From the NCBI RefSeq assembly GCF_024508235.1, contig NZ_CP101943.1, positions 1,240,001-1,304,000 of the forward strand: a DNA stretch of 64,000 nt, read 5' to 3'. The notes below the pieces were generated by a model that saw nothing but the letters and a program-made list of their open reading frames with translations, was not told the origin of the DNA and searched no databases. Each line of letters opens with the position of its first letter. Position 1 is the first letter of the stretch. This DNA comes from Halococcus qingdaonensis (GTDB lineage: Archaea > Halobacteriota > Halobacteria > Halobacteriales > Halococcaceae). The translations under genes and the position numbers were made by a program. This document shows, one piece after another, positions 1 through 64,000 of the stretch.

Positions 1-692
1 CGCAGGCAGCCCTCCGGCAGGCGCTCGCGGAGATCCAGGACGAACCCCGGCGTGACGCCGTAGGACTTGTCCTGTGCCTCGTAGCGGCGATAGATCTGGG
101 TGACGATGCGCCGGATCGCCCGCTCGCCGCCCTCCTCGATGGTGCAGTTCGCGGGCAGCCCGTCGCGAACGTTGCTCCGTGCGTCGCTGCTGAACCGTTT
201 CAACAGTTCGTCCGCACCGATCGAGAGATCCACAGTATAGGTATGGCCGAGCGACGCCGCCAGTTCGTTCCATTCGAGCGGGCGGAGATCCGTGTACCGA
301 TAATCGCTGCGGACGTGGGTGTAGCGCGGTCCGACATGCTCGTCGACCCACTCGATGCAGCCGTCGACGAATCGCTGATGACGGCGCTCGCGCTTTCGCT
401 GTTTCAGCTTTCCCATGTTCAGGAGCGCCGGCCCGAGATACGGAACCAGGAGATCGGGCGGTGGCGAAAAGGCCATCGGCACTCCCAGTCGCTCGACGGC
501 GAAGATCGGGAAGATCCCCACCGGCTCCTGCCCCTTGAATCCGATCAGGGGGTGCAGATCGGCGTCGGCGTGTGCCGCGAGCGTCGCGAGGCTCCCCCGA
601 AGATGGAACGGGTTCGACTGCGGCGAGCGCTCTACGTAGCTGTTCCACTTGTCCAGGTCGTCGTCGGTCGCGCTGCGTATCTCGATGCTCAT
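1..692 (-). CDS. FemAB/GNAT-like acyltransferase (C-terminus beyond window)
   Basis: The minus strand is open from the ATG at 692 to the window edge, giving about 230 residues starting MSIEIRSATDDDLDKW. The N-terminal half resembles the first GNAT-like fold of FemAB-type aminoacyl or acyl transferases: an early 'SPQSNPFH' segment, then 'HPLIGFKGQEPVGIFPIF', and later 'KRFSSDARSNVRDGL', where FemAB proteins carry a similar K/R-rich substrate segment. Its start overlaps the stop of the upstream phosphatase-like gene by 4 nt (ATGA), so the two are probably co-translated. In bacteria this family adds amino acids to wall precursors; in haloarchaea it is usually found in surface-polysaccharide loci, which fits this neighbourhood. 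The substrate is unknown. The C-terminal catalytic half is outside the window. Confidence 0.75.
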   Translation of the reverse strand, partial: MSIEIRSATDDDLDKWNSYVERSPQSNPFHLRGSLATLAAHADADLHPLIGFKGQEPVGIFPIFAVERLGVPMAFSPPPDLLVPYLGPALLNMGKLKQRKRERRHQRFVDGCIEWVDEHVGPRYTHVRSDYRYTDLRPLEWNELAASLGHTYTVDLSIGADELLKRFSSDARSNVRDGLPANCTIEEGGERAIRRIVTQIYRRYEAQDKSYGVTPGFVLDLRERLPEGCL

Positions 693-2332
693 TCCATATA
701 CCCCAGATCCGAGAGTCGGTCCTCGACTGCCTGCTCGTTAGTCGTCTCGCGTGCCTGTCCGTCGTACTCCGGATAGGTCCGCTCGCCGGTCGATTCGACG
801 ATATCCAGTACTTCGCCGTCCATGTGGTCGCCGCGCGGGAGCCCGAGCGACGCGAGCACGGTCGGCGCGACGTCGAACAGATGTGCGTCCGCGAGCGATC
901 CGTCGCTATCGATGCCCGCACCCGTCGCGGCGACCATGCCGTCGCGTTTGTGGTTATAGGGCTCGGTCGGCGGGCCGAACGTCTCCCCGCGCAGCTGCGT
1001 CGATAGGAACTGGTCGAAATCACGGGGGACGAGCACGATATCGACCGCGCGATCCGCCTCCGAGCCATGGAAGTAGTCCTCGCGCGGGGCCACGTCGTCG
1101 AACGCCGGCTTTCCGTCGGGCGTTTCGAGAGCGGCAAAGAGATCGATAAGCGTCTCTCGAACCTCCTCGTACTCGTCGGCCGGAACGACGCCGTCGGGTT
1201 CGCGTTCGGCGACGTTGAGCCGAACGCCACACTCGATATGTGAGCGCGCGTACGCCGTCGAAGCGGGGAAATCGACTCTCTCGGTGCCCGCACGGACCAT
1301 CGCCTTGGGGGCGTGAGCGACGACGAACTCGGCGAGACCGAGGCGATCGAGCACGGCTTTGAGCCGCTGACTCGTGATACCCACGCGCGTCAGCCCGCTC
1401 ATCGCCTTTTCGAGCAGCGCGTCGGTGCCACTCTCGCTCCCCTCGTCGTCGAAGAACTGCTCGTCGCGGAGCACGTCCCACGAGGGCATCCCGCCGCCGC
1501 GGGCCGTCTCGACGTAGCCCTCGTCGCGCAGGAGCGAGTTCACGCGCACGTCGTAGCCGCTGTATTTGCCGATGCCGTGGTCGCTGGTGACGATAACGGT
1601 ATCGGGATCGCAGGCATCGAGGATCGCGCCGATCTGTTCGTCGACGGCCTCGTAGACCGCCTGGAGGGCGGCGAAATCGCCGGGACACTCGTGGAAGACG
1701 GTGTCCGTCGTCTGGAACTGAACAAAACCGAACTCCGGTGAGAAACGGTCGGCGAGATAGCGGAAGGCCTCGCCGCGCATCCGCGTCACCGTCCGATACT
1801 CGTCGGTCTTTTCTTCAGTAGTCGCCTCCTCGCCGCCGGTATGGCGCGGATAGACCCGATACGCGCCGAGTTCCTCGCGGACGTCGTCGAGCAGTCCGTC
1901 GGGATGACAGGTCGGCGAATCGGGCGCGACGTAGCCCGGGAGCAGCGCGCCATCGAATTCGTTGGGTGGATGGGTGACGGGCACGTTGACGACGACGGAC
2001 GATTTCCTCTCGTCGTCGAGCAGTTCCCAGAGCGCGTGCTCGCGCACGTCGGTCGCGTTCACCACGTCCCAATCGTAGCCCGAATAGTCGAGAAAGCCGA
2101 AGACGCCATGTTTTCCGGGGTTCGTCCCCGTATAGAGCGAGGGCCACGCGCTCGCGGTCCACGGCGGCAGCTGCGATTCGAGCGGCCCGCTCGCGCCGTC
2201 CGCCAGGATTCCCTCCAGCGCCGGCAGCTCGGCCCCGCGCTTGTCGAGGCGGTCGAACACCGGCCCGCAGGCCGCATCCAGCCCGACGAGCAGCGTCTCC
2301 AGCCCCGATCCGGGGCGACGTTCGTCGTCCAT
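689..2332 (-). CDS. Alkaline phosphatase superfamily protein (type I phosphodiesterase/nucleotide pyrophosphatase-like)
   Basis: A 547-residue protein with the metal-binding frame of the alkaline phosphatase/sulfatase superfamily. It has an N-terminal 'LLVGLDAA' strand (about residues 14-21, metal Asp). 'PPWTASAWPSLYTG' then 'NPGKHGVFGF' (about 56-80) hold the candidate nucleophile Thr59 or Ser61. A later 'IVTSDHGIG' carries metal-binding Asp-His, and a C-terminal 'HKRDGMVAATG' supplies another metal His. There is no obvious signal peptide or membrane segment. Superfamily members hydrolyse or transfer phosphate or sulfate esters; in haloarchaea such proteins cluster with polysaccharide genes and may remodel an anionic headgroup. 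The precise substrate cannot be read from sequence. The stop overlaps the start of the FemAB-like gene. Confidence 0.85.
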   Translation of the reverse strand: MDDERRPGSGLETLLVGLDAACGPVFDRLDKRGAELPALEGILADGASGPLESQLPPWTASAWPSLYTGTNPGKHGVFGFLDYSGYDWDVVNATDVREHALWELLDDERKSSVVVNVPVTHPPNEFDGALLPGYVAPDSPTCHPDGLLDDVREELGAYRVYPRHTGGEEATTEEKTDEYRTVTRMRGEAFRYLADRFSPEFGFVQFQTTDTVFHECPGDFAALQAVYEAVDEQIGAILDACDPDTVIVTSDHGIGKYSGYDVRVNSLLRDEGYVETARGGGMPSWDVLRDEQFFDDEGSESGTDALLEKAMSGLTRVGITSQRLKAVLDRLGLAEFVVAHAPKAMVRAGTERVDFPASTAYARSHIECGVRLNVAEREPDGVVPADEYEEVRETLIDLFAALETPDGKPAFDDVAPREDYFHGSEADRAVDIVLVPRDFDQFLSTQLRGETFGPPTEPYNHKRDGMVAATGAGIDSDGSLADAHLFDVAPTVLASLGLPRGDHMDGEVLDIVESTGERTYPEYDGQARETTNEQAVEDRLSDLGYME

Positions 2333-2516
2333 TCGGTGGTGGTAGTCGGTGCGGCGGCCGTGAATCTACCGATGCATGGCGCGGCGGTTTGGGATGATAC
2401 CGTCGAACTGAATCGACTTTGCGTATTTCCGTCCGACAGTATCGGACTCGAAGAACGGCTCGATGGTCGGATCGAAGATCTCGCCCGGATTGACGTTCGT
2501 GCGACGATCGACGTTC

Positions 2517-2876
2517 TCATCGAACGGAGGATCGCGTTCGGGGAGAACAGTCGTACAGCATCGCCCGCTGCGCACCGAGTGCTGTTCGATTCGAAACGCT
2601 ATCTATCATGTCACAGCAAACGTTCTCGAGATACTCCCCGGTAGTCGGCGGACACTCGCTTGCATTCCGTGTCTGACGTAAATCCGCCCACAGCGAGATG
2701 GGGAGTAACGGTGCTCCGAGAACCATGCTTAGTGCGATACCGATAGTAGCGGGGTGGCTGGAGGGCAGAAAACCGAGCGCTACAGCGATTGCCACCCACA
2801 CGGCTATGCCCTGTGCGATGACCGGACGCCAGTTGATCGCCGCTGACTGTGTACACGATTGCTCTGTCGACGTCAT
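2517..2876 (-). CDS. Small hypothetical membrane protein, tail possibly frameshifted
   Basis: A 119-residue reading frame starting MTSTEQSCTQ. Residues about 16-63 form two hydrophobic helices ('GIAVWVAIAVALGFLP' and 'IGIALSMVLGAPLLPISLW') followed by 'ADLRQTR', typical of a two-helix haloarchaeal membrane protein. After about residue 75 the composition becomes Cys/Ser/Arg-rich and stops looking like haloarchaeal coding sequence. The true protein may end near there, with the present stop reached through a frameshift or decayed tail. It lies alone in an AT-richer stretch between the phosphatase-like gene and the flippase. No function is recognised. Confidence 0.5.
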   Translation of the reverse strand: MTSTEQSCTQSAAINWRPVIAQGIAVWVAIAVALGFLPSSHPATIGIALSMVLGAPLLPISLWADLRQTRNASECPPTTGEYLENVCCDMIDSVSNRTALGAQRAMLYDCSPRTRSSVR

Positions 2877-3339
2877 ATTGTGTTGTGTTGTATTGGGATT
2901 TTATCGTTTATCCGCGACTCTACTCAACCTGCAAACCGTGGATACATTCTCTGTCGGAGAGAGAACAGATCGTCCTATTTGGACACTTTGAGGCTTATGT
3001 GGGTGAAACTGATATACCTGACTACTCCATTGAATCGATCCGAGATGGGCACAATGCAACCACAATTTTGTAGGTAATTCGAATTCAGAACCTCGCAAAA
3101 CTCTCCGGGTAACCGTTTCTGATACTGCCGAATACCGTCGGACAAGATTCCGTGACACGAACAGCCATACAATAGTGGATTTCCGAACGCCAACCGTCCC
3201 GTGTCGCTATCAGACAGTACGAGAACGAAAAGCTGTTTGCCGGTGCTGGAGTCGAACTGACGTAATGAGTTCACCCGCACAGTTCACGCGTCGCTCCCGT
3301 CCGGCGCGACCGATATCGTCGATTCCCGGCGGGCGCTGA
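2877..3339. other. AT-rich intergenic region upstream of the flippase operon
   Basis: About 460 bases without a convincing gene. Base composition here is roughly half AT, clearly richer than the surrounding genes. The longest open frames, on the minus strand (2975-3280 and 2901-3158), have codon and amino-acid use (many Cys, Ser, Asn, Ile) unlike the acidic proteins around them. The region must contain the promoters for the divergent minus-strand small gene and the plus-strand polysaccharide operon. It may also be decayed foreign DNA. Confidence 0.5.
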
Positions 3340-4890
3340 ATGGCGAGCGAGCAGTCGTCGGGAACAGACGAGTCGAACCTCTCGTCGCTGGTATCGAGTG
3401 CGAGTCTCATGCTGATCGGTAGTTTACTGGGCGCATTCTCGAAACTATTCGAACAGGTGCTGCTCGGTCGCGTGCTCTCCCAGCCCGCGTTCGACGCGTT
3501 CAGCAAGGGGTTCTCGATACTGATGCTCAGCTCGACGATCGCGCTCGTCGGCTTCAACGAGGGGATCCCGCGGTTCATGTCCCGGTTCGACGACGAGCGT
3601 GACGTTCGCGGCATCTGGGTAACGGGTATCGTCATCGCCGGACTCGCCGGGATCGTCATCGCCGGCGGGCTAATCGCCGGCGGCGACTGGGTGCGGCGCG
3701 TGTTCTTCGGTGCCGATTCACCGCCGCTGCTGGTCACGCTGTTCGCACTGGCGATCCCGCTCGTCGTCGGGTTGCGCGTCGCCGTCGGTGCGATCCGTGG
3801 CCACGAGAACACCATCTATCGGACCTACGCCTACGACCTGCTCTACAACGGCCTGCGCGTCGGCATCCTGCTCGTCCTGCTGTTCGGGGTGGGAATGGGC
3901 GTTCTCGCGGCGGGCTACGCCTACGTCGTCGCGGCAGTGGTCGCCGTCGTCGTCGCACACGTCCTCCTCAACCGATTGCTCTCGCTCCGGGGCCCCTTCC
4001 GGACGCACGCAGGCGCGATGGTTCGGTTCTCCCTTCCGCTCGTGGTCGCCTCGGCGGTCTCGTCGATCCTCTCGCAGGTGGACACGCTCATGCTCGGCGC
4101 GCTCGCGTCGGCCCCGAACGCCGCCGGCATCTACAACTACGGCTATCCGCTCGCGGCCGGGCTACCGGTGATCCTCTCGGTGTTCGGCTTCCTCTATCTT
4201 CCGCTGGCCTCGCGCCTCGACGACGATAGCAATCGTGGGGAGGTCGACCGCATCTACAAGATCACGACCAAGTGGATCTACATCGTCGCCTTCCCGCTCT
4301 TTCTGACCTTCGTCGCCTTTTCCGGCGACGTCGTCGAGATCGTCTTCGACGTGACCGATCCGCGCTCGTCGACGGCACTGGCGATCCTCTCGATCGGTTT
4401 CTTCTCCAGTGCGGCCAACGGTCGCTGTCAGGACACGCTCTCGGCGTTCGGCTACACGACGTATATCCTCGTGGTGAACACCGCTGCGGCCGTCCTCAAC
4501 ATCGTTCTCAACATCGTGCTCGTGCCGACGTACGGCGTCGTCGGCGCGGCGCTGGCCTCGGCATTGTCGTTTTTCTCGCTCAACGCCATTGCCATGCTGG
4601 TGCTTTGGCGGCTGTCGGGCATCTCCCCGTTCTCGCGATCGACCGTCAAGACCTTCGTCCTCCTGCCGCTCGTGCTGTTCCCGCTCGCGTTCGCGCTATC
4701 GAACGTCGTCGAGCTGTCGATCGTCACGCTACCGCTGTTCGCCATCGGTGCCGGCCTCGTCGCGGTGGCGCTGGTCGCCGTCACCGGCTGCCTCCAGGCC
4801 GAAGACGAGATCCCGATCGAACAGATCGAGGATCGCCTCGGCATCCGCGTGCCCGTGATCCGGCGCTACATCCCCTCGCGCCGCGAGTGA
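3340..4890 (+). CDS. Oligosaccharide flippase (Wzx/MATE-like, MVF superfamily)
   Basis: A 516-residue multi-pass membrane protein with about 14 predicted hydrophobic segments from residue ~20 to ~490, the size and layout of Wzx/AglR-type polysaccharide transporters. Family-like segments include an early 'GSLLGAFSKLFEQVLLGRVLS' helix, 'GFNEGIPRFMSR' in the first loop and a repeated half after 'LPLVVASAVSSILSQVDTLMLG' (about 230-250). The predicted role is to flip a lipid-linked glycan from the cytoplasmic to the outer face of the membrane. It is the first gene of the plus-strand sugar-nucleotide operon, which supports export of a glycan containing the sugar made downstream. The ATG at 3340 follows the AT-rich promoter region. 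Confidence 0.88.
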   Translation: MASEQSSGTDESNLSSLVSSASLMLIGSLLGAFSKLFEQVLLGRVLSQPAFDAFSKGFSILMLSSTIALVGFNEGIPRFMSRFDDERDVRGIWVTGIVIAGLAGIVIAGGLIAGGDWVRRVFFGADSPPLLVTLFALAIPLVVGLRVAVGAIRGHENTIYRTYAYDLLYNGLRVGILLVLLFGVGMGVLAAGYAYVVAAVVAVVVAHVLLNRLLSLRGPFRTHAGAMVRFSLPLVVASAVSSILSQVDTLMLGALASAPNAAGIYNYGYPLAAGLPVILSVFGFLYLPLASRLDDDSNRGEVDRIYKITTKWIYIVAFPLFLTFVAFSGDVVEIVFDVTDPRSSTALAILSIGFFSSAANGRCQDTLSAFGYTTYILVVNTAAAVLNIVLNIVLVPTYGVVGAALASALSFFSLNAIAMLVLWRLSGISPFSRSTVKTFVLLPLVLFPLAFALSNVVELSIVTLPLFAIGAGLVAVALVAVTGCLQAEDEIPIEQIEDRLGIRVPVIRRYIPSRRE

Positions 4891-4946
4891 TCGGCGGCCG
4901 ATCACGGATGACGGACGTCTGACGGGCGAACTGCGATGTTCGTCGG

Positions 4947-5042
4947 ATGGGAAAACACATATGTGAGAACGAAGTGTACCTCAATGAGATCGAACACGAT
5001 CAGTCATTCAATCGCTTCGTTTCATCCACCTCCATCGAATGA
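4947..5042 (+). CDS. Possible 31-residue micro-ORF (leader-type)
   Basis: An ATG at 4947 opens a 31-codon frame (MGKHICENEVYLNEIEHD...) whose TGA overlaps the next ATG at 5039 in an ATGA arrangement. It starts 56 nt after the flippase stop and covers the 10-nt palindrome CACATATGTG at 4956-4965. The sequence is AT-richer than the neighbouring genes. No family is recognised. It could be a chance frame in a secondary promoter or leader region; only the stop/start coupling supports it. Confidence 0.2.
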   Translation: MGKHICENEVYLNEIEHDQSFNRFVSSTSIE

Positions 5043-5161
5043 CAGACCATACCACAGACGACACGACCACTGAAGACGGCCTCGCCGCCGGGACGGACCC
5101 CGCCACCCGTCCGTCCGATGGCACGACGGCCGGCCGACCGACGCCCGGAGATCCCCGATGA
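5039..5161 (+). CDS. Possible 40-residue small protein upstream of acetyltransferase
   Basis: An ATG at 5039 opens a 40-codon frame ([14 protein letters not shown]...) rich in Thr, Asp, Gly and Pro. It ends in a TGA that overlaps the acetyltransferase ATG by 4 nt, the same ATGA coupling used at most junctions of this operon. GC content and acidic composition resemble a coding sequence here better than the preceding micro-ORF does. It has no hydrophobic helix and no recognised domain, and looks disordered. It may be a real small protein or only a translational-coupling leader. Confidence 0.35.
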
Positions 5162-5748
5162 GCGACGAGACGCGCGCACGCCTCGGTGCGAACAGCCGTA
5201 TCGACGACGGCGCGACCGTCGGCTACGTCCACGACGCCGACGCCTCGCCCGCCGTGATCGGCGACGACGCGACAGTGCGGGACGGCACCATCGTCTACGC
5301 CGACACCTCGATCGGCGACGAGTTCACGACCGGCCACAACGCCGTGGTCCGCGAGAATACGACCGTCGGCGACGACGTGCTCGTCGGCACCGACACCACC
5401 ATCGACGGTTCGTCGACGATCGGCTCGCACGTCAGCCTCCAGACCGGGGTGTACGTCCCGACCGAGACGACGATCGGCGATCGGGTGTTTGTCGGGCCGC
5501 GCGCAGTGCTCACGAACGATCCACACCCTCTGCGCCGCGAGGCGGACCTCGTCGGCCCGACGCTCGAAGACGACGTCTCGATCGGCGCGAACGCGACGCT
5601 GCTGCCGGACGTGACCGTCGGTAAGGGTGCGTTCGTCGCTGCCGGCGCGGTCGTCACCGAGGACGTCCCTGCGGAGACGCTGGCAGTCGGCGTCCCCGCG
5701 CGCCACGAACCACTACCGGAAGACCTCACAGGAGCCAACCAGCTATGA
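5158..5748 (+). CDS. Hexapeptide-repeat N-acetyltransferase (WbpD-like)
   Basis: A 196-residue left-handed beta-helix acyltransferase. Hexapeptide repeats run almost throughout (for example 'ATVGYVH', 'TIVYAD', '[10 protein letters not shown]', '[10 protein letters not shown]', '[19 protein letters not shown]'). The mid segment '[12 protein letters not shown]' matches the acceptor-loop motif of sugar 3-N-acetyltransferases such as WbpD. The predicted reaction is acetyl-CoA-dependent acetylation of the 3-amino group of a UDP-2-acetamido-3-amino-uronic acid. Start and stop both use ATGA overlaps, with the small ORF before it and the aminotransferase after it. The neighbouring aminotransferase, oxidoreductase and dehydrogenase make this assignment stronger than the sequence alone. 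Confidence 0.87.
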
Positions 5749-6827
5749 TCCCAATAGCCGATCCAGAACTCGGCGAGCGCGAGAAGGAGCGCGTCGTGGA
5801 CGTTCTCGACAGCGGCCAGTTCGCCGACGGCCCCGAAGTGCGCGCCTTCGAGGAGGAGTTCGCCGATTTCTGCGGTGCTGCCTACGGCGTGGCGACGACC
5901 AACGGGACGACCGCGCTCCACACGGCCGTCGAGGCGCTCGGTCTCGGACCGGGCGACACCGTGGTGACGACGCCGTTCTCGATGATCGCCAGCGCAAACG
6001 CCATCCGGCTGGCAGGGGCCGAACCGGTTTTCGCCGATATCGACCCGAAAACCTACACGATCGACCCCCACGCCGTCGAGGAAATCGTCCGCGAGCGCGA
6101 CGTCGACGCGATCATGCCCGTCCATCTCTACGGGTTGCCGGCCGCGATGGGTCGTTTAGAGGAGATTGCCGACGAACACGACCTCCTCGTGATCGAGGAC
6201 GCCGCACAGGCCCACGGTGCCGAATTCGACGGCGAGCGCGTCGGCTCGTTCGGCGACGCGGCCTGTTTCTCGTTCTATCCGACGAAGAACATGACCACCG
6301 GCGAGGGCGGGATGGTGCTCACCGACGACGCTGACGTCGCCGAACGCGCGGCGAGTTTCGTCAACCACGGCCGCGATCCCGATGGCGACAGCTACGAACA
6401 CAACACCGTCGGCCAGAACTACCGCATGACGAGCGTGCTCGCGGCCATCGGCCGTGTCCAGCTCGATCGGTTGCCGGAGTACAACGAGACACGGCGCGCG
6501 AACGCCGAACGGCTCACCGACGAACTGCCCGACGCCCTCGACACGCCCGTCGAACCCGACGGGCGACGCCACGTCTACCACCAGTACACCGTCCGGAGCG
6601 AACACCGCGACGCGCTCGAAGCGGCGCTCGACGCGGCCGACATCGGCAGCGGGATCTACTATCCGATCCCGATCCACGAACAGCCGGCCTACAGCGACGT
6701 CGAGCGTTCGCTGCCGGTCGCCGAGCGCGCGAGCCGAGAAGTGCTCTCGCTACCGGTACATCCAAACCTCTCCCCATCGGACCTGACGGACATCGTGAAC
6801 GCTATCGCCACGGAGGTGGTCGAGTGA
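5745..6827 (+). CDS. DegT/DnrJ/EryC1/StrS aminotransferase (WbpE-like)
   Basis: A 360-residue fold-type I PLP enzyme. It opens with '[16 protein letters not shown]'; '[29 protein letters not shown]' is the cofactor-phosphate region; '[12 protein letters not shown]' contains the PLP-ring Asp; and '[14 protein letters not shown]' contains the Schiff-base Lys181. Length and motifs fit nucleotide-sugar aminotransferases. In this context it probably aminates the 3-keto group made by the adjacent Gfo/Idh/MocA oxidoreductase, giving a UDP-2-acetamido-3-amino-uronic acid. It overlaps the acetyltransferase and the oxidoreductase genes by 4 nt each. Confidence 0.9.
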
Positions 6828-7795
6828 GTACAGCGCCGATGCGGGTCGGCGTCATCGGCGTCGGCAGCATGGGCCAGAACCATGCGCGCGTCTACGCCGA
6901 ACTCCCGGACGTCGAGCTCGTGGGCGTCGCCGATACCGATGCCGACCGGGCGCGTGAGATCGCCGCAAGCCACGGCACGCAGGCGCGTTCGCGGGCGGAG
7001 CTGCTCGATCGCGCCGACGCGGTCTCGATCGCGGTGCCGACGGCCCACCACGCCGATCTCGCCCGCGAGTGTATCGAGGCGGGCGTCGACGTGCTCGTCG
7101 AGAAGCCGTTCGTCGCCGATCCGGAGACCGGTCGAGAGCTCGCCGATCTCGCCCACGATCGCGGTGCCGTCATCCAGGTCGGCCACATCGAGCGGTTCAA
7201 CCCGGCCGTGCGCGCCGTCGCCGAGATCCTCGACGAACAGGAGATCATCGCGATCGACGCCCAGCGACTCGGTTCGCCGCGCGAGCGCACCATCGCGGAC
7301 AACGCCGTGATGGACCTGATGATCCACGACATCGACGTGGTGCTCTCGCTCATCGACGAGGACGTCACGACCGTCAATGCCCTCGGTGCCGAGGAGAACC
7401 GCTATATCGACGCTCAGCTGCGCTTCGACGGCGGCGTCGTCGCCAGCCTCACCGCGAGCCGCGTCACCCAGAAGAAGATCAGACAGCTCTCGATCACGAC
7501 CCGCGAGTGTTGGATCGCCGTCGACTACATCGACCGCTCGGTCGCCATCCACCGCCACTCGCTGCCCGAATACGTCGAGCGAAAGAGCGGCATGCACTAC
7601 CGCCACGAGGGCGTCGTCGAGCGACCGATGGTCGACAGCGGCGAGCCGCTGAAGGAGGAGCTGGCCTCGTTCGTCGACTGCGTCCGCGAGCGGACGTCAC
7701 CGCTCGTGACCGCCGAGGACGGCCTGCGCGCGCTGTCGGTCGCCCGCCGGATCGACCGACTGGCCGACGATCGCATGGAGGCGGAGGTCCGATGA
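6824..7795 (+). CDS. Gfo/Idh/MocA-family oxidoreductase (WbpB-like)
   Basis: A 323-residue NAD(P)-dependent sugar oxidoreductase. The Rossmann start 'VGVIGVGSMGQNHARVY' is at about residues 6-22, the family signature 'VEKPF' near residue 92, and 'HIERFNPAV' and 'MIHDIDVV' lie in the catalytic domain (the His-Asp pair typical of the family). In the WbpA/B/E/D/I pathway this enzyme oxidises C3 of UDP-GlcNAc-uronate to a 3-keto sugar for the aminotransferase. Gene order and 4-nt overlaps on both sides support that role; the sequence by itself shows only the family. Confidence 0.88.
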   Translation: MSTAPMRVGVIGVGSMGQNHARVYAELPDVELVGVADTDADRAREIAASHGTQARSRAELLDRADAVSIAVPTAHHADLARECIEAGVDVLVEKPFVADPETGRELADLAHDRGAVIQVGHIERFNPAVRAVAEILDEQEIIAIDAQRLGSPRERTIADNAVMDLMIHDIDVVLSLIDEDVTTVNALGAEENRYIDAQLRFDGGVVASLTASRVTQKKIRQLSITTRECWIAVDYIDRSVAIHRHSLPEYVERKSGMHYRHEGVVERPMVDSGEPLKEELASFVDCVRERTSPLVTAEDGLRALSVARRIDRLADDRMEAEVR

Positions 7796-9150
7796 GTCGT
7801 GCCGAGTCCGTCGCGCCCTACGGCGGCGCACGTGAGCGCACCCGCGAGGCGTTTCGTGACGGGGAGATCCCTGTCGGAGTGTACGGGCTCGGGAAGATGG
7901 GGCTGCCGCTGGCGGCGGCGTACGCCGAGGTCTGTGGCAACGTCGTCGGTGCGGACATCGACGAGGCGGTCGTCGACGGAATCGATCGCGGCGAGTGCCA
8001 CGTCGAGGGCGAACCGGGTCTCGACGCGCTCGTCGAACGGCTCGTCGCGGACGACGCGCTCCGAGCGACCGACAACCGTACGGCGGCCGCGGAAGCGTCA
8101 GTCCACGTCGTCATCGTCCCGACGCGACTCACCGAGGGGAACAATCCCGACGTCTCGATTCTGGAATCCGTCGTCCGGGACGTCGCCTCGGGGCTATCGG
8201 CGGGCGATCTCGTCGTCGTCGAGTGTACGGTGCCGCCGAAGACCTGTCGAGAGGTCGTCACACCTCTGCTCGAAGCCGAGAGCGATCTCTCGGCCGGCGA
8301 GTTCGGCGTCGCCTTCTGTCCCGAGCGCACGTCGAGCGGGCGCGCGCTCGAGGACATCAGGGGTGCCTACCCGAAGGTCGTCGGCGGGGTCGACGACGAA
8401 AGTACGCAAGCGGCGCGCACCATCTACGAGCAGCTCAACGCGAAGGGCGTCATCACCGTCGCGGACGCGACGACGGCCGAAGCAGTCAAACTGTTCGAAG
8501 GAGTCTATCGCGACGTGAACATCGCCCTCGCCAACGAGCTGGCGCGGTTCACCGACGAGCTCGGGATCGACGTGCGCGAGGCGATCGCGACCGCCAACAC
8601 CCAGCCGTTCTGTGAGATCCACGACCCCGGCGCGGGCGTCGGCGGTCACTGCATCCCCTACTACCCCTACTTCCTCGCGAACGACCGCGCCGAGGACGCG
8701 CCGCTGCTCCGGACGGCACGCGCGGTCAACGACAGCATGCCGGAATTTACGGTGCGGAAGCTTCACGAGGAGTTCGAGGCCGAAGGGCGCTCTCTGGCCG
8801 AGACGACGGTGCTCGTGCTGGGTGTCGCCTACCGACCCGGCGTCGCCGAGACCGCCGCAACGCCCGCCGGTCCCATCATCGACGGGCTCGACGCTGCCGG
8901 GGCCGACGTGCTCTGTGCGGACCCGCTGATCGACGATTTCGGCGAGTTCGACGCGACGCCCGTTGCGACTGACGCGATCACTGATCGCGCGATCGACGGC
9001 GTCGTCATGGTGACGCCACACGAGGCGTTCGAGCGGATCGACTGGCAGGCCTTCGCCTCGCCGTTGGTCGTCGTCGACGGGCGCGGAGCGCTTGATTTAT
9101 CAGACACCCCACACAGGGTGTACACGATAGGGAGCGGTCGCGATGTATAA
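7792..9150 (+). CDS. UDP-N-acetyl-hexosamine 6-dehydrogenase (WbpA/WecC type)
   Basis: A 452-residue nucleotide-sugar dehydrogenase. The NAD-binding N-terminus is 'VGVYGLGKMGLPLAAAYAE' (about 28-45). 'VPTRLTEGNNPDVS' marks the UDP-GlcNAc/ManNAc subgroup. 'EAVKLFEGVYRDVNIALANELA' is the central dimer helix, and 'GVGGHCIPYYPYF' carries the catalytic Cys287. The enzyme oxidises C6 of a UDP-N-acetylhexosamine to the uronic acid with two NAD+. Beside WbpB/E/D-like genes it most likely makes UDP-GlcNAc-uronate; with the 2-epimerase alone it could make UDP-ManNAcA. The ATG at 7792 was chosen because it gives the ATGA overlap and the complete Rossmann start; the open frame further upstream is antisense-like noise. 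Confidence 0.9.
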   Translation: MSRAESVAPYGGARERTREAFRDGEIPVGVYGLGKMGLPLAAAYAEVCGNVVGADIDEAVVDGIDRGECHVEGEPGLDALVERLVADDALRATDNRTAAAEASVHVVIVPTRLTEGNNPDVSILESVVRDVASGLSAGDLVVVECTVPPKTCREVVTPLLEAESDLSAGEFGVAFCPERTSSGRALEDIRGAYPKVVGGVDDESTQAARTIYEQLNAKGVITVADATTAEAVKLFEGVYRDVNIALANELARFTDELGIDVREAIATANTQPFCEIHDPGAGVGGHCIPYYPYFLANDRAEDAPLLRTARAVNDSMPEFTVRKLHEEFEAEGRSLAETTVLVLGVAYRPGVAETAATPAGPIIDGLDAAGADVLCADPLIDDFGEFDATPVATDAITDRAIDGVVMVTPHEAFERIDWQAFASPLVVVDGRGALDLSDTPHRVYTIGSGRDV

Positions 9151-10180
9151 CGACAAGCGCGTGGGCGTCGTCATTCCGGCCCACAACGAGGAGGCGTTCG
9201 TCGGGCGGGTCATCGAGACCCTGCCGGCGTACGTCGATCGCGTCTACGCCGTCGACGACTGCTCGACCGACGACACTTGGGCGGAGATCCAGCGCCACGC
9301 CGAACGCGCTAACCGCAGCCGTCGGGAAGAGACGACGCTTGCCGACGGCGGCGCGACCTTCGAGGGTGTCGTCGAGCCGATCCGCCACGAGACCAACCAC
9401 GGTCGCGGCGGCGCGACCAAGACCGGCTATCGCCACGCCCTCGACGACGATATCGACGTCGTGGCGGTGATGGACGCCGACGGGCAGATGAACCCTGACA
9501 TGCTCGCGCGCATCGTCGAACCGGTCGCGGAGGGCTGGGCCGACTACGCGAAGGGGACGCGCCTGCTCCACCGCGACCGCAAGCAGATGTCGAACTGGCG
9601 GTTTTTCGGTAACTCGCTGCTCACCTACCTCACCAAGATTTCGAGCGGCTACTGGGGGATGAGCGATCCACAGAACGGCTTTACGGCGATCTCGGGCGAC
9701 GCGCTCGCGCGCATCGACATCGACGGACTGTACGACGATTACGGCTTTCTGAACGACATGCTCACGACGCTCAACATCCATCAATTTCGCGTCGCCGACG
9801 TCTCCCATCCGGCGGTCTACGGCGAGGAGCAGAGCGGGATCCGGTACTCGACGTTCGTGCCGCGGCTCTCGGTGCTGCTCGCGCGCAACTTCGTCCGCCG
9901 GCTTGTGGCTCGCTACGTGATCCACGATTTCCACCCACTCATCCTACTCTATTCGGCCGGTATCGCCAGTACGATCGGCGGCGCGCTCGGCGGGCTGTTC
10001 ACGCTCGGGACGCTGATCGACAGTGGAGTGGGGTTCGTTCAGGGCGCGCTGTCCCTGTTGTTGCTCATCGTCGGCGTGATCGCGATCGCGATCGGAATGG
10101 CCTACGACTTGGAGACGAACGAGGGGCTGCGCGTGCCACAGTACGAGGAGACGGCTCATGCCGACCGGGAGGGCCGATGA
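9143..10180 (+). CDS. Family 2 glycosyltransferase with C-terminal membrane helices
   Basis: A 345-residue protein. The GT-A domain begins 'VGVVIPAHNEEAFVGRVI' (about 7-24), followed by 'VYAVDDCSTDDTW'. 'NHGRGGATKTGYRHAL' and 'VAVMDADGQMNP' supply the DxD-type nucleotide/metal site (about 107-116), and 'DPQNGFTAIS' is the acceptor motif of DPM/ArnC-like enzymes. After about residue 255 two or three hydrophobic helices follow. It probably transfers a sugar from a nucleotide donor to a polyprenyl phosphate or lipid-linked glycan at the inner membrane face. It overlaps the dehydrogenase gene by 8 nt and the epimerase by 4 nt, so its donor may be the uronic acid made by this operon. Confidence 0.88.
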   Translation: MYNDKRVGVVIPAHNEEAFVGRVIETLPAYVDRVYAVDDCSTDDTWAEIQRHAERANRSRREETTLADGGATFEGVVEPIRHETNHGRGGATKTGYRHALDDDIDVVAVMDADGQMNPDMLARIVEPVAEGWADYAKGTRLLHRDRKQMSNWRFFGNSLLTYLTKISSGYWGMSDPQNGFTAISGDALARIDIDGLYDDYGFLNDMLTTLNIHQFRVADVSHPAVYGEEQSGIRYSTFVPRLSVLLARNFVRRLVARYVIHDFHPLILLYSAGIASTIGGALGGLFTLGTLIDSGVGFVQGALSLLLLIVGVIAIAIGMAYDLETNEGLRVPQYEETAHADREGR

Positions 10181-11241
10181 AGGTCGTTTCGCTCGTTGGC
10201 GCGCGCCCGCAGTTCATCAAGGCCTTCCCCATCTCGCGCGCGCTCGCCGATCGCCACGAGGAGGTGCTCGTCCACACTGGTCAACATTACAGCGAGGCGA
10301 TGTCGGAGGTGTTCTTCGAGGAGCTCGCCATTCCGACGCCCGAGTACAACCTCGGCGTCGGCTCCGGCACGCACGGCCAGCAGACCGGCGAGATGGTGAC
10401 GCGCTTCGGCGAGCTCATCGAACGCGAAGAGCCCGACGCGGTCGTCGTCTACGGCGACACCAACTCCACGCTCGCGGGTGCGGTCGTGACCGCCAAGACC
10501 GACGCTCCGCTCGCCCACGTCGAGGCCGGCCTGCGGAGTCACAACGACGCGATGCCCGAGGAGACCAACCGCATTCTCACCGATCACGTCTCCGACCTCC
10601 TGTTTGCGCCGACCGAGCGCGGCGTCACGAACCTCGAAACGGAGGGGATCGAGAACGTCCATCTGACCGGCGACGTGATGTACGACGCTATCCTCTGGGC
10701 ACGTACCCGCGCGGCCGACCACTCGACGGTGCTCGATGAACACGATCTCACCGCCGGCGAATACGTTCTCGCGACCGTCCACCGCGCCGGCAACACCGAC
10801 GACCGCGAGCGCCTCGCGGCGATCATGCGTGCGCTCGGCGCGGCCGACCGCGAGGTGGTCTTCCCGATCCACCCGCGGACGGCCGACCGCCTCGACACCT
10901 ACGGGCTCCGCGAGACGGTCGAGCAGCAGCTGACGGTGATCGAACCACAGGGCTACCTCGATTTCGTCCGCCTGCTCGATGGGGCCGAGCGCGTCGCCAC
11001 CGACTCCGGCGGCGTGCAGAAGGAGGCGTTCTTCCTCGATGCGCCCTGTGTGACCCTCCGCGAGGAGACCGAATGGGTCGAGACCGTCGACGCCGGCTGG
11101 AACACGCTGGTGGGGGCCGACGAGGAAGCGATCGAGCGCGAACTCCAGCGGGAGATCACGCTGCCCGAAAAGCCCGAACTCTACGGCGACGGCAACGCCG
11201 CCGAACGGATGGTCGCGCTGCTCGAAGAGGCCGATGGCTGA
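10177..11241 (+). CDS. wecB: UDP-N-acetylglucosamine 2-epimerase family (WecB/WbpI)
   Basis: A 354-residue non-hydrolysing UDP-GlcNAc 2-epimerase homologue. It shows 'VSLVGARPQFIKAFPISRAL' at the N-terminus, 'GTHGQQTGEM', 'VYGDTNSTLAG', 'HVEAGLRSHN' with the conserved His-Glu, 'ATVHRAGNTDD' and 'ATDSGGVQKEAFFLDAPC', which binds UDP and the allosteric ligand. Classic members interconvert UDP-GlcNAc and UDP-ManNAc. Beside WbpA/B/D/E-like genes the alternative WbpI reaction is equally likely: epimerising the 2,3-diacetamido-glucuronate to the manno form. Sequence motifs do not separate the two substrates here. It overlaps the GT2 gene by 4 nt and the deacetylase gene by 8 nt. Confidence 0.9.
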   Translation: MKVVSLVGARPQFIKAFPISRALADRHEEVLVHTGQHYSEAMSEVFFEELAIPTPEYNLGVGSGTHGQQTGEMVTRFGELIEREEPDAVVVYGDTNSTLAGAVVTAKTDAPLAHVEAGLRSHNDAMPEETNRILTDHVSDLLFAPTERGVTNLETEGIENVHLTGDVMYDAILWARTRAADHSTVLDEHDLTAGEYVLATVHRAGNTDDRERLAAIMRALGAADREVVFPIHPRTADRLDTYGLRETVEQQLTVIEPQGYLDFVRLLDGAERVATDSGGVQKEAFFLDAPCVTLREETEWVETVDAGWNTLVGADEEAIERELQREITLPEKPELYGDGNAAERMVALLEEADG

Positions 11242-12124
11242 GTTCGCGCTCTGTCTCACTCACGACGTCGACCGACCGTACAAGAGCTATCAGGCGATTT
11301 CCGATGCGTTGATCGAACGCGATCCGTCGCGACTCGCGGGGCTCTCGACCGAGGTCAACCCGTACTGGCAGTTCGACTCGCTGATGGAACTCGAGGACAA
11401 CCTCGGCGTGCGCTCGGCGTTCTACTTCCTCTCGGAGCGCGGGCTGCGAAACCGCTCCCTCGGGAAATGGCTGCGGCCGCGCTACTGGATCGAACATCTC
11501 GGGCGCTACGACGTGTCGGCCCCGCGGATGGCGAGGGTCATTCGGGAGCTCGATGCGGACGGCTGGGAAGTCGGTCTCCACGGCTCCTACGACTCCTACG
11601 ACGACCGCGAGCGCCTCGCGACGGAGAAGGAAATGGTCGAGCGTGTGCTTGGCCACCCGGTGAAAGGGGGCCGTCAGCACTTCCTCAACCGTGTGCCCGC
11701 CACGTGGGATCACCACCGGACGATCGGACTCTCCTACGACAGTTCGCTCGGATCGAGCACCGAATACGGGTTCACCCACGGCTACGACCCCATCCACCCG
11801 TTCGGCGACGATTTTACCGTCTTTCCGCTGACACTGATGGAGGTCGCGCTGTTCGAACGGCACGACAGCGCCGACGGGGCCTGGAAGGCCTGCGAGCAAC
11901 TGCTCATGGAGGCCGCCGCGAACGACGCGGTGATGACGGTGCTCTGGCATCCACGCTACTTGAGCGACGATTTCCCGGGCTACCGGACGCTCTACCGGCG
12001 GCTCATCGAGCGCGCGCTGGAGCTGGATGCATGGATCGGTCCGCCGGCGGAGTGTTACGACCGACTCGTCGAGGAGGGAGACGATATCGCCGCACTCGAT
12101 GCAGCCGCAGACGCTACCGACTGA
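11234..12124 (+). CDS. Polysaccharide deacetylase-like protein
   Basis: A 296-residue protein of the carbohydrate esterase 4/polysaccharide deacetylase superfamily. 'LCLTHDVDRPYKSY' (about 6-19) holds the catalytic Asp and metal Asp of the first motif. 'WEVGLHGSYDSYDD' carries the metal-binding His and the Ser, 'GGRQHFLNR' resembles motif 3, and 'VMTVLWHPRYLS' is the last motif. It probably removes acetyl groups from an N-acetylated sugar in the polymer or its lipid-linked precursor. There is no signal peptide, so it would act inside the cell. It is the last gene of the operon and ends 21 nt before the convergent aldehyde dehydrogenase stop. Confidence 0.82.
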   Translation: MAEFALCLTHDVDRPYKSYQAISDALIERDPSRLAGLSTEVNPYWQFDSLMELEDNLGVRSAFYFLSERGLRNRSLGKWLRPRYWIEHLGRYDVSAPRMARVIRELDADGWEVGLHGSYDSYDDRERLATEKEMVERVLGHPVKGGRQHFLNRVPATWDHHRTIGLSYDSSLGSSTEYGFTHGYDPIHPFGDDFTVFPLTLMEVALFERHDSADGAWKACEQLLMEAAANDAVMTVLWHPRYLSDDFPGYRTLYRRLIERALELDAWIGPPAECYDRLVEEGDDIAALDAAADATD

Positions 12125-12145
12125 CGAAAAAATCGAACCGTCGTC

Positions 12146-13678
12146 TCAGTCGTCCTTCGTCGTGATGTCGGCCGAGAGACCCTGCGCCATCTGGATGCCC
12201 TCGGCATTGTTGAGCGTCCACGCGGTGCGCTCGGTGACGGCTTCGATGATCTCGCGCGCGCTCGGGTAGCCGTTGCCCGACTTCTTCACGCCGCCGAACG
12301 GGAGTTGGATCTCCGCGCCGATGCACGGCAGGTTGCCATAGGCGAGCCCGATCTCGGCGTTGTCGCGGAAGTAGTTGATCTCGTGGTAGTTCTCCGAGAT
12401 GATCGCCCCCGCGAGCCCGTACTCGGTGTCGTTGTGGATCTCGACGGCTTTCTCGATGTCGCCCGAGTAGGGCATGAGCGCGACGTGCGGGCCGAACACT
12501 TCTTCGTGAGTGACGCGGAGATCGGCCTCGGGATCGGCCTCGTAGACGAACGGTCCGATCCAGACGCCGTCCTCGTGGCCCTCGGGGATCTCCTCATCGT
12601 CGAGTTCCGTGCGGTCGACGAGCACCTCGACGTCCTCGTCGTGAGCGAGTTCGTTGTAGTCGGTGACTTTCTCCTTGTGTTCGTCCTCGATCAGCGGCCC
12701 CATGAACGTGTTTTCGTCCAAGGGGTCGCCGACGGCGACGTCCTCGGCGATGTCGACGAACTGCTCCTTGAACTCGTCGTAGATATCCTCGTGGACGATG
12801 ATGCGCTCCGAGGAGACACAGCGCTGGCCCGTCGTCTTGAACGAGCTCATCACCGCCGAGTGAACGGCCGTCTCCATGTCGGCCTCGTCGGTGATCACGA
12901 TGCCGTTCTTGCCGCCCATCTCGCAGGCCGCGAGCTTGCCGGCCTCGCTGCCGGTCTTACCCATGATCTCGTGGCCGACCTCGGCCGAGCCGGTGAACAG
13001 CACGGTCTCGACGCGGTCGTCGTCGACGATCGCCTCGCCGGCGTCGCCGTAGCCCTGCACCATGTTGAACACGCCGTCGGGGATCCCGGTGTCGGCGAAC
13101 ATCTCGGCGATGACCTGGCCACACCAGGGCGTCTGTTCGGCGGGTTTCCACACCACGGTGTTGCCCTCGACCAGCGAGACGGCCATGTGCCAGAAGGGAA
13201 TGGCGACCGGGAAGTTCCACGGTGTGATACAGCCGATCACGCCGCGGGGTTTGCGGCGCATGTAGGCGTCTTTGCCGGCGATCTCCGAGGGGACGACGTC
13301 GCCGTGGGGGTGGCGGGCGTCGCCGGCGGCCCACTCGACCATATCCCAGGCCTCGTTGACGTCGGCTTTCCCCTCCGAGATCTCCTTGCCACACTCCTTG
13401 GAGACGATCTCGCCGAGCTCCTCGTGGCGCTCCTTGAGCTCGTGGTAGATCTCCCAGAGATACTCCGCGCGGTCGACGTACGAGAGCGCTGACCACTCCT
13501 CGAAGGCGTCGTCGGCGGCCGCGAGCGCACGGTCGACGTCCGCGTCCGTGCCGCGCTGGAACTCGCCGAGGCTCTCGCCCGTCGCGGGATTAGTGCTCTC
13601 GAAGCTCTCTGTGCCGTCGCCATCGATCCATTCGCCGTCGACGTAGTGTTGGGACGGCTCGCTGAGCTGTTGACTCAT
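12146..13678 (-). CDS. Aldehyde dehydrogenase family protein
   Basis: A 510-residue NAD(P)-dependent aldehyde dehydrogenase. It has 'CITPWNFPVAIPFWHM' (cofactor loop), 'FTGSAEVGHEIM' (Rossmann G-x-x-x-x-G), 'ACEMGGKNGIV' with the general-base Glu and 'TGQRCVSSERIIV' with the catalytic Cys. A C-terminal 'EEVFGPHVALMPY' is the usual ExFGP motif. All catalytic residues are present. The frame is open upstream to 13750, but the ATG at 13678 (MSQQLSEPSQHY) gives the normal length and a typical acidic start. The aldehyde oxidised cannot be told from sequence. It is transcribed away from the cstA remnant across a shared AT-rich promoter region. Confidence 0.9.
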   Translation of the reverse strand: MSQQLSEPSQHYVDGEWIDGDGTESFESTNPATGESLGEFQRGTDADVDRALAAADDAFEEWSALSYVDRAEYLWEIYHELKERHEELGEIVSKECGKEISEGKADVNEAWDMVEWAAGDARHPHGDVVPSEIAGKDAYMRRKPRGVIGCITPWNFPVAIPFWHMAVSLVEGNTVVWKPAEQTPWCGQVIAEMFADTGIPDGVFNMVQGYGDAGEAIVDDDRVETVLFTGSAEVGHEIMGKTGSEAGKLAACEMGGKNGIVITDEADMETAVHSAVMSSFKTTGQRCVSSERIIVHEDIYDEFKEQFVDIAEDVAVGDPLDENTFMGPLIEDEHKEKVTDYNELAHDEDVEVLVDRTELDDEEIPEGHEDGVWIGPFVYEADPEADLRVTHEEVFGPHVALMPYSGDIEKAVEIHNDTEYGLAGAIISENYHEINYFRDNAEIGLAYGNLPCIGAEIQLPFGGVKKSGNGYPSAREIIEAVTERTAWTLNNAEGIQMAQGLSADITTKDD

Positions 13679-13855
13679 CTCGGCAAGAATTGCGACCGCC
13701 GGGTACAAAAACGTCGCGCTGTCCGAGTGTGTCACCCACCAGCAGGACACGATCGAGCAGCAGTCGGTCGTTTACGGCATCAGTACAGACAGACGGGCTG
13801 GTCGAACGACGTTCGCGAGACGACGTGCGAGCCCGATCTCCGGATAGAGCGTTTC

Positions 13856-13887
13856 ACACTGTCACACACTATACTATCGAACAGTGT
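13856..13887. promoter_or_regulatory. Inverted repeat around the cstA promoter
   Basis: Two 7-nt arms, ACACTGT (13856-13862) and ACAGTGT (13881-13887), are exact reverse complements separated by 18 nt that contain TATA-like 'actatacta'. The layout fits a dimeric repressor or activator site over the promoter of the truncated cstA gene that begins at 13932. No regulator is encoded next to it. Confidence 0.4.
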
Positions 13888-13931
13888 ATGGAAACCCTTA
13901 TCATGAAAGTTGAGTAGTGTATCGTGCACAT

Positions 13932-14438
13932 ATGGTTGCACTTATCGGGTTGGTCGTCGGCGTACTCGTCCTGTTCAGTGTGGGCTATATCGGCTATTCA
14001 CGCTATCTCGCCCAATTCATTGGGCTCGACGAGGACGCCGAGACGCCGGCACACAAATACGAGGACGGACAGGAGTACGTTCCGGCGAAGAAACCCGTCC
14101 TTCTTGGTCATCACTTTTCGAGTATCGCGGGCGGCGCACCGATCGTCGGCCCGATCACCGCGGGCCTCCTCTGGGGCTGGCTGCCGGCCGTTCTCTGGAT
14201 CGCCATCGGCAACCCGCTGATGGGCGCGGTCCACGATTTCGTCTCGCTCTCAGGCAGTCTCCGCCACGAGGGCCGATCGATCGGCTCGATCATCGGCGAG
14301 TACGTCGGCGAGGAGAGCAAGGACCTCCTGCTCTGGTTTGCCTTCCTCACGATCATCCTCGTCGTCGCGGTGTTCGCCTACGTCGTCGGACTGGTGTTCC
14401 AGGAGTACCCGAGCGCCGCGACCGCGAGCATGCTCTAC
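13932..14438 (+). pseudogene. cstA: Carbon starvation protein CstA, N-terminal fragment cut by IS
   Basis: From the ATG at 13932 (MVALIGLVVGVLVLFSVGYIGYSRYL) about 169 codons match the N-terminus of CstA-type peptide/pyruvate transporters. Matches include 'KKPVLLGHHFSSIAGGAPIVGPI' and 'NPLMGAVHDFVSLSGSLRHEGRS', which are highly conserved in the family, and several membrane helices. The frame stays intact to 'ATASMLY' near 14438, where the IS630-type element begins; full CstA proteins are some 500 to 700 residues. The rest of the gene is not found beyond the IS, where an unrelated mscS tail follows. An upstream in-frame ATG at 13917 adds five codons. This fragment is almost certainly non-functional. 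Confidence 0.88.
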
Positions 14439-14445
14439 TGTGCTG

Positions 14446-15111
14446 TCAGTCGTCAATTGAAGGATATAGCCGCTTCAGTTTGATTCGGGCATCGTCGGTC
14501 GTGAACCGCCAGTCAATGTCGGTATCATCGCTGTTTCGTTCCTTCTTCCACGCGGCGACCTCCTGACGGAGCGTCGCCGCGTCGGGGATGCGTCTGTCGA
14601 GACACTGCTGCTGGAGCGTATTGAACTCGATTTCCGCCATATTGAGCCAGCTACCGTGTACTGGCGTGAAGTGAAATTCGAGCTTGTCGAGTATCCGCCG
14701 TGCTTCAGCTGGATCGAAATACTCGTAGAAGGCTGCCGGCTTGTGCGTGTTGAGGTTGTCCAGCACCACCCGGATGCAGTCCGCATCCGGGTAGTGCTGA
14801 TCAACGAGGTGCTGCATGAAGTGAACCCAGTCTTCAGTGGTTCGGCGATCTTTGACCCTCACCGCTCGCCAGCCGGCAAGCGGTTCGGAGGCCAGAAACA
14901 GGTTCTTGGTGCCGTTACGCTCGTACTGGTAGTCTTCGCGGGCAACCGTGCCCGGCTGAGCCGGGCGCGGTTGCTCGACCTGCTTGAGTAGCTGTTTGGG
15001 ATGCTCGTCGAAACAAACGAGAGGCCGGTCTGGGTCGTATGGTTCGCGGTAGAGTGAGAGGACGTCCTCCATGTGGTAGATGAACTCGGTGTCTTGCTCT
15101 GGCGGGATCAC
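14446..15111 (-). CDS. IS630 transposase, frame B (DDE catalytic half)
   Basis: A 221-codon frame counted from a GTG (VIPPEQDTEFIYHMEDVL); it is open upstream to the A7 run, so it is probably translated mainly as a frame A-B fusion of about 378 residues. The catalytic triad is intact: Asp in 'LVCFDEHPKQLL', Asp in 'RVVLDNLNTHKPAAF' and Glu in 'GSWLNMAEIEFNTLQ'. The TGA stop lies inside the left terminal inverted repeat, so coding sequence runs right to the IS end. The intact triad suggests the element could still be active. Confidence 0.88.
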   Translation of the reverse strand: MIPPEQDTEFIYHMEDVLSLYREPYDPDRPLVCFDEHPKQLLKQVEQPRPAQPGTVAREDYQYERNGTKNLFLASEPLAGWRAVRVKDRRTTEDWVHFMQHLVDQHYPDADCIRVVLDNLNTHKPAAFYEYFDPAEARRILDKLEFHFTPVHGSWLNMAEIEFNTLQQQCLDRRIPDAATLRQEVAAWKKERNSDDTDIDWRFTTDDARIKLKRLYPSIDD

Positions 15112-15581
15112 CCATTGCTTGGATCGGTGAGGCTGTAGCTCGTTTTTTTGAGGACTTGACGCACGGTTTCGTGAGAGACTGATTCGTGATCGATCTCGTC
15201 GAGGACAACAAGTTTGTCGGAGAGAAGACGGAGCGTCCAGCGAGCGCGCCCGTCGGGCGGCTCGCTGGTAGCAAGGGCAATGAGATGAGCTTCGTCCTCA
15301 CCGTCGAGTTTGCGTTCGTAGGTGCGGTCAGGATTTTTGCGTTCGATGGCATCAAGCCGGTCGCGTTCGTGGAACTTTTTCCGGGTTCGCCACGCTGTAG
15401 CTGGGCTACAGCCGAGTGACTCGGCGATATCCGAGTCACTCTTGCCGTCGTCTGCTTGGAGTAGGATGCGCGCACGAGTAATCTTCTGTGCTCGGTGAAC
15501 GCCGTGGGATGTGATCGCGTTGAGAGTGTCGCGTTCTTCTTCGGTCAGCTCGATCGGGTACGTTGACTGGCTCATTGCCAT
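15108..15581 (-). CDS. IS630 transposase, frame A (helix-turn-helix half)
   Basis: A 157-codon frame starting MAMSQSTYPIELTEEERDTL (an alternative start is at Met3). It contains the N-terminal winged/HTH DNA-binding region: 'HRAQKITRARILLQADDG', 'SDSDIAESLGCSPATAWRTRKKFHERD' and 'ALATSEPPDGRARWTLRLLSDKLV', typical of IS630 transposases. The frame ends shortly after a run of seven A (15149 down to 15143 on this strand, codons AAA AAA A). Reading back one base there continues in the other frame as NELQPHRSKQWVIPPEQ, the normal family sequence. Frame A alone would bind DNA without cutting it; a -1 shift would make the full enzyme. Confidence 0.88.
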   Translation of the reverse strand: MAMSQSTYPIELTEEERDTLNAITSHGVHRAQKITRARILLQADDGKSDSDIAESLGCSPATAWRTRKKFHERDRLDAIERKNPDRTYERKLDGEDEAHLIALATSEPPDGRARWTLRLLSDKLVVLDEIDHESVSHETVRQVLKKTSYSLTDPSNG

Positions 15582-15634
15582 ACCGTATTGATGCGCAGTA
15601 AGATAGCATTTTCAGTTTATAGTTGACGACTCAC

Positions 15635-15835
15635 TACGTGGGGCTGACCGCACGCGCGTACATCACGGAGCCCTCGCGCGGGAAGTACGTCCACACCCTC
15701 TCGGCGTGGGTACAGGCGGTCAAGGAACGCTTCGACGCCGAGGGGATCGACATGCCGTACCCCTACACCGAACTCACGGGCGGTATCGACGTCGAGAACA
15801 TCGCCGAGGTCGACCAGGCCCGCGCCGACGACTGA
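15635..15835 (+). pseudogene. MscS-family mechanosensitive channel, C-terminal remnant
   Basis: Directly after the IS right end, 66 codons continue in one frame (YVGLTARAYITEPSRGKYV...). They match the C-terminal cytoplasmic domain of MscS-type channels, where '(L)TARxxIxxPSR' and 'AVKERFDAEGIDMPYPYTEL' are characteristic. The membrane domain and pore helix are absent. The gene must originally have extended leftward past the IS, so insertion and deletion removed its start along with the 3' part of cstA. A TTG at 15623 inside the IS end is in frame but unlikely to be used. Non-functional remnant. Confidence 0.82.
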
Positions 15836-15839
15836 TTCG

Positions 15840-16121
15840 CTACGACCCGAGATCGAGGCGGTCTTTCGCCTCGTCGATCGCCGCGTCGACGCGATCCTGG
15901 AACTCCTCGACGGATCGTTCGACGTAGCGGACGCGATCGCGCGGGATTCGCCGAATGACGTCGTTGCCGTCGTCATCCTCGCCGGTTTTCACCTGCCAGT
16001 GATCGTCGAAGTAGACGATGTGTTCGTTGTCGACGTCGATACTCACTTGCTCGCCGTCGAGCCCTTCGTAGACGATCGTCGCGCGCCCGAGCTCCGGATC
16101 GGGAAGATCGATATCCGTCAT
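15840..16121 (-). CDS. Conserved haloarchaeal hypothetical protein
   Basis: A 93-residue acidic protein. A beta-rich N-terminus ('LGRATIVYEGLDGEQVSIDVDNEHIVYFDDHWQVK') is followed by 'RRIPRDRVRYVERSVEEFQDRVDAAIDEAKDRL', probably an amphipathic helix. It ends five bases after the mscS remnant stop on the other strand. The composition is typical of a real haloarchaeal gene. No catalytic motif, membrane segment or metal ligands are seen and no function is proposed. Confidence 0.75.
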   Translation of the reverse strand: MTDIDLPDPELGRATIVYEGLDGEQVSIDVDNEHIVYFDDHWQVKTGEDDDGNDVIRRIPRDRVRYVERSVEEFQDRVDAAIDEAKDRLDLGS

Positions 16122-16195
16122 CAGCGGGGATACGCAAACCGTTCACAAAAGGATGGTCCCTGCATGGCTCGACGGCAGTCGGGACGAGAGGCGAG

Positions 16196-17068
16196 CTACA
16201 CCAACACCCGTTCGAGATCGACCACGGTTCCCGATTCCATCCCGGGATCGCCGACGAGTCGCCCGAGACAGACCACCGCGCCGTCGGGCGTGTAACACGC
16301 GACCAGCGGCTCGTCGGCGTCGTCCGGACGGTCGTCGATCCCGAGCACGCCGGGCGCGTAGACCGGTGCGCCCTCGGCGACCTCGTGGGCGGCGCTGGGG
16401 GCGATCTCTACACGCGGGAGATGAGTGAGCGCGCGTTCGGCCGGCTGGACGGTGTCGAGAAGCGTTCCTGGATCCCCGTCGTCGGCGAACGCGAGCGCGT
16501 CCGTGAGGTCGTGCATGCTCACGAGATCCGTATCGTCGAACGGCGTCGTCCCGACCCTCCGGAGATCGCCCATGTGCGCGCCGGTGCCGAGCGCGCGCCC
16601 GAGATCGTGACAGAGCTTTCTGACGTAGGTGCCGCTCTCGCAGCGGATGCGGAGGAGCACACGTCGTTCCTCGACTTCGATCGCCGTCAGCTCCGACAGC
16701 CGGCGAGTGCGCAGCCGTCGGGCGACGGCGCTCTTTTTCGGCGGTTTCTGGTAGATCTCGCCCTCGAACTCGGCGAGTACGTCGTCAAGACTCTCGGGTG
16801 CCCGTCCGTGCAGTTCGAGCACGGCCACGTACTCCTTTTCGCCCTCCAGGAAGACCTGTGCGAGGCGCGTCGCGTCGCCGAGCAGGATCGGCAGACAGCC
16901 CGTGACCTTCGGATCGAGCGTGCCCGCGTGTGCCGCGCGATCGGTCCCGACGAGATCGCGCACCCAGCCAGTGACCTGATGAGCTGAGGGCCCCGGCGGT
17001 TTGTCGAGGTTGACGACGCCGAAGGAGAGACGCTCCTCGGCGGTTCGGTCGGCCGGCGCGCCGCGCAT
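16196..17068 (-). CDS. truB: tRNA pseudouridine synthase TruB/Cbf5-type
   Basis: A 290-residue TruB-family pseudouridine synthase. 'GVVNLDKPPGPSAHQVTGWV' is the family N-terminus, 'RAAHAGTLDPKVTGCLPILLGDATRL' contains the catalytic Asp, and 'IYQKPPKKSAVARRLR' and 'RCESGTYVRKLCHDLG' follow; a C-terminal PUA-like region ends 'YTPDGAVVCLGRL'. In archaea this protein (Cbf5) is the catalytic subunit of H/ACA RNPs and also modifies tRNA U55. The ATG at 17068 shares one base with the cmk stop (TGATG). The frame is open further upstream, but that is cmk sequence in another frame. Confidence 0.93.
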   Translation of the reverse strand: MRGAPADRTAEERLSFGVVNLDKPPGPSAHQVTGWVRDLVGTDRAAHAGTLDPKVTGCLPILLGDATRLAQVFLEGEKEYVAVLELHGRAPESLDDVLAEFEGEIYQKPPKKSAVARRLRTRRLSELTAIEVEERRVLLRIRCESGTYVRKLCHDLGRALGTGAHMGDLRRVGTTPFDDTDLVSMHDLTDALAFADDGDPGTLLDTVQPAERALTHLPRVEIAPSAAHEVAEGAPVYAPGVLGIDDRPDDADEPLVACYTPDGAVVCLGRLVGDPGMESGTVVDLERVLV

Positions 17069-17643
17069 CAGCGCTCGAAATCGACGGCGACGTTCACTTG
17101 CCCCTCGTCGGCCGCCGGATCGTAGGCCGTACACGCCTTCGCGAGCACGTCGACGATGGCGTCCGGTCCCCAGCGCGCGGTACTCAACGAGAGATCGTAG
17201 ATCGAGCGGTCGTCGATGTCGATGTCGTAATACTCCTGATAGCGCTGGGCCTCGCTCGCGGCGCGGGCTTCGGTTTCCTCACGGGCGACGTCGATCGATT
17301 TCTCCTCGCGATCGGCGATGCGCGCGACACGAACGGACAGCGGTGCGTCGAGCCAGATCCTGAGATCGGCGTACTCGCCGGCCATCCAGCCCGCCAGCCG
17401 GGATTCGAGCACGACGTCGTCGCGCTCCTCCGCGATCGTCAGCTGGCGACGATCGAGTGCCCGGTCGATGGCGTCGTCCTCCTCGGCGCGGCGGTTGAGT
17501 TCGAGCGCCGTCAGCCCGCGTTCGTCGGCGACCGTCCGAAAGATATCGCCGCCGCTGATGTGTTCGTAGGAGAGTCGGTCGGCGAGCGCCGCCGCCGTCG
17601 TGGATTTGCCGACGCCGGCCGGCCCGGACACGGTGACAAACAT
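17068..17643 (-). CDS. cmk: (d)CMP kinase (archaeal cytidylate kinase)
   Basis: A 191-residue P-loop kinase beginning [20 protein letters not shown], with the Walker A motif at residues 7-14. '[10 protein letters not shown]' is the nucleotide-monophosphate site, '[12 protein letters not shown]' the usual CMP-binding region, and '[10 protein letters not shown]' the lid arginines. It phosphorylates CMP/dCMP with ATP in pyrimidine salvage. Met at 17643 was chosen because the P-loop then starts where the family expects it; an in-frame Met nine codons upstream exists. It sits between truB (1-nt overlap) and the DUF106 gene in the archaeal order. Confidence 0.92.
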
Positions 17644-17688
17644 GCCGTGTCTCGGTCCGGGGCGGTACAAAGGGGTTGTGGCTCCCGC

Positions 17689-18621
17689 TCAGGTCGACGG
17701 CGTCGTCGTGAGGTTGAGCGATTTCTGGATGATCTGGCGGAAGGAGATGGAGATGAGGAAGTACCAGACGAGCCAGACCCAGACGAAGCCACCGATCTGC
17801 TCGGTCAGCTCCATGCGCCCGAGCATCGGCAGGACGATCGACCGCTCGGCCGCGACGATGTGCTCGGCACCGCCGCCGCGGACGCCCGTCTTCCAGTACA
17901 TCCAGACGAACACCGGGATGGTGAGCAGCAGGATCCAGACCATCGGCCGGAACTGCTCCTTGAACATGCCGAGCTGATCGCTCATCGCGTCCATCTGCTC
18001 CTCCTGAATCCGGTCGAGCGCGGCGTCGTCACCGCGCTCTTTGGCCTCCTTGCGGCGCTCTTGGATGTCGTTCATCTGTTCTTGGATCGCGCCCATCTTC
18101 TCGGTGTTCATCAGGTTCGACTGGAGCAGCACCGAGTAGAGCCCGGTGAGCACCGAGAGGATGATGACGACGGCATAGAACGGCAACACGGCGTCGAACG
18201 GGCCGAAGATGACGTCCGCTGCCTGTCCGACCGCGTTGCGGATCGGCATGACCGCGTAGGCAGGAAACAGCGAGAGCGCCGCGAGCCCGGCGAGTTTATC
18301 GTAGGTCGACCAGCCGGAATCCTCGTCCTCGGCGTCGGTCTCGACGGAGTCGTCGCCGAGCGCCGCACGGATCTCGTCGGGGTTCGAGACCGCGAAGCCG
18401 TCGCCGTCGGCGTCGTGGAGGATGCCGGTCTCGATGAGTCGGCCCCACTGTCCGCTCGTGAGGTCGTCGCTGACGTCGGCCCATCTGATGGTGTGGGTGC
18501 CGCCGTCGGGTGTCGGTTCGTCGGCGGCGTGGCCGGATCGGTCGAGCACCACCGTGAGCGCCTCGGCGAAGGCGGGGTCCTCGGCGACCAGCGAGCGCGC
18601 TTTCTCGCCTGTTCGTCCCAT
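17689..18621 (-). CDS. DUF106/EMC3-TMCO1-like membrane protein (Oxa1 superfamily)
   Basis: A 310-residue protein. Residues 1 to about 115 are an acidic cytoplasmic domain. After that comes a three-helix membrane core with a helix near 'VLPFYAVVIILSVLTGLYSVLL', a long charged coiled coil ('EKMGAIQEQMNDIQERRKEAKER'), then 'FRPMVWILLLTIPVFVWMYW' and a last helix 'WVWLVWYFLISISFRQIIQ'. This is the DUF106 layout, placed in the Oxa1/YidC/EMC3 insertase superfamily, so a role in membrane-protein insertion is likely. It lies between adk and cmk, its usual archaeal position beside the Sec genes, although no secY is in the window. Confidence 0.9.
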   Translation of the reverse strand: MGRTGEKARSLVAEDPAFAEALTVVLDRSGHAADEPTPDGGTHTIRWADVSDDLTSGQWGRLIETGILHDADGDGFAVSNPDEIRAALGDDSVETDAEDEDSGWSTYDKLAGLAALSLFPAYAVMPIRNAVGQAADVIFGPFDAVLPFYAVVIILSVLTGLYSVLLQSNLMNTEKMGAIQEQMNDIQERRKEAKERGDDAALDRIQEEQMDAMSDQLGMFKEQFRPMVWILLLTIPVFVWMYWKTGVRGGGAEHIVAAERSIVLPMLGRMELTEQIGGFVWVWLVWYFLISISFRQIIQKSLNLTTTPST

Positions 18622-18695
18622 TTCCGTCCTCTATAGCGTGCGCGCTAATCAACCTTTTACTTCGCTAGCCGTTTCGAACCGATTCCGATAACCGC

Positions 18696-19334
18696 TCAGA
18701 CCGCCGCGTCGATCGTCTCGCGCAGCTCTTCCCAGACTTCCTCAGGTGTGGCCTCGCCGTCGATCTCCTCGAGCACGCCCGCCTCGCGGTAGTAGTCCAC
18801 GACCGGCTCGGTGCTCTCGTGATAGACGTCGATCCGCTCTTTGACCGTCTCCTCGGTGTCGTCTTCGCGCTGGATCAGCGCGCCACCGCACTCGTCACAG
18901 ACGCCCTCCTCTTCGGGCGGGTTGAACTCGACGTGGTAGTTCGCGCCGCAGTCGTCACAGACTCGTCTTCCAGTCAGGCGCTCGACGAGTTCGGAGTCGC
19001 TCACCGAGAGCAGACAGACCACGTCGAGAGTGGTGATATCAGCGAGATAGTCGGCCTGTTCGGTGTTGCGTGGGTAGCCGTCGAGCACGTAGCCCGCACC
19101 GTCCGAGAGCGCCTCGGCGACGATCTCGTTGACCACCGGGTCGGGGACGAGCTCGCCGGCGTCCATGAACTCACGAGGTGTGCCGTAGTCGGTCTCCATG
19201 TCCTTGTTCGCCCGGAGCGCGTCGCCCGTCGTCACATGTGGAACGTCGTACTCGTCGGCGACGTTCGCGCTCTGTGTCCCCTTCCCTGCGCCCGGCGGCC
19301 CGAGCAGCAGGACGTTGGGTTGGTCATCGCTCAT
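18696..19334 (-). CDS. adk: Adenylate kinase with zinc-finger lid
   Basis: A 212-residue adenylate kinase. '[19 protein letters not shown]' is the P-loop at about residues 10-18. 'HVTTGDALR' and '[16 protein letters not shown]' bind AMP. '[19 protein letters not shown]...CDECGG' is a LID domain with four Cys that would hold Zn. It converts ATP + AMP to 2 ADP. ATG 19334 was chosen because the preceding in-frame residues are basic and Cys-rich, unlike the protein, and the P-loop then falls at the normal distance. It is the first gene of the minus-strand adk-DUF106-cmk-truB group. Confidence 0.94.
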
Positions 19335-19436
19335 ACTCCCGGTTCGGAAGGGAGGGTAAAAGGTTTGTAGATACCGTCTCCGTTTGCGCGGCGCACACAG
19401 CGGCCCGCTTTTCACCGCGAGCGGCGAACCCGATCC

Positions 19437-19823
19437 ATGACCCGCTTCGATGCCGCAACCGAAGAACCACGAAGGGAGCTGTTCGCCGACGCGATCCGTG
19501 CTCACGAGGAACGCGAGAGCGCGTTCCTCACCGTCGAGACGGAGACACAGGACGAGGAGGAGCGATCGCCGTGGCTCCAGTTCGCGGACGGGATCCTGAA
19601 CGTCGACTGTACGGACGACGAGCTCGATCGAGTGAAAGAGCTGCTGAACGACTATCCCGCCTTCCGCATCGACGAGCTCGAAAGTCCCGAGGATGTCGAC
19701 GGGACGAACGTCCGTATCGCGGCGCGGGCCGATCCCGAACGCGTCGCCGAGTTCGCCGATCGACTGTTCACCGGGGTCTACGAGCGACCCGCTGACTATC
19801 GGGCGTGGATCGCGGCCGTCTAA
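19437..19823 (+). CDS. Conserved haloarchaeal hypothetical protein
   Basis: A 128-residue acidic protein starting [16 protein letters not shown]. Predicted alternating helices and strands include '[39 protein letters not shown]' and '[24 protein letters not shown]'. There is no membrane segment or metal site. It is transcribed divergently from adk with about 100 nt between, and its stop overlaps the convergent gene stop by 4 nt. Amino-acid use is typical of real haloarchaeal genes. Function unknown. Confidence 0.78.
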
Positions 19824-20407
19824 ACGTCGTCGTCGCTGATGCCCGGTGCGTCGGTCACATCGACCTCGTCGGGTTCGTCCTGCCCGCCGACGAGCAGTTC
19901 GCCGTCCGGCCCCTCGACGTAGACGTCGTCGGCGAACCCACCCTTGGTGTAGCGATGGGAGTCGTCGTCGAGTTTCTCGGGCGTCGACGGTGCCTCGGGG
20001 ACCCCGCCTGCGGGGGCGAACGTGCCGAGCGGGTCGTCGATAGTGATGGCAAACGTCTCGAAGAACTCCCGATAGCGGTCGTAGTGGGCGTCGAGCTCGT
20101 CGGGCGGGATCTCCATCATCTCGGTCCAGCCGTGGTTGTAGAAGTCGAAGTTCGCCTGGACGTGCGTGATCTCGCGCGCGGCGGCCTCGGTGTAGTCGGC
20201 TTCGAGAGCGGCGACATAGCTATCCATCGCCGCCTCGAAGAAGGCGTCGAGATGCTCGCGGCGCTCGTCGGCACGGGCGGGATCGGCCTTGCCGGTGAAC
20301 ACGCGCGTGTGGAGATCGACGAGCTTCCCGGTCGCGAACTCGCCGACGACGGGCATCGTGAGCGCCTGTTTGGCCGCGAAGTGACGGACCGACTGCTGCA
20401 GTTTCAT
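19820..20407 (-). CDS. Conserved haloarchaeal protein (DUF6149-like)
   Basis: A 195-residue protein starting [34 protein letters not shown] helical N-terminal half with an amphipathic start is followed by '[36 protein letters not shown]' and a disordered acidic C-terminus ending [10 protein letters not shown]. It resembles the haloarchaea-restricted family I recall as DUF6149, which has no known function. The start at 20407 rather than 20437 is chosen because the ten upstream codons (MMWLAPRLVS) lie in what looks like promoter DNA. Confidence 0.75.
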
Positions 20408-20544
20408 GGATACAAGTCGGGGCGCGAGCCACATCAACGCACCGCCTGCGGACGGAACGGCCCGTTTTTCGGTTGCATCGTATCCACGATGCCGTGCACG
20501 AACCGAAACTAATTTGAATGAACGGTCAGTATATATCAGTGAAG

Positions 20545-21297
20545 ATGAACGGAATCGACAACAGCGTGGCGCTGGTGACCGGTGCGGGAGCAGGAATCGG
20601 CAGGGAAACGGCCGAGCGGTTCGCCCGCGAGGGCGCGTCGGTCGTCGTCTCGGATATCGACGTCGACGCGGGCGAGGAGACGGTCGAACGGATCGAGGAC
20701 GAGGGCGGCACCGCGGCGTTCGTCGAGGCGGACGTCAGCGATTCGGACGCCGTCGCGGCGATGGTCGAGGCGACCGTCGACGAGTTCGGCGGGCTCGACT
20801 ACGCGGTGAACAACGTCGCGGCCGGTGCCCCGGCGGCGCGCACCGCCGACATCGACGAGGACGACTGGGATCGCGTCGTGGCGATCGCCCAGAAGGGGAC
20901 GTGGCTCGGGATGAAACACGAGATCCCCGCCATCCTGGACGGCGATGACGACGGAGCGGTCGTCAACGTCGCCTCGATCGCCGGCATCGAGGCCAGCCCC
21001 GGGCGGACGCCCTACGCCGCGAGCAAACACGGCGTCGTCGGACTGACCCGCTCGGCCGGCGTCGAGTATGCGACCGAGGGGGTTCGGGTCAACGCCGTCT
21101 GTCCGGCCGTCGTTGAGACGGCAGCGATCGAATCGCTCTCGCCCGAGGAGCGCGACCAGGTCACCGCCGACGTGCCGATGGATCGGCCGGCACAGCCCGA
21201 GGAGATCGCGAGCGCGATCGTCTGGCTCTGCTCGGACGACGCCTCGTTCGTGACCGCCCACGCGCTCCCCGTCGACGGCGGCGAAACGCAGGGGTAG
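20545..21297 (+). CDS. Short-chain dehydrogenase/reductase
   Basis: A 250-residue classical SDR. The cofactor motif 'VALVTGAGAGIGRETAERFA' lies within the first 25 residues, 'VSDIDVDAGEE' has the acidic residue that usually favours NAD(H), 'YAVNNVAAG' is a variant of NNAG, 'NVASIAGIE' holds the catalytic Ser and 'PYAASKHGVVGLTRS' the Tyr-x-x-x-Lys pair. The C-terminal 'LCSDDASFVTAHALPVDGGETQG' is the standard family ending. The substrate is unknown. A second in-frame ATG at 20518 would add nine residues that do not belong to the fold. It stands alone after an AT-rich promoter segment. Confidence 0.88.
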   Translation: MNGIDNSVALVTGAGAGIGRETAERFAREGASVVVSDIDVDAGEETVERIEDEGGTAAFVEADVSDSDAVAAMVEATVDEFGGLDYAVNNVAAGAPAARTADIDEDDWDRVVAIAQKGTWLGMKHEIPAILDGDDDGAVVNVASIAGIEASPGRTPYAASKHGVVGLTRSAGVEYATEGVRVNAVCPAVVETAAIESLSPEERDQVTADVPMDRPAQPEEIASAIVWLCSDDASFVTAHALPVDGGETQG

Positions 21298-21394
21298 ACG
21301 GGCAGCAACGCCGTCGCGTGCAGCTGAGCGTCGTTCCCGCCGGACGGCTTCGTGGATAGCAATTCACATTACCCCGGGGTGCCGAACTCGTTCC

Positions 21395-22636
21395 ATGACC
21401 GCCTCGTACGTCATCATCGGCGACGGTATCGCCGGCAGTTCGGCGGCCGAAACCGTTCGCGAGGACGCGCCCGACGCCGACGTCACAGTAATAACCGACG
21501 AGGGCGAAGCGCTCTACAACCGCATTCTCATCAAGGAGTTCGCCAAGGGGAAACTGCCCGAGGCACCGATGTCGATCCACCAGCCCGACTGGTACGACGA
21601 GCGCGACATCGACCTCCGGCTGAACACGTTCGTCACCGACATCGACACCGACGCTCATACCGTCGACACCCACGAAGGCGAACAGTTCGACTACGACAAA
21701 CTGCTGCTCGCGACCGGCGGCACGCCCGTCCAACTGCCCGTTCCGAACTCCGACGCCGAGGGTATCCATCACTTCTGGACGTTCGAGGATGCGCGCGCCA
21801 TCGCCGAGCGCGCCGAGGCGGCCGACAACGGCGTCGTCGTCGGTGCGGGCCTGCTCGGCATCGACTTCGCGGCCATCTGCGGTGCACAGGACGTCGAGGC
21901 CCACTATCTGATGCGCGGCGAGAACTGGTGGCGGTACGCGCTCTCGGACGACGGTGCCGAGATCATTCACGGCGCGCTCGAGGACAACAACGTCACACCC
22001 GTCTTCGACAGCGGCGTCGATCGCTTCGAGACAGACGACGCAGGCCACGTCAGCGCCGCCGTCACGCCCGACGGCGACCGCTACGGCTGCGAGTTCGCCG
22101 GCGTCGCCATCGGGCTCGACTTCAACCTCGAACTGCTCCAGAACACAGACATCGAACTCGACGACGGCGTCGTCGTCGACGAACACATGCAGACCTCCGT
22201 CGATGACGTCTACGCCGCCGGCGACCTCACGCGCTACTACGACACGATTCTGGACGAGTACGCCCAGAACGGTTCCTGGGGCAGCGCCAAGGAGCAGGGA
22301 TCGATCGCCGGCGAGAACATGGTCGCCGATAGTGAAGAAGCCACGTTCCGCTGGGTATCGTCCTACTCGATCACACACTTCGACTTCCCGTTCCTCTCCT
22401 TTGGCCATCCGACGCTCGGCGACGATCACGCCGAGGCGAAGTTCTCGGACACGGAGTGGCGACGGGTCGCGTTCAAGGACGGCAAGATCGTCGGCGGCGT
22501 GCTCATCGGCGATCTCGCACCCCAGAGCAAGTACAAGAAGCTCATCCGCGAGGAGCGCGTCGTCGCCGACCAGAAGGACGTGCTGATGCAGGAGGAGGTC
22601 GACCTCGACGAGCTCGCACCCGCCGCCGAACAGTAG
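21395..22636 (+). CDS. FAD-dependent pyridine nucleotide-disulfide-type oxidoreductase
   Basis: A 413-residue flavoprotein of the NADH oxidase/rubredoxin reductase-like group. 'YVIIGDGIAGSSAAETVRE' is the FAD Rossmann motif (about 5-23), 'YDKLLLATGGTP' the ATG motif, 'NGVVVGAGLLGIDFAAI' the NAD(P)H Rossmann motif, and 'DDVYAAGDLTRYYD' the second FAD motif. No redox-active CxxxxC pair is seen, so it is not a disulfide reductase; a single-domain electron-transfer or NADH oxidase role is more likely. It lies as a single gene between an SDR and a small hypothetical gene on the same strand. Confidence 0.87.
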   Translation: MTASYVIIGDGIAGSSAAETVREDAPDADVTVITDEGEALYNRILIKEFAKGKLPEAPMSIHQPDWYDERDIDLRLNTFVTDIDTDAHTVDTHEGEQFDYDKLLLATGGTPVQLPVPNSDAEGIHHFWTFEDARAIAERAEAADNGVVVGAGLLGIDFAAICGAQDVEAHYLMRGENWWRYALSDDGAEIIHGALEDNNVTPVFDSGVDRFETDDAGHVSAAVTPDGDRYGCEFAGVAIGLDFNLELLQNTDIELDDGVVVDEHMQTSVDDVYAAGDLTRYYDTILDEYAQNGSWGSAKEQGSIAGENMVADSEEATFRWVSSYSITHFDFPFLSFGHPTLGDDHAEAKFSDTEWRRVAFKDGKIVGGVLIGDLAPQSKYKKLIREERVVADQKDVLMQEEVDLDELAPAAEQ

Positions 22637-22678
22637 TCGCATCGAAGGCGTTTTCCTCGCTGCTGTCCCAGCAGCGGT

Positions 22679-23092
22679 ATGGAAGGCGGGAGCGGCGATA
22701 TGACATTAGCGTTCGAACTCAGTGCGCTGGAGGCACTCTCGGAGCCGACCGACGTGTTCTCGGGCGCGCGCCGCTGGACGGAGTACGTCGGCGTGATCTC
22801 CGAGCAACCCACGTACGTCGTGACGAACTTCACGCGGAAGAACCGCATCCGACAGGACTTCTTCTCCGGCCCGCGCGGGCGGCGCGAAAGCCTCGAAAAC
22901 GTCAAACAGCAGTTCGACACCGAGCGCCACGTCTTCGTCGGCATGGACGACGATGACCGGGAACTCGCCGACGAACTCGACTGGGAGTATCTCCCCGTCG
23001 AGGACGCGGCCGACGCGGCCGGCTGGACGCTCGACGACGGTGACGACGAGGACCCCACGATCGACACCGAATCGCGCGACGACTGGCCGTAG
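22679..23092 (+). CDS. Conserved haloarchaeal hypothetical protein (DUF7124-like)
   Basis: A 137-residue protein. It shows 'MTLAFELSALEALSEPTDVFSGARRWTEYVGVIS' near the N-terminus, 'YVVTNFTRKNRIRQDFFSGPRGRRESLENVKQQFDTERHVFVG' in the middle and a long acidic tail ending DDWP. The pattern matches a small haloarchaea-only family that I recall as DUF7124. Translation may start at 22679 or at the second ATG, 22700. Function unknown. Confidence 0.78.
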   Translation: MEGGSGDMTLAFELSALEALSEPTDVFSGARRWTEYVGVISEQPTYVVTNFTRKNRIRQDFFSGPRGRRESLENVKQQFDTERHVFVGMDDDDRELADELDWEYLPVEDAADAAGWTLDDGDDEDPTIDTESRDDWP

Positions 23093-23109
23093 TCGGCCGA
23101 AGGGAACCA

Positions 23110-23116
23110 TTTAATA
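23110..23116 (+). promoter_or_regulatory. TATA box for the 23139 membrane-protein gene
   Basis: TTTAATA lies 23-29 nt before the ATG at 23139, the spacing expected for an archaeal promoter giving a leaderless transcript. No Shine-Dalgarno-like sequence precedes the ATG, which agrees. Confidence 0.5.
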
Positions 23117-23138
23117 TCCGATCGGACGGGTTCGGAAC

Positions 23139-23993
23139 ATGACGCTCGATATCGACGTCGCGATCAGACGCGGCTTCTCGCGGACGTTCACCCGCAACGG
23201 GCTGCTGCTGATCGGGGCCTTTCTCGTCTTCGGGCTCGTGAGTGCGGTGCTCGTCCAGACGGCGAGCCTCCAACTGGTCGAGCGACTCAACGATCTCGCG
23301 GCACAGACACCCACACCGGGCCCTGGCACGGGTGGCGGAGCGGGCACGCCCCCGCACACAGCGGATGATCCCGCCGGGGCTCAGCCGCTCGCGCTGCCGA
23401 TCCCGCTGATCGTCGCCGCACCACTCGCGGCGCTCACGCCCTTCATCGGCGAGGCATTGCGCATCATCGCCGTCCGGACGCTCGTGAGCGAGCACACCGA
23501 CTCGATTCCGCGCGCGTTCGCACGCGAAAACATCGTCTGGGCGACGCTGAACGGTTTCTTTGGTGGGATCGTCGTCGGATTTATCATCATTATCGGCGGG
23601 ATCGTCGGACTGATCGGGCTGCTCATCGGCGGCCCGCTCGTCGCGGCGTTTTTCGCCACCTCGTTTTTCTTCGTCCGCCAGGAGATTGCCGTCGAGAACA
23701 AGAATTTTATCGACGCGCTGACCGATAGCTGGCGGCTGACGAGCGGCCACCGCATCGGCCTGTTCGCGCTCGCCGTGGTCATCTGGCTCATCGGTCTCGT
23801 CGTCTCGATCCCCGGCACCGCGATCGGCTTCCTCGCCGGCGCTGGGTCGCCGGGGCTGGCGACGATCGCAGTCACGATCGTGAGCGTCGCGCTGGGTTCG
23901 GTCACGACCGTCTTCGGCATCGCCGTCGCGGCCCGTGCGTACGATCAGCTGCGCGCCGAGCGCGACGCTCCCGACGAGCGCGCGACGCCGTAG
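23139..23993 (+). CDS. Multi-pass membrane protein (DUF7847-like)
   Basis: A 284-residue protein starting MTLDIDVAIRRGFSRTFTRNGLLL. It has about six hydrophobic helices, with a Pro/Gly/Thr-rich extracellular-type loop near residues 55-85, a Gly/Ile-rich helix pair ('GFIIIIGGIVGLIGLLIGGPL') and 'FFFVRQEIAVENKNFIDALTDSWRLTSGHR'. The 'A-L-x-x-S-W-R-L' segment recurs in the gene at 37985-38647, so the two are probably paralogues. Similar haloarchaeal proteins are annotated only as membrane proteins of unknown function. A TATA box 23-29 nt upstream suggests its own leaderless transcript. Confidence 0.82.
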   Translation: MTLDIDVAIRRGFSRTFTRNGLLLIGAFLVFGLVSAVLVQTASLQLVERLNDLAAQTPTPGPGTGGGAGTPPHTADDPAGAQPLALPIPLIVAAPLAALTPFIGEALRIIAVRTLVSEHTDSIPRAFARENIVWATLNGFFGGIVVGFIIIIGGIVGLIGLLIGGPLVAAFFATSFFFVRQEIAVENKNFIDALTDSWRLTSGHRIGLFALAVVIWLIGLVVSIPGTAIGFLAGAGSPGLATIAVTIVSVALGSVTTVFGIAVAARAYDQLRAERDAPDERATP

Positions 23994-24045
23994 CCCGACG
24001 GTGGCCACCCACGGAGTTTAACCGCACGCCGCGCCAACCGTTCGT

Positions 24046-24576
24046 ATGTCCGAGCCACGCGTCCCCGGCGCTCGCGGGGGCGAGGTGTCGCTGCCGTGTG
24101 GCGAGTCGGTCGCCGTTGCGGAGCTCGATATGGGCGTGCGCGAGTTCGACTGTGACTGCGGCGCGCGCCACGCCGTCGTGATGGACGTCCACCCGCCGAG
24201 CCGGTTCGTCCCCGAATCGCTCGTCGCGATCCTCCGCGAGACGATCGACTCCACCGACGGCGAGGAGTTCGACACGATGCATCTGATGGGCGTCGTCTTG
24301 GAGGAATTCCCCGAGAAGATCGTCTCCGAGGACGTCTCCGAGGACAGCAGTGTCGGCTACGCGCTGCTGTGGATCGCCGACTTCGACGCGCGCCGCCTCC
24401 ACGAGATCGTCGTCGAACTCGTCGTCGAGTTGATGGAACACGCGGTGAGCCACGCCGACGACGCGGCGACCGAGAGCGAGTTCGAAGAGCAGATGCACGC
24501 CTTCGACGTCGAGGAGTTCGTCGATCGCTATCGCCGCGAGCGCGACTTCGAGCACGAGACCGACACCCCGGCCTGA
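24046..24576 (+). CDS. Conserved haloarchaeal protein (DUF5815-like)
   Basis: A 176-residue acidic protein. The N-terminus has 'GGEVSLPCGESVAV' and 'VREFDCDCGARHAVVMDVHPPSRFVPESL', in which Cys and His could bind metal. The rest is helical: 'TMHLMGVVLEEFPEKIVSEDVSED', 'WIADFDARRLHEIVVELVVELMEHA', 'FVDRYRRERDFEH'. This fits the haloarchaeal DUF5815 family. Function unknown. It is one of several small conserved genes running in the same direction from 20.5 to 24.9 kb, with 52 nt before it and 87 nt after it. Confidence 0.8.
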   Translation: MSEPRVPGARGGEVSLPCGESVAVAELDMGVREFDCDCGARHAVVMDVHPPSRFVPESLVAILRETIDSTDGEEFDTMHLMGVVLEEFPEKIVSEDVSEDSSVGYALLWIADFDARRLHEIVVELVVELMEHAVSHADDAATESEFEEQMHAFDVEEFVDRYRRERDFEHETDTPA

Positions 24577-24663
24577 AATTCTTGTACTCGTCCGAAAACG
24601 CCGACGTTCGCGTCTGACAGTCGTCTGACGATATGTTATCCGTCCCGCCGACATAGATCGCGT

Positions 24664-24894
24664 ATGCAGTTCCGCCGTGGCGAGTTCGAGCGGATTCGGA
24701 CGGTGCTCGCGGAGGCGAACGACGACGACGAGCCGCTGACGGCACGCGAGATTCACGACCGCCTCGCTGCACGCGACGTGGCGCTCGACAGCCCTCACCG
24801 CGTAGCCACCGTGCTGGGACGGCGGGCCGACGCCGGCGATATCGAAGTCATCGAGAGCCAGCCCTACCGCTATCGACTCGTCGATTCGCCGTAG
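24664..24894 (+). CDS. Small winged-helix-like protein
   Basis: A 76-residue protein. 'RGEFERIRTVLAEANDDDEPLTAREIHDRLAARDVALDSPHRVATVLGRRADAGDIEVIESQPYRYRL' has the helix-helix-turn-helix-strand-strand pattern of a compact winged-helix domain with a beta-wing ending 'YRYRLVD'. That suggests DNA binding or a protein-interaction wHTH. It has no other domain. A T6 run at 24909-24914, 15 nt after its stop, probably ends transcription and begins the intergenic repeat region. Confidence 0.75.
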   Translation: MQFRRGEFERIRTVLAEANDDDEPLTAREIHDRLAARDVALDSPHRVATVLGRRADAGDIEVIESQPYRYRLVDSP

Positions 24895-24899
24895 TATCC

Positions 24900-25230
24900 C
24901 GGTGGCCGTTTTTTCTGCTCACTCACAGTTCGATCAGTAGCGTCCCGCTACCGCACCGCCACAGCCCACATACCTCCCCAGCCGATTCGCTCGTCGCTAC
25001 GCTCCTCGCTCATCCACCGTCAGAGCGAAGTCGTTCGGGAGAGCGAAGCTCTCCCGTGATGACGGAAGACGCGAAGCGTCTTCCGAACCACTCTGACGAG
25101 CCTGCACTCGCGTGCTCGTGCAGACCTCGCGCAATGTTCGCGCTCGTGCGCTCGCTATTGTCTGCTCACGGGCGGCTTCGCCGCCCGTTCGCACGGCCAG
25201 CGGGACCTTCGGTCCCGCCCGGCTCGCACA
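24900..25230 (+). repeat. Modular hairpin-rich intergenic repeat, copy A
   Basis: After a T6 run (24909-24914) this gene-free region holds a series of perfect short hairpins with three-base loops. GGGAGAGC-GAA-GCTCTCCC is at 25037-25055, GGAAGACGC-GAA-GCGTCTTCC at 25064-25084, ACGGGCGGC-TTC-GCCGCCCGT at 25168-25188 and GCGGGACC-TTC-GGTCCCGC at 25200-25218. The first two recur, in the same spacing but with altered stems, in copy C near 46.7 kb; the last is matched by a hairpin in copy D. It lies between the small wHTH gene and carB. The remaining ~140 bases to carB show nothing I recognise. Confidence 0.75.
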
Positions 25231-25367
25231 CGAGCGCGAGTGCGCGCCGATGGGATTAGCAATCAGTGTACCGTGGCGTGGCAGAATTTGCTTCGAAAAT
25301 CGAAACTCAGCTACGCATCTCGCAGTGTATCGTCGGGCTTATTACGATGTGCGAACTGGCGTGGGTA

Positions 25368-28300
25368 ATGAGCGACGAGGACAGAACGATACTGTTGATC
25401 GGTAGCGGTCCAATCCAGATCGGACAGGCGGCGGAGTTCGATTACTCGGGCGCGCAGGCCTGTCGCGCGCTCGCCGAGGAGGGGGCCCGAGTCGTCCTCG
25501 TCAACTCGAACCCGGCGACGATCATGACCGATCCGGAGATGGCCGACGCGGTCTATATCGAACCCATCACGACCGAGGCCATCAGCGAGATCATCGAGAA
25601 AGAGCGCCCGGACGGCGTCATCGCGGGACTGGGCGGTCAGACGGGACTCAACGTGACCGCCGAACTCGCCGAAGAGGGCGTTCTGGAGGAGTACGACGTC
25701 GAGATCATGGGGACGCCGCTGGACACGATCTACGCGACCGAGGACCGCGACCTGTTCAAGGAGCGGATGAAGGAGATCGGCCAGCCGGTGCCCGCCTCGA
25801 CGACCATCACCCTCGACGAGGGCGAGTCGGTACAGGGACTCACGGAGGTAGACCTCACTGAGCGCGTCGACGAGGCCGTCGCATCGGTGGGCGGGCTGCC
25901 GGTCATCTCCCGGACCACCTACACGCTCGGCGGGAGCGGGTCGGGCGTCGTCGAGGAGCGCGAGGAGTTGTACGAGCGCGTGCGGAAGGGACTTCGGCTC
26001 TCTCGGAACAGCGAAGTCCTGATCACCGAGTCGATCGCGGGTTGGGTCGAGCTCGAATACGAGGTGATGCGCGACGCCGACGACTCCTGTATCGTCATCT
26101 GCAACATGGAGAACCTCGACCCGATGGGGATTCACACGGGCGAGTCCACGGTCGTCACGCCCTCGCAGGTCATCCCGGACGACGGCCATCAGGAGATGCG
26201 CACCGCGGCGCTCGACGTGATCCGTGATCTCGGCATTCAGGGCGGCTGTAACATCCAGTTCGCCTGGCGCGACGACGGGACACCCGGCGGCGAGTACCGT
26301 GTCGTCGAAGTGAACCCTCGCGTCTCGCGCTCGTCGGCGCTCGCCTCTAAGGCGACGGGCTATCCCATCGCGCGCATCACGGCGAAAGTCGCGCTCGGCA
26401 AGCGTCTCCACGAGATCGACAACGAGATCACCGGCGAGACGACCGCCGCCTTCGAGCCGGCGATCGACTACGTCGTGACCAAAGTCCCGAGATGGCCAAA
26501 CGAGAAGTTCCGCGACGTCGAGTTCGAGCTCGGCACGGCGATGAAGAGCACGGGCGAGGCGATGGCGATCGGGCGCACCTTCGAGGAATCACTCTTGAAG
26601 GCGCTGCGCTCGACCGAGTACGAACCCGACGTCGACTGGGCAGGAATGGACGACGCGACGCTCGAAACGAAGTTCTTGGAACGGCCGACGCCCGATCGCC
26701 CATACGCGATGTTCGAGGCGTTCGACCGTGGCTACTCGGTCGAGAAGGTCGCCGAACTCACCGGGATCAAATCGTGGTACGTCGAGCGGTATGCGAACAT
26801 CGCCGAGGCAGCAGGGAAAGCGGCCGACGGCGAGTTCGAGGCGGCCGCCGCGGTCGGCTTCACCGATCAGGAGGTCGCGGCGATGGCTGCCGGCGACGAT
26901 GCGATGACGCGTGCCGACGGCAGCGGCGCGGTCGAGGTCGACGACGCCACTGTCGATGAAGTGGGTGCGAACGCCCCGGATCGTGACTTCAAACAGGTCG
27001 ACACCTGCGCGGGCGAGTTCGCCGCCTCGACGCCGTACTACTACTCCGCGCGCGAACCGGAATTCGGCGGCGACTCGGCACTCGCGACCGACGAAGTGCG
27101 CGTCGACCGCGACGTCGAGAGCGTCGTGATCGTCGGCGGCGGCCCAATCCGCATCGGCCAGGGCGTCGAGTTCGACTACTGTACCGTGCACGCCGTGCGC
27201 GCGCTCCGCGAGCAGGGTATCGACGCCCACGTCGTCAACAACAACCCCGAAACCGTCTCGACCGACTACGACACCTCGGATGGGCTCTTCTTCGAGCCGA
27301 TCACCCCCGAAGAGGTCGCCGACGTCATCGAATCGACCGATGCCGACGGCGTGATGGTCCAGTTCGGCGGCCAAACGTCCGTGGACATCGGGCGCGGGCT
27401 CCAGGCCGAACTCGACCGGCGCGGTCTCGACTGCGACGTCCTCGGCACGACCGTCGAGGCGATGGACCTCGCCGAAAACAGAGATAGATTCAACCATCTC
27501 ATGGACGAGCTGGGTATCGCCCAGCCGGCCGGTGGCGCGGCCGAAAGCGAGGCCGAAGCGCTCGATCTCGCCCACGAGATCGGGTACCCAGTGTTAGTCC
27601 GCCCGAGCTACGTCCTCGGCGGGCGCGCGATGGACGTCGTCCACGACGACGACGGTCTCCGCCAGTACGTCGAGGAGGCCATTCATGTCAGCCCCGACCA
27701 GCCCATCCTCATCGACGAGTTCCTGGAAGGCGCGGTCGAGCTCGACGTCGATGCCGTCGCCGACGGTACTGATGTGCTCATCGGCGGGATCATGGAACAC
27801 GTCGAATCGGCCGGCGTCCACTCGGGCGATTCGGCCTGTATGATCCCGCCCGAATCGCTCGACAGCGAGGTGCTGGGACGTGTGCGCGAGGTCGTCGAGG
27901 ACATCGCGCAGGCGCTCGAAACCGTCGGGTTGCTCAACGTCCAGCTCGCGGTCAAGGACGACGAGGTGTTCGTCCTGGAGGCGAATCCGCGCTCTTCCAG
28001 AACCGTGCCCTTCGTCTCGAAGGCGACCGGTGTCCCCATCGCGAAGCTCGCCGCCCAGGTGATGGCCGGGACACCGCTCGCCGATCTCGATACGGCCGAG
28101 CAGGTACCCGAGCAGACGAGCGTCAAGGAAGTCGTCCTGCCGTTCGATCGTCTGCCGGGCAGCGATCCCCGCTTGGGTCCGGAGATGAAGAGTACGGGTG
28201 AGGTGATGGGAACGGCAGGAAGCTTCGGGAAGGCCTACGACAAGACCCAGACCGCAACGAGCAAGCCGATCCCCGACACGGGAACGGCGGTCGTCGATCT

Positions 28301-28604
28301 CGCCGACGCGGAGTTCCCCGATCCCGACAGCGACGCGGGGCACGCACTCCGTGATGGGTTCGCCGAGCGCTTCGAGCTCGGCGAGTTCGACGATCTCCCG
28401 CAGGCTATCCGCGACGGCGACGTCGATCTCGTGATCTCGCGCGAGCGCGCGGCGCTCGAAGTCTGCGTCGAGGAGGACGTCACCTACTTCTCGACGACAG
28501 CCAGCGCCGAGGCGGCGCTCGACGCGCTCGCGGCCCGCGCGGAGGACTCGGCGGTCGCGGCGGTGAGCGAGCGGCCGACGACCGCGCGCGAGTGGGGCAA
28601 CTGA
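25368..28604 (+). CDS. carB: Carbamoyl-phosphate synthase large subunit
   Basis: A 1078-residue protein, the normal full length. It is built from two homologous ATP-grasp halves. The first starts 'ILLIGSGPIQIGQAAEFDYSGAQACRAL' and includes 'IAGLGGQTGLN' and 'FAWRDDG'; the second starts 'VVIVGGGPIRIGQGVEFDYCTVHAVRAL' (about residue 590), with 'MVQFGGQTS' and 'VLEANPRSSRTVPFVSKA'. A C-terminal MGS-like domain follows from about 950. It combines bicarbonate, ATP and ammonia from CarA into carbamoyl phosphate for arginine and pyrimidine synthesis. The ATG at 25368 was chosen because upstream in-frame codons are not acidic and lie in promoter DNA. It is separated from carA, which faces it on the other strand. 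Confidence 0.96.
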   Translation: MSDEDRTILLIGSGPIQIGQAAEFDYSGAQACRALAEEGARVVLVNSNPATIMTDPEMADAVYIEPITTEAISEIIEKERPDGVIAGLGGQTGLNVTAELAEEGVLEEYDVEIMGTPLDTIYATEDRDLFKERMKEIGQPVPASTTITLDEGESVQGLTEVDLTERVDEAVASVGGLPVISRTTYTLGGSGSGVVEEREELYERVRKGLRLSRNSEVLITESIAGWVELEYEVMRDADDSCIVICNMENLDPMGIHTGESTVVTPSQVIPDDGHQEMRTAALDVIRDLGIQGGCNIQFAWRDDGTPGGEYRVVEVNPRVSRSSALASKATGYPIARITAKVALGKRLHEIDNEITGETTAAFEPAIDYVVTKVPRWPNEKFRDVEFELGTAMKSTGEAMAIGRTFEESLLKALRSTEYEPDVDWAGMDDATLETKFLERPTPDRPYAMFEAFDRGYSVEKVAELTGIKSWYVERYANIAEAAGKAADGEFEAAAAVGFTDQEVAAMAAGDDAMTRADGSGAVEVDDATVDEVGANAPDRDFKQVDTCAGEFAASTPYYYSAREPEFGGDSALATDEVRVDRDVESVVIVGGGPIRIGQGVEFDYCTVHAVRALREQGIDAHVVNNNPETVSTDYDTSDGLFFEPITPEEVADVIESTDADGVMVQFGGQTSVDIGRGLQAELDRRGLDCDVLGTTVEAMDLAENRDRFNHLMDELGIAQPAGGAAESEAEALDLAHEIGYPVLVRPSYVLGGRAMDVVHDDDGLRQYVEEAIHVSPDQPILIDEFLEGAVELDVDAVADGTDVLIGGIMEHVESAGVHSGDSACMIPPESLDSEVLGRVREVVEDIAQALETVGLLNVQLAVKDDEVFVLEANPRSSRTVPFVSKATGVPIAKLAAQVMAGTPLADLDTAEQVPEQTSVKEVVLPFDRLPGSDPRLGPEMKSTGEVMGTAGSFGKAYDKTQTATSKPIPDTGTAVVDLADAEFPDPDSDAGHALRDGFAERFELGEFDDLPQAIRDGDVDLVISRERAALEVCVEEDVTYFSTTASAEAALDALAARAEDSAVAAVSERPTTAREWGN

Positions 28605-28674
28605 GGTAATCGACGCGTGAGTGCGTAACGTTCGCGGCACAACTATTTGTCGGCTGCCGAGAAACAACCGGCGA

Positions 28675-30063
28675 ATGAGCCGTCTCGCCCTGTTCGGTGC
28701 GATCCATTTCGATCGCCGCTCGAAGGTCGCCGACGAGCTGTCGGCGTTCGTCGCGAGCGAGGATGCAGAGGCGGTGTTCGTCGAGTGGCCCGAACACCCG
28801 CTCTCGCGGCTGACGGCGCTGCGCGCGCTGCTCGCCGTCCCGCTGCTCGTCCTCGGCGGGATCGCCCTCGATCTCGTCCGTGCGCCGTACTATCTGCTGT
28901 TCAACCGCCGTCTCGATTCGACCGAGCATATCGTCGCCGCACAGCTCGACTGTCCGGTTCACACGGTCGACCGACATCCCTGGACGCTCATGGCCACGGC
29001 GGGGCCGCTCGCGATCGTCCTCAACTGGGTGGCGCTGCTCGCATTTCTCGCGATCGCACCGCTCGCCACAGGGATCACGATCGCCGCTCTTCTCGTCGCC
29101 GGCGTCGCGATCCGGGTTATCACCCGATGGGACAGGACGGGTGGCGTGCTCGCCGGTGCGGTCGCGCTCGTTGTCCTGATCGGCGGAAGTGTCGTCGTGG
29201 ATCCATTCCTCGGTGGGTTCGCACTCGCACTCACTGCGCTGCCCGTCGCCACCGCGGCCGCACTTGCCGTGAGCACGAACACGACCGTCACCGTGGCGAC
29301 CCGCATCCCGGTGCTTGTCGTCGTGGTCGCGATGGCCCTCGCCGCCGAGTCGCTCGTCGGGTGGTTCGTGCTGACGGCGTTCCTCGCCTTCTCGATGTTC
29401 GTCACTCGGACGCTCGATACGCGCAACGAACACATGGCCAAGCGGATCGCGACGATCACCGACGAGGAGGGTTACGACGCGGCCGTTCTCGTGACCGGCA
29501 TGGCCCACCTCTCCGGGATGGTCGACCACGCGAGCGCTGCAGAACTGACCGTCGAGCGGGCGTATCTGCCCCGGTGGCTCCGCGCGCCGGGACGGATCGA
29601 GGAGATCTCACCGGCCGAAGCTGGTGAGAGTGTGGCGACGACCGATACCGTCTCCACGGAGCTCGGCTCCGCGGGCGCGCGGGCGGCTGCGAGCGTCGTC
29701 GATTTCGTCGCGCTCGGCGTGCTGGGGTGGATTCCCGCGTTCGCGCTCGGCGCTGTGACGCGGACGCTGTTCGACGACTTTCTCGTGGGGGTCATCGCTG
29801 GGATCGTTCTCACGCCGCTGGCGTACTACGTGCTGCTCGAAGCGCGCTACGGGCGGACGCTCGGCAAACAGCTCGAAGGGCTGATCGTCGCCGATGCCGA
29901 CGGACCGCCGGCCTCGCTCCGGGCGTGTCTCCTCCGGAACCTGCTGCGACCGGTCGATTTCATCGTGTTCTACCTGCTCGGGTTCGTTCTCGTGCTGGTG
30001 ACCGATCGCGATCAGCGCCTCGGCGATCTCGTCGCCGGAACGGAGATCAGAGTGAGACGTTAG
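28675..30063 (+). CDS. TraB-like/RDD-domain membrane fusion protein
   Basis: A 462-residue protein in two parts. The N-terminal part resembles TraB/PrgY proteins: 'LALFGAIHFDRRSKVADELSAFV' with the early conserved His, 'AVFVEWPEHPLSRL', then six or so membrane helices, and after them 'DTRNEHMAKRIATIT' and 'VLVTGMAHLSGM' with the late His. From about residue 330 an RDD membrane domain follows ('ARAAASVVDFVALGVLGW', 'RYGRTLGKQLEGLIV', 'DRDQRLGDLVAGTEI'). TraB homologues are thought to be peptidase-like membrane proteins; RDD domains are small transport-like modules. The substrate is unknown. The stop overlaps the convergent carA stop by 4 nt. Confidence 0.78.
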   Translation: MSRLALFGAIHFDRRSKVADELSAFVASEDAEAVFVEWPEHPLSRLTALRALLAVPLLVLGGIALDLVRAPYYLLFNRRLDSTEHIVAAQLDCPVHTVDRHPWTLMATAGPLAIVLNWVALLAFLAIAPLATGITIAALLVAGVAIRVITRWDRTGGVLAGAVALVVLIGGSVVVDPFLGGFALALTALPVATAAALAVSTNTTVTVATRIPVLVVVVAMALAAESLVGWFVLTAFLAFSMFVTRTLDTRNEHMAKRIATITDEEGYDAAVLVTGMAHLSGMVDHASAAELTVERAYLPRWLRAPGRIEEISPAEAGESVATTDTVSTELGSAGARAAASVVDFVALGVLGWIPAFALGAVTRTLFDDFLVGVIAGIVLTPLAYYVLLEARYGRTLGKQLEGLIVADADGPPASLRACLLRNLLRPVDFIVFYLLGFVLVLVTDRDQRLGDLVAGTEIRVRR

Positions 30064-31121
30064 TCGGCGGTCGCCGCGACGCGCGTGGTCCCCGCGAGTT
30101 CGAGGACTTCGTCGAAGAAATCGAGCGAGTCGTGCGGGCCGGGGTTCGCCTCGGGGTGGTACTGGCGGGTGAGGACGCCGAGCTCGCCGCTTTCGAGCCC
30201 CTCGGGCGTGTCGTCGTTGACGTTGATCTGTGTGACGTCGAGCTCGCCCGGCTCGGTGACGGCGTAGCCGTGGTTCTGGGTGGTCATCACGACCCTGTCG
30301 CTGTCGAGATCGCGGACGGGCTGGTTCACGCCGCGGTGGCCGAAGGCCATCTTCGCGGTGCTGCCACCGAGTGCCCGCGCGACGACCTGCTGGCCGAGAC
30401 AGATGCCGGCGATCGGGAGATCGCCGACGAACGTGTCGACGAGTTCCTGTGCGGCATCGAAGTTGGCGGGATCGCCCGGGCCGTTCGAGAGGAAGAGCAG
30501 GTCGGGATCGATCTCGCGCACGTCCTCGGGCGTCGCGTCGTAGGGCAGGACGGTGACGCTCGCGCCGCGATCGAGCAGCGAGGAGACGATCGAGCCCTTC
30601 GCGCCGCAGTCGATCAGCGCGATCTCGTACTCGCCACCCTCGTGACGGACCGGCTCGCTGACGCTGACGTCCGCACCGATGTCGACGTGCTCGCTCATCC
30701 CCTTGCACTGTTCGAGCTGTTCGCGTGCGGCCTCGGGGCTGGCGTCGGGCCCGGCGGCGATGCCACACTCCATCGCGCCCTCCTCGCGGAGTTCGGTCAC
30801 GACGTCCCGTGTGTCGAGGCGGTCGAGCGCGGGCACGCCCGTTTCGGTGAGCCACTCCGCCACGTCGTCGGTGAGTTCGCGGGCGACTACTGCAGTGGGC
30901 TGGACGTTCTCGGATTCGAAGCGCTCGTCACGCACCCCGTAGTTCCCGATGAGCGGGTACGAGAACGTGAGTATCTGCTGGGCGTACGAGGGATCGGTGA
31001 GACTCTCCTCGTAGCCCGTGTACGCCGTCGTGAACACCAGTTCGCCGCGGGCGGTGCCCGGCGCGCGCGAGCGTCCGGTCAGCACGATGCCACCCTCGAT
31101 GGCGACGTAGGCCTCTTCCAT
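30060..31121 (-). CDS. carA: Carbamoyl-phosphate synthase small (glutaminase) subunit
   Basis: A 353-residue protein. The N-terminal CarA-specific domain has 'GELVFTTAYTGYEESLTDPSY' and 'IGNYGVRDERFES'. The class I glutamine amidotransferase domain has 'LFLSNGPGDPANF', the nucleophile Cys241 in 'PIAGICLGQQVVARALGG', and the catalytic His-x-Glu in 'RQYHPEANPGPHDS'. It hydrolyses glutamine and passes ammonia to CarB. It is transcribed divergently from the Lrp-type gene across a 97-nt region containing a palindrome. A TATA-like TTATTA at 31152-31147 is about 29 nt upstream of the ATG, so the message is probably leaderless. Confidence 0.95.
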   Translation of the reverse strand: MEEAYVAIEGGIVLTGRSRAPGTARGELVFTTAYTGYEESLTDPSYAQQILTFSYPLIGNYGVRDERFESENVQPTAVVARELTDDVAEWLTETGVPALDRLDTRDVVTELREEGAMECGIAAGPDASPEAAREQLEQCKGMSEHVDIGADVSVSEPVRHEGGEYEIALIDCGAKGSIVSSLLDRGASVTVLPYDATPEDVREIDPDLLFLSNGPGDPANFDAAQELVDTFVGDLPIAGICLGQQVVARALGGSTAKMAFGHRGVNQPVRDLDSDRVVMTTQNHGYAVTEPGELDVTQINVNDDTPEGLESGELGVLTRQYHPEANPGPHDSLDFFDEVLELAGTTRVAATAD

Positions 31122-31146
31122 TACGATATGCGTACAGACGCACCCC

Positions 31147-31152
31147 TAATAA
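31147..31152 (-). promoter_or_regulatory. TATA element of carA
   Basis: On the minus strand TTATTA is centred about 29 nt before the carA ATG (31121), the archaeal TATA-to-start distance expected for a leaderless transcript. It lies 20 nt from the palindrome at 31173-31187, so a protein bound there could affect carA as well as the regulator gene. Confidence 0.45.
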
Positions 31153-31172
31153 CCGTTGTGTTCGAAACAAAG

Positions 31173-31187
31173 TTACGATATTCGTAA
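31173..31187. promoter_or_regulatory. Perfect 15-nt palindrome, probable Lrp operator
   Basis: TTACGA-TAT-TCGTAA is an exact inverted repeat in the divergent carA/lrp intergenic region. Its centre contains a TATA-like 'cgatatt', about 36-42 nt before the likely Lrp start at 31219. Lrp/AsnC proteins bind palindromes of about this length. It is well placed for autoregulation of the regulator and possibly for control of carA. Confidence 0.6.
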
Positions 31188-31218
31188 TCATGAAGTGTCG
31201 GCCGGCGATAGGGGAGGG

Positions 31219-31632
31219 ATGGACGACCTCGACCGCCGGATTCTGGACGTGCTCCGACGGGACTCCCGAACGCCCTATACCGAGATCGCCGCACAGGTCG
31301 GCACCTCCGAGGGAACGGTCAGGAATCGCGTCGAGCGACTCATCGAGGACGACACGATCGAGCGGTTCACCGTGACCACCCGCACGGGAAATATCAAGGC
31401 GATGATCGAGGTGAGCGTCGCCGTCGACGTCGACACCTCGGCGGTCTCCGAGCGGATGGCCGAGTGGCCCGAGGTCGATTTCGTCTGGCAGGTCTCGGGC
31501 GAGGAGGACGTCGTACTGATCGTCGACGCGGCCGACACGAGCGCCGTCAACGATCTCATCACGGAGGCGCGCGAACTCGACGACGTCATCTCGACGAAGA
31601 CAAGACTCATCCTGGACGAACGGCGCGAATGA
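31219..31632 (+). CDS. Lrp/AsnC-family transcriptional regulator
   Basis: A 137-residue regulator. 'MDDLDRRILDVLRRDSRTPYTEIAAQVGTSEGTVRNRVERLIEDDTI' is the N-terminal HTH. After a linker strand comes a RAM/ACT-like ligand domain ('EVSVAVDVDTSAVSERMAEWPEVDFVWQVSGEEDVVLIVDA'). Met at 31219 is preceded by 'aggggaggg', a good ribosome-binding site, and starts the HTH at the normal point; an earlier in-frame start at 31156 would translate through the palindrome. The ligand is probably an amino acid. Divergence from carA suggests it links arginine or pyrimidine precursor supply to nitrogen status, but this is inference. Confidence 0.88.
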   Translation: MDDLDRRILDVLRRDSRTPYTEIAAQVGTSEGTVRNRVERLIEDDTIERFTVTTRTGNIKAMIEVSVAVDVDTSAVSERMAEWPEVDFVWQVSGEEDVVLIVDAADTSAVNDLITEARELDDVISTKTRLILDERRE

Positions 31633-31643
31633 GTCGGGTCGTA

Positions 31644-32615
31644 TCAGAAATTCGATGAACTAGGTGGAGAAAACACGTTAGAGCAAACGAGGAGCCAGAC
31701 CGCAAACACTGCCAGCGGTAGCGAGCCGATCACGCCGGTCACTGCGGGACCGAGAAGTCGACTCGGATCGTTCTGCGTGAACAGCAGCATGATGCCGGCG
31801 TTCGCGTTGATCGCAGCGTGACCGATGACGGCGGGCCAGACACTGTTGCCCCGCAGCGTCACCCATCCAAGGAACACGCCGGCGACGACAGTAAAATACA
31901 CCATCGCAAGGCTACCGAGCAGCGGCGTTTCGGGATAGTTGTATCCCAGCACGATCAGCGGCCAGTGCCAGACGCCCCAGATCACTCCCGACAGCAAGAT
32001 GGCCCGACGACCGCCGAGAGGGAGGAGTTTCGGTAGCAGATACGCCCGCCAACCGAACTCCTCACCGAACGTGGCCACGCAGTTGACTGCCGTGTTGATC
32101 GTGGGGGCAGCCACTGCCGCGATGAGTGCGAGTTCCCGTGGTTCGATCGGGAGTTCCGTCCCCTGTGTCACTCCAAGTGTCTCACCCACGGCACTCAGCG
32201 TTGGGTCGAAAAATTCCGGAAACAGCACAAAGAAAACCGTCGCCCCGAGATAGAGCAGGACCGGCGGCACGACCCACGCGACGGCCCACCACCGCCAGTG
32301 ACGTCGTCGCGGGCGCAGAGCCAGTCCATCCCAGCCCTCACCGGTAACGAGTCGTGTGAGAACGTTTGCTATCGCCGGTGAAAACATGTAGCCGGTGACG
32401 ACGAGCACGAGCCAGAGCCGAACACCGGCGAACACCATCGGGCTCTCGGAGCCGATACCGCCGGTCATGGAGACGATCACACCGATCGTCCACGAGATCC
32501 CGAAAGCAAACAGTACGAACAGCCCCACACGCCGCCACTCCACGTCGCCATCGTCGGATCCTGTCGCCATCGGGAACGCGTCCCGGTCCGAGCGTTTCGT
32601 CTTCGATGTCGTCAT
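31644..32615 (-). CDS. CPBP-family intramembrane metalloprotease
   Basis: A 323-residue membrane protein with about eight hydrophobic segments. It has the CPBP (Abi/CaaX protease and bacteriocin-processing) motifs 'FGEEFGWRAYLLPKL' (Glu-Glu...Arg), 'SGVIWGVWHWPLIV' (His) and 'PAVIGHAAINANAG' (His). These form the intramembrane metal-dependent active site of Rce1-like proteases. The target is unknown, possibly a prenylated or signal-like peptide. A second in-frame Met (residue 16, MATGSDDGD) is an alternative start. It converges with the Lrp gene, with 11 nt between stops. Confidence 0.85.
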   Translation of the reverse strand: MTTSKTKRSDRDAFPMATGSDDGDVEWRRVGLFVLFAFGISWTIGVIVSMTGGIGSESPMVFAGVRLWLVLVVTGYMFSPAIANVLTRLVTGEGWDGLALRPRRRHWRWWAVAWVVPPVLLYLGATVFFVLFPEFFDPTLSAVGETLGVTQGTELPIEPRELALIAAVAAPTINTAVNCVATFGEEFGWRAYLLPKLLPLGGRRAILLSGVIWGVWHWPLIVLGYNYPETPLLGSLAMVYFTVVAGVFLGWVTLRGNSVWPAVIGHAAINANAGIMLLFTQNDPSRLLGPAVTGVIGSLPLAVFAVWLLVCSNVFSPPSSSNF

Positions 32616-32656
32616 ACGTCTTCGTGAATGGCCCGACCGATATACTCAGGGTACCG

Positions 32657-33364
32657 TCAATCGTCCTCCGGCGGCGTTCCGACGCCGGGCGTCGCCCAGT
32701 CGGGCGTGTCGAGCTGATCCTTCTCGGCATGGACATACCGATAGAGTCGACCGATGAGCCGGTAGGGGAGCCAGTCGGCGACGCGGGGCTCGACACGCCC
32801 GTCGCGAATGGCCGCGACGACGTTTTCGGGCGTCGGCTCGTCGACATCGACCGCGGTGTAGGCGCGCCCGACCTCGACCGGGTAATGAGCGTCGCTCCCC
32901 CCGGTCATCGGCAGCTCGTACTGCTCGGCCAGACGCTCGACCCACTCGCGGGTCCGGGGATGTTTGCCGTTGACCTCGATGGCGTCGAAAGCCGCATCGA
33001 CCTCCCTCACTGTGGAGTTACGGTACGGATGGGCGATGATGGCCGCACAGTCGCGTTCGTGGGCGATGTCGACGACTTCACCGGGTGTTAGCTCGCCGGG
33101 ATCGGTCTCGTTCGGGGGATCGGGCCCGACCACGAGCACGTGCCCTCGTGTGGTCGAGACCTCGATGCCAGGGAGCACGGCCACGCCAGCGATCCCGTCG
33201 TCGAACGCGCGGTAGTAGTCGTGGTTGGTGGTGGCGACCCCGTCGAGACCGCGCGCCCGCGCGACCCCCGCGAGCAGTCGGCCGCCGAGCGGGTCGTAGA
33301 CGTCGCCAAGCCGTCGATGACCGTGAAAAAAGCGCGTGTGCGCGTGGAGATCGATGCGGTACAC
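32657..33364 (-). CDS. PHP-domain metal-dependent phosphoesterase
   Basis: A 235-residue PHP protein read from a GTG at 33364. It starts VYRIDLHAHTRFFHGH (metal-binding HxH), then 'GVATTNHDYYRAF' (Asn-His-Asp), 'GIEVSTTRGHVLVVG' (Glu and His), 'CAAIIAHPYR' (His-Pro) and 'MTGGSDAHYPVEVG' (Asp-x-His). All the usual PHP metal ligands are present. Family members hydrolyse phosphoesters such as phosphoribosyl or nucleotide phosphates; the substrate is unknown. The frame remains open far upstream, but that stretch is antisense to the lipid-kinase gene and is not coding. The GTG gives the correct family N-terminus. Confidence 0.85.
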   Translation of the reverse strand: MYRIDLHAHTRFFHGHRRLGDVYDPLGGRLLAGVARARGLDGVATTNHDYYRAFDDGIAGVAVLPGIEVSTTRGHVLVVGPDPPNETDPGELTPGEVVDIAHERDCAAIIAHPYRNSTVREVDAAFDAIEVNGKHPRTREWVERLAEQYELPMTGGSDAHYPVEVGRAYTAVDVDEPTPENVVAAIRDGRVEPRVADWLPYRLIGRLYRYVHAEKDQLDTPDWATPGVGTPPEDD

Positions 33365-33415
33365 GGCCGAACGCGGTGTCGGTAGGCCTTTGCTGTTGCG
33401 ACGTGAGGTCGTTAC

Positions 33416-34357
33416 ATGACCACGGCGGGATCGTCGCTCCGCTCCGACGGCGGGACGGACGCGCGCGAACTCATCTACAATCCGCTCAGCGGGAGCGCCG
33501 ATCACACGGACGAGATCTACGACTATGCCGACGAATACGGCGTTTCGGTCCGGGAGACGAGCGAGAGCGGTGACGCCATCGATCTCGCCCGCGAGAGTGA
33601 CGCCGACTATCTCGGGGCCGCCGGCGGCGACGGCACCGTTCACGAGGTCGTGCGCGGACTCCACGAGGCCGACGCCTTCGATTCGACCGTCGTCGGCGTC
33701 GTCCCGACGGGCACCGGCAACAACTTCGCGGGCAACATCGGCGTCGAGAGCATCGCGGACGGTTTCGAGGTGCTCGACGGCGGCGAGACACGGGAGATCG
33801 ACCTCGGCATCGCCAACGGGCGGCCGTTCGTCAACTCCGCCATCGCGGGCCTGACCGCGGACGCGAGCTCCGAGACCACCTCCGAGATGAAGGACTCGCT
33901 CGGCGTGCTCGCCTACGTCGTCAACACCGTCCAGACGGCGACCGATTTCGACGGGCTCCCGCTCGAAATCGAGACCGCCGCCGGCGACGACGCCTGGAGC
34001 GGCGACGCGGCGTTCGTCCTCGTGGGCAACGGCCGACGCTTCCCCGTCGAGGGGCGCACCCAGGCCGACATGGAGGACGGTCGGTTCGAAATCACCGTCA
34101 TCGAGGACCGGCCGACGGGACAACTCGTCGGCGAAGCGACGCTCCGGCGACTGCTCGGCAGCGACACCGCGAACATCACCCGGCTCGAAAGTTCGTCCCT
34201 GTCGATCTCGGTTCGTGAGGACGATCCGGGCACCTTCAGCCTCGACGGCGAGATGCTCTCGGCGCGCGAACTCGACATCGACGTCGACGCGAGCGCACTC
34301 TCGATCCGCGTCGGCGACGGCTACGAGCCCGACCCGCCGGCGATCGACGAGCAGTAG
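33416..34357 (+). CDS. Diacylglycerol kinase/YegS-like lipid kinase
   Basis: A 313-residue kinase of the DAGK/sphingosine kinase catalytic family. 'ELIYNPLSGSADHTDEI' is the N-terminal strand-loop, 'YLGAAGGDGTVHEVVRGL' the GGDGT nucleotide motif (about 69-80), and 'GVVPTGTGNNFAGNIG' the second glycine-rich motif. The C-terminal half is the beta-sandwich with 'VLVGNGRRFPVEGRTQADMEDGRFEI'. It probably phosphorylates a lipid hydroxyl such as an archaeal diether or isoprenoid glycerol; the actual lipid is not identifiable. It is divergent from the PHP gene with 51 nt between the starts. Confidence 0.88.
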   Translation: MTTAGSSLRSDGGTDARELIYNPLSGSADHTDEIYDYADEYGVSVRETSESGDAIDLARESDADYLGAAGGDGTVHEVVRGLHEADAFDSTVVGVVPTGTGNNFAGNIGVESIADGFEVLDGGETREIDLGIANGRPFVNSAIAGLTADASSETTSEMKDSLGVLAYVVNTVQTATDFDGLPLEIETAAGDDAWSGDAAFVLVGNGRRFPVEGRTQADMEDGRFEITVIEDRPTGQLVGEATLRRLLGSDTANITRLESSSLSISVREDDPGTFSLDGEMLSARELDIDVDASALSIRVGDGYEPDPPAIDEQ

Positions 34358-34401
34358 GCCGCAGTCGAAGGCGATATGAACGCAGTCCGCGAGCAACCAC
34401 C

Positions 34402-34968
34402 ATGAGCACACGAGACGCCACCGATGAAAGCAGCGAAACCCCGAATGCCGAGCAGCAGCTCGTCGCGGTCGACGAAAACGACGAGCCAGAGGGAATCGTC
34501 GAGCGCCTCGACGCCCACACCGGCGACGGCGTTCGTCACCGCGCCTTTACGGCAATGCTGTTCGACGAGATGGGCAACCTCCTGCTCGCCCAGCGCAGCC
34601 CCGAGAAACGGCTCTGGGACGCCGGCTGGGATGGCACCGTGGCCTCCCACCCCCGCGAGGGCGAGGAGCAGCTCGACGCCACGCGCAAACGACTCGAAGA
34701 GGAACTCGGCGTCACGCCCGACCAGTACGACGATCTCCGGGCGACCGACCGCTTCGAGTACAAACGCTACTACTACGACGAGGGGCTCGAATGGGAGGTC
34801 TGCACCGTCCTGAAGGCGACACTCACCGACACCACGATCGATCCCGACGACAGCGAGGTCGGCGGCGTGCTCTGGGTGCCCTACGAACGCCTCCACGAGC
34901 ATCCGCGCTGGTACCGCCAGCTCGATCTCTGTCCCTGGTTCGAGATCGCCATGCGCCGCGACTTCTAA
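34402..34968 (+). CDS. idi: Isopentenyl-diphosphate delta-isomerase, type I-like
   Basis: A 188-residue NUDIX-fold protein. It shows 'VRHRAFTAMLFDEMGNLLLAQRS', 'WDAGWDGTVASHPREGEEQLDATRKRLEEELGV' and 'FEYKRYYYDEGLEWEVCTVLKA'. It interconverts IPP and DMAPP for isoprenoid lipids. The metal and acid-base Glu in 'GLEWEVC' (Glu132) is present. The position of the E. coli catalytic Cys67 ('SVCGHP') reads 'TVASHP' here, so Ala81 replaces Cys. Another Cys (134) is close in sequence to the Glu. The enzyme may use a variant mechanism common in haloarchaea, or be a diverged NUDIX enzyme. Repeat copy B begins six bases after the stop. Confidence 0.85.
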   Translation: MSTRDATDESSETPNAEQQLVAVDENDEPEGIVERLDAHTGDGVRHRAFTAMLFDEMGNLLLAQRSPEKRLWDAGWDGTVASHPREGEEQLDATRKRLEEELGVTPDQYDDLRATDRFEYKRYYYDEGLEWEVCTVLKATLTDTTIDPDDSEVGGVLWVPYERLHEHPRWYRQLDLCPWFEIAMRRDF

Positions 34969-34973
34969 CACGT

Positions 34974-35215
34974 ACCTTTTTACTGCGTCGGGTACGCTCG
35001 CTTCGCTCGCGTACCGCTCCTTGCAAAAAGCTACGCTAAAAACTCCCGCTCGCGCCTGCGGCGCTCGCGGTGAACCGCGCTCACTACGTTCGCGCGGATG
35101 CTACCGCAACCGCTCTGACAGCACCGCCGAAGCCCTCGGGGCGCGCTCACTCCGTTCGCTACTCGCTCGGCTCCGCCTCGCTCGCGCCCCTCGCCCTTCA
35201 TCCACCAGGAGCTGC
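34974..35215 (+). repeat. Modular hairpin-rich intergenic repeat, copy B
   Basis: The copy begins with ACCTTTTTACTGCG (34974-34987), identical to the start of copy C and placed six bases after the idi stop, where the T-run probably ends transcription. Further shared blocks are a 30-nt block at 35069-35098 that matches copy C at 29 positions, CACCGCCGAAGCCCTCG at 35122-35138 (exact in copy D, reverse strand) and a 21-nt block at 35190-35210 (exact in copy D, one mismatch in C). A near-palindrome with arms GGTACGC/GCGTACC lies close to 35000. No gene is present. Confidence 0.82.
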
Positions 35216-35306
35216 GACCGCCATGGCGGCCACGCCACAGCCGCAGCATGGCTGCCGCGAGTGCCGTACCCCAACGGACTTGACTCGTCGGTACTAGTGG
35301 CGGACA

Positions 35307-36218
35307 ATGGCGACGTGTGACGTCTGCGGCAGATCGGAAAACATGCCGTACCACTGCCGACACTGCGGCGGGACCTTCTGTGGCGAGCACCGTCTGCCCG
35401 AGAGCCACGACTGTCCGGGCCTCGACAACTGGAACGATCCCGAGGGCGTCTTCGACAGCGGGTTCGACGACAGCGTGAACAACCGGGGCGGCGGGTCGTC
35501 GGGCTGGCTCTCGGGGCTGCTCGATACCGGCACCGGCGGCCCGCTCGGCTACTTCCGCGGCAACATGACGTTCGTCTTCCTCGGCCTGATGTTCATCACG
35601 TACGCTCTCCAGTGGGTCGTCCTACTGACTGCGCCCTCGTATCACAACGCTCTCTTCGTCATCTCGCCCGAACATCCACTGTACGTCTGGACGTGGTTCA
35701 CGTCGATATTCGCCCACAGCCCCACCAGCATCACACATATCCTGTTCAATGCTATCGTCATCTACTTCTTCGGCCGCATCGTCGAGAGCTACATCGGCTC
35801 GCGCAATTTCACGCTGCTCTTTCTCGGGAGCGGTGCGCTCGCCGGACTCGGACAGATCGGTATCCAGATGCTCCAAGGCGGTTCGACGGGTGCGCTCGGT
35901 GCGAGCGGTGCCGCGCTCGCTATCTTGGGCGTCCTGACGGTGCTCAATCCGAGCCTGCGGGTATATCTCTACTTCTTCATTCCCGTCCCGATCTGGCTGC
36001 TCACCATCGGTTACGTCGTCATCTCCGTTTCGGGCGTGATCGGTGGGCCGGCCATCGGCGGCGTCGCCAACGCCGCCCACCTCGTCGGTTTACTCGTCGG
36101 GCTCGCCTATGGCCAGCGCGTCAAGGGTCGAAAGCGCATGCCCAATCAGCTTCAGTTCGGCGGCGGGCGCGGCGGTGGCGGCATGGGCGGTCCCGGACGC
36201 GGACGGGGACCGTTCTGA
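35307..36218 (+). CDS. Rhomboid-family intramembrane serine protease with N-terminal zinc finger
   Basis: A 303-residue protein. Residues 1-40 are an AN1-type zinc finger (CDVCGRSENMPYHCRHCGGTFC, then GEHRLPESHDC). An acidic, Gly-rich linker leads to six membrane helices from about residue 90. Rhomboid features are 'FAHSPTSITHILFNAIVIYFFG' (helix 2 with conserved His and Asn), 'GALGASGAALAILG' with the catalytic Ser in GxSG, and 'GVANAAHLVGLLVGLAYG' with the catalytic His. The tail is Gly/Arg-rich. It cleaves membrane proteins within the bilayer; the zinc finger may bind a partner. The stop shares one base with the endonuclease V start (TGATG). Confidence 0.9.
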   Translation: MATCDVCGRSENMPYHCRHCGGTFCGEHRLPESHDCPGLDNWNDPEGVFDSGFDDSVNNRGGGSSGWLSGLLDTGTGGPLGYFRGNMTFVFLGLMFITYALQWVVLLTAPSYHNALFVISPEHPLYVWTWFTSIFAHSPTSITHILFNAIVIYFFGRIVESYIGSRNFTLLFLGSGALAGLGQIGIQMLQGGSTGALGASGAALAILGVLTVLNPSLRVYLYFFIPVPIWLLTIGYVVISVSGVIGGPAIGGVANAAHLVGLLVGLAYGQRVKGRKRMPNQLQFGGGRGGGGMGGPGRGRGPF

Positions 36219-37009
36219 TGGAACCCGTCCGTCCGGAGTTCGTCCCCGATCCCGATAGCTCGCGCGAGGAGATGGAGGCCCTCCAGCGCACGGTCGCCGA
36301 CGAAGCGATCTTCGCTGATGAGTTCCCGTTCGATCCCGCAACCGTTTCGATGGCGAACACGCTCACACCCACGACCGGTGACTCGCCCATCGTTGTCGGT
36401 ATCGACCAGGCCTTTCTCGACGAGCGGGCGGTCGGTGCGGTCGTCGCCTTGCGCGACGGCGAGGTGATCGAACGCGCGAGCGCCGCCGTCGACTGCGAGT
36501 TTCCGTATATCCCCGGCCTGCTCTCCTTTCGCGAGGCCGGGGCGATCGTTGCTGCGGTCGGGAATCTCGATACCCAGCCCGACCTCGCGGTGTTCGACGG
36601 CAGCGGGCGCATCCACTACCGTGAGGCGGGTCTCGCCACCCACCTCGGCGTCGTCTTCGATCTCCCGAGCATCGGCGTCGCCAAGAACCTGCTCTGTGGC
36701 AGCCCGCAGGGCTCGCTCGACGGACGTTCAGAGGGTGCGCGCGTCGCCATCGACGCCGACGAGGACGTCGAGGGGACAGACGAGATCATCGGCTACGCGC
36801 TTCAGACGCGCCAGTACGACTCCGGGAATCGCCACATCAACCCGGTCTACGTGAGCCCGGGCCATCGCGTCGGTCCCGAGACGGCCGCGGATCTCGTCGA
36901 GCAGCTCTGCGACGGCTACAAGCTCCCTGAACCGACGCGACTCGCCGACAGCCACGCCGCGACAGCGAAAGGCGAGTTCGGCGAGCGGGCGCGGAACGAC
37001 GGAAGTTAA
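36218..37009 (+). CDS. nfi: Endonuclease V
   Basis: A 263-residue protein. 'IVVGIDQAFLDERAVGAVVAL' carries the first metal Asp of the RNase H-like fold. 'PYIPGLLSFREAGAIVAAV' is the strongly conserved PYIPGxLSFRE signature with the second acidic residue, 'LAVFDGSGRIHYREAGLATHLGVVFDLPSIGVAKNLLCG' the core, and 'INPVYVSPGHRVGPETAADLV' the C-terminal motif. It nicks DNA (or RNA) 3' to deaminated bases such as inosine. The usual third-motif 'DG.G..H' appears as DGSGRIH. It is probably co-translated with the rhomboid gene by a 1-nt overlap. Confidence 0.92.
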   Translation: MEPVRPEFVPDPDSSREEMEALQRTVADEAIFADEFPFDPATVSMANTLTPTTGDSPIVVGIDQAFLDERAVGAVVALRDGEVIERASAAVDCEFPYIPGLLSFREAGAIVAAVGNLDTQPDLAVFDGSGRIHYREAGLATHLGVVFDLPSIGVAKNLLCGSPQGSLDGRSEGARVAIDADEDVEGTDEIIGYALQTRQYDSGNRHINPVYVSPGHRVGPETAADLVEQLCDGYKLPEPTRLADSHAATAKGEFGERARNDGS

Positions 37010-37037
37010 CTACCCGGCCCGAGAGGAATGGGATAGA

Positions 37038-37859
37038 ATGGCGAAAACCGTACTCATCACGGGCTGTTCGTCGGGCATCGGCCGCGCGACGGCCGAGGCC
37101 TTCCTCGACGCCGAATGGACCGTCTACGCGACCGCCCGTGACGACGCCGACGTCTCGAATCTCGAACTGGCGGGCTGCGAGACCGCCGCGCTCGACGTGA
37201 CCGACGACGATCAGGTCGAGAGCGTCGTCGAGCGGATCGTCGAGGAGACCGACAGGATCGACTGTCTGGTGAACAACGCGGGCTACGGCCAGTTCGGACC
37301 GATCGAGGACGTCCCCACCGAACGGGCCCGTGAGCAATTCGAGACCAACACCCTCGGCCCGCACCGACTGATTCGGGCCGTCCTCCCACATATGCGTGAC
37401 CGCGGACGCGGCCGCATCATCAACGTTTCGAGCACTGCCGGCCGCTTCGCCACCCCGGGTCGTGGCGTCTACGCCGGCTCGAAATCCGCGCTCGAAGCGA
37501 TGTCTGAGTCGTTGCGCACGGAGGTCGCCGACTACGGCATCGACGTCTCGGTCGTCGCACCTGGCCCGGTCGCCACCGCATTCGACGAGCGCGCCGGTGA
37601 CGAACTCGACGGGCTCGAACGATCGGGTGCCTACGAGGTGTTCTACGACTACTTCGAGGATTACCGGACCGTGGTCGAGGGCGGTGTCGGCACCGTCAGC
37701 CCCGCTGACGTCGCCGATGCGATCCTCGATGCAGCGGTCGCACCCGATCCGCCGGCGCGCTATCCCGTCGGAACGCTCGCGGGGGTCGCCGAGTACGCTC
37801 GCTTCCTCCCTGCCGGCGTGCGCAACTCGCTCTACGATCTCGTCCGCCGCTTCGTGTAG
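37038..37859 (+). CDS. Short-chain dehydrogenase/reductase
   Basis: A 273-residue classical SDR. 'KTVLITGCSSGIGRATAEAFLDAEWTVYATARD' has TGxxxGIG and an Arg after the second strand, which suggests NADP(H). 'DCLVNNAGYGQFGPIEDV' is the NNAG motif, 'IINVSSTAGRFATPGRGVYAGSKSALEAMSESL' has catalytic Ser, Tyr and Lys, and 'VVAPGPVATAF' follows. The C-terminal region ('PVGTLAGVAEYARFLPAGVRNSLYDLVRRFV') resembles retinol dehydrogenase or sterol-type SDRs. Substrate unknown. It starts 28 nt after endonuclease V on the same strand. Confidence 0.88.
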   Translation: MAKTVLITGCSSGIGRATAEAFLDAEWTVYATARDDADVSNLELAGCETAALDVTDDDQVESVVERIVEETDRIDCLVNNAGYGQFGPIEDVPTERAREQFETNTLGPHRLIRAVLPHMRDRGRGRIINVSSTAGRFATPGRGVYAGSKSALEAMSESLRTEVADYGIDVSVVAPGPVATAFDERAGDELDGLERSGAYEVFYDYFEDYRTVVEGGVGTVSPADVADAILDAAVAPDPPARYPVGTLAGVAEYARFLPAGVRNSLYDLVRRFV

Positions 37860-37984
37860 CTCGAAATCAACTATACGTATAGACCGGCAGCCGAGTGGAT
37901 CCCTCGGCAAACGTGGCTATCGACGCTCTCAGCACAGGCGATAGGAACTGATGACGAGATTACCGGATCGTCGTCGACGAGCAG

Positions 37985-38647
37985 TCAGGATCTTTCGGTG
38001 AGCTGCAGGTAGAGAAACGCCTGCATCCCGGCCAGAAACGAGTCCATGATGAGGACGCCACCGATCTCCGCGACGAACGCCGACTGCACGATCCCGAACA
38101 ACGAAACGAGAACGACGAGCCCACAGACGAACACGAGCGTGACCGCGAACGCGGTGGCGAGGACGGAGCCGTTCATCAGTCGCCAGCTCGTGGTGAGCGC
38201 CTCGGCCGGCCCGTACCCGTCGATCATCACCGCCGGCGTGGAGAGAAACAGTCGCAGATAGAGATACAGTCCGGGGAGGGCGAACACGAAGAACCCGATC
38301 CAACCGATACTGCCCGGAACGGCGAGCGCCATCCCACCGACGAGCACCGACAGATACGACGCGACCGTCGCGAGAAACGCCATGAACAGCCGGAGCAGAA
38401 ACGGCGAATCCGTGCGCGTCCGTCCACCGAGCGCTCGGTAGGCGATAACGACCCCGACGAGGATCAGCAACAGCCGTGCCGCAACGCCGGTGAACGGCGG
38501 GAGTACGATCCCGAATAGACCTGAAACGATAAACAGACCGATGATGGCTGGCGATTGCCGGATGGCGTCGACCGCTCCGCGAAGAACGGCGATCATCGAA
38601 GGTCCTGCAAGCGGCGATGACTCCGTCGACATGGGTTCGACATGCAT
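37985..38647 (-). CDS. Multi-pass membrane protein (DUF7847-like paralogue)
   Basis: A 220-residue protein (alternative start at Met6, 38632) with about five hydrophobic helices, such as 'IIGLFIVSGLFGIVLPPF', 'LLLILVGVVIAYRAL', 'ATAFAVTLVFVCGLVVLVSLFGIVQSAF' and 'GVLIMDSFLAGMQAFLYLQL'. The segment 'LSTPAVMIDGYGPAEALTTSWRLMNGS' corresponds to 'FDALTDSWRLTSGHR' style sequence in the 23139-23993 gene, pointing to paralogy. Function unknown. The AT-rich stretch after 38650 is the divergent promoter region shared with gatE. Confidence 0.75.
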   Translation of the reverse strand: MHVEPMSTESSPLAGPSMIAVLRGAVDAIRQSPAIIGLFIVSGLFGIVLPPFTGVAARLLLILVGVVIAYRALGGRTRTDSPFLLRLFMAFLATVASYLSVLVGGMALAVPGSIGWIGFFVFALPGLYLYLRLFLSTPAVMIDGYGPAEALTTSWRLMNGSVLATAFAVTLVFVCGLVVLVSLFGIVQSAFVAEIGGVLIMDSFLAGMQAFLYLQLTERS

Positions 38648-38865
38648 CGGTGGGGATGAACAACGTTGTGATTTCTATCGAATAGTGTTCAAACAATAGT
38701 TATATCGTTTTGTCCCTACTCTATTCGAATCGTTCAATAGTATCGATCATCGTCTCAGTTCGCCAACTCCTCCGAGGGCCGTTCGACGGTAGAGCCGGTC
38801 CGGTACAGCGACGGGACGCCGGCGACTGGACGGGTTTTTGTCGCTGGACGCCACACGACGTGGTA

Positions 38866-40752
38866 ATGAGCGCGGAGCACGCCGACCACGAGTACGATTA
38901 CGAGGAGCTGGGTCTCGTCGCCGGGCTGGAGATCCACCAACAGCTCGATACGGCATCGAAACTGTTCTGTGGCTGTCCGACGGACCGGCGTGAGCCCGAA
39001 GAGTCGACTCATCGCTTCCAGCGGTATCTCCATCCGACGAAGAGTGAACTCGGCGAGATCGATGTCGCGGCGCTCGAAGAGGCGAGCGTCGAGCGCGAAT
39101 TCGAGTATCTGGCCTTCGACTCGACCTGTCTCGTGGAGGCCGACGAGGAACCACCCCATCGGATCGACGACGAAGCGATCGAGACCGTCCTGGAGATCGC
39201 CGGCCTGCTCGATATGACGCCCGTCGACGAGGCCCACGTGATGCGCAAGATCGTCGTCGACGGCTCGAACACGTCGGGGTTCCAGCGCTCGGCACGCGTC
39301 GCCGGTGACGGTGAAATCAGCACCTCCGAGGGCACGGTTGGCATCGAGGACATGGAGCTCGAAGAGGAGAGCGCCGGTCGCGTCGCCGAGACCGACGCCG
39401 GGGTGCGCTACGCGCTCGATAGACTCGGAATCCCGCTCGTCGAGATCGGCACGAAACCCGACATCGGCTCGCCGGCTCAGGCCAAGGAGGCCGCCGAGCG
39501 CATCGGCATGCTGCTGCGCTCCACAGGAAAAGTCAAGCGCGGACTCGGCACGATCCGTCAGGACGTCAACGTCTCGATCGCCGAGGGCGCGCGCGTCGAG
39601 CTCAAGGGCGTCCAGAGCCTCGACGACATCGACGACATCGTGCGCAACGAGGCCGGCCGGCAGGTCGCGCTCCTCGACATCCGCGAGGAACTCGAAGATC
39701 GTGATGCAAATGTCAGCCAGCCCGCGGACGTTTCGTCGGTGTTCGACGGAACCGACAGCGGGCTCATCGGCGGCGCGCTCTCCGGGGATGGGGTGGCGAT
39801 GGCCGTCCGTCTGGAGGGGTTCGACGGGCTCGTCGGTCGCGAACTCCAGCCCGACCGCCGCCTGGGCACCGAGTTCGCCGATCACGCCAAGCGCCACGGC
39901 GTCGGTGGGATCTTCCACACCGACGAGCTGCCGGCCTACGGCGTCACCGCGGACGAAGTCACGGCGCTGCGCGAGGCGGTCGAGACGGACGAAGAGGATG
40001 CGGTGGCGATGGTCGCGGCCGAGCCCGATAGCGCGCAAGCGGCCATCGAAGCGGTCGCCGACCGCGCGCAGGCGGCCATCGACGGCGTACCCGAGGAGAC
40101 CCGTGGAGCGAACGACGACGGCACGACACGCTATCTCAGACCGCTCCCGGGCGCGGCGCGGATGTACCCCGAGACGGACGTCCCTCCCGTGGAACTCGAC
40201 TTCGAGGGGATCGAGACGCCCGAACTCCTCACCGAACGGGTCGAGCGCTACCGGTCGGAACTCGGGCTCGACGCCGGGCTCGCCGAGCAGGTCGCTTACG
40301 GTCGGCGGATGAGCCTGTTCGAGGCGGCCGTCGAGCGCGGTGTCGATCCAACGCTCGCGGCCGGCACGGTCGAAAGCACCGCGACCGAACTCCGGCGCGA
40401 CGGCGTTCCGATCGAGAACGTGGACGACGAGCGGTTCCTCGCCGTGTTCGAGCTCTATCAGGACGGCGAGGTGACGAGCGAGGGGATCCCCGACCTGCTC
40501 GCGGCGATCGCCGAGAACCCCGAACTCTCCCCGGCCGAGGCCGCCGAGCGCGAGGGGCTCGGGAGCGCGGGCGACGACGAGGTGCGCGAGGCCGTCGTCG
40601 AGGTCGTCGAGCGAAACGAAGAACAGGTCGAACAGCAGGGGATGGGCGCGTTCTCCGGACTGATGGGCGAGTGCATGGGCGCGCTCGGCGGCCGTGCGGA
40701 GGGTGACGAGGTGAGCGAACTGCTGCGCGAGGAGATCCAGAAGCGGACCTGA
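38866..40752 (+). CDS. gatE: Glu-tRNA(Gln) amidotransferase subunit E
   Basis: A 628-residue protein, the full length of archaeal GatE. 'GLVAGLEIHQQLDTASKLFCGCPT' is the GatB/GatE N-terminal catalytic signature with cysteines. 'IVVDGSNTSGFQRSARVAGDGEI' and 'EIGTKPDIGSPAQAKEAAERIG' belong to the kinase-like core, and an AspRS-type inserted domain lies near 380-440. The C-terminal YqeY-like tail contains 'SGLMGECMGALGGRAEGDEVSELLREEI'. With GatD it turns Glu-tRNA(Gln) into Gln-tRNA(Gln). The ATG at 38866 was selected because the upstream in-frame residues are not family sequence. No gatD is in the window. Confidence 0.95.
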   Translation: MSAEHADHEYDYEELGLVAGLEIHQQLDTASKLFCGCPTDRREPEESTHRFQRYLHPTKSELGEIDVAALEEASVEREFEYLAFDSTCLVEADEEPPHRIDDEAIETVLEIAGLLDMTPVDEAHVMRKIVVDGSNTSGFQRSARVAGDGEISTSEGTVGIEDMELEEESAGRVAETDAGVRYALDRLGIPLVEIGTKPDIGSPAQAKEAAERIGMLLRSTGKVKRGLGTIRQDVNVSIAEGARVELKGVQSLDDIDDIVRNEAGRQVALLDIREELEDRDANVSQPADVSSVFDGTDSGLIGGALSGDGVAMAVRLEGFDGLVGRELQPDRRLGTEFADHAKRHGVGGIFHTDELPAYGVTADEVTALREAVETDEEDAVAMVAAEPDSAQAAIEAVADRAQAAIDGVPEETRGANDDGTTRYLRPLPGAARMYPETDVPPVELDFEGIETPELLTERVERYRSELGLDAGLAEQVAYGRRMSLFEAAVERGVDPTLAAGTVESTATELRRDGVPIENVDDERFLAVFELYQDGEVTSEGIPDLLAAIAENPELSPAEAAEREGLGSAGDDEVREAVVEVVERNEEQVEQQGMGAFSGLMGECMGALGGRAEGDEVSELLREEIQKRT

Positions 40753-40758
40753 GGGCCC

Positions 40759-41592
40759 TCACTCCGTGTCGCGATCGGGACTGAGAAAGGCCGGGCGCAG
40801 GCCGCCGAGTGCGGGCACCGGAAGCACGCGCTCGGGATCGACGCGCCGGGAGACCCAGTAGGCGACACCCACCAGGACGACCGCGAAGGCGGCGTCGGTG
40901 AGCCAGTGGATCCCCAAATAGAAGGTCGAGAGCACGATGAGGCCGGCGAGGGCGAACGCGGCGGCGGCGTATCGCGGTCCGGCCTTTCTGGCGTAGAGCG
41001 CGGCGAGCACCGACAGTCCGGTGTGGAGGCTCGGGAACGCCTTGACCATCGTGTCGGTGGCGAGCATGCCCGCCCTGATGATCGGGCTCACGTCGAAGAT
41101 GAGCGGCCGGACCGCCACCGCCGGGTAGAGCGCCGGGATCCCGACCGGGACGAAGACGAAGAAGGGGACCGCGAGCAGAACGAGGACGACGTACGCGAGC
41201 GCGTAGCGCCGCGCCTCGCGCTCGTCGTGGGCCTTGAGCTTGAAATAGGTGAACAGGACGATCGTCGGAAAGCCGACGAGATAGGCGGCGGTGAACAGCA
41301 GCGTGAGCGGTTCGCTCGTCACCGACTGGAAGGCCGCGACGACAGGCCCCTCGAACTCATAGATGAGCCACGTGAACGTCCGGTCGGCGTGAAAACGGTG
41401 GGCGATCGTGTTCACGAGGTTGGTGACGATCCAGGCGACGCCGAGATATTTCCAGTCGGTCCGGAGGAACTCCTTGACGAAACCCACGGGGTCGAGCCGC
41501 GGGAGGAAGACGATCGCGGCGACGCCCATCGCGAGCAGCGAGCCGAGCGCGACCGAGAGCGTGTACGCCGTCGGCAGCGAGACCGCGAGCAT
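40759..41592 (-). CDS. PAP2-type phosphatase/inositolphosphotransferase-like membrane protein
   Basis: A 277-residue membrane protein with about six or seven helices. PAP2/Aur1-like motifs are 'MVKAFPSLHTGLSVLAALY' (Pro-Ser-x-His) and 'STFYLGIHWLTDAAFAVVLVG' (Ser...His-x-x-x-Asp). The basic first motif is less clear. Such enzymes cleave lipid phosphates or transfer phosphoryl head groups on the outer face of the membrane. The preferred start is Met 41592 (MLAVSLPTAYTLSVALG), which begins the first helix; Met 41640 is also possible. The stop is six bases from the gatE stop on the other strand. Confidence 0.82.
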   Translation of the reverse strand: MLAVSLPTAYTLSVALGSLLAMGVAAIVFLPRLDPVGFVKEFLRTDWKYLGVAWIVTNLVNTIAHRFHADRTFTWLIYEFEGPVVAAFQSVTSEPLTLLFTAAYLVGFPTIVLFTYFKLKAHDEREARRYALAYVVLVLLAVPFFVFVPVGIPALYPAVAVRPLIFDVSPIIRAGMLATDTMVKAFPSLHTGLSVLAALYARKAGPRYAAAAFALAGLIVLSTFYLGIHWLTDAAFAVVLVGVAYWVSRRVDPERVLPVPALGGLRPAFLSPDRDTE

Positions 41593-41692
41593 CGGCGGGA
41601 ATCGACGGAGACCGCACAAAGCCGTTGTGATTCCGCCCATCCCACTCGCCCTCGACGGACGATTTATTACTCGTCGTCGGCTATCGACGGGC

Positions 41693-42295
41693 GTGCTCGA
41701 CGTGGTATCGCTGCCCGTCTGGCTGCTCGGGATGGCGCTCGGGGCCGGCTCGCTGCTGGTGGTCGCCGGCGTCTTCGCCCTCGGCGCGCGGCTGTTCCCG
41801 TCGGCCCCGATCGACGACACGAGCGCTGATCGGACGGAAAGCGGGGCGAGTGGCGACGCCAAACGCCGCCGTGAGATCCGCGACTATCTCGAGACGATCG
41901 GCGAGTCGTTCGTCGAGAACCATCCGATCGAGAGCCGATCGGTCGCCTTCTATCTGCCCGAACGCGACGTCGCGATCACGTTCGACCCGCGGGCGTACTA
42001 CCGCCTCCGGCGCTCGTCGACCCACGCTGTTCTGGTCGAACACGAACTGCCCGGCGTCCACCTCGGTTCACGACTCCCCTTCGAGACGCCGGCCCTCGAT
42101 ATCGATGACGGGGAGATCGACCCCGCGAGCGCTGCCTTCGCGGTTCTCGATGTCCCGACCGAAGCGAGCGCGCGCGAAGTCACTGCCGCCTACCGTGAGA
42201 AAGTCAAACGAGTCCATCCCGACCACGGCGGCGATCACGAGGAGTTCAAGCGCGTGCGCGAGGCCTACACGACCGCGAAGGAACGCGCCGGTTAG
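41693..42295 (+). CDS. Membrane-anchored J-domain protein
   Basis: A 200-residue protein read from a GTG at 41693 (VLDVVSLPVWLLGMALGAGSLLVVAGVFALGARLF), which gives one N-terminal membrane helix. The middle is an uncharacterised soluble domain ('FYLPERDVAITFDPRAYYRL', 'HELPGVHLGSRLPFETPAL'). The C-terminus (about 150-200) is a J-domain, 'AFAVLDVPTEASAREVTAAYREKVKRVHPDHGGDHEEFKRV', with the HPD tripeptide needed to stimulate Hsp70/DnaK. It would recruit DnaK to the membrane. An ATG at 41729 would remove part of the helix. It overlaps the convergent regulator gene stop by 4 nt. Confidence 0.85.
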   Translation: MLDVVSLPVWLLGMALGAGSLLVVAGVFALGARLFPSAPIDDTSADRTESGASGDAKRRREIRDYLETIGESFVENHPIESRSVAFYLPERDVAITFDPRAYYRLRRSSTHAVLVEHELPGVHLGSRLPFETPALDIDDGEIDPASAAFAVLDVPTEASAREVTAAYREKVKRVHPDHGGDHEEFKRVREAYTTAKERAG

Positions 42296-43062
42296 TCGGT
42301 GGAGACCTCGTAGGCGACGCCGGCGTCCCGCAGCGCGTCGGTCACTTCCCCGACGCGATCGCCCGTGACGACCACTGCACAGTCCAGGCCGCGACCGGCG
42401 GCATCGGCCGCGACCGCGCCTGCCGCGAACCTGATCGGTTCGACGTCGATCCCGCGCAGCGCGACGACCGCCTCGACGCCCGCCGCCGCAACGAGATCGA
42501 CGCCCTCACACGCCGTCGCGAGCGCGTCGGGCGAACTCGCCGTACCCGAGCGCACGGGTGGGACCTGCTGGACGACGACGGTGCCGGGTTCGAGATCGAT
42601 GACGCCCTCGAACCCCGTGACGCCGACGACCTCGTCGCCCTCGGCCGTCCCCGTCGCCACGCCCGTCGCCGGCCCCTCATCACCGGGGGTCGCACGGAGG
42701 AGTCCGTCGTCGAGCGAGAGCGACACCTGCTGGCCCTCCTCGATCGTGTCGGTGGCGATGGCGGCGTCCTCGCCGACGCTCGACAGGACGTCGTCGGTCA
42801 CGTGATCGACGAACCGCTGGAGATCGGCGGCCGAGCGGAGCAGCCAGTCGACGCCTTCCTCGGTGACGCGGTAGCGCGAACGACCCTCCTTCGTGACGAA
42901 GCCGTCATCGTCGAGTTCACGGACGTATTCGCTGACGGCCTGTGCGGTGACGCCGACGTTGTCGGCGATCTCGCCCTGGCTCACGGCCGGCTGGCGCTCG
43001 GCGATAGCCGCCAGGATGCGAAAGCGGGTCGCGTCGCGCTTGTCGTCGAGAACGTCGGTCAT
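42292..43062 (-). CDS. MarR-like winged-helix transcriptional regulator with C-terminal ligand-type domain
   Basis: A 256-residue protein. Residues about 10-75 form a winged-helix domain ('FRILAAIAERQPAVSQGEIADNVGVTAQAVSEYVRELDDDGFVTKEGRSRYRVTEEGVDWLL'). After a helix come two alpha/beta parts: 'QQVSLSLDDGLLRATPG' and 'GVTGFEGVIDLEPGTVVVQQVPPV', then 'CEGVDLVAAAGVEAVVALRGIDVEPIRFAAGAVAADAAGRGLDCAVVVTGDRVGEV', which looks like a Rossmann-like effector domain. A family of this shape is widespread in haloarchaea and of unknown targets. No operator is obvious nearby. Confidence 0.8.
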   Translation of the reverse strand: MTDVLDDKRDATRFRILAAIAERQPAVSQGEIADNVGVTAQAVSEYVRELDDDGFVTKEGRSRYRVTEEGVDWLLRSAADLQRFVDHVTDDVLSSVGEDAAIATDTIEEGQQVSLSLDDGLLRATPGDEGPATGVATGTAEGDEVVGVTGFEGVIDLEPGTVVVQQVPPVRSGTASSPDALATACEGVDLVAAAGVEAVVALRGIDVEPIRFAAGAVAADAAGRGLDCAVVVTGDRVGEVTDALRDAGVAYEVSTD

Positions 43063-43098
43063 GGGAGGGGTCGGGCGGCCGTCATGAAAATCCTACCG

Positions 43099-43515
43099 TC
43101 ACTCGACGGCGCGACCAATACTGTCCTCGGCGACGAGCAGCGTGTTGTACAGCGCCGTCGCGAGGAAGCCAACCAGCGCGAACACGAGCGCCGGCGGCAG
43201 GCGGCCCTTCCCCGCGATCGAGACGAGATAGCTCGCGAGCAGGCTCCCGCCGGTGGCGGCGATGTGGACCATCGAGGCGACCGGCGGCGGTTCGCCGTCG
43301 GGCTGGCGCTGTTCGGCGAGTAATCCACCGAACGCGACGACCGCGAGGAGTGCCATCGCGACGAGTGCGCCGCCGACGTAGGCCGCGACCTCCAGGATGT
43401 CCGGCGTGCCGTAGTGAGCCATGAGGATCGCGCCGCCACCCCAGATGGTGAGCGTGTAGCCGTACGCCTTCGACTCGGCGACGAGGTTGCTGGCCAGGCG
43501 CTTCGATGGCTTCAT
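43099..43515 (-). CDS. Small membrane protein, unknown
   Basis: A 138-residue protein with four predicted membrane helices: 'YTLTIWGGGAILMAHYG', 'EVAAYVGGALVAMALLAVVAFGGLL', 'VASMVHIAATGGSLLASYLVSIAG' and 'PPALVFALVGFLATALYNTLLVAEDS'. The start at 43515 (MKPSKRLASNLVAES) is preferred; the longer frame to 43596 adds a Cys-rich stretch that looks non-coding. It lies between the wHTH regulator and the amine-oxidase-like gene on the same strand. No family motif recognised. Confidence 0.72.
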   Translation of the reverse strand: MKPSKRLASNLVAESKAYGYTLTIWGGGAILMAHYGTPDILEVAAYVGGALVAMALLAVVAFGGLLAEQRQPDGEPPPVASMVHIAATGGSLLASYLVSIAGKGRLPPALVFALVGFLATALYNTLLVAEDSIGRAVE

Positions 43516-43576
43516 CCATCGGTCGCTCGTGCGCTCGGCGCAAAAACCACCGGGTCGACAGGACAGGTCGATCGGC

Positions 43577-44833
43577 TCAGGAATCGAGCACCGCACGAGC
43601 AGCCGCCCGACCGCTCTCCAGCGCGCCGTGGATCGACGACCAGTTCGTGTAGTCGCCGGCGAGATAGACGTCCCCGTCGGGTGCGTCGGTCGCCGGGAGA
43701 TCGCGGTAGAACCCCGGCGGCTGGGCGAACTGCGCGAACGGGATGCGGTCGGTTGCGAGGAGTTCGAGATCGTCGAAGCGCCGCTCGGGATACCAGGCAG
43801 CGAGCGCCTCGCGCGTGCGCTCGGCGAGCTCCTCGTCGCTTCGCTCCTGCTCGCCGAGGAAGGTCGCGCTGAGCAGTTCGCGCCCAGCAGGAGAGTAGTC
43901 GGGGGCGACGGCCGACAGCGGTGCGACGTGGTTCGGTTCGGTGCCGCCGGCGTTCAGGAGCAGTTTCTTTCCCGTGTCGAGGCGCTGGTGGGTCGGCAGC
44001 GAGAGATATTGCGTCACGCAGCCCTGGGCATCGGTCGGGATCGACGCCACGTCGGTGAGCTCGCTTGCGCGTTTCGGATCGGCGGCGACCACGACTGCGT
44101 CCGTCTCGCGGCTCTCACCGGCCAGTTCGATCATCGCGCCGTTCCCGTCCGTCTTGATCGCCTCCACCTCGCTGTCGAGCGTGATCTCGACACCCTCCTC
44201 GCGCGCGGCGTCGGCGAGCTGGTCGGCGATCGCGCCCATCCCCGCCGCGGGCACGGCGATCGACCCGCCGGCGAGCATCCGAAACGTGTAGCGAAACACC
44301 GCCGCTGACGTCGCGAGCGTCCGATCGAGCGTGATTCCGCCGTAGAACGGGGCGAAGAACCGCTCGACGAACCGGTTCGAGAACCCACGATCCCGGAGGA
44401 ACGCGTCGATCGATTCGTCCCCACCGGCGAAGACCTCGCTTTCGTCTTCGTTCGCGAGCTCGCGCCAGAGCCCGAACAGACTGGTCATGTCCCCGATGCT
44501 CACGTTCGCGTTGAACAGCGTCTCGGTCAGCGAGGCGGGGTCGCGCCGCGGGTCCGCGAGCACGCTCCGGGAGCCGGGCCGGGCGAGCGTCGCGCCGGGT
44601 GTGAAATACTGCAGGTCGAGCTCCCGGTAGTCGAGTTCGCGCTGTGCGGCCGGATAGCCGGTGAAGAGCACCTGGAAACCACGATCGAGGGTGTAGCCAT
44701 CGATCTCGCGACTGCGCACGCGCCCGCCGACCGACTCGCGGCGTTCGAGGAGTTCGACGTCCGCGCCGTCCGCGGCGAGGTGGCGCGCCGCGACCAGTCC
44801 CGCGAGCCCGCCGCCGACGATGACCTGTGTCAT
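43577..44833 (-). CDS. FAD-dependent amine oxidase/phytoene desaturase-like protein
   Basis: A 418-residue flavoprotein. 'TQVIVGGGLAGLVAARHLAADGADVELLERRESVGGRVRS' has the dinucleotide motif and the GGR signature of flavin amine oxidases (residues 2-41). The middle has 'GGDESIDAFLRDRGFSNRFVERFFAPFYGGI', and the C-terminus 'GDVYLAGDYTNWSSIHGALESGRAAARAVL' is the second FAD contact. The closest relatives by motif are carotenoid desaturase or protoporphyrinogen-oxidase-like enzymes. The true substrate is unknown. The upstream in-frame region to 45151 belongs to the overlapping hypothetical gene's antisense and is excluded by the start at 44833. Confidence 0.87.
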   Translation of the reverse strand: MTQVIVGGGLAGLVAARHLAADGADVELLERRESVGGRVRSREIDGYTLDRGFQVLFTGYPAAQRELDYRELDLQYFTPGATLARPGSRSVLADPRRDPASLTETLFNANVSIGDMTSLFGLWRELANEDESEVFAGGDESIDAFLRDRGFSNRFVERFFAPFYGGITLDRTLATSAAVFRYTFRMLAGGSIAVPAAGMGAIADQLADAAREEGVEITLDSEVEAIKTDGNGAMIELAGESRETDAVVVAADPKRASELTDVASIPTDAQGCVTQYLSLPTHQRLDTGKKLLLNAGGTEPNHVAPLSAVAPDYSPAGRELLSATFLGEQERSDEELAERTREALAAWYPERRFDDLELLATDRIPFAQFAQPPGFYRDLPATDAPDGDVYLAGDYTNWSSIHGALESGRAAARAVLDS

Positions 44834-44885
44834 ACTCGCTCTGTGCGGGCCGCCCACAAAACGACTGCGTGACGGCGGCGCGCCG

Positions 44886-45167
44886 TCACTCCTCCGCGTC
44901 GAGCAACGACTCGAAGGCGACCCCGAAGTGGTCCTCGAACAGCGCGAGCGCGTCGTGTTCGATCGCTTCGGCCTCTGCCATCTCGTCTCTATCCATCTCG
45001 TAAGCGCGCCGCGTGCAATCGAACTGGGCGATGTCGGCGACGACGTCGGGCGCGCTATCGGTCTCGTCGGCGAGCGCCGCGACCAGCGCCCGCGGCAGTT
45101 CGAGCTCCGCGTGCTCGTCGCCCGCCGCGATGTCGAACGTGATCGTCTCACCCGTCGGCTCGGTCAT
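44886..45167 (-). CDS. Conserved haloarchaeal hypothetical protein
   Basis: A 93-residue strongly acidic protein: MTEPTGETITFDIAAGD..., then 'LELPRALVAALADETDSAPDVVADIAQFDCTRRAYEMDRDEMAEAEAIEHDALALFEDHFGVAFESLLDAEE'-type helices in its second half. It is all alpha apart from a first strand. It is possibly in the DUF7545-type group of haloarchaeal small proteins, a weak recollection. It has no catalytic motif. It is on the same strand as the downstream flavoprotein with 52 nt between. Confidence 0.7.
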   Translation of the reverse strand: MTEPTGETITFDIAAGDEHAELELPRALVAALADETDSAPDVVADIAQFDCTRRAYEMDRDEMAEAEAIEHDALALFEDHFGVAFESLLDAEE

Positions 45168-45253
45168 GCTCGGTGATACGCCGCCAGCGGCTAACCGCTG
45201 GCGGTCCGGGCGATGAAGGGAACCGATTAGTCGCTCGCGTCGGTAATCGTGGC

Positions 45254-46444
45254 ATGGAGACGACGGCGGCGTTCGACGGGCTCATCTGTACGGACTGCGG
45301 TGAACGTTTCGACCCGGAAAGTACGACCCACGACTGTCCCGACTGTGGTGGGTTCCTCGACCCGCGCTACGACCTGAGCCACATCGATCTCGCGCGCGAC
45401 GAGCTCGAAACCCGCCCGTTCGACGGGCTCTGGCGCTACGAGGAGCTCCTTCCCGTGCCCCGCACGGCAGCGGTGACGATGGACGAAGGCACGACACCGC
45501 TCGTCGACTGTCCCGAGCTCGCCGACGAACTCGGCGTCGCACGACTGCTGATCAAGGACGAGGGTCGCAACCCGACGGGGAGTCGCACCGATCGCGGCCA
45601 CGCGCTCGCGGTGTCGGCCGCCCGCGAACACAGCGCGAGCGACGTCGCGCTCGCCACGACGGGCGACGCTGGCCAGTCGGCGGCCGCCTATGCCGCCCGC
45701 GCCGGACTGGACTCCCACGCGTTCGTCCCCACCCGCGCGAACTTCGGCAACAAGGCAATGATCAACGTCCACGGCGGCGATATGAACGTCGTCGAGGGAC
45801 GATACGACGACGCCGCAGCGGCCTGCGCGGGCGCACTGGACGACGAGGACTGGTACGCGACGAACCCCTTCGAGACACCCTATCGCCACGAAGGCGCGAA
45901 GACGATGTTCTACGAGATCGTCGAACAGCTCGATTGGGAGGTGCCCGACGGCATCGTCCAGCCCACCGGCAGCGGTGTCGGGCTCGTCGGTCTCCACAAG
46001 GGTGCGACGGAGTTCGCGGCACTCGGCCTCACCGACGACCTCCCCGGGCTGTACGCCGCCCAGGCGAGCGGCTGTGCGCCGATCGTCGAAGCCTGGGAGG
46101 CGGACGACGACAGTCACGAGCCCTGGGAGGTGCCCGACACGATCTGCGGCGGCATCGAGATCGCCGACCCCCACGGGAGCCCGCTCGTCCTGGACGCCCT
46201 TGACGACGCCGACGGGGGTGCTGTCGCCACCGACGACGAATCGATCCTCGACAGCGCGATCACGGTGGCCCAGCACACCGGCATCGAGATGGGCGCGAGC
46301 AGTGCGGCGGCAGCCAGCGGCGCGTGGGAACTCGCCGAGCAGGACGTGTTCGGGGCCGACGACACGGTCGTGCTCGTAAACGGCGCGAGCGCGAACAAGG
46401 AAGCCGACATCCTCCGCAGCCACCTGATGGGCAAGGGGATCTAG
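45254..46444 (+). CDS. Threonine synthase-like protein lacking the PLP lysine
   Basis: A 396-residue protein. The N-terminal zinc ribbon (CTDCGERFDPESTTHDCPDCGG) and overall length match archaeal threonine synthase. 'MDEGTTPLVDCPEL', 'LLIKDEGRNPTGS', 'ALATTGDAGQSAAAYAARAGLDSHAFVP' and 'ETPYRHEGAKTMFYEI' follow the family. However, the conserved 'SFKDRG' that supplies the Schiff-base Lys reads 'SRTDRG', with Arg111 and Thr112 in the places of Phe and Lys. The usual 'TGNAS' reads 'TGDAG'. It therefore cannot form the normal PLP aldimine at that site and is probably a paralogue with another role. The Met at 45254 starts just before the zinc ribbon. Confidence 0.85.
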   Translation: METTAAFDGLICTDCGERFDPESTTHDCPDCGGFLDPRYDLSHIDLARDELETRPFDGLWRYEELLPVPRTAAVTMDEGTTPLVDCPELADELGVARLLIKDEGRNPTGSRTDRGHALAVSAAREHSASDVALATTGDAGQSAAAYAARAGLDSHAFVPTRANFGNKAMINVHGGDMNVVEGRYDDAAAACAGALDDEDWYATNPFETPYRHEGAKTMFYEIVEQLDWEVPDGIVQPTGSGVGLVGLHKGATEFAALGLTDDLPGLYAAQASGCAPIVEAWEADDDSHEPWEVPDTICGGIEIADPHGSPLVLDALDDADGGAVATDDESILDSAITVAQHTGIEMGASSAAAASGAWELAEQDVFGADDTVVLVNGASANKEADILRSHLMGKGI

Positions 46445-46449
46445 AACCC

Positions 46450-46760
46450 ACCTTTTTACTGCGGAGGGTCGCGCTCGCTCACTTCGTTCGCTCGCTTGAC
46501 CCCCGCTTGCAAAAATCTGGACCAAAAACTCCCGCTCACTCGGCCTTCGGCCTCGTTCACGGTGAACCGCGCTCACTGCGTTCGCGCGGACACGACCGCC
46601 CTCCGCACAACACCGCAGAAGCCCTCGGCGCGCTCCCTTCGGTCGCGGTGTTCGTGGTTCGAGAGAGCTTTGCTCTCTCGTCATCACGAAAGACGCTTCG
46701 CGTCTTTCGAACGACTTCGCTCACACCACGCGCCTCGCCCTTCATCCGCCAGGACCGCAC
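46450..46760 (+). repeat. Modular hairpin-rich intergenic repeat, copy C
   Basis: The copy starts with ACCTTTTTACTGCG (46450-46463), six bases after the threonine-synthase-like stop; copy B begins with the same 14 bases. Later blocks are TTGCAAAAATCTGGACC near 46507, a 30-nt block at 46561-46590 (29 of 30 in B), CACCGCAGAAGCCCTCGG from 46611 and a 21-nt block at 46734-46754 also found in B and D. Between the last two blocks are twin hairpins GAGAGAGC-TTT-GCTCTCTC (46661-46679) and GAAAGACGC-TTC-GCGTCTTTC (46688-46708), the counterparts of the two hairpins in copy A. No gene is present; the last ~90 bases before 46850 are promoter DNA for the LysE gene. Confidence 0.85.
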
Positions 46761-46849
46761 CGCACCCGCCACCGCACAGCAACCGCCGGCGCGGCGGCCA
46801 CCAGGCCATCCGACCGACTTTTCACGGCTCCACCCCTCTCATCGTTCGA

Positions 46850-47527
46850 ATGTCCGTTCTCGGGACGGTGACGACGGTGCTCGCGGGGATGGTCTTCGGG
46901 CTGGCCATCGCCGCGCCACCGGGACCGATGAACGCGGTCATCGCCGAGGAGAGCGTTCTCAGAGGATGGCTCTCGGGCGTCTGGGCCGGTCTCGGTGCGA
47001 TGGCTGCCGACGCCTGCTTCTTCGTGCTCGCGCTGGTCGGCGTGGTCGCGATCGTCGAGCGCGTCCCGGCGATCCGTGGCGCGGCCTTCGCGATCGGCGG
47101 CCTGTTGATGCTCTATTTCGCCTACGATGCGACTCGCGGCGCGAACGACGACCACGCGGCGGCCACCGGCGAGCGCCGCGGGTTCGCCAAGGCGTTCGCT
47201 CTCGCCATCACGAACCCCTATCAGGTGGTGTTCTGGCTCACCATCGGCGTCGGCATGCTCGAACCCGGGCGGATCGACGTACTCGAACCGCTATCGAGCG
47301 AGCTCGCCGGAACGCTGGTCGTCGCGACGGGCAGTCCGGCACTGCTCGTCGGCTTCTTCGCCGGTATCGCCGCGTGGGTCGTGGGTTTTCCGACGACGCT
47401 GGTCGCGGCCGAACGCCGCCTTACTGGTGTCGGCTCAACTGTGGCCTACGCGAGCGCGCTCGTGCTCGCGGGGTTCGGCGTGGCCTTCCTTGGCGAGGCG
47501 CTCGCGCTGCTCGGCTCAGTCGTCTGA
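46850..47527 (+). CDS. LysE-family exporter
   Basis: A 225-residue membrane protein with six hydrophobic helices, typical LysE/RhtB size. The diagnostic first segment is 'GMVFGLAIAAPPGPMNAVIAEESVLRGWLSGVWAGLGAMAAD', with the PPGP motif, and 'KAFALAITNPYQVVFWLTIGVGM' is the conserved central Asn-Pro helix. Members export amino acids or related small molecules; the substrate is not visible. The ATG at 46850 was chosen because it places the first helix at the N-terminus; the in-frame region upstream is the repeat. It overlaps the convergent HD gene by 12 nt. Confidence 0.88.
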   Translation: MSVLGTVTTVLAGMVFGLAIAAPPGPMNAVIAEESVLRGWLSGVWAGLGAMAADACFFVLALVGVVAIVERVPAIRGAAFAIGGLLMLYFAYDATRGANDDHAAATGERRGFAKAFALAITNPYQVVFWLTIGVGMLEPGRIDVLEPLSSELAGTLVVATGSPALLVGFFAGIAAWVVGFPTTLVAAERRLTGVGSTVAYASALVLAGFGVAFLGEALALLGSVV

Positions 47528-48202
47528 ATCGAGTCCGACGCCGGCGATCTCGTCGTCGAGCCACTCGCGCAGCCACTTCACGCGCTTGAGACGCTGGTGG
47601 ATGAGGCTCTCGGCGCGATCGCTCCGGATGCGCTCTTCGGCGTCACGCCCGCGTTCGAGCACGCGCCCGACCATCTCGGCGGCGTCCATGTGCGTGCGCG
47701 ACTCGTACCCCATCCGCAGGAGAAGCAACACCGCGCCGTTCGCGCCGATCTTGTCGAGCAGATCCGCCTCAATGAGACAGCGCGTCTCCAGTGGGAGCTC
47801 GTCGAGCGGCCCCTGATAGGAATGCTCGCTCACGGCCGTACAGACCTCGTCGACGAACGACTCGGGATAGTCGCCGTGGGAGTCGAGGAACTCGCGGGCG
47901 ACGTGTGCACCCGCCTCGGCGTGGAGGTCCTGTTCGGCCTCCAGTTTGGAGACGTCGTGGAAGAGCGCCGCGACGCGGACGACGTCGACGTTCGCACCCT
48001 CGCTCGCGGCGATGTCGGCGGCGATCTCGACGACGTTCAAGATGTGGTTGAACCGATAGCTCGCCGAGTGCCAGGGATACCAGCGCATGCGCCCGCCCGT
48101 CCCCTCGTTTTCGATGCTCGCTTCGAGATAGCCGGAGACGAACCGCTTCATCTCCGCGAACTCGGCGGTCGAAACCGGCGATTCCCTCACCTCGACGCCC
48201 AA
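47516..48202 (-). CDS. HD-domain phosphohydrolase-like protein
   Basis: A 228-residue protein of the HD superfamily. 'YPWHSASYRFNHILNVVEIAADIAA' carries the first His, 'VVRVAALFHDVSKLEAEQDLHAEAGAHVAREFL' the His-Asp pair and a following His, and 'EVCTAVSEHSYQ' a further His; Asp is in 'LIEADLLDKIGANG'. These make a complete metal-binding set for a phosphomonoesterase or phosphodiesterase. The C-terminal 'HQRLKRVKWLREWLDDE' is helical. Substrate unknown, possibly a nucleotide. It is divergent from the GNAT gene. Confidence 0.86.
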   Translation of the reverse strand: MGVEVRESPVSTAEFAEMKRFVSGYLEASIENEGTGGRMRWYPWHSASYRFNHILNVVEIAADIAASEGANVDVVRVAALFHDVSKLEAEQDLHAEAGAHVAREFLDSHGDYPESFVDEVCTAVSEHSYQGPLDELPLETRCLIEADLLDKIGANGAVLLLLRMGYESRTHMDAAEMVGRVLERGRDAEERIRSDRAESLIHQRLKRVKWLREWLDDEIAGVGLDSDD

Positions 48203-48360
48203 TCCGACTCCCTCCTGATCTTTCGTGTTCCGTTCATGTTATCCGACTAGACGTATGTTCGACCCTTTAGCGTTACGACCCCATGACTGTGATCACCATA
48301 CCGGCGAGGAGTGTTGCCAGTGACACAGGGGTTTATCCCATCGAGTGCCGAACCGGTGGT

Positions 48361-49116
48361 ATGGAACTGCGCGAAGCAACGGCCGACGACGATGCGGCGA
48401 TCCGTGAGATCGCCCGCCGGTCGATGGAACAGTCGTACTCGCTCAGCCCGCGCACGATCGACGGCGCGATTTCCCAGTGGTACGACGAGCAAGCGATCGC
48501 GACGAAACTCGACGAGGACGATACGCTCCTGATGGTTGCCGAGGACGAGGGCGAACTACGTGGGTTCACCGAGAGCGACCTCGTCAACGAGGGCGGCAAC
48601 GGCGACCTGCTCTGGCTCCACGTCGATCCCGACTATCGGGGGCAGGGGATCGCCAGCGACCTGTTCGAACACACCCGCGAGGCGCTCTTCGAGATGGGTG
48701 CCGCACAGCTGCGCGCGAAGGTACTCGAGGACAACACCGAGGGCAACGAGTTCTACGCGGCGTTCGACTTCGAGCAGGTCGGCACCGACACCGTCGAGAT
48801 CGACGACAGCGACTACGTCGAGAACATCTATCTCCACGCCGACGACGTCGACGTCCAGCCGACGCTTGAAACCACGGACTCCATGCGCGAGCTCGACGAC
48901 GGCCTGTACGTCAACGAAAAGCAAGTCGAACGCGGCTCGAAAGGTCCCTTCCTCACCGCCTACACCGACCCCGATTTCGACGAGGAGCACAAGTACGGCT
49001 ACTACTGCGCGAACTGCGAGACCCTCGACAACGCGATGGACACGATGGGTCGCGTGAAGTGCAACGAGTGTGGCAACCTCCGGAAGGCGACGCGCTGGGA
49101 CGCCACCCACGGGTAG
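48361..49116 (+). CDS. GNAT acetyltransferase fused to a C-terminal zinc ribbon
   Basis: A 251-residue protein. Residues 1 to about 155 form a GNAT domain: 'MELREATADDDAAIREIARRS', 'LLWLHVDPDYRGQGIASDLFEHTREAL' with the acetyl-CoA R/Q-x-x-G-x-G/A loop, and 'KVLEDNTEGNEFYAAFDFEQVGT'. The rest is acidic, ending in a Cys4 module (YYCANCETLDNAMDTMGRVKCNECG). The acceptor is unknown; the ribbon could bind a protein or nucleic acid. Met at 48361 begins the domain; the frame is open to 48283 but that part is promoter. Confidence 0.84.
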   Translation: MELREATADDDAAIREIARRSMEQSYSLSPRTIDGAISQWYDEQAIATKLDEDDTLLMVAEDEGELRGFTESDLVNEGGNGDLLWLHVDPDYRGQGIASDLFEHTREALFEMGAAQLRAKVLEDNTEGNEFYAAFDFEQVGTDTVEIDDSDYVENIYLHADDVDVQPTLETTDSMRELDDGLYVNEKQVERGSKGPFLTAYTDPDFDEEHKYGYYCANCETLDNAMDTMGRVKCNECGNLRKATRWDATHG

Positions 49117-49152
49117 TGGGACGCAACGCCCGGTGAGGGAGCGGGAACCACC

Positions 49153-49677
49153 TCAGACCGAGTCGGGTCTCGTGTGGACGGTGAGATCGACGGGCCGGCG
49201 CTCGCCCTCGAGATCTTCGACGATGCGTTCGACGATCCGTTCGGCCTCGTTCTCGATGAGCGGTTTGACCTTCTCGACGACCCACGACAGCGAGACGAGG
49301 CTCGGCAGGTCGAACTGGCTCGAATCGACCGAGTCGGCGTCGAACGCGACGTGAAATCGTACTCGCGAGGCGTGCTCGCGGTCGTCCGGCGGGTCGATCT
49401 CCTCGACCGCCCAGTAACCGTGTGCGTGAATGTCCTTGACGATCTTCCAATCGATCCGGTTGGGCGGGTCGACGTCCGTGACCTCCGAGCGTGCCGTGTA
49501 GGTGAGTTTCCACCAGGCGAACTGGAGATCGTAGGTCGTTCCCGGCGAGCCGTCGCCGTGACCCTCGACGTCCTCCAGATATTCGGAGTAGTCGGCGTAA
49601 CGGGGGAAATCGATCAGGAACTCGTAGACGTCCGCCGGCGGGAGATAGACCTCGGTGCTGACTTCGATACTGTCCAC
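49153..49677 (-). CDS. SRPBCC (START-like) family protein
   Basis: A 174-residue protein with the opening 'DSIEVSTEVYLPPADVYEFLIDFPRYADYSEYLEDVEGHGDGSPGTTYDLQF' typical of polyketide cyclase/Coq10-type START-like domains, a ligand-binding helix-grip fold. 'NRIDWKIVKDIHAHGYWAV' and 'SRVRFHVAFDADSVD' form the sheet; the C-terminal long helix 'LVSLSWVVEKVKPLIENEAERIVERIVEDLEG' closes the cavity. It probably binds or carries a lipid or isoprenoid. It has no membrane segment. It lies convergent to the GNAT gene, with 36 nt between stops. Confidence 0.82.
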   Translation of the reverse strand: MDSIEVSTEVYLPPADVYEFLIDFPRYADYSEYLEDVEGHGDGSPGTTYDLQFAWWKLTYTARSEVTDVDPPNRIDWKIVKDIHAHGYWAVEEIDPPDDREHASRVRFHVAFDADSVDSSQFDLPSLVSLSWVVEKVKPLIENEAERIVERIVEDLEGERRPVDLTVHTRPDSV

Positions 49678-49883
49678 GACCGCTACTGGTGTGGCAACCG
49701 CCTAATACTGTCGGACGGAATCGGCAGCGTTCACTCTGCAAACAGCCTCGCGTTGGCATCGGCTGGCCGCCACCGATCGGCACGGATTGCCGTTCGAGGA
49801 TATGCCGACGAGGAGTGTGGTCGATTGGCCGACTGATACCGTGAAATAAATGACCCCACGGTCGGAAGCGATGTGAACGAGAG

Positions 49884-51203
49884 ATGATGCCACGTGGATC
49901 GCGGATGGTCGGGGCGAGAGCAGCCGTGCTCGTTGGAATCGTCGTCGTGCTGGTCGCGGCCACGGCCGGCACGGTGAGCGCACAGCAGGCCGGCAACACC
50001 ACGACGGTCGATTCCTGTCGGACGATCAACTCTTCCGGAGAGTACACGCTGACCGGAACCGTCACCGGCGATCTCGACGATCCCAATGCGGCCTGTATCG
50101 AGATCACCGCGGGCAACGTCACCCTCGACGGACAGGGCCACACGGTCGCCGGCACCGGTGCGGGTCACGGTGTCGAGATCGACGGCAGTCGGGGGCCGGT
50201 CACGAACGTCACCGTCGAGAACCTCCAGGCGCACAACTGGTCGATCGGCGTCTTCGCGCTCGAAACCGACAACGGGACGATCCGCCGGACGATCACCCAG
50301 AACAGCACCGAAGGGATCGCCCTCGGCGCGTCGAGCAACTACACGCTCGCGAACAACACCGCCACCGGCAGCGCCATCGCGATCGCGCTCGGCGGGCAGA
50401 GCCAGAACAACACGCTGCGCAGGATGACGGCCGTCGAGAACCGGTGGGGGATCCACTTCGAGCGCGAGAGCGCGAACAACACGGTCGTCGACAGCGTCGC
50501 CCGGAACAACAGCCGGTGGGACTACTACTCCGAGCGCAACGACAACGAGAACATCGTCAGAAACCTCGATCTCGCGACGGGGACGTTCTCCTTTTCCGAA
50601 CGGAACGTCGCACTGGGGGCCGTGACCTCGCCGCCGCCGCTCCCGCGCGGGGCGGGCAACCTCGACAGCTACGTCGAAGCGACCGGCACCCGGGGTGGCC
50701 AGGCGGCGATCTCACTGACGATGAGCTACGGCAACGCCAACAACCCGGTCGCGCTGTGGCGACACGACGGCCAACACTGGTCGCGCGTCGCCGACTCGCA
50801 GACCAACGGCGCGTCGAGTACGGTCTCGGCGAACATCAGCGAGTTCGGCACGTTCGCCGCCCTGTCGGACGCGGGGGCGAACGCCGGCGGGCCGGTGACG
50901 GTCTCGGCCGACCAGGGACCCGCCGTCCAGCGAAACCTGTCGACGCCGACGGCGACCGCGAGCCCGACGGCGACGCCGGCACCGACACCGACGACCAGCC
51001 CCGCATCCGCGGCCACGGAGCAAGCACCGTCGGCGGCGAACGCGACGCCAACGGCCGCACAGGGAGAGAGCGAGGCGACCGAGAGCTCCGGCACCGGCAT
51101 CATCAGAACGGTGTTCGTGATCGCTGGCGTGATCGGACTGATCGTCCTCGGTATCGTGGCACTGCGCGGGCGCGACGACCGAGGGCCGGGGTTTAACCGC
51201 TAA
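49884..51203 (+). CDS. Secreted membrane-anchored parallel beta-helix protein
   Basis: A 439-residue protein. A signal peptide at about residues 8-33 ('ARAAVLVGIVVVLVAATAGTVSAQ') is followed by a NosD/CASH-like right-handed parallel beta-helix ('ITAGNVTLDGQGHTVAGTG', 'NVTVENLQAHNWSIGVFAL', repeated Asn-rich turns). Then comes a Thr/Pro/Ala-rich spacer (about 360-400), likely O-glycosylated or disordered, and a single helix near the C-terminus ('VFVIAGVIGLIVLGIVALRG') followed by charged residues. Many Asn-x-Ser/Thr sequons suggest N-glycosylation. It is surface-exposed; a carbohydrate-binding or -acting role is possible. A second Met at 49905 is an alternative start. Confidence 0.82.
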   Translation: MMPRGSRMVGARAAVLVGIVVVLVAATAGTVSAQQAGNTTTVDSCRTINSSGEYTLTGTVTGDLDDPNAACIEITAGNVTLDGQGHTVAGTGAGHGVEIDGSRGPVTNVTVENLQAHNWSIGVFALETDNGTIRRTITQNSTEGIALGASSNYTLANNTATGSAIAIALGGQSQNNTLRRMTAVENRWGIHFERESANNTVVDSVARNNSRWDYYSERNDNENIVRNLDLATGTFSFSERNVALGAVTSPPPLPRGAGNLDSYVEATGTRGGQAAISLTMSYGNANNPVALWRHDGQHWSRVADSQTNGASSTVSANISEFGTFAALSDAGANAGGPVTVSADQGPAVQRNLSTPTATASPTATPAPTPTTSPASAATEQAPSAANATPTAAQGESEATESSGTGIIRTVFVIAGVIGLIVLGIVALRGRDDRGPGFNR

Positions 51204-51221
51204 GCCGATCAACGGGCGGCA

Positions 51222-52391
51222 ATGCTTGACGGGGTACGCGTCGCACTCGGCGTCACGGGGTCGATCGCGGCGGTCAAGACCATCGAACTCGCCCACGAAC
51301 TCCGGCGGCGCGGCGCGCGCGTTCGCGGCGTGATGACCGACAGCGCGCAGGGGATCATCCATCCGTGGGCGCTCGAATTCGCCACCGAGAACCCGGTCGT
51401 GACCGAACTCACGGGCCGGGTCGAACACGTCGAACTCTGCGGACGCGACGGCTGGGCCGACGTATTACTGATCGCACCCGCGACGGCGAACACCGTCGGG
51501 AAGATCGCAGCGGCCATCGACGACACGCCGGTGACGACGACCGCGACGACCGCGCTCGGTGCCGACGTTCCTGTGGTGGTCGCGCCGGCGATGCACGAGC
51601 CGATGTACGACCATCCCGGCGTGCTTGATGCCATCGAGCGCGTCGAGTCGTGGGGCGTCGAGTTCGTCCCACCACGCATCGAAGAGGGAAAGGCGAAGAT
51701 CGCGAGTCTCGACGCCATCGCGCTCGACACGGCGCGCGCGACGGGCGCACACGACCTCGCTGGCGAGCGGATCGTCGTGACCAGCGGGGCCACGAGCGAG
51801 GCGATCGATCCGGTGCGCGTGCTCACGAACCGCTCGTCGGGCAAGACCGGGCGGGCGGTCGCGCGGGCGTGCTACGCGCGCGGTGCGGACGTGACACTCG
51901 TTCACGACGGACCGGACGTTCCCTATGCCGACGTCGAACGCACCGAGAGCGCCGCGGAGATGCTCGCCGCAGTGGAGGGAGCGGTCGCGGACGCCGACGC
52001 GTTCGTCTCGGCGGCGGCGATCGGCGACTACACCGTCGAGGCGAGTGACGAGAAGATTCGTTCGGGTCAGGAACTCTCGCTCGCGCTCGAACCCACGCCG
52101 AAGGTCCTCGATGCGGCTCGTGACGCCCGGCCCGACCTCCCAATCGTCGGGTTCAAGACCGAGACGAGCGGCGTCGACGAGGAGATGATCCGGGCCGCCC
52201 GGGAGACGCTCTCGCGTGCGGAACTGGCGTTCGTGGTGGCTAACGACGCGAGCGTGATGGGCGAGAGCGAGACCCGCGCGCTCGTGGTGCGAGAGACGGA
52301 CGTCGAGAGCTACGAAGGCGACAAGGCGGGGCTCGGCGCGCGCGTCGCCGAGGAGTTGGCGGGCGAGTTGGCAGAACCCTCGTCGACGTAG
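51222..52391 (+). CDS. coaBC: Bifunctional phosphopantothenoylcysteine decarboxylase/phosphopantothenate-cysteine ligase
   Basis: A 389-residue two-domain enzyme. The CoaC half has 'VALGVTGSIAAVKTIELAHELRRRG', 'LLIAPATANTVGKIA' and 'VVVAPAMHEPMYDHP', the FMN and active-site segments. The CoaB half starts near 'RIVVTSGATSEAIDPVRVLTNRSSGKTGRAVARA' and has 'VSAAAIGDYTV' and 'LPIVGFKTET' in its core. It adds cysteine to 4-phosphopantothenate and decarboxylates the product on the way to coenzyme A. The 3' end overlaps the opposing membrane glycosyltransferase gene by 82 nt; both frames look coding there. Confidence 0.93.
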   Translation: MLDGVRVALGVTGSIAAVKTIELAHELRRRGARVRGVMTDSAQGIIHPWALEFATENPVVTELTGRVEHVELCGRDGWADVLLIAPATANTVGKIAAAIDDTPVTTTATTALGADVPVVVAPAMHEPMYDHPGVLDAIERVESWGVEFVPPRIEEGKAKIASLDAIALDTARATGAHDLAGERIVVTSGATSEAIDPVRVLTNRSSGKTGRAVARACYARGADVTLVHDGPDVPYADVERTESAAEMLAAVEGAVADADAFVSAAAIGDYTVEASDEKIRSGQELSLALEPTPKVLDAARDARPDLPIVGFKTETSGVDEEMIRAARETLSRAELAFVVANDASVMGESETRALVVRETDVESYEGDKAGLGARVAEELAGELAEPSST

Positions 52392-54121
52392 ACCACCATA
52401 CTGCTGATCGTACAGCCGCTGTCGAAGAGGAATCGCTGGACCTCGTGGCGCTCGTAGCCGTCCAGATACTGCTCGATATCGGCGGCGTTGTCGTACTCTT
52501 CCGAGCAGGCCTCCGACGGGCCGAAGGCGATGACGATCGGCGGGCGATCGCCACCCTGCACCGCTCGTCGTACCGCCGCGGCGTCGTCCGTGCTGTTCGT
52601 CCGCGCCCCGTCGCCTTCGAGATACCAGGCGAACGGCAGGCGCTCGAACCAGCCGTTGCCGGCGGTCGGGGTCAGATGCGAGTCGGGGTCGGGCGCGTAG
52701 AGCTCGTCGCCGTCGAAGTCGGGATCGTCGCCGTAGTACAGGACGTCCGTGCCGTCGTTCGCCCGGGCGACCCGTTGCAGCTCGTCGAGCAGTGGCTTCA
52801 TCTCGCTCGACGACTGGGCGTACTGGACGAGCTCGTTGTCGGCGCTCTGTGGGTTCGCGTAGGAGGTGTCGTAGGCGCTCGCGGCGACCTGGCCGGCAGC
52901 CACGACCAGTACGAGCGCGGCCGCGACGGCGACGATCGCGTCGCGATCGACCTGTGAGTGAGCGAGCGAGGCACGGAGCCGCGAGAGGCCAATCTGGGCG
53001 ACCAGCGCCAGCCCGACCGCCGCCGGCACCGTGAGCGGGACGATGACGTGGATGACCTCCCACGGGAACGGGTTGTCGACGATCACCGGATAGCCGAGCG
53101 CGCTCGCCGCGCCCCAGAAGAAGGTGAACGCGACGACGTCGCGCGGGTGCTCGCCGGTGTAGCGGTCGACGAGGAAGCCCACGACCGAGAAACCGAGCAA
53201 GATGGGCGCGCCCGCGCCGAGCACCGACCAGAGCGCACTCGCGGTGTCGAGATAGGCATCGCCGCTGCCGCTGCCCCACTGTTCGACGAAGGCGTGCCAC
53301 GAGCCGACCAGTGCCTCCTCGATCAGCGCCGGCAGCAGCGTCGGATCGGCGATCGTCGCGCCCAGCGTCGGCTCCGCACCCGCGGCCTGGCCGCGCGGTG
53401 CGTAGAAGAACACGACGATCCCGACGAACAGCACGACTCCGAGCACGAGATGGAGCCACCAGCGCCCAAGCCCGGCACGGACCCGTCGAGTGGCGTTCCG
53501 GAGCGCCTGTGCGGGGCTGTGGGTGCGCATCAACAGCCGACGATCGGCGAGCAGGGCGAGCGCCCCGAGCCACGTGACGGGGTAGACGAGCGCGTTCTCC
53601 TTGGTTGTAAAGGCGAGCGCGAAGAAGGCGACCCCGAGATAGAGATGGAGGGGGCGGTCGCGGTCGTACGCACGGACGAGGAAGCCGAACGCGACGAGCA
53701 TGAACCCCGCGAGCAGCAGGTCGTTGCGGTAGAACCGCGAGTAGTAGAGGAGGACGGGGTTGGCGGCGAGGACGAGCGCGAGGACGAGCGTCTCGGAATC
53801 ACGCAACCGATCGCCGAACAGGAGCGCCACGAGCGGGAGCAGCCCGCCGACGACGGCGACGACGAGCCGCATCGAGAAGTCGGAGGCCCCGAGCAGCGCG
53901 AATACATGACTGTCCACGAGCGTGAGGAACGGCCCGTGGACGATCGGGCGATACCAGTAGACGCCCGTCTCCATGTAGCGGTAGGCCCAGTAGGCGACGC
54001 GCGCCTCGTCCTGGTGGGCGACGCGCGCGCCGAGACCGACCAGTCGCACGGCGAGCGCGAGCACGGCGATGGCGACGACGAGCGCTCGGACACGGCTGCG
54101 GCGACTCGACCAGTCCATCAC
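52310..54121 (-). CDS. Agl23-type flippase-associated membrane glycosyltransferase (ArnT/PMT-like)
   Basis: A 603-residue membrane protein with about 11 helices and a C-terminal soluble domain after about residue 440. The N-terminus 'VRLVGLGARVAHQDEARVAYWAYRYMETG' has the first-loop acidic residue of GT-C enzymes, and 'YYSRFYRNDLLLAGFMLVAFGFLVRAYD' and 'FFALAFTTKENALVYP' are typical of the TIGR03663 family, first noted beside flippases. It probably uses a polyprenyl-phosphate sugar donor on the outer face. Its ATG overlaps the mnhG stop by 4 nt (ATGA), and its last 82 nt overlap coaBC convergently. Confidence 0.86.
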   Translation of the reverse strand: MMDWSSRRSRVRALVVAIAVLALAVRLVGLGARVAHQDEARVAYWAYRYMETGVYWYRPIVHGPFLTLVDSHVFALLGASDFSMRLVVAVVGGLLPLVALLFGDRLRDSETLVLALVLAANPVLLYYSRFYRNDLLLAGFMLVAFGFLVRAYDRDRPLHLYLGVAFFALAFTTKENALVYPVTWLGALALLADRRLLMRTHSPAQALRNATRRVRAGLGRWWLHLVLGVVLFVGIVVFFYAPRGQAAGAEPTLGATIADPTLLPALIEEALVGSWHAFVEQWGSGSGDAYLDTASALWSVLGAGAPILLGFSVVGFLVDRYTGEHPRDVVAFTFFWGAASALGYPVIVDNPFPWEVIHVIVPLTVPAAVGLALVAQIGLSRLRASLAHSQVDRDAIVAVAAALVLVVAAGQVAASAYDTSYANPQSADNELVQYAQSSSEMKPLLDELQRVARANDGTDVLYYGDDPDFDGDELYAPDPDSHLTPTAGNGWFERLPFAWYLEGDGARTNSTDDAAAVRRAVQGGDRPPIVIAFGPSEACSEEYDNAADIEQYLDGYERHEVQRFLFDSGCTISSMVVYVDEGSANSPANSSATRAPSPALSPS

Positions 54122-54486
54122 TCGTCGCTCTCGTCGGGTGATTCCGGTCGCGACTCGCCCGTGTCGGGCCAGACGGCGTCGCCGGCGAACTCGATGCCCA
54201 TGCGTTCGGCGGCCTGCGAGATGACGTGTGCACCCGTCGGCACGGTCATGAACAGGAAGACGATGCCGACCAGGGAGGTGAGGCCCGCGCCGCCGGGCGC
54301 GCTCGGCGCGAAGTAGATCGTCCCGGCGAGAAAGAGCGAGGTCGCTCCGAGGGTGGTGGCCTTGCTCGTCGCGTGCATCCGGTTGTAGACGTCGGGTAGT
54401 CGGATGAGACCGATCGTCCCGACGAGCAGGAAGAACGTTCCGATGGCGATGAACAGCGTGACGAGCGCGGCGTGGATCGTATTCAT
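54118..54486 (-). CDS. mnhG: Na+/H+ antiporter (Mrp) subunit G
   Basis: A 122-residue protein with three helices. 'LFIAIGTFFLLVGTIGLIRLPDVYNRMHATSKATTLG' is the MnhG/MrpG signature (Arg-Leu-Pro-Asp...Arg-x-His-Ala). A charged C-terminal tail follows. It is a small membrane subunit of the multisubunit antiporter that drives Na+ out with the proton gradient. Both ends overlap neighbouring genes by 4 nt; the downstream neighbour is the Agl23-type gene rather than an antiporter gene. Confidence 0.92.
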   Translation of the reverse strand: MNTIHAALVTLFIAIGTFFLLVGTIGLIRLPDVYNRMHATSKATTLGATSLFLAGTIYFAPSAPGGAGLTSLVGIVFLFMTVPTGAHVISQAAERMGIEFAGDAVWPDTGESRPESPDESDE

Positions 54487-54782
54487 TCGATGATGTCCCC
54501 CTCGGAGACGTAGCGCGCGACGGCGATCGTGCTGATGAAGCCGATGATGGCGAGCACGAGGCTCACGTCGATGAAGAAGCCGTCGTCGGTCTGCAGCGCG
54601 AACAGGATGGCGATGGCGACGACGTTCGTCGCGATCGTGTCGAGGCCCACCACCCGATCGGGCGTCGTCGGGCCGAAGATGACGCGATAGCCGGCCAGCA
54701 GCGTGACGCCGCTGGCGACGACCAGCCCGACGGTGATGGCGAGACTGAGGAAGCCGGGGAGTTCAGTCGCCACCGACATCAC
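54483..54782 (-). CDS. mnhF: Na+/H+ antiporter (Mrp) subunit F
   Basis: A 99-residue protein with three helices. 'GVTLLAGYRVIFGPTTPDRVVGLDTIATNVVAIAILFAL' is the subunit F core, with the conserved 'GP...PDRVVALD' motif. 'DVSLVLAIIGFISTIAVARYVSEGDIIE' is the C-terminal helix. It overlaps mnhE by 20 nt if translation starts at 54782; the second Met would shorten this only slightly. Confidence 0.92.
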   Translation of the reverse strand: MMSVATELPGFLSLAITVGLVVASGVTLLAGYRVIFGPTTPDRVVGLDTIATNVVAIAILFALQTDDGFFIDVSLVLAIIGFISTIAVARYVSEGDIIE

Positions 54783-55323
54783 CCCGTGGGGCCGCCGGTG
54801 GCGCGTCCTCTGGACTGGCGTCCTCGTCGAAGATGACGAGCGCGTAGTCCTCCCATGTACGGATGGGATCGACGAGGCTCGCCTCGTCGCGACCGGTGAT
54901 GCCGTGGACGTAGAGCGTGTTCGAGTCGGCGTCGTAGTCCATCGTCAGTGTTCCCGGCGTGAGCGTGATCGAGTTGGCGATCGTCGTGATCGCGGGATCG
55001 CTCTCGACGCGCAGCGGCACCGCGACGACGTCGGGTTCGATCGGCAGCGACGGCGAGAGCACGCGGTAGACGACGTCCAGGTTCGCCACGACGAGCTCTT
55101 TGACGAAGACCGCCAGATAGGCGACCGTCGCCGGCAGCGCCCGGACGACGCGCCCGAGCGCGATCTCGTCGGCGTAGAACCGCCGGAAGGCGTACGCGAG
55201 TGGGATGCCGACGGCCAGGCCGATGAGCAGCTCCTCGGCGACCCGCTCGGGCGTGAGCGCGACGCCGCGGACGAACAGCCAGACCGCCGCGAACACCACG
55301 CCGATCGCCGGCCAGCGTCTCAT
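54763..55323 (-). CDS. mnhE: Na+/H+ antiporter (Mrp) subunit E
   Basis: A 186-residue protein. Two or three hydrophobic segments at the N-terminus ('WPAIGVVFAAVWLFVRGVALTPERVAEELLIGLAVGIPLAY') and a third near residue 60-90 are followed by a cytoplasmic domain: 'SITLTPGTLTMDYDADSNTLYVHGI', the diagnostic 'T-L-T-P-G-T' motif of MnhE/MrpE. The last residues are Pro/Ala/Asp-rich. It lies in the mnh operon, overlapping mnhD by 4 nt and mnhF by 20 nt. Confidence 0.92.
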   Translation of the reverse strand: MRRWPAIGVVFAAVWLFVRGVALTPERVAEELLIGLAVGIPLAYAFRRFYADEIALGRVVRALPATVAYLAVFVKELVVANLDVVYRVLSPSLPIEPDVVAVPLRVESDPAITTIANSITLTPGTLTMDYDADSNTLYVHGITGRDEASLVDPIRTWEDYALVIFDEDASPEDAPPAAPRGDVGGD

Positions 55324-56903
55324 TGGAGACCCTCCAGAACGGCGTCGACGTATGCTTGCCTATCGAGCGCGATGTCGGCGGCGGCCTCGGCCGCGCGCAA
55401 CACGGGATCGAAGCCGACGCCGACGAGGAGCAGGAGTCCGGCGAGGCCGACGACGATCACCACGAGCGACGGTGCATAGGTCGCCGTCCGCACGCCCTCG
55501 GATTCGGTGCCCCAGAACCCACGATTCCACGCCCGCGAGAAGTACGCGATCGTGAGGATCGCGCCGATCAGCGAGAGCCCGAGCGCGACCGCCCCGCCCC
55601 GGCCACCCAGCGCGCCGGCGTGTGCGGTCGTTCTGAAGACGAGTAATTTGCCGAAGAAACCCGACAGCGGCGGGATGCCGATCAGCGAGACCGCTCCCAG
55701 GAAGAAGCCGATCGAGAGCACCGGCGTCCGTTTAGCGAGCCCGCCGATGCGCTCGAAACGGACCGAGCCGACGGCCTCCTTGACCGTGCCGCTCGCGAGG
55801 AACAGCATCGATTTCGTGAGACCGTGGTTGAGCGCGTAGACGAGCGCGGCCGCGATCGCGAGCGCCCGCACCTCGGGAACCGTGGCCGCGACCGCGAGCG
55901 GGAGGATCACGAAGCCGATCTGGCCGATCGACGAGTAGGCGAGCACGCCGTCGAGCCCGTCGCGGCTCACCGCGCCGATCCCCCCGAGGAGGATGCTGCC
56001 GGCGGCCATGACGAACAGGATCGGGCCGAAAAACGAGAGGAAGTCGTTGCCGACGAACCCCGGCAGCCCGAGCCCTGCGGGGAGGGTCGCGGCGGCGAAG
56101 ACGGTGAAGTAGAGCCGGATGATCGCGTAGATGCCGACCTTCTTGACGACGCCGGCGAGCATCGCCGTGACGGGTGCGGGCGCGGCGCGGTAGGCCGCCG
56201 GCACCCAGAACTGGAAGGGGACGATCCCCGCCTTGAGCGCGAACACACAGAACAGCAGGACTGTCAGGCCCAATACCGGCACCGGATCGACGCCGAACTG
56301 CGCGGGGTTGGCGAGTCGGCGGGCCATGTCGGCCATGTTGAGCGTGCCGACCGTGGCGTAGAGCCCGCCGATGGCCAGCAGCATGAGTGCGCTCCCGAGC
56401 AGGTTGAGCACGGTGTAGGTCAGCGCCGCGCGCGTGTGTTCGGGCCCTGAGTAGAAGGCGACGAGCACGTAGCTCGACAGGAGCATCACCTCGAACCAGA
56501 CGAAGAGGTTGAAGATGTCGCCCGTGAGGAACGACCCGGTGATGCCGACGACCATCAGGTGATAGAGCGTGTGGTAGGAGATCCGCTGGGCGAACCCACT
56601 CATGAACCGCACCGAGAAGGCGACCGACGCGAGCGAGACGATCGCCGTCAGCCCGAGCATGAACAGTGAGAGCGCGTCGGCGACGAGCGTGATGCCGAAC
56701 GGCGAGGGCCACGCCGAGAGCTGGTAGACCAGGATCGACTCGTCGACGACCCGCCCGGCGAGCAGTGCCACCGCGCCGAGATAGGCGAGCGCGCCGAGGA
56801 CACTCGCCGCCCGCTGGGCGCGGGGGAATCGTCGCAGCGGCAGGGTAGCGATCGCCGTGAGGAGGGCGATCAGCAGCGGCGCGATGACGATCTGGGCGGC
56901 CAT
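55320..56903 (-). CDS. mnhD: Na+/H+ antiporter (Mrp) subunit D
   Basis: A 527-residue protein with about 14 helices, homologous to complex I proton-pumping subunits. Key segments are 'MVVGITGSFLTGDIFNLFVWFEVMLLSSYVL' with the membrane Glu of the pump channel, 'ALKAGIVPFQFWVPAAYRAAPAPVTAMLAGVVKKVGIYAIIRL' with conserved lysines, and 'ALVYALNHGLTKSMLFLASG' with the next Lys/His pair. These belong to the proton/sodium path. It overlaps mnhC by one base and mnhE by 4 nt. Confidence 0.93.
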   Translation of the reverse strand: MAAQIVIAPLLIALLTAIATLPLRRFPRAQRAASVLGALAYLGAVALLAGRVVDESILVYQLSAWPSPFGITLVADALSLFMLGLTAIVSLASVAFSVRFMSGFAQRISYHTLYHLMVVGITGSFLTGDIFNLFVWFEVMLLSSYVLVAFYSGPEHTRAALTYTVLNLLGSALMLLAIGGLYATVGTLNMADMARRLANPAQFGVDPVPVLGLTVLLFCVFALKAGIVPFQFWVPAAYRAAPAPVTAMLAGVVKKVGIYAIIRLYFTVFAAATLPAGLGLPGFVGNDFLSFFGPILFVMAAGSILLGGIGAVSRDGLDGVLAYSSIGQIGFVILPLAVAATVPEVRALAIAAALVYALNHGLTKSMLFLASGTVKEAVGSVRFERIGGLAKRTPVLSIGFFLGAVSLIGIPPLSGFFGKLLVFRTTAHAGALGGRGGAVALGLSLIGAILTIAYFSRAWNRGFWGTESEGVRTATYAPSLVVIVVGLAGLLLLVGVGFDPVLRAAEAAADIALDRQAYVDAVLEGLQ

Positions 56904-57256
56904 CAGTGCTCGCCTCCCGTCTCGCCGAGTTCACGCAGATCGATCGTGCCGTGTTCCTCGTGGATGCGGTAGGTGAGCACGAGCGCGAAGGCGGTCGTCC
57001 CGAAGCTGATGACGATCGCCGTCAGGACGAGCGCCTGCACCAGCGGATCGGTGATCGTCGCGGGGTTATCGGGCGGGCCGTGACCGAGAATCGGCACGCT
57101 CCCGGCAAGCCCCCCCATCGTGACGAGATAGACGTTCGCGGCCTGGGAGATGATCGTCACCCCCCAGACGACGCGGACGATATCTCTGCGGAGCACCAGG
57201 AAGGTCCCGAACGCGAACAGCAGGCCGAGCACGCCGGCGAGGACGAACTGCGTCAT
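56903..57256 (-). CDS. mnhC: Na+/H+ antiporter (Mrp) subunit C
   Basis: A 117-residue NuoK-like protein with three helices: 'FVLAGVLGLLFAFGTFLVLRRDIVRVVWGVTIISQAANVYLV' and 'DPLVQALVLTAIVISFGTTAFALVLTYRI'. The family motif 'DPLxQALVLTAIVIxFGxTA' is present. The ATG at 57256 overlaps the mnhB stop by 4 nt. A longer in-frame read to 57817 is antisense-like noise over mnhB. Confidence 0.93.
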   Translation of the reverse strand: MTQFVLAGVLGLLFAFGTFLVLRRDIVRVVWGVTIISQAANVYLVTMGGLAGSVPILGHGPPDNPATITDPLVQALVLTAIVISFGTTAFALVLTYRIHEEHGTIDLRELGETGGEH

Positions 57257-57723
57257 TCGTCGCCCACCACCGTGAGGATCGTCAGGAGTCCGCCGACGAC
57301 GACGAGATAGACCCCGAGATCGAAGACGAACGCGCTCGCGAGTTCGAGATCGTCGAAGATCGGCAGGTCGTGGAGGAAGACGACGGCCTGCGAGAGGAAC
57401 GGCTGGCCCAGCAGGATGGCGACGACGCCACCGCCGGCGGCGATCGCGAGACCGACGGCGAACACGTTGAGGAAGTCGGCGACGATCGCCGGGCCGCCCT
57501 CGACGTCGTCGCCGGTGCGCCCGAGCAGGTCCTCCTGGAGGTAGTCGAGCCCGTTGACGATGTAGACGAGCGCGAACGCCGCCACGGTGAGCACGCCCGC
57601 GATGAACCCACCGCCGGGGAGGTTGTGGCCCTGGAAGAGCAGCGCGAGCGCCGTCAGCAGGATGAGCGGGAAGACGACGCGGGTGACGGTGCGGGTGATG
57701 ACCGACATGTCGCGGGTGCTCAC
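57253..57723 (-). CDS. mnhB: Na+/H+ antiporter (Mrp) subunit B
   Basis: A 156-residue protein with four helices. 'VFPLILLTALALLFQGHNLPGGGFIAGVLTVAAFALVYIVNG' carries the 'GH..PGGGFIAG' signature of MnhB/MrpB, and 'ASAFVFDLGVYLVVVGGLLTILTVVGDE' is the conserved last helix. It overlaps mnhA and mnhC by 4 nt each. Confidence 0.93.
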   Translation of the reverse strand: MSTRDMSVITRTVTRVVFPLILLTALALLFQGHNLPGGGFIAGVLTVAAFALVYIVNGLDYLQEDLLGRTGDDVEGGPAIVADFLNVFAVGLAIAAGGGVVAILLGQPFLSQAVVFLHDLPIFDDLELASAFVFDLGVYLVVVGGLLTILTVVGDE

Positions 57724-60191
57724 GAGGACTCACCCCGACCACGCATGGCGACGAGTGTGAGGACGCCGAGGGCGGCCATCGCCACCACCGAGATCTCGCC
57801 CATCGTATCGAACGCACGGAAGTCGACCAGAATGACGTTGACGATGTTGCTCCCGCCGCCGAAGTCGGCGAGGATGGAGCCGTGCTCGGCCGGCACGGGC
57901 GCGCGCTCGACGAAAAAGCGCGCGATCGCGTCGGGGCTGCCCGCGGTCGCCACGAGAACGCTGATCGTCACCGTCAGCCCGACGCCGCCGGCGAGCAGCG
58001 CGTCGCGGGCGACTTTCCCCCGATCGGCATCGCCGTAGAATGCCGGCAATCGATCGAGAACGAGCAGGAAGATGACGAGCACGAGCGTCTCGACGACCAA
58101 CTGCGTGAGCGCGAGGTCGGGCGCGCTGGCGAGCACGTAGAAGAGCGCGACCATGAACCCGAGCACCGACAGCGTGAGCACGCCCGCGATGTGCGAGGGG
58201 GCTCGCGCCACCGCCGCGGCCCCGACGATCGCCACGAGCAACACGATGACGACCGGCGCGGTGATCGAGAGGTCGGAAAACGCCGGCACGGAGATCCCGG
58301 CCGCGAGATAGCCCGCGAGCGCGAGCAGGCTCGTCACGCCGAGCATCCAGGCGGCATAGGTACGGAACTGACCGGTCTGGATGCGGGGCAGCGCCAGCCC
58401 GCTCACATGTTCGAGCCCGTAGACCGCTTTGTCGTAGTACCAGTCGGCCGAGAGCGGCCCGTGCGTGAGCCGCCGGACGCCGTCGCGCAGGCGATCGTAG
58501 AACGGCGAGAGCGCCGCTCCTGTGAGGATCGTGATGGCGCTCATCGCCACCGCCGGCGTGAGCTCGGTCGGGAGATGGATGCTCATCGTGTGGGCCTCGC
58601 CGGCGACCGCGCTGCCGAACGCCGACTGGACGATCGTGTCGACGGCGAGCTGCGGGTCGATGCCGACGATCATGGCGAGCCCGGCGAGAACGACCGGCGG
58701 GGCGAGCAGCGCCAGCGAGGGACGATGGACCTCGCCGAGCCCGGCGGGTTTCTCGCCCATGAACAGCCAGAGGAATCGTATGGAGTAGAGGAAGGTGAAG
58801 ACGCTGCCGAAGACGGCGACGGCGGGGAAGAGCCACGCCAGCCCGCCGAGCTCGTGGGCCACCTCGTAGGCCGACTCGAAGAGCAGTTCCTTCGAGTAGA
58901 AGCCGTTGAACGGCGGGACGCCGGCCATTCCGAGCGCGGCGATCGCCGTGACGATCCCCGTGATCGGGAGATCGTGGCGTAGCCCACCCAGTTCCGAGAT
59001 CGCGCGAGTGCCCGCCTCGTGGGCGATGATGCCGGCGACGAGGAACAGCGTCGCCTTGAACAGCGCGTGGTTCAGGATATGGAACGCCCCCGTCTCGGCA
59101 CCCAGCTGGTTGGCGAAGCCGAATCCGGCGGTGATAAGGCCGAGATGTGAAGCTGTCGAGTAGGCCAGTAGCTCCTTGATGTCGCTCGCACCCACAGCGA
59201 GCAGCGCCGTGACGGTCATCGTGAGGAGCCCGAGCGTCCCGAGCAGCAGCATCCACTCGTCGCCGACAAGCAGCGGTCGCATCCGTCCGATGAGGTAGAC
59301 GCCCGCCTTGACCATCGTCGCCGAGTGGAGGAAGGCCGAAACGGGGGTCGGCGCTTCCATCGCGTTCGGCAGCCAGACGTGGAGCGGGACCTGTGCGGAT
59401 TTGGCAGCCGCGCCGATCGCGACGAGAACGAGTACCGGGACGAACAGGCCCGCGCTCTCCAGAGCGGTGCGCATCGCGTCGGCGTTGGCAATCATCGAAT
59501 CGGGTGTGCCGATGAGAGTGAACGTCGTGCTGCCGAGTGCGTCGCCGGAGACGAACGCGAGCAGCACGAAGCCGACGAGCATGAACAGGCCGCCGGAGAC
59601 GGTGATGAGCATCGATTTCCGGGCGGCGTAGAGCGAGCTCTCGCTCTCGCGGTAGTGACCGATCAACCCGAACGAAGTGATGCTCGTGAGCTCCCAGAAG
59701 ACGAACAGCGCGATGAGGTCGGACGCGAGCGCGACGCCGAGCATCGAGCCCATGAAGGCGAGCAGGGTGCCGTAGTAGCGCGCCTGGCCGGGTTCGCCGT
59801 GCATGTAGCCCGCCGAGTAGGTGAACACCAGCACGCCGACACCGCTTGCGAGTAGCGAGATGAGCAGCGAGAGGCCGTCGAGGTAGAGGCTCAGTGAGAC
59901 GCCGAGCGTCGGAATCCACTCGGCCGACACCGAGCCGGTGGTACCGAACTGGCTCGCGACCAGCCCGAACGAGGCGAGCGCGACGAGCGCCGCGAACCAG
60001 GCCGTGCGCTCGCCGAGCGCGCGGTAGACCAGCGGCGTGACGAGCGCGCCGAGGAACGGCAGCGCGAGCGCGGCAAACAGGGCCATCCCCGCAGGATCGG
60101 CTGTAGCCTGTGCGAGCGTGGCGGCTCCCGTCCCGAGTTGCCCCGTTGTCGAAGCCTCGGCGATCGCTGTCGGGAGCGCCACGAGAGACAT
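57720..60191 (-). CDS. mnhA: Na+/H+ antiporter (Mrp) subunit A
   Basis: An 823-residue protein, the largest antiporter subunit, first in the operon. The N-terminal ~500 residues are NuoL-like: 'SLYLDGLSLLISLLASGVGVLVFTYSAGYM', 'FVFWELTSITSFGLIGHY' with the pump Glu, 'AAKSAQVPLHVWLPNAMEAPTPVSAFLHSATMVKAGVYLI' with channel Lys, and 'HILNHALFKATLFLVAGII'. The C-terminal ~200 residues are the NuoJ/MbhD-E-like part ('ALFYVLASAPDLALTQLVVETLVLVIFLLVLDRLP' and 'VDFRAFDTMGEISVVAMAALGVLTLVAMR'). Together with B-G it forms a Na+/H+ antiporter. The start at 60191 lies about 240 nt from the divergent pilin gene. Confidence 0.94.
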   Translation of the reverse strand: MSLVALPTAIAEASTTGQLGTGAATLAQATADPAGMALFAALALPFLGALVTPLVYRALGERTAWFAALVALASFGLVASQFGTTGSVSAEWIPTLGVSLSLYLDGLSLLISLLASGVGVLVFTYSAGYMHGEPGQARYYGTLLAFMGSMLGVALASDLIALFVFWELTSITSFGLIGHYRESESSLYAARKSMLITVSGGLFMLVGFVLLAFVSGDALGSTTFTLIGTPDSMIANADAMRTALESAGLFVPVLVLVAIGAAAKSAQVPLHVWLPNAMEAPTPVSAFLHSATMVKAGVYLIGRMRPLLVGDEWMLLLGTLGLLTMTVTALLAVGASDIKELLAYSTASHLGLITAGFGFANQLGAETGAFHILNHALFKATLFLVAGIIAHEAGTRAISELGGLRHDLPITGIVTAIAALGMAGVPPFNGFYSKELLFESAYEVAHELGGLAWLFPAVAVFGSVFTFLYSIRFLWLFMGEKPAGLGEVHRPSLALLAPPVVLAGLAMIVGIDPQLAVDTIVQSAFGSAVAGEAHTMSIHLPTELTPAVAMSAITILTGAALSPFYDRLRDGVRRLTHGPLSADWYYDKAVYGLEHVSGLALPRIQTGQFRTYAAWMLGVTSLLALAGYLAAGISVPAFSDLSITAPVVIVLLVAIVGAAAVARAPSHIAGVLTLSVLGFMVALFYVLASAPDLALTQLVVETLVLVIFLLVLDRLPAFYGDADRGKVARDALLAGGVGLTVTISVLVATAGSPDAIARFFVERAPVPAEHGSILADFGGGSNIVNVILVDFRAFDTMGEISVVAMAALGVLTLVAMRGRGESS

Positions 60192-60321
60192 GTCCGAATC
60201 TGCAAGCGATGGCTCTTAACGGTTCTCAAATCCGTCGCCGGCGGGTCGGTTTCACACCGTCTCGTCGGTGGTTCGACTCGGTAGGCGAGCCCCACATCGA
60301 CCCGCCAGCCCGGCACGTAGA

Positions 60322-60329
60322 TTTATATA
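60322..60329 (+). promoter_or_regulatory. TATA box upstream of the pilin gene
   Basis: TTTATATA, inside an otherwise GC-rich intergenic stretch, lies about 100 nt before the pilin ATG at 60432. It would give a leader of roughly 75 nt, unlike the leaderless promoters elsewhere in the window. Assignment to the plus strand rests on the pilin being the nearest downstream gene. Confidence 0.45.
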
Positions 60330-60431
60330 CGATACCGCGGCCAGACCGCCCCAACGCACCGGTCTACCGGGGAACGCGACCGAGCGGTCGGGTTCCTCCG
60401 ACTTGGACTGGTGTGCAGATTACAGGAAACC

Positions 60432-60794
60432 ATGAAGGAAAAAATCAAACAGTTCGTTGCGGACAAGCGTGGTGTCAGCCCCGTGATCGGTGTCGTATTG
60501 ATGGTCGCCGTGGTCGTGATTCTCGCGGCCGTGATCGGCGCGTTCGTGCTCGGTCTCGGTGGAAATCAAGCGGCGGCTCCACAGGCAACGTTCAGCGTCG
60601 ATGGGCAGAGCGTGATCTACGAGGGTGGCGACAGTTTGTCAACTAACAATCTCTCGGCCAGTGGTGCAAAAGTCTCAAATAAGGGGGACCTCACACCAGG
60701 AGATACTGCCGCAACCATCAGTGGTAACGGTACAGTACGAATCGTGTACGAGGGCGACGGTCAATCCTCGACCATCTGGCAAACCGAGGTCTAG
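60432..60794 (+). CDS. Archaeal type IV pilin (PilA/DUF1628-type)
   Basis: A 120-residue prepilin. MKEKIKQFVADKRG is the short basic leader. Next comes 'VSPVIGVVLMVAVVVILAAVIGAFVLGLGG', the hydrophobic assembly helix; cleavage by the prepilin peptidase PibD is expected after Gly14. The remaining ~75 residues are a small beta-rich head with Asn-x-Ser/Thr sites ('NNLSASGAKVSNKG', 'SGNGTVRIVYEGDGQ'). It probably forms an adhesion pilus or a minor pseudopilin. The ATG at 60432 gives the normal leader; an earlier in-frame Met seven codons upstream would be atypical. No pil assembly ATPase is in the window. Confidence 0.9.
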   Translation: MKEKIKQFVADKRGVSPVIGVVLMVAVVVILAAVIGAFVLGLGGNQAAAPQATFSVDGQSVIYEGGDSLSTNNLSASGAKVSNKGDLTPGDTAATISGNGTVRIVYEGDGQSSTIWQTEV

Positions 60795-60901
60795 ACCGAC
60801 TACCCGTGCACCCATCTCGGGTGCATCGAGTAGTTTCAGAACATTCCCTTGATTTTTGTAACGCCCAGTAACCGACGGTTCGGTAGGAGTACGTGTCTGA
60901 T

Positions 60902-61093
60902 TTAGGACCGTTTGCGTCCGTTGCTCTCGATGATCTCGATTTCGACCGACTCGTTCGGCTCCAGATCGTCGATGAGCAGCGAGACTGCGCCCTCGATGTT
61001 CGTCAGGCTCGCGCTCGGCTCGACCTCACCGTTTCGGTGACAGACGATTTCGAGCTGGCCGTTCTCGCCGGGTGTGGCGGTCGTGCTTGGCAT
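60902..61093 (-). CDS. Small hypothetical protein
   Basis: A 63-residue protein: '[24 protein letters not shown]', then '[38 protein letters not shown]'. It looks like a single small beta-barrel or beta-sandwich domain with no metal site or helix. Composition and length fit a genuine small haloarchaeal gene. It lies alone between the pilin and hpt genes and runs opposite to both. No family is recognised with confidence. Confidence 0.55.
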
Positions 61094-61304
61094 GGATGTA
61101 CGTTGCAGACGAGCACGGATGAGGGCAATCCTGGCACATGCGTGGCATCCATCGGCGTGCGACGCGACGATTTTCGATTTCGTCGTGGCGATCGCGTTTG
61201 GATCGTCGGTTCGTGCGCAGCGAGCGGTGTGGGTCGGGATGCGATTGCGTAGCGTTCGATTCGACGACCGTCAAGCTTTACCCACGACTGGCTGTACCCG
61301 CAGC

Positions 61305-61871
61305 ATGAATCAGCTGGAGGAGTCGCTGCTCGACGCCCCCATCATCGAAAAAGAGGGCTATCAGTACTTCGTCCATCCGATCAGTGACGGCGTGCCGATG
61401 CTCGAACCCGAGCTCCTGCGCGAGATCGTCATCAAGATCATCCGCAAGGCCGACGTCGACGTCGACAAGATCGTCACGCCCGCCGCGATGGGCATCCACA
61501 TCTCGACGGCGGTCTCGCTGATGACCGACATCCCCCTCGTTGTCGTCAGGAAACGCCAGTACGGCCTGGATGGCGAGGTCGCGCTCTCGCAGGTGACTGG
61601 CTACTCGGAAAACGAGATGTATATCAACGACGTCGACGCTGGCGATCGCGTGCTCCTGCTCGACGACGTTCTCTCGACGGGCGGCACGCTCCGCGGGATC
61701 ACCGGCGCGCTCGAAGAGATCGGTGCGGAGATCGCCGACGTGGTCGCGGTGATCAAAAAGGAGGGCGGCGGCAACGAACTCGAAGACACCGACTACGACG
61801 TGCGGACACTGATCAACGTCGACGTCGAGGACGGCGCGGTCGTCATCACCGATTCACACGGCGACGACTGA
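61305..61871 (+). CDS. hpt: Hypoxanthine/guanine phosphoribosyltransferase (archaeal type)
   Basis: A 188-residue PRTase. '[36 protein letters not shown]' is the N-terminal core and substrate hood, '[36 protein letters not shown]' the PRPP-binding loop with the Asp-Asp pair (about 122-140), and the C-terminus is acidic. It salvages purine bases with PRPP. Archaeal members of this length may prefer hypoxanthine or guanine; adenine use cannot be excluded. The ATG at 61305 was chosen because the open region upstream is Cys/Arg-rich and not conserved. Confidence 0.9.
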
Positions 61872-61912
61872 GGGCCACGGGGCTTTTGCGTGCGGCGCTC
61901 CCACCGAGAGTG

Positions 61913-62596
61913 ATGCCAAGCGCACTGTTCGTCGTCAGCGAGGAAGGCTACTGGGGAGAGGAATGTACGACACCGCTCACGATGCTCTCGGATGCGGGCG
62001 TCGAGATCACCGTGGCGACGCCGAGCGGTTCGCCGCCGGTGATCGACGAGCGCTCGATCGATCCCGACGAGGTCGGTGAGGAGACCGCCGAGGAGGTCAC
62101 GGAGATCCACGAGTCCGACGAGCGCCTGAACGACCCGATCCCGGTCGCGACCGCCGACGCCGACAACTACGATCTCGTGGCCTTTCCCGGTGGCCACGGT
62201 ACCGAGTGGGACGTCAACCAGGACAGTCACGCCCGCGCGCTGCTCGTCGATGCGGTCTCCGGCGATGAGGGCAAAGGCTACGTCGTCTGCCACGCGGCGG
62301 GCATCCTTGCCTTCGCCCGCGAGGACGATGGCTCGGCGATCGTCGAAGGCCGTGACGTGACCGGGTTCCCCAATGCGTGGGAGGAGGGGATCGTCGACGA
62401 TCACGACCGAATGCCCGACGGCCGGAAGCTCCCCTACTGGGTCGAGGACGAGGTCAAAGCCGTCGGCGGCAACTGGGACGCCGAACTCGACGCCGACACG
62501 AGCGTAACCGTCGATGGCGATCTCGTCACCGCTCGCGGCCCCGGCTCCTCGGCCGCCGGTGGCGAGAAACTGCTCGAAGAGCTGGATATCGAGTAG
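61913..62596 (+). CDS. DJ-1/PfpI-family protein (Hsp31/glyoxalase III-like)
   Basis: A 227-residue class I glutamine-amidotransferase-like protein. 'SALFVVSEEGYWGEECTTPLTMLSDAGVEITVATPSGSPPVID' is the N-terminal core with an acidic residue near the active site. 'YDLVAFPGGHGTEWDVNQDSHARAL' is the glycine-rich loop, and 'GYVVCHAAGILAFAR' carries the nucleophile Cys126 and adjacent His127. 'TGFPNAWEEGIV' resembles the Hsp31/YhbO-type loop. It probably acts as a glyoxalase III or deglycase-like stress protein. The start at 61913 follows the hpt stop by 41 nt. Confidence 0.88.
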   Translation: MPSALFVVSEEGYWGEECTTPLTMLSDAGVEITVATPSGSPPVIDERSIDPDEVGEETAEEVTEIHESDERLNDPIPVATADADNYDLVAFPGGHGTEWDVNQDSHARALLVDAVSGDEGKGYVVCHAAGILAFAREDDGSAIVEGRDVTGFPNAWEEGIVDDHDRMPDGRKLPYWVEDEVKAVGGNWDAELDADTSVTVDGDLVTARGPGSSAAGGEKLLEELDIE

Positions 62597-62699
62597 TTCA
62601 GTTGAGGATGACGCTGTGGTGCGGCCGCGCGACCGCGGTGCGGCGCGGTTCCTGGTGTCTCGGCGAGCGACGCGAGCCGAGGCTCAGGAGAGTTTACTT

Positions 62700-62968
62700 T
62701 CCTGGTGGATGAAGGGCGAGTAGCGAGGGACCGAAGGTCCCTCGTACCGTGCGAGCGGGCCTCTGGCCCGCGAGCAGACGACCACAGGGAGCGAGGGCTT
62801 CGGCGGTGCGGTAGCGGTGCCGTGCGGTTGCGGAGATGATAGGCTGCTCTACCGCGAGCGAACGGAGTGATCGAGCGGGCCGACGACTGACCAGCGGGAA
62901 GGAGGAGGCTTTTGGTGCAGATTTTGCGAGGGAGCGAACGAAGTGAGCGACCGTAGCAAAAGGTGCAG
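62700..62968 (-). repeat. Modular hairpin-rich intergenic repeat, copy D (reverse)
   Basis: Read on the minus strand this copy begins CTGCACCTTTTGC at 62968, directly after the last base of the initiator tRNA-Met, so its T-run is where tRNA transcription would end. Blocks in order are one resembling copy C 'GCAAAATCTGCACCAAAA' (about 62930-62910), CACCGCCGAAGCCCTCG (62808-62792, exact in B) and a 21-nt block (62720-62700, exact in B). A perfect hairpin, CGAGGGACC-GAA-GGTCCCTCG, is at 62724-62744. The remaining stretch from the DJ-1 gene stop to 62700 shows no gene. Confidence 0.8.
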
Positions 62969-63043
62969 TAGCGGGAGGTAGATTTGAACTACCGGTCTGC
63001 GGGTTATGAGCCCGCCGGAATCTCCTGGCTATCCCATCCCGCT
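62969..63043 (-). tRNA. Initiator tRNA-Met (CAT anticodon)
   Basis: A 75-nt cloverleaf read on the minus strand from 63043. Acceptor arm AGCGGGA pairs with TCCCGCT followed by discriminator A. The D-arm is 'GGATAGCCAGGAGATTCC'-like; the anticodon arm GCGGG-CTCATAA-CCCGC has CAT and three consecutive G-C pairs, an initiator hallmark; the T-arm GGTAG-TTCAAAT-CTACC is intact. The first pair is A-T at position 1-72, also typical of initiators. CCA is not encoded. Repeat copy D starts at the next base. Confidence 0.96.
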
Positions 63044-63082
63044 ACCTGTTCATACCGCAGTCGACCCATTAACGGTTGTGAT

Positions 63083-63604
63083 TCAGTCGTTGCCTGTTGT
63101 CGTGTGAACGCGCCACGTGAACAGGCTCTCGGCAATGTAGTTGACGACCATGCCGGCGGCGATACCGGCGACCTTCGCGACGACGAACCAGCCGTCGATA
63201 CCCACGAGAGTGAGATCGACGGCGATCATGCGATAGAGAGCACGGAAAACCGCGAGCTGGACGAGGATGCCGCCGATGCGGACGACGTTCGAGCGGACCA
63301 GCCGGCGGACCATCGGGAACCGACCGGCAGCCCCCTCGGCCGAGAACGTCCAGGTGTCGTTCAGCACGAACATGACGAGAATCGAAATTTCGATGCCGAC
63401 GAAGACCGCCAGCTCCGGGAACACGCCGAGTTCGCGCAGCACGGTCGCCGTCGTCACGTCGAACAGCGCGCCGACGACGCCGACCGAGACGAATCGCCCG
63501 AAGCGGGAACCGGAGGCGAGCGCGGAGAGTCGCTGGCCGATATCGGAGCGCGACGATCGATTGCCGGCGGATGCGAGCGAGTCGCCGGTACGGTCGTCGG
63601 TCAT
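63083..63604 (-). CDS. GtrA-family membrane protein
   Basis: A 173-residue protein with four helices. 'FGRFVSVGVVGALFDVTTATVLRELGVFPELAVFVGIEISILVMFVLNDTWTF' is the GtrA core, with the conserved Asn-Asp/Glu-x-Trp-Thr-Phe after the second helix. 'VVAKVAGIAAGMVVNYIAESLFTWRV' is the last helix with 'N-Y-x-x-x-x-x-F-T-W'. GtrA-type proteins are thought to flip or transfer lipid-linked sugars. The ATG at 63604 overlaps the stop of the upstream GT2 gene by 4 nt, so the two form a glycosyl-transfer pair. Confidence 0.88.
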   Translation of the reverse strand: MTDDRTGDSLASAGNRSSRSDIGQRLSALASGSRFGRFVSVGVVGALFDVTTATVLRELGVFPELAVFVGIEISILVMFVLNDTWTFSAEGAAGRFPMVRRLVRSNVVRIGGILVQLAVFRALYRMIAVDLTLVGIDGWFVVAKVAGIAAGMVVNYIAESLFTWRVHTTTGND

Positions 63605-64000
63605 TGCTCGTCCGCGTCGACGAGCGGATGCTCCTCTCGCTGTGCGGCGATCATGCCGTGCAGCCGGTTCTCGTTGATGAGTGCCGCACGGTGGCGCGCC
63701 GCGAGCAACCCGCGCGCGAGCGCGATCGAGGTCCCCACTGGCGAGACGGTCGAGTCGGGCTGGTCGTGCCACTCGATCGGGATCTCCGCGATCCGCTGGC
63801 CGAGCGCGCCCGCGATCGCCACCAGCTCGATGTCCCACGCGAAACCCGGCTCGTAGAGGTGTTCGCGCACCGTCGTCCAGGCCGCGTGCGAGATCGCCTT
63901 CGCGCCACACTGGTAGTCGAACAGCTGTGGATCGAGCAGCCGGCGGGCGAGCCACGCGAAGGTGTCGCCGAGCCGACGGCGCGCGAACGTTCGATGGCGG
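63601..64000 (-). CDS. Family 2 glycosyltransferase, C-terminal part (5' end beyond window)
   Basis: The minus-strand frame is open from the window end to a TGA at 63601 (about 133 residues visible). 'YQCGAKAISHAAWTTVREHLYEPGFAWDIELVAIAGALGQRIAEIPIEWHDQPDSTVSP' matches the acceptor half of DPM1-type GT2 enzymes (Gln-x-Gly-x-Lys, Phe-x-x-Asp-x-Glu, Trp-x-Asp/His). The DxD donor site must lie beyond the window. It is joined to gtrA by an ATGA overlap. It probably makes a dolichyl- or polyprenyl-phosphate sugar that GtrA helps to move. Confidence 0.85.
   Translation of the reverse strand, partial: RHRTFARRRLGDTFAWLARRLLDPQLFDYQCGAKAISHAAWTTVREHLYEPGFAWDIELVAIAGALGQRIAEIPIEWHDQPDSTVSPVGTSIALARGLLAARHRAALINENRLHGMIAAQREEHPLVDADEQ

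Follow-up and report, generated by a model that had tools for sequence, protein, structure and literature searches.

The key lysine of PLP enzymes is normally taken as fixed, whereas in the haloarchaeal family described here it has been lost at least five times with the gene intact. PLP-fold proteins include the pseudoenzymes SPTLC1 and antizyme inhibitor, the former pairing with SPTLC2 in serine palmitoyltransferase, and lysine-free PLP enzymes are known in fold type I. In fold type II, CysK accommodates the docked tails of CysE and of CdiA-CT, the latter ending in GYGI (PMC7690452). Regarding the haloarchaeal threonine synthases, Haloferax volcanii with a transposon insertion in thrC3 grows only when glycine, serine and threonine are supplied (PMC4300041), and therefore the other ThrC-like genes of this organism do not replace thrC3. 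In the open-licence literature we found no published description of lysine-less ThrC homologues.

The gene studied here lies in a 64,000-nucleotide stretch of Halococcus qingdaonensis DNA, referred to as the window, within a genome formed by one contig of 2.7 Mb; its features are collected in Table 1. No internal stops occur in the translated frame, and the protein matched the PALP domain (PF00291) with 221.5 bits (cut-off 35) and the NCBIfam model PRK08197, labelled 'threonine synthase', with 337 bits (over its cut-off of 303), its score of 151 in TIGR00260 (thrC) being under the cut-off of 167. Among named relatives, Halococcus thailandensis (95%) and then H. morrhuae (94%) come nearest. Upstream, the gene adjoins a divergent gene for a 93-residue DUF7545 protein (window 44889-45167, - strand). 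The zinc ribbon was correctly described as kept in a preliminary description of this DNA; its four cysteines are 100% conserved in lysine-bearing members of the family, and 76-92% in the large lysine-less clade.

Table 1. Features of the lysine-less gene and its product (positions in the window).
Feature	Position	Strand	Remarks
Fold-type-II protein resembling threonine synthase and lacking the PLP lysine	45254..46444	+	396 aa plus stop; PF00291 and PRK08197 matches
N-terminal zinc ribbon CxxC...CxxC, Cys12/15/28/31	45287..45346	+	
Altered PLP-lysine motif NPTGSRTDRG	45569..45598	+	Thr112 codon at 45587-45589
Altered asparagine loop TGDAGQ	45659..45676	+	A136T and N138D compared with SAGNAGQ of lysine-bearing relatives
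N171 to R183	45764..45802	+	171 and 183 track the tail, not the lysine
Altered PLP-phosphate loop PTGSGVG (G240S)	45962..45982	+	
PDTICGGIE (P294, D295, G299, E302)	46133..46159	+	track the tail, not the lysine
C-terminal tail DILRSHLMGKGI-COOH	46406..46441	+	at the exact protein end; basis: 185 sequences

The replacement of the Schiff-base lysine by Thr112, proposed in the preliminary description, was borne out by the translation and by a phmmer alignment (E 4e-39) in which this residue falls on Lys61 of the Thermus threonine synthase 1UIM. At the lysine motif the window protein reads NPTGSRTDRGH, and at the asparagine loop TTGDAGQS, with Asp138; the alteration of this second motif is thus real, but its proper reference is the SAGNAGQ of the subfamily rather than the TGNTS of ThrC. 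Sequencing error was ruled out, because the separately assembled genomes of H. thailandensis (SRTDRG) and H. morrhuae (SLTDRG) also encode this Thr, so that Thr112 occurs in three assemblies. The window gene is not the odd one out among orthologues that all carry SFKDRG, since three Halococcus species share Thr112 (preceded by R, R and L); in the other species of the genus the motif is still SFKDRG. We also considered whether the catalytic lysine had migrated, and rejected this: the conservation of K101, K167 and K216 extends to the lysine-bearing members, and therefore none of them is a replacement lysine.

The search for a second, lysine-containing thrC in the same genome recovered a canonical ThrC elsewhere (L002, G000:C1:2411120), with NPTGSFKDRGM, the GNTS asparagine loop and the GNAGN phosphate loop, and a third paralogue (L003) with SPTGSFKDRG; a CysK-like gene and a CysE gene are also present. 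A partial CysE-like match of 45 bits was observed at 5554-5703 of the window, the real CysE being located at G000:C1:1005561. Canonical ThrC was found in 31 of the 34 genomes examined. At 33-38% identity, canonical ThrC proteins are the closest relatives detected outside haloarchaea; the alignments with them stop around residue 374-386, short of the C-terminal tail. The protein does not group with canonical ThrC, and its sequence relationships place it in a separate family, found only in haloarchaea in our searches. The asparagine and phosphate loops differ from those of canonical ThrC, which suggests that the lysine-bearing members use a substrate other than O-phosphohomoserine. A third, sporadic subfamily (L012 and L255-L257), 42-47% identical, has a complete PLP signature (FKAAKMYGGGAST) and lacks the tail; one of its members (L012) reads NPTNTFKDRG, and the copy of Natribaculum breve is plasmid-borne.

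Regarding distribution, a relative with E <1e-75 was present in 382 of the 391 haloarchaeal genomes; the gene is missing from a few genomes, and its frame is intact in nearly all. The codon pattern NPTGxx(non-Lys)DRG matched 201/391 genomes and 44/86 genera, a rough figure only because of false matches (two of the 30 checked were unrelated aminotransferase-like proteins) and missed members, i.e., those with DRE or altered NPTG endings. The same gene without the lysine is present in roughly half of haloarchaeal genomes. Among 185 proteins sharing the C-terminal tail, a set selected to cover both lysine states and thus no census, 117 lack the lysine and have L, T, A, V, R, Y, D, I, H, F or G instead. 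Interrupted copies were also observed. In a draft genome of the same family (L029/L030, G010:C25), the gene is in two pieces (query 1-152 and 205-396) lying in different, overlapping frames, which may reflect an assembly error; and in an f5 genome (L213, G323:C1:2773000-2777500), the copy is broken, with matches split over frames and two TGA and one TAA reported inside.

The lysine was lost at least five times independently. The active-site motif columns were removed before a quick LG+G4 tree was computed, in which several branches are long; by parsimony, at least six changes of the lysine state occur on it. They fall in the H. morrhuae group, a Natrialbaceae group that includes Natrinema, a small group within the f3 genus g41, one f2 genome in which the residue is Arg, and a large f2/f3/f5 group, with a further change in the lineage of L083. 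In a 62-row tree from which further linked columns were removed, seven changes were counted, and a single lysine-less clade was rejected (lnL difference 542, AU p = 3e-73). Furthermore, several lysine-bearing and lysine-less loci have common neighbours, for example a divergent gene for an FAD-dependent amine oxidase on the upstream side, in support of replacement in place. An operon defined by guilt by association was considered and discarded, as the genes that recur nearby (FAD amine oxidase, metallophosphoesterase, HD, DtxR-like and LysE) make no consistent pathway. Two related Natrialbaceae proteins of the same genus, L083 (G314) and L178 (G156), have NPTGTSKDRG in an otherwise eroded PLP site, their lysine at 112 being either regained or retained.

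The loss of the lysine is accompanied by changes elsewhere in the PLP site. Across six independent contrasts, departures from the consensus of lysine-bearing members that accompany lysine loss amounted to 5.0 of 6 at G307 and A136, 4.75 at G240, and 3.8-3.9 at F111, M218 and K215, the median for 197 conserved sites being 0.16, although with six contrasts no single site can be formally significant; A136 usually changes to T or P in the lysine-less lineages. We defined a PLP signature of 13 positions (111, 112, 136, 139, 215, 218, 236, 240, 243, 307, 308, 309 and 377; consensus FKAAKMYGGGAST), over which the tailed proteins are bimodal. From the 68 with the lysine, 61 match all 13 positions, three match 11-12, and the remaining four, with 5-6 matches, resemble eroded sites in which a lysine is present by chance; all 117 without it match 0-7. 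Given this bimodal pattern, PLP binding in the usual mode appears unlikely for the lysine-less proteins. The phosphate-loop glycine G240, conserved in 97-100% of lysine-bearing members, is lost in 113/117 lysine-less tailed proteins, as are N138 in 36/117 and T377, Gly in the window protein, in about 40%. These losses also bear on the earlier suggestion that PLP might be bound without covalent attachment. The protein retains its fold and part of the pocket residues, and the lysine-free enzymes of fold type I offer a precedent, yet the phosphate-loop glycine and further residues of the pocket disappear together with the lysine, and we consider it improbable that non-covalent PLP or PMP binding persists, with PLP catalysis or sensing.

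Another explanation is that the old active site has become a pocket for PLP-independent catalysis or ligand sensing, its ligand site being shaped by A136T, K215A and G300E. Such a pocket would agree with the repetition of similar changes in independent losses, notably A136T, K215A and M247L/V, and with the near-invariance of NPTG, DRG, G137 and Q141 around the lost lysine. However, residue 112 varies without chemical pattern, and no residue was flagged as newly fixed (>=85%) in the large lysine-less clade while variable (<60%) in lysine-bearing members, as would be expected of a new catalytic residue, so that we regard this explanation as unlikely. The residues near-invariant in both states include K101, NPTG, DRG, Q141, R161, R211, Q270 and C274, among others, as well as the stretch K167-A-M-x-N-V-H-G-G.

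The sequences were also examined for selection. Pairwise NG86 estimates of dN/dS were 0.094-0.107 for the three lysine-less Halococcus gene pairs and 0.105-0.149 for lysine-bearing Halococcus pairs of similar divergence; the lysine-less gene of Halococcus is under strong purifying selection, and its coding sequence is therefore maintained, in accordance with the preserved frame noted earlier. These values also bear on whether the gene is a redundant threonine-synthase paralogue left to decay as a relic, for which the canonical ThrC elsewhere, the broken copy in G323 and the few genomes without the gene could be adduced. A dN/dS of about 0.1, frames intact nearly everywhere, an invariant tail and repeated survival after lysine loss stand against decay, and dN/dS together with the tail rule it out as the main reading, leaving it strongly disfavoured and highly improbable.

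Selection is visible at the C-terminal tail and at six residues that vary with it. The tail, D[VIL][LV]RSHLM[GS][QK]G[IV]-COOH, is found at the exact end of all 185 tailed proteins (68 with the lysine and 117 without), and its D, R and penultimate G are invariant; in the genome of the window no second site coding for the tail ending was found. Residues 171, 183, 294, 295, 299 and 302 read NRPDGE in 183 of these 185 proteins, whether or not the lysine is present. The Arg-Thr pair of the window protein, put forward in the preliminary description as a possible mark of selection, does not share this conservation: the residues replacing the lysine vary freely. The pair was rejected as the selected feature, and the reading as a non-catalytic paralogue stands as the best one. 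The tail and the six co-varying residues likely mark a functional surface. The function of the tail is not indispensable everywhere, because a few lysine-less proteins (L130, L131, L200 and L202) have altered tails and the copy in G323 is broken.

The reciprocal pattern was found in genomes with two copies. Eighteen second copies bear the lysine within an intact PLP signature (FKAAKMYGGGAST among the copies listed) and no longer have the tail, their C termini reading RSHLGEREF or similar. In these tail-less copies, 10 of the 94 sites common to tailed proteins of both lysine states are changed, most of them being N171, R183, P294, D295, G299 and E302. Each of the 13 two-copy genomes compared combines a tail-less copy that matches 13/13 PLP positions with a tailed copy that matches 1-6/13; in two of them (genomes G169 and G171) the tailed copy retains Lys112 and yet matches only 6/13. 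The tail-less copies sampled in the tree cluster together, and the separation in the direction of tail loss may thus rest on one lineage: tail loss may have been one event with one origin, compared with at least five losses of the PLP site. These 13 genomes, each with one PLP-intact copy and one tailed, PLP-eroded copy, are what would be expected if the lysine-less protein were a non-catalytic subunit pairing with its PLP-intact, tail-less paralogue, as SPTLC1 does with SPTLC2. However, in many genomes, including that of the window, the lysine-less protein is present and a lysine-bearing family member is absent, and therefore a partner there would have to be canonical ThrC or another enzyme; we judge this pairing quite improbable.

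On the sequence evidence taken together, we consider it probable that the window gene encodes a pseudoenzyme derived from a two-function haloarchaeal family, in which the PLP site was abandoned and the tail function kept. The ancestral protein would have combined PLP catalysis in a fold-type-II active site with a separable, PLP-independent function, carried by the tail DxLRSHLMxxG(I/V)-COOH together with N171, R183, P294, D295, G299 and E302. The H. morrhuae group and at least four other lineages would then have independently dropped the PLP site and retained the tail function. The window protein, which like other pseudoenzymes lacks a conserved catalytic motif and has a maintained gene, is most likely a regulatory or binding pseudoenzyme, predicted to bind no PLP productively and to act by binding. 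Its tail, with a free C-terminal Ile/Val after Gly, would most likely dock on the co-varying patch, either of its own or of a partner subunit, or into a partner protein, thereby holding or regulating a complex; by analogy with the tails of CysE and CdiA-CT in CysK, the first candidate partner would be another fold-type-II enzyme. We are evenly divided on the wider proposal, according to which a bifunctional PLP enzyme gave this near-universal haloarchaeal family a PLP-independent, tail-dependent regulatory function, the catalytic site having been lost repeatedly in parallel, with reciprocal loss in two-copy genomes. This almost universal gene constitutes a natural replicate experiment in the passage from enzyme to non-enzyme, and the reciprocal pattern of tail and active site points to a second function and to the residues concerned. 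In addition, the label 'threonine synthase' is to be read with caution, since in roughly half of the sampled haloarchaeal genomes it is probably wrong for genes that carry it.

With respect to known systems, the window protein shares with ThrC (PRK08197, TIGR00260; 1UIM, 6CGQ, 2ZSJ) the PALP domain and NPTG..DRG, and has a zinc ribbon as in archaeal ThrC. Unlike ThrC, it lacks the PLP lysine, the GNTS loop (which reads GDAG) and the GNAGN phosphate loop (GSGVG), the Thr at the pyridine-N position is replaced, and the C-terminal tail is unique. The lysine-bearing members of its family (e.g., those of other Halococcus species, L015-L021) are 75-81% identical and represent the same gene, with the same tail and NRPDGE, but keep F111, K112, A136, K215, G240, G307 and T377. 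With the tails of CysE and CdiA-CT the resemblance is confined to a short tail with a Gly-x-Gly-Ile-COOH ending, likewise tied to a fold-type-II PLP protein, and is no more than an analogy; the haloarchaeal tail, however, sits on the PLP-fold protein itself, and its fixed RSHLM has no counterpart there. The C-terminal end of the CysE encoded in the genome of the window was checked and is not GI. Compared with SPTLC1 and antizyme inhibitor, the fold type is different, and here the loss was repeated many times in one orthologous family. As in the pseudoenzymes with regulatory roles reviewed in PMC10211241, the enzyme fold is kept, the catalytic residue is lost, and the gene is conserved.

Follow-up and report, generated by a model that had tools for sequence, protein, structure and literature searches.

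A composite palindromic element was identified behind genes and tRNAs of this Halococcus-type genome, and it is probably an ancient haloarchaeal transcription boundary, that is, an asymmetric two-way terminator whose copies would be homogenised by recombination and would not be mobile at present. This reading is drawn from sequence comparison. The window, meaning the whole stretch of 64,000 nucleotides that was analysed, covered positions 1240001-1304000 of the 2.70 Mb single-contig genome and contained copies A to D (Table 1). Gene calling relied on codon usage, with the window as training set, and tRNAs were called by ARAGORN.

Copies in the window

A preliminary description of the window had reported shared blocks in four gene-free regions, and on direct reading, with the motif positions rechecked, each block was located where it had been placed. 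Copies B and C started with the identical ACCTTTTTACTGCG six bases past the stop codon, copy D started with a T-run right after tRNA-Met in the orientation of the tRNA, and copy A had its T6 near a stop codon, all as described. The 30-nt block of B and C, given as 29/30, had a single difference, at the unpaired middle position of a triloop. CACCGCCGAAGCCCTCG was exact in B and D and had one change in copy C, and the same was true of a 21-nt block. The four regions had been taken as one family, which stands for B, C and D. Copy A did not have their tail, and only inserted hairpin modules were common to A and D/C. It ended in CACATACCTCCCCAGCCGATTCGCTC..., a tail type common to other head-bearing sites, and this second tail family was genus-wide, with 23 copies in this genome and 20-34 per other Halococcus species.

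Table 1. Element features in the window, numbered from its first nucleotide
Feature	Position	Strand	Context
Copy B, whole element, head to tail	34974..35210	+	Between CDS 34402-34968 (+) and CDS 35343-36218 (+)
ACCTTTTTACTGCG	34974-34987 (copy B), 46450-46463 (copy C)	+	First base is the sixth after the stop codon in both copies
Copy B T5 run (sense U-tract)	34977..34981	+	8 nt past stop codon
Copy B triplet flanking T5 run, GTA			Pairs with TAC after the A-run
Copy B CAAAAAGCTACGCTAAAAA	35024..35042	-	Two T5 runs on the minus strand, U-tracts for tail-to-head transcription
Copy B hairpin 3 block (30-nt block of the preliminary description)	35069..35098	+	
Copy B CACCGCCGAAGCCCTCG, variable hairpins and tail	35122..35210	+	
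Copy B tail CTCGCCCTTCATCCACCAGGA	35190-35210	+	
Copy C, whole element	46450..46754	+	After CDS 45254-46444 (+; PALP family), before CDS 46850-47527 (+)
Copy C T5 run	46453..46457	+	8 nt past stop codon
Copy C CAAAAATCTGGACCAAAAA, the pan-haloarchaeal head motif	46510..46528	-	Two T5 runs on the minus strand
Copy C hairpin 3 block	46561..46590	+	
Copy C CACCGCAGAAGCCCTCG, inserted two-hairpin module and tail	46611..46754	+	Module ~46655-46715; tail 46734-46754
Copy D, whole element	62700..62964	-	Directly after tRNA-Met (62968-63043, -); convergent with CDS 61910-62596 (+)
Copy D start ACCTTTTGCT	62964-62955	-	Run is T4
Copy D optional tail extension CTCTCCTGAGCC..GAGACACCAGG	62651..62699	-	
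Copy A, sister family	24909..25248	+	T6 begins after 14 nt following TAG (24892-24894)
Copy A second tail type, with inserted hairpin modules	24967-24992 and 25228-25248	+	

Anatomy and base pairing

On the plus strand, the element began 3-15 nt behind the gene end with CCAC-T5/6 (the T-run), followed by hairpin 1, GCAAAAA-N-CTGGAC-N-AAAAAC (the two A-runs), hairpin 2, GGTGAACCGCGCTC, hairpin 3, GCGCGGA, a spacer, CACCGCMGAAGCCCTCG, variable hairpins, the tail YTCGCCCTTCATCCRCCAGG and an optional extension. Larger two-hairpin modules sat in the loops of some copies. One such module, GTTCGAGAGAGC..CGTCATCACG..GCGTCTTTCGAAC, was observed in copy C (Table 1) and at about 25033-25090, and it also occurred on plasmids of Natrinema, Haladaptatus, Haloterrigena and others with 81-95% identity, once beside a transposase gene, so it may move by itself.

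In 106 of the 131 distinct heads, the triplet preceding the T-run was fully complementary to the one that follows the first A-run (mean of the shuffles 56, highest 67), with the types CCA/TGG, GTA/TAC, GAA/TTC, CGA/TCG, GGA/TCC and GCA/TGC. Since the flanking triplets covary, hairpin 1 forms a long stem whose two arms hold the T-run and the A-run, respectively. A recurring 14-mer, G[C/T]TC-X-Y-TNC-Y'-X'-TC[G/A], could pair at three positions. X and X' made a Watson-Crick pair in 76/80 cases in this genome and 154/161 in relatives versus 29 and 56 after shuffling, which preserves column composition and not relatedness, so these counts are not probabilities, and more weight lies with the different pair types seen among paralogous copies (A-T, G-C and C-G were all common). 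On this comparative evidence, the base pairing is proven by compensatory changes. With about 50 copies and compensatory pairing, the element is an imperfect palindrome in many extragenic copies, as REP and BIME sequences are.

Copy number and distribution

The B/C/D family had about 50 copies in the genome. A genome-wide search confirmed that the repeats are real: the 20-mer tail CTCGCCCTTCATCCACCAGG gave 53 matches at up to 2 mismatches, and its reversed control gave 0. The A-run motif CAAAAANCTNSACYAAAA mostly marked the same places as the tail, with a noisier control (33 matches at two mismatches).

There were 32-70 tail copies in each of ten Halococcus genomes and 0-1 in the other three genera of the family, and the named matches were mostly from Halococcus morrhuae and H. 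thailandensis. Otherwise stray copies of the tail occurred in nine other genera, and 14 were counted in SW_6_65_15, a MAG placed in a different family, where they could result from transfer or from contaminating Halococcus contigs. The tail is essentially Halococcus-specific. Nine bacterial contigs were matched by the 20-mer as well, where chance would give roughly one; a coding motif may be the reason.

The CTGGAC-type head was present in 71/118 genomes and 32/48 sampled haloarchaeal genera, again at gene ends, with essentially nothing in the reversed control; only this type was counted, and heads of the CTACGC, GTTCAT, CTCCAC and CTCGAC types exist besides it, so the distribution is a lower bound. 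The best explanation, probable as a whole, would be an ancestral head that was extended in Halococcus by one of two genus-specific tails. The phage records searched gave no match to the element, and on plasmids little was found beyond the inserted modules. In other genera the head motif was also seen in tandem arrays with units of about 92-119 bp (G107:C1:2041908-2042162, G118:C1:2928634-2928846 and G053:C1:1541318).

Placement at gene ends and promoters

The preference for gene 3' ends suggested earlier was borne out. Among 47 headed copies, 38 came after a same-strand gene or tRNA, with the T-run 3-15 nt behind it in 35/38; at least one of the three exceptions resembles a missed gene. The other 9/47 adjoined the promoter of a gene pointing away, with the T-run 34-52 nt before its start codon in 9/9, so the claim that the element always starts at a transcription end is true of most headed copies and fails for these nine. 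The promoter-side copies sit just outside the probable core promoter. Two plasmid copies in RefSeq annotation, independent of our gene calls, comprised one gene-end and one promoter-side copy. At the other gene ends of the window, a run of at least five T within 90 nt of the stop codon was present in only 3 of about 60 cases, and since ordinary window genes seldom have T5 there, the T-run is part of the element. In other genera the T-run stood 5-26 nt after the stop codon in 43/58; in both sets (35/38 and 43/58) a T-stretch came soon after the gene end, as in archaeal U-tract terminators. Neighbour arrangements were ++ 20, +- 19, -+ 5 and -- 5 for all Halococcus copies with two called neighbours, and ++ 28, +- 28, -- 11 and -+ 1 in seven other genera. 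At one element (genome position 2088822) a G/C homopolymer palindrome stood in place of hairpin 1 and the head adjoined an apparent tRNA 3' half, which may be an assembly error or real.

The preceding genes were mostly core genes, including those for aconitase, SUI1, acyl-CoA dehydrogenase, the beta subunit of 2-oxoacid:ferredoxin oxidoreductase, RadA, PCNA, HemA, a PAN-like AAA ATPase, TFS, DnaJ, a PLP enzyme (copy C), PhoU, citrate synthase, CDP-archaeol synthase, thermosome, EF-2 and Hsp20, together with tRNA-Arg (twice), tRNA-Met, tRNA-Pro and tRNA-Leu. Judging from their roles, these would be highly expressed. In the other genera, 14 of 60 upstream CDS were homologous to the 44 Halococcus upstream genes, with 49-85% protein identity and mostly equal spacing, orthology being assigned by BLAST alone; we estimate that about 1 would be expected by chance for random sites among ~2,700 genes. 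One site shared across genera is promoter-side, with orientation and spacing kept (44 and 46 nt).

The folding strand

The 2x2 internal loops on the plus strand of the element were TC/TC in 232 cases versus GA/GA in 9, and 38 versus 3 in seven other genera. Read on the complementary strand, the TC/TC loops turn into tandem G-A and the TNC triloops into GNA, both of which are very stable motifs, the G-A pairs in their sheared form. The GCGAAGC mini-hairpin, as DNA, melts at 78 C (PMC4686876). Since it carries these motifs, the tail-to-head strand is the one built to fold, and it lies opposite to the abutted gene. In this direction a hairpin abutted a U-tract in 47/47 Halococcus copies and 70/70 elsewhere, with a spacing of 0-8 nt (nearly all 0-5), which is the bacterial-type arrangement of a hairpin directly followed by a U-tract.

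Energy measures gave less. A generic contiguous-stem terminator scan did not pick out the copies or find them enriched, and the energy of the hairpin beside the U-tract was not above the background of the GC-rich genome. Folding of the whole element as RNA gave z of about -1.9 (sense) and -2.4 (antisense) against dinucleotide shuffles, a mild excess of stability. Neither of these two energies serves as evidence here. An RNA energy strand bias of the whole element (69/70) was dropped as evidence because dinucleotide shuffles account for most of it. Among non-Watson-Crick cells of the hairpins, the G-U bias was 14 to 10, favouring neither strand, and since near-miss pairs have no strand-specific G-U bias, RNA and DNA folding are inseparable here.

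Age and turnover

The sampled tails of H. morrhuae and H. thailandensis numbered 49. For 42 of them both flanks corresponded to a site of this genome, and for 2 a single flank did, with the same orientation, and they did not have the insertion polymorphism of a MITE or active mobile repeat. In a more distant MAG (70-85% flank identity), one flank or both matched in 10/12; towards distant Halococcus species, synteny over the window was too fragmented for site-by-site reading. No empty site was found for comparison, and no terminal inverted repeats or target-site duplications were noticed by eye. PF01797 (Y1, TnpA-REP transposase) was absent from two genomes with 70 and 51 tail copies, which were 97% and 99% complete. 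Two loci which had been candidates for sites absent here were really a single shared site, whose copy in this genome (928980-930338) is interrupted by about 1.2 kb of inserted sequence, probably an IS element, so the repeats can be insertion targets.

At fixed sites, flanking genes could be 95% identical, yet the hairpins and even the head type could be wholly different, with the module joints conserved. The simplest reading would be that ectopic gene conversion between copies drives the exchange of hairpins. Template switching at palindromes would leave the kept TC/TC loops unexplained. In H. morrhuae, one locus (L130) compared with 310199 and 312625 of our genome indicated inversion or exchange between two inverted copies flanking a tRNA-Arg region.

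Proposed function and alternatives

In the proposed mechanism, RNA polymerase coming from the gene side would meet the T5-T6 run about 15 nt or less past the stop codon or tRNA end, and stop. In Haloferax volcanii in vivo, a T5C stretch gave 95% termination, and hairpins lay upstream of some termination sites (PMC7237163). Since T5C terminates there, the near-side T-run should end the gene's own transcript, and if transcripts stop at this run, most of the element is untranscribed from the gene side, so the pairing needs another reason. From the far side, the opposite strand would be read as hairpins of short helices with tandem G-A pairs and GNA triloops, of which the last would abut a U5 tract, with a second U-tract about 8 nt on. 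Transcription entering from downstream would then end before the protected gene end or promoter. In convergent pairs both gene ends would be served, in tandem pairs the gene would be shielded from antisense transcription, and promoter-side copies would shield the promoter from readthrough. The sequence in the sites would be turned over by module exchange, and selection would keep each site with its gene. Of this scheme, the comparisons show the layout, pairing, strand asymmetry, placement and lasting positions, and termination from either side, selection for it and gene conversion are the inferred parts. More tentatively, and with the balance slightly against it, a wider formulation can be given, in which the element represents a pan-haloarchaeal boundary class: its working strand would be opposite to the protected gene, with ladders of tandem sheared G-A pairs and GNA caps, and it would accompany the same housekeeping genes across families with its hairpins rewritten by recombination between copies.

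Several observations count against termination, among them the missing G-U bias (14 to 10), where selected RNA folding might give one, the mild excess of whole-element stability, the ordinary hairpin energy beside the U-tract, the terminator scan that passed over the copies, and the few copies between divergent genes, where no mRNA ends. An unlikely reading, which treats termination as incidental, would place the boundary at the DNA level, with the palindromes acting as a cruciform, a single-strand hairpin or a site for chromosomal protein or topoisomerase at the ends of busy units, as proposed for bacterial BIMEs. It would account for a head palindrome that takes in the T-run, the A-run and the flanking triplets, which terminated transcripts would not contain, for wobble cells symmetric between strands, and for upstream genes of a typically highly expressed kind; GNA triloops and d(GCGAAGC) are also extremely stable as DNA (PMC4686876). 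It does not agree with T-runs a few nt past stop codons, where archaeal termination is expected, or with the hairpin and U-tract geometry on the other strand in every copy. Strong hairpins beside gene ends might instead act in the RNA, stabilising mRNA 3' ends or yielding small RNAs, and convergent genes would have the G-A ladders in their 3' UTR. We regard this as quite improbable: the best-folding strand is opposite to the abutted gene, and in 20 tandem (++) copies that strand is without a nearby coding gene.

The earlier suggestion of a mobile repeat targeting terminators, here a REP/MITE-type repeat inserting beside them, is very improbable as an account of the present state, even with a multi-copy, modular and palindromic element whose inserted modules are also present in Natrinema, Haladaptatus and further haloarchaea and whose tail has a few copies in distant genera. 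Sites were fixed across Halococcus (42/49 sister-species copies at the same site on both flanks, one unmatched pair also at the same site, and 10/12 in a more distant species on one flank or both), the association with genes, often the same ones, was shared across haloarchaeal families, and no Y1 transposase tracked the copies, its genes not being found in the two species examined, which have 70 and 51 of them; phage records gave no match. Single inserted hairpin modules may still move. The companion suggestion of a composite terminator or 3' element fared better, being supported by the precise placement after stop codons and tRNAs, the conservation at gene ends across families and the T-runs on both strands.

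Comparison with known systems

That the element matches no named one was also stated before, and this holds for Rfam, where a search of the whole window with Rfam 15 gave a tRNA as the sole match above the gathering score, and for the literature searched on haloarchaeal intergenic repeats, MITEs, REPs and bidirectional terminators, in which no description was found, most subscription journals lying outside the search. If the proposed function is true, haloarchaea would mark selected core-gene ends with a composite element that is apparently nameless in those sources, archaeal termination would gain a structured two-way form, long unannotated intergenic palindromes in many genomes would be explained, and the element would be an unusually clear case of fixed sites with sequence evolving by module exchange.

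Archaeal U-tract terminators of the Haloferax T5C type (PMC7237163) resemble the element in having T5-T6 a few nt past the stop codon and hairpins near some sites. The element differs in that its T-run forms one arm of a palindrome, that hairpin modules in a set order extend over the next 150-300 bp, and that it recurs at dozens of sites linked to the same genes in different genera. Bacterial REP/BIME sequences (PMC2817692, PMC3733652, PMC12306157) are likewise extragenic composite palindromes near gene ends, with mismatched stems, many copies and insertion by IS elements, whereas the element needs no associated RAYT transposase, has its head a fixed few nt from stop codons, and keeps its sites across families; no GTAG/CGTC tag was noticed in it, without systematic search. 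Intrinsic terminators as described are without its G-A ladder and modular tail. Bacterial bidirectional Rho-independent terminators between convergent genes, as generally known (compare PMC1852404), share the far-side hairpin with U-tract and the near-side U-tract; the element differs from them in its G-A ladder stems, asymmetric layout and multiple hairpins, and in that it also occupies tandem and promoter-side settings.
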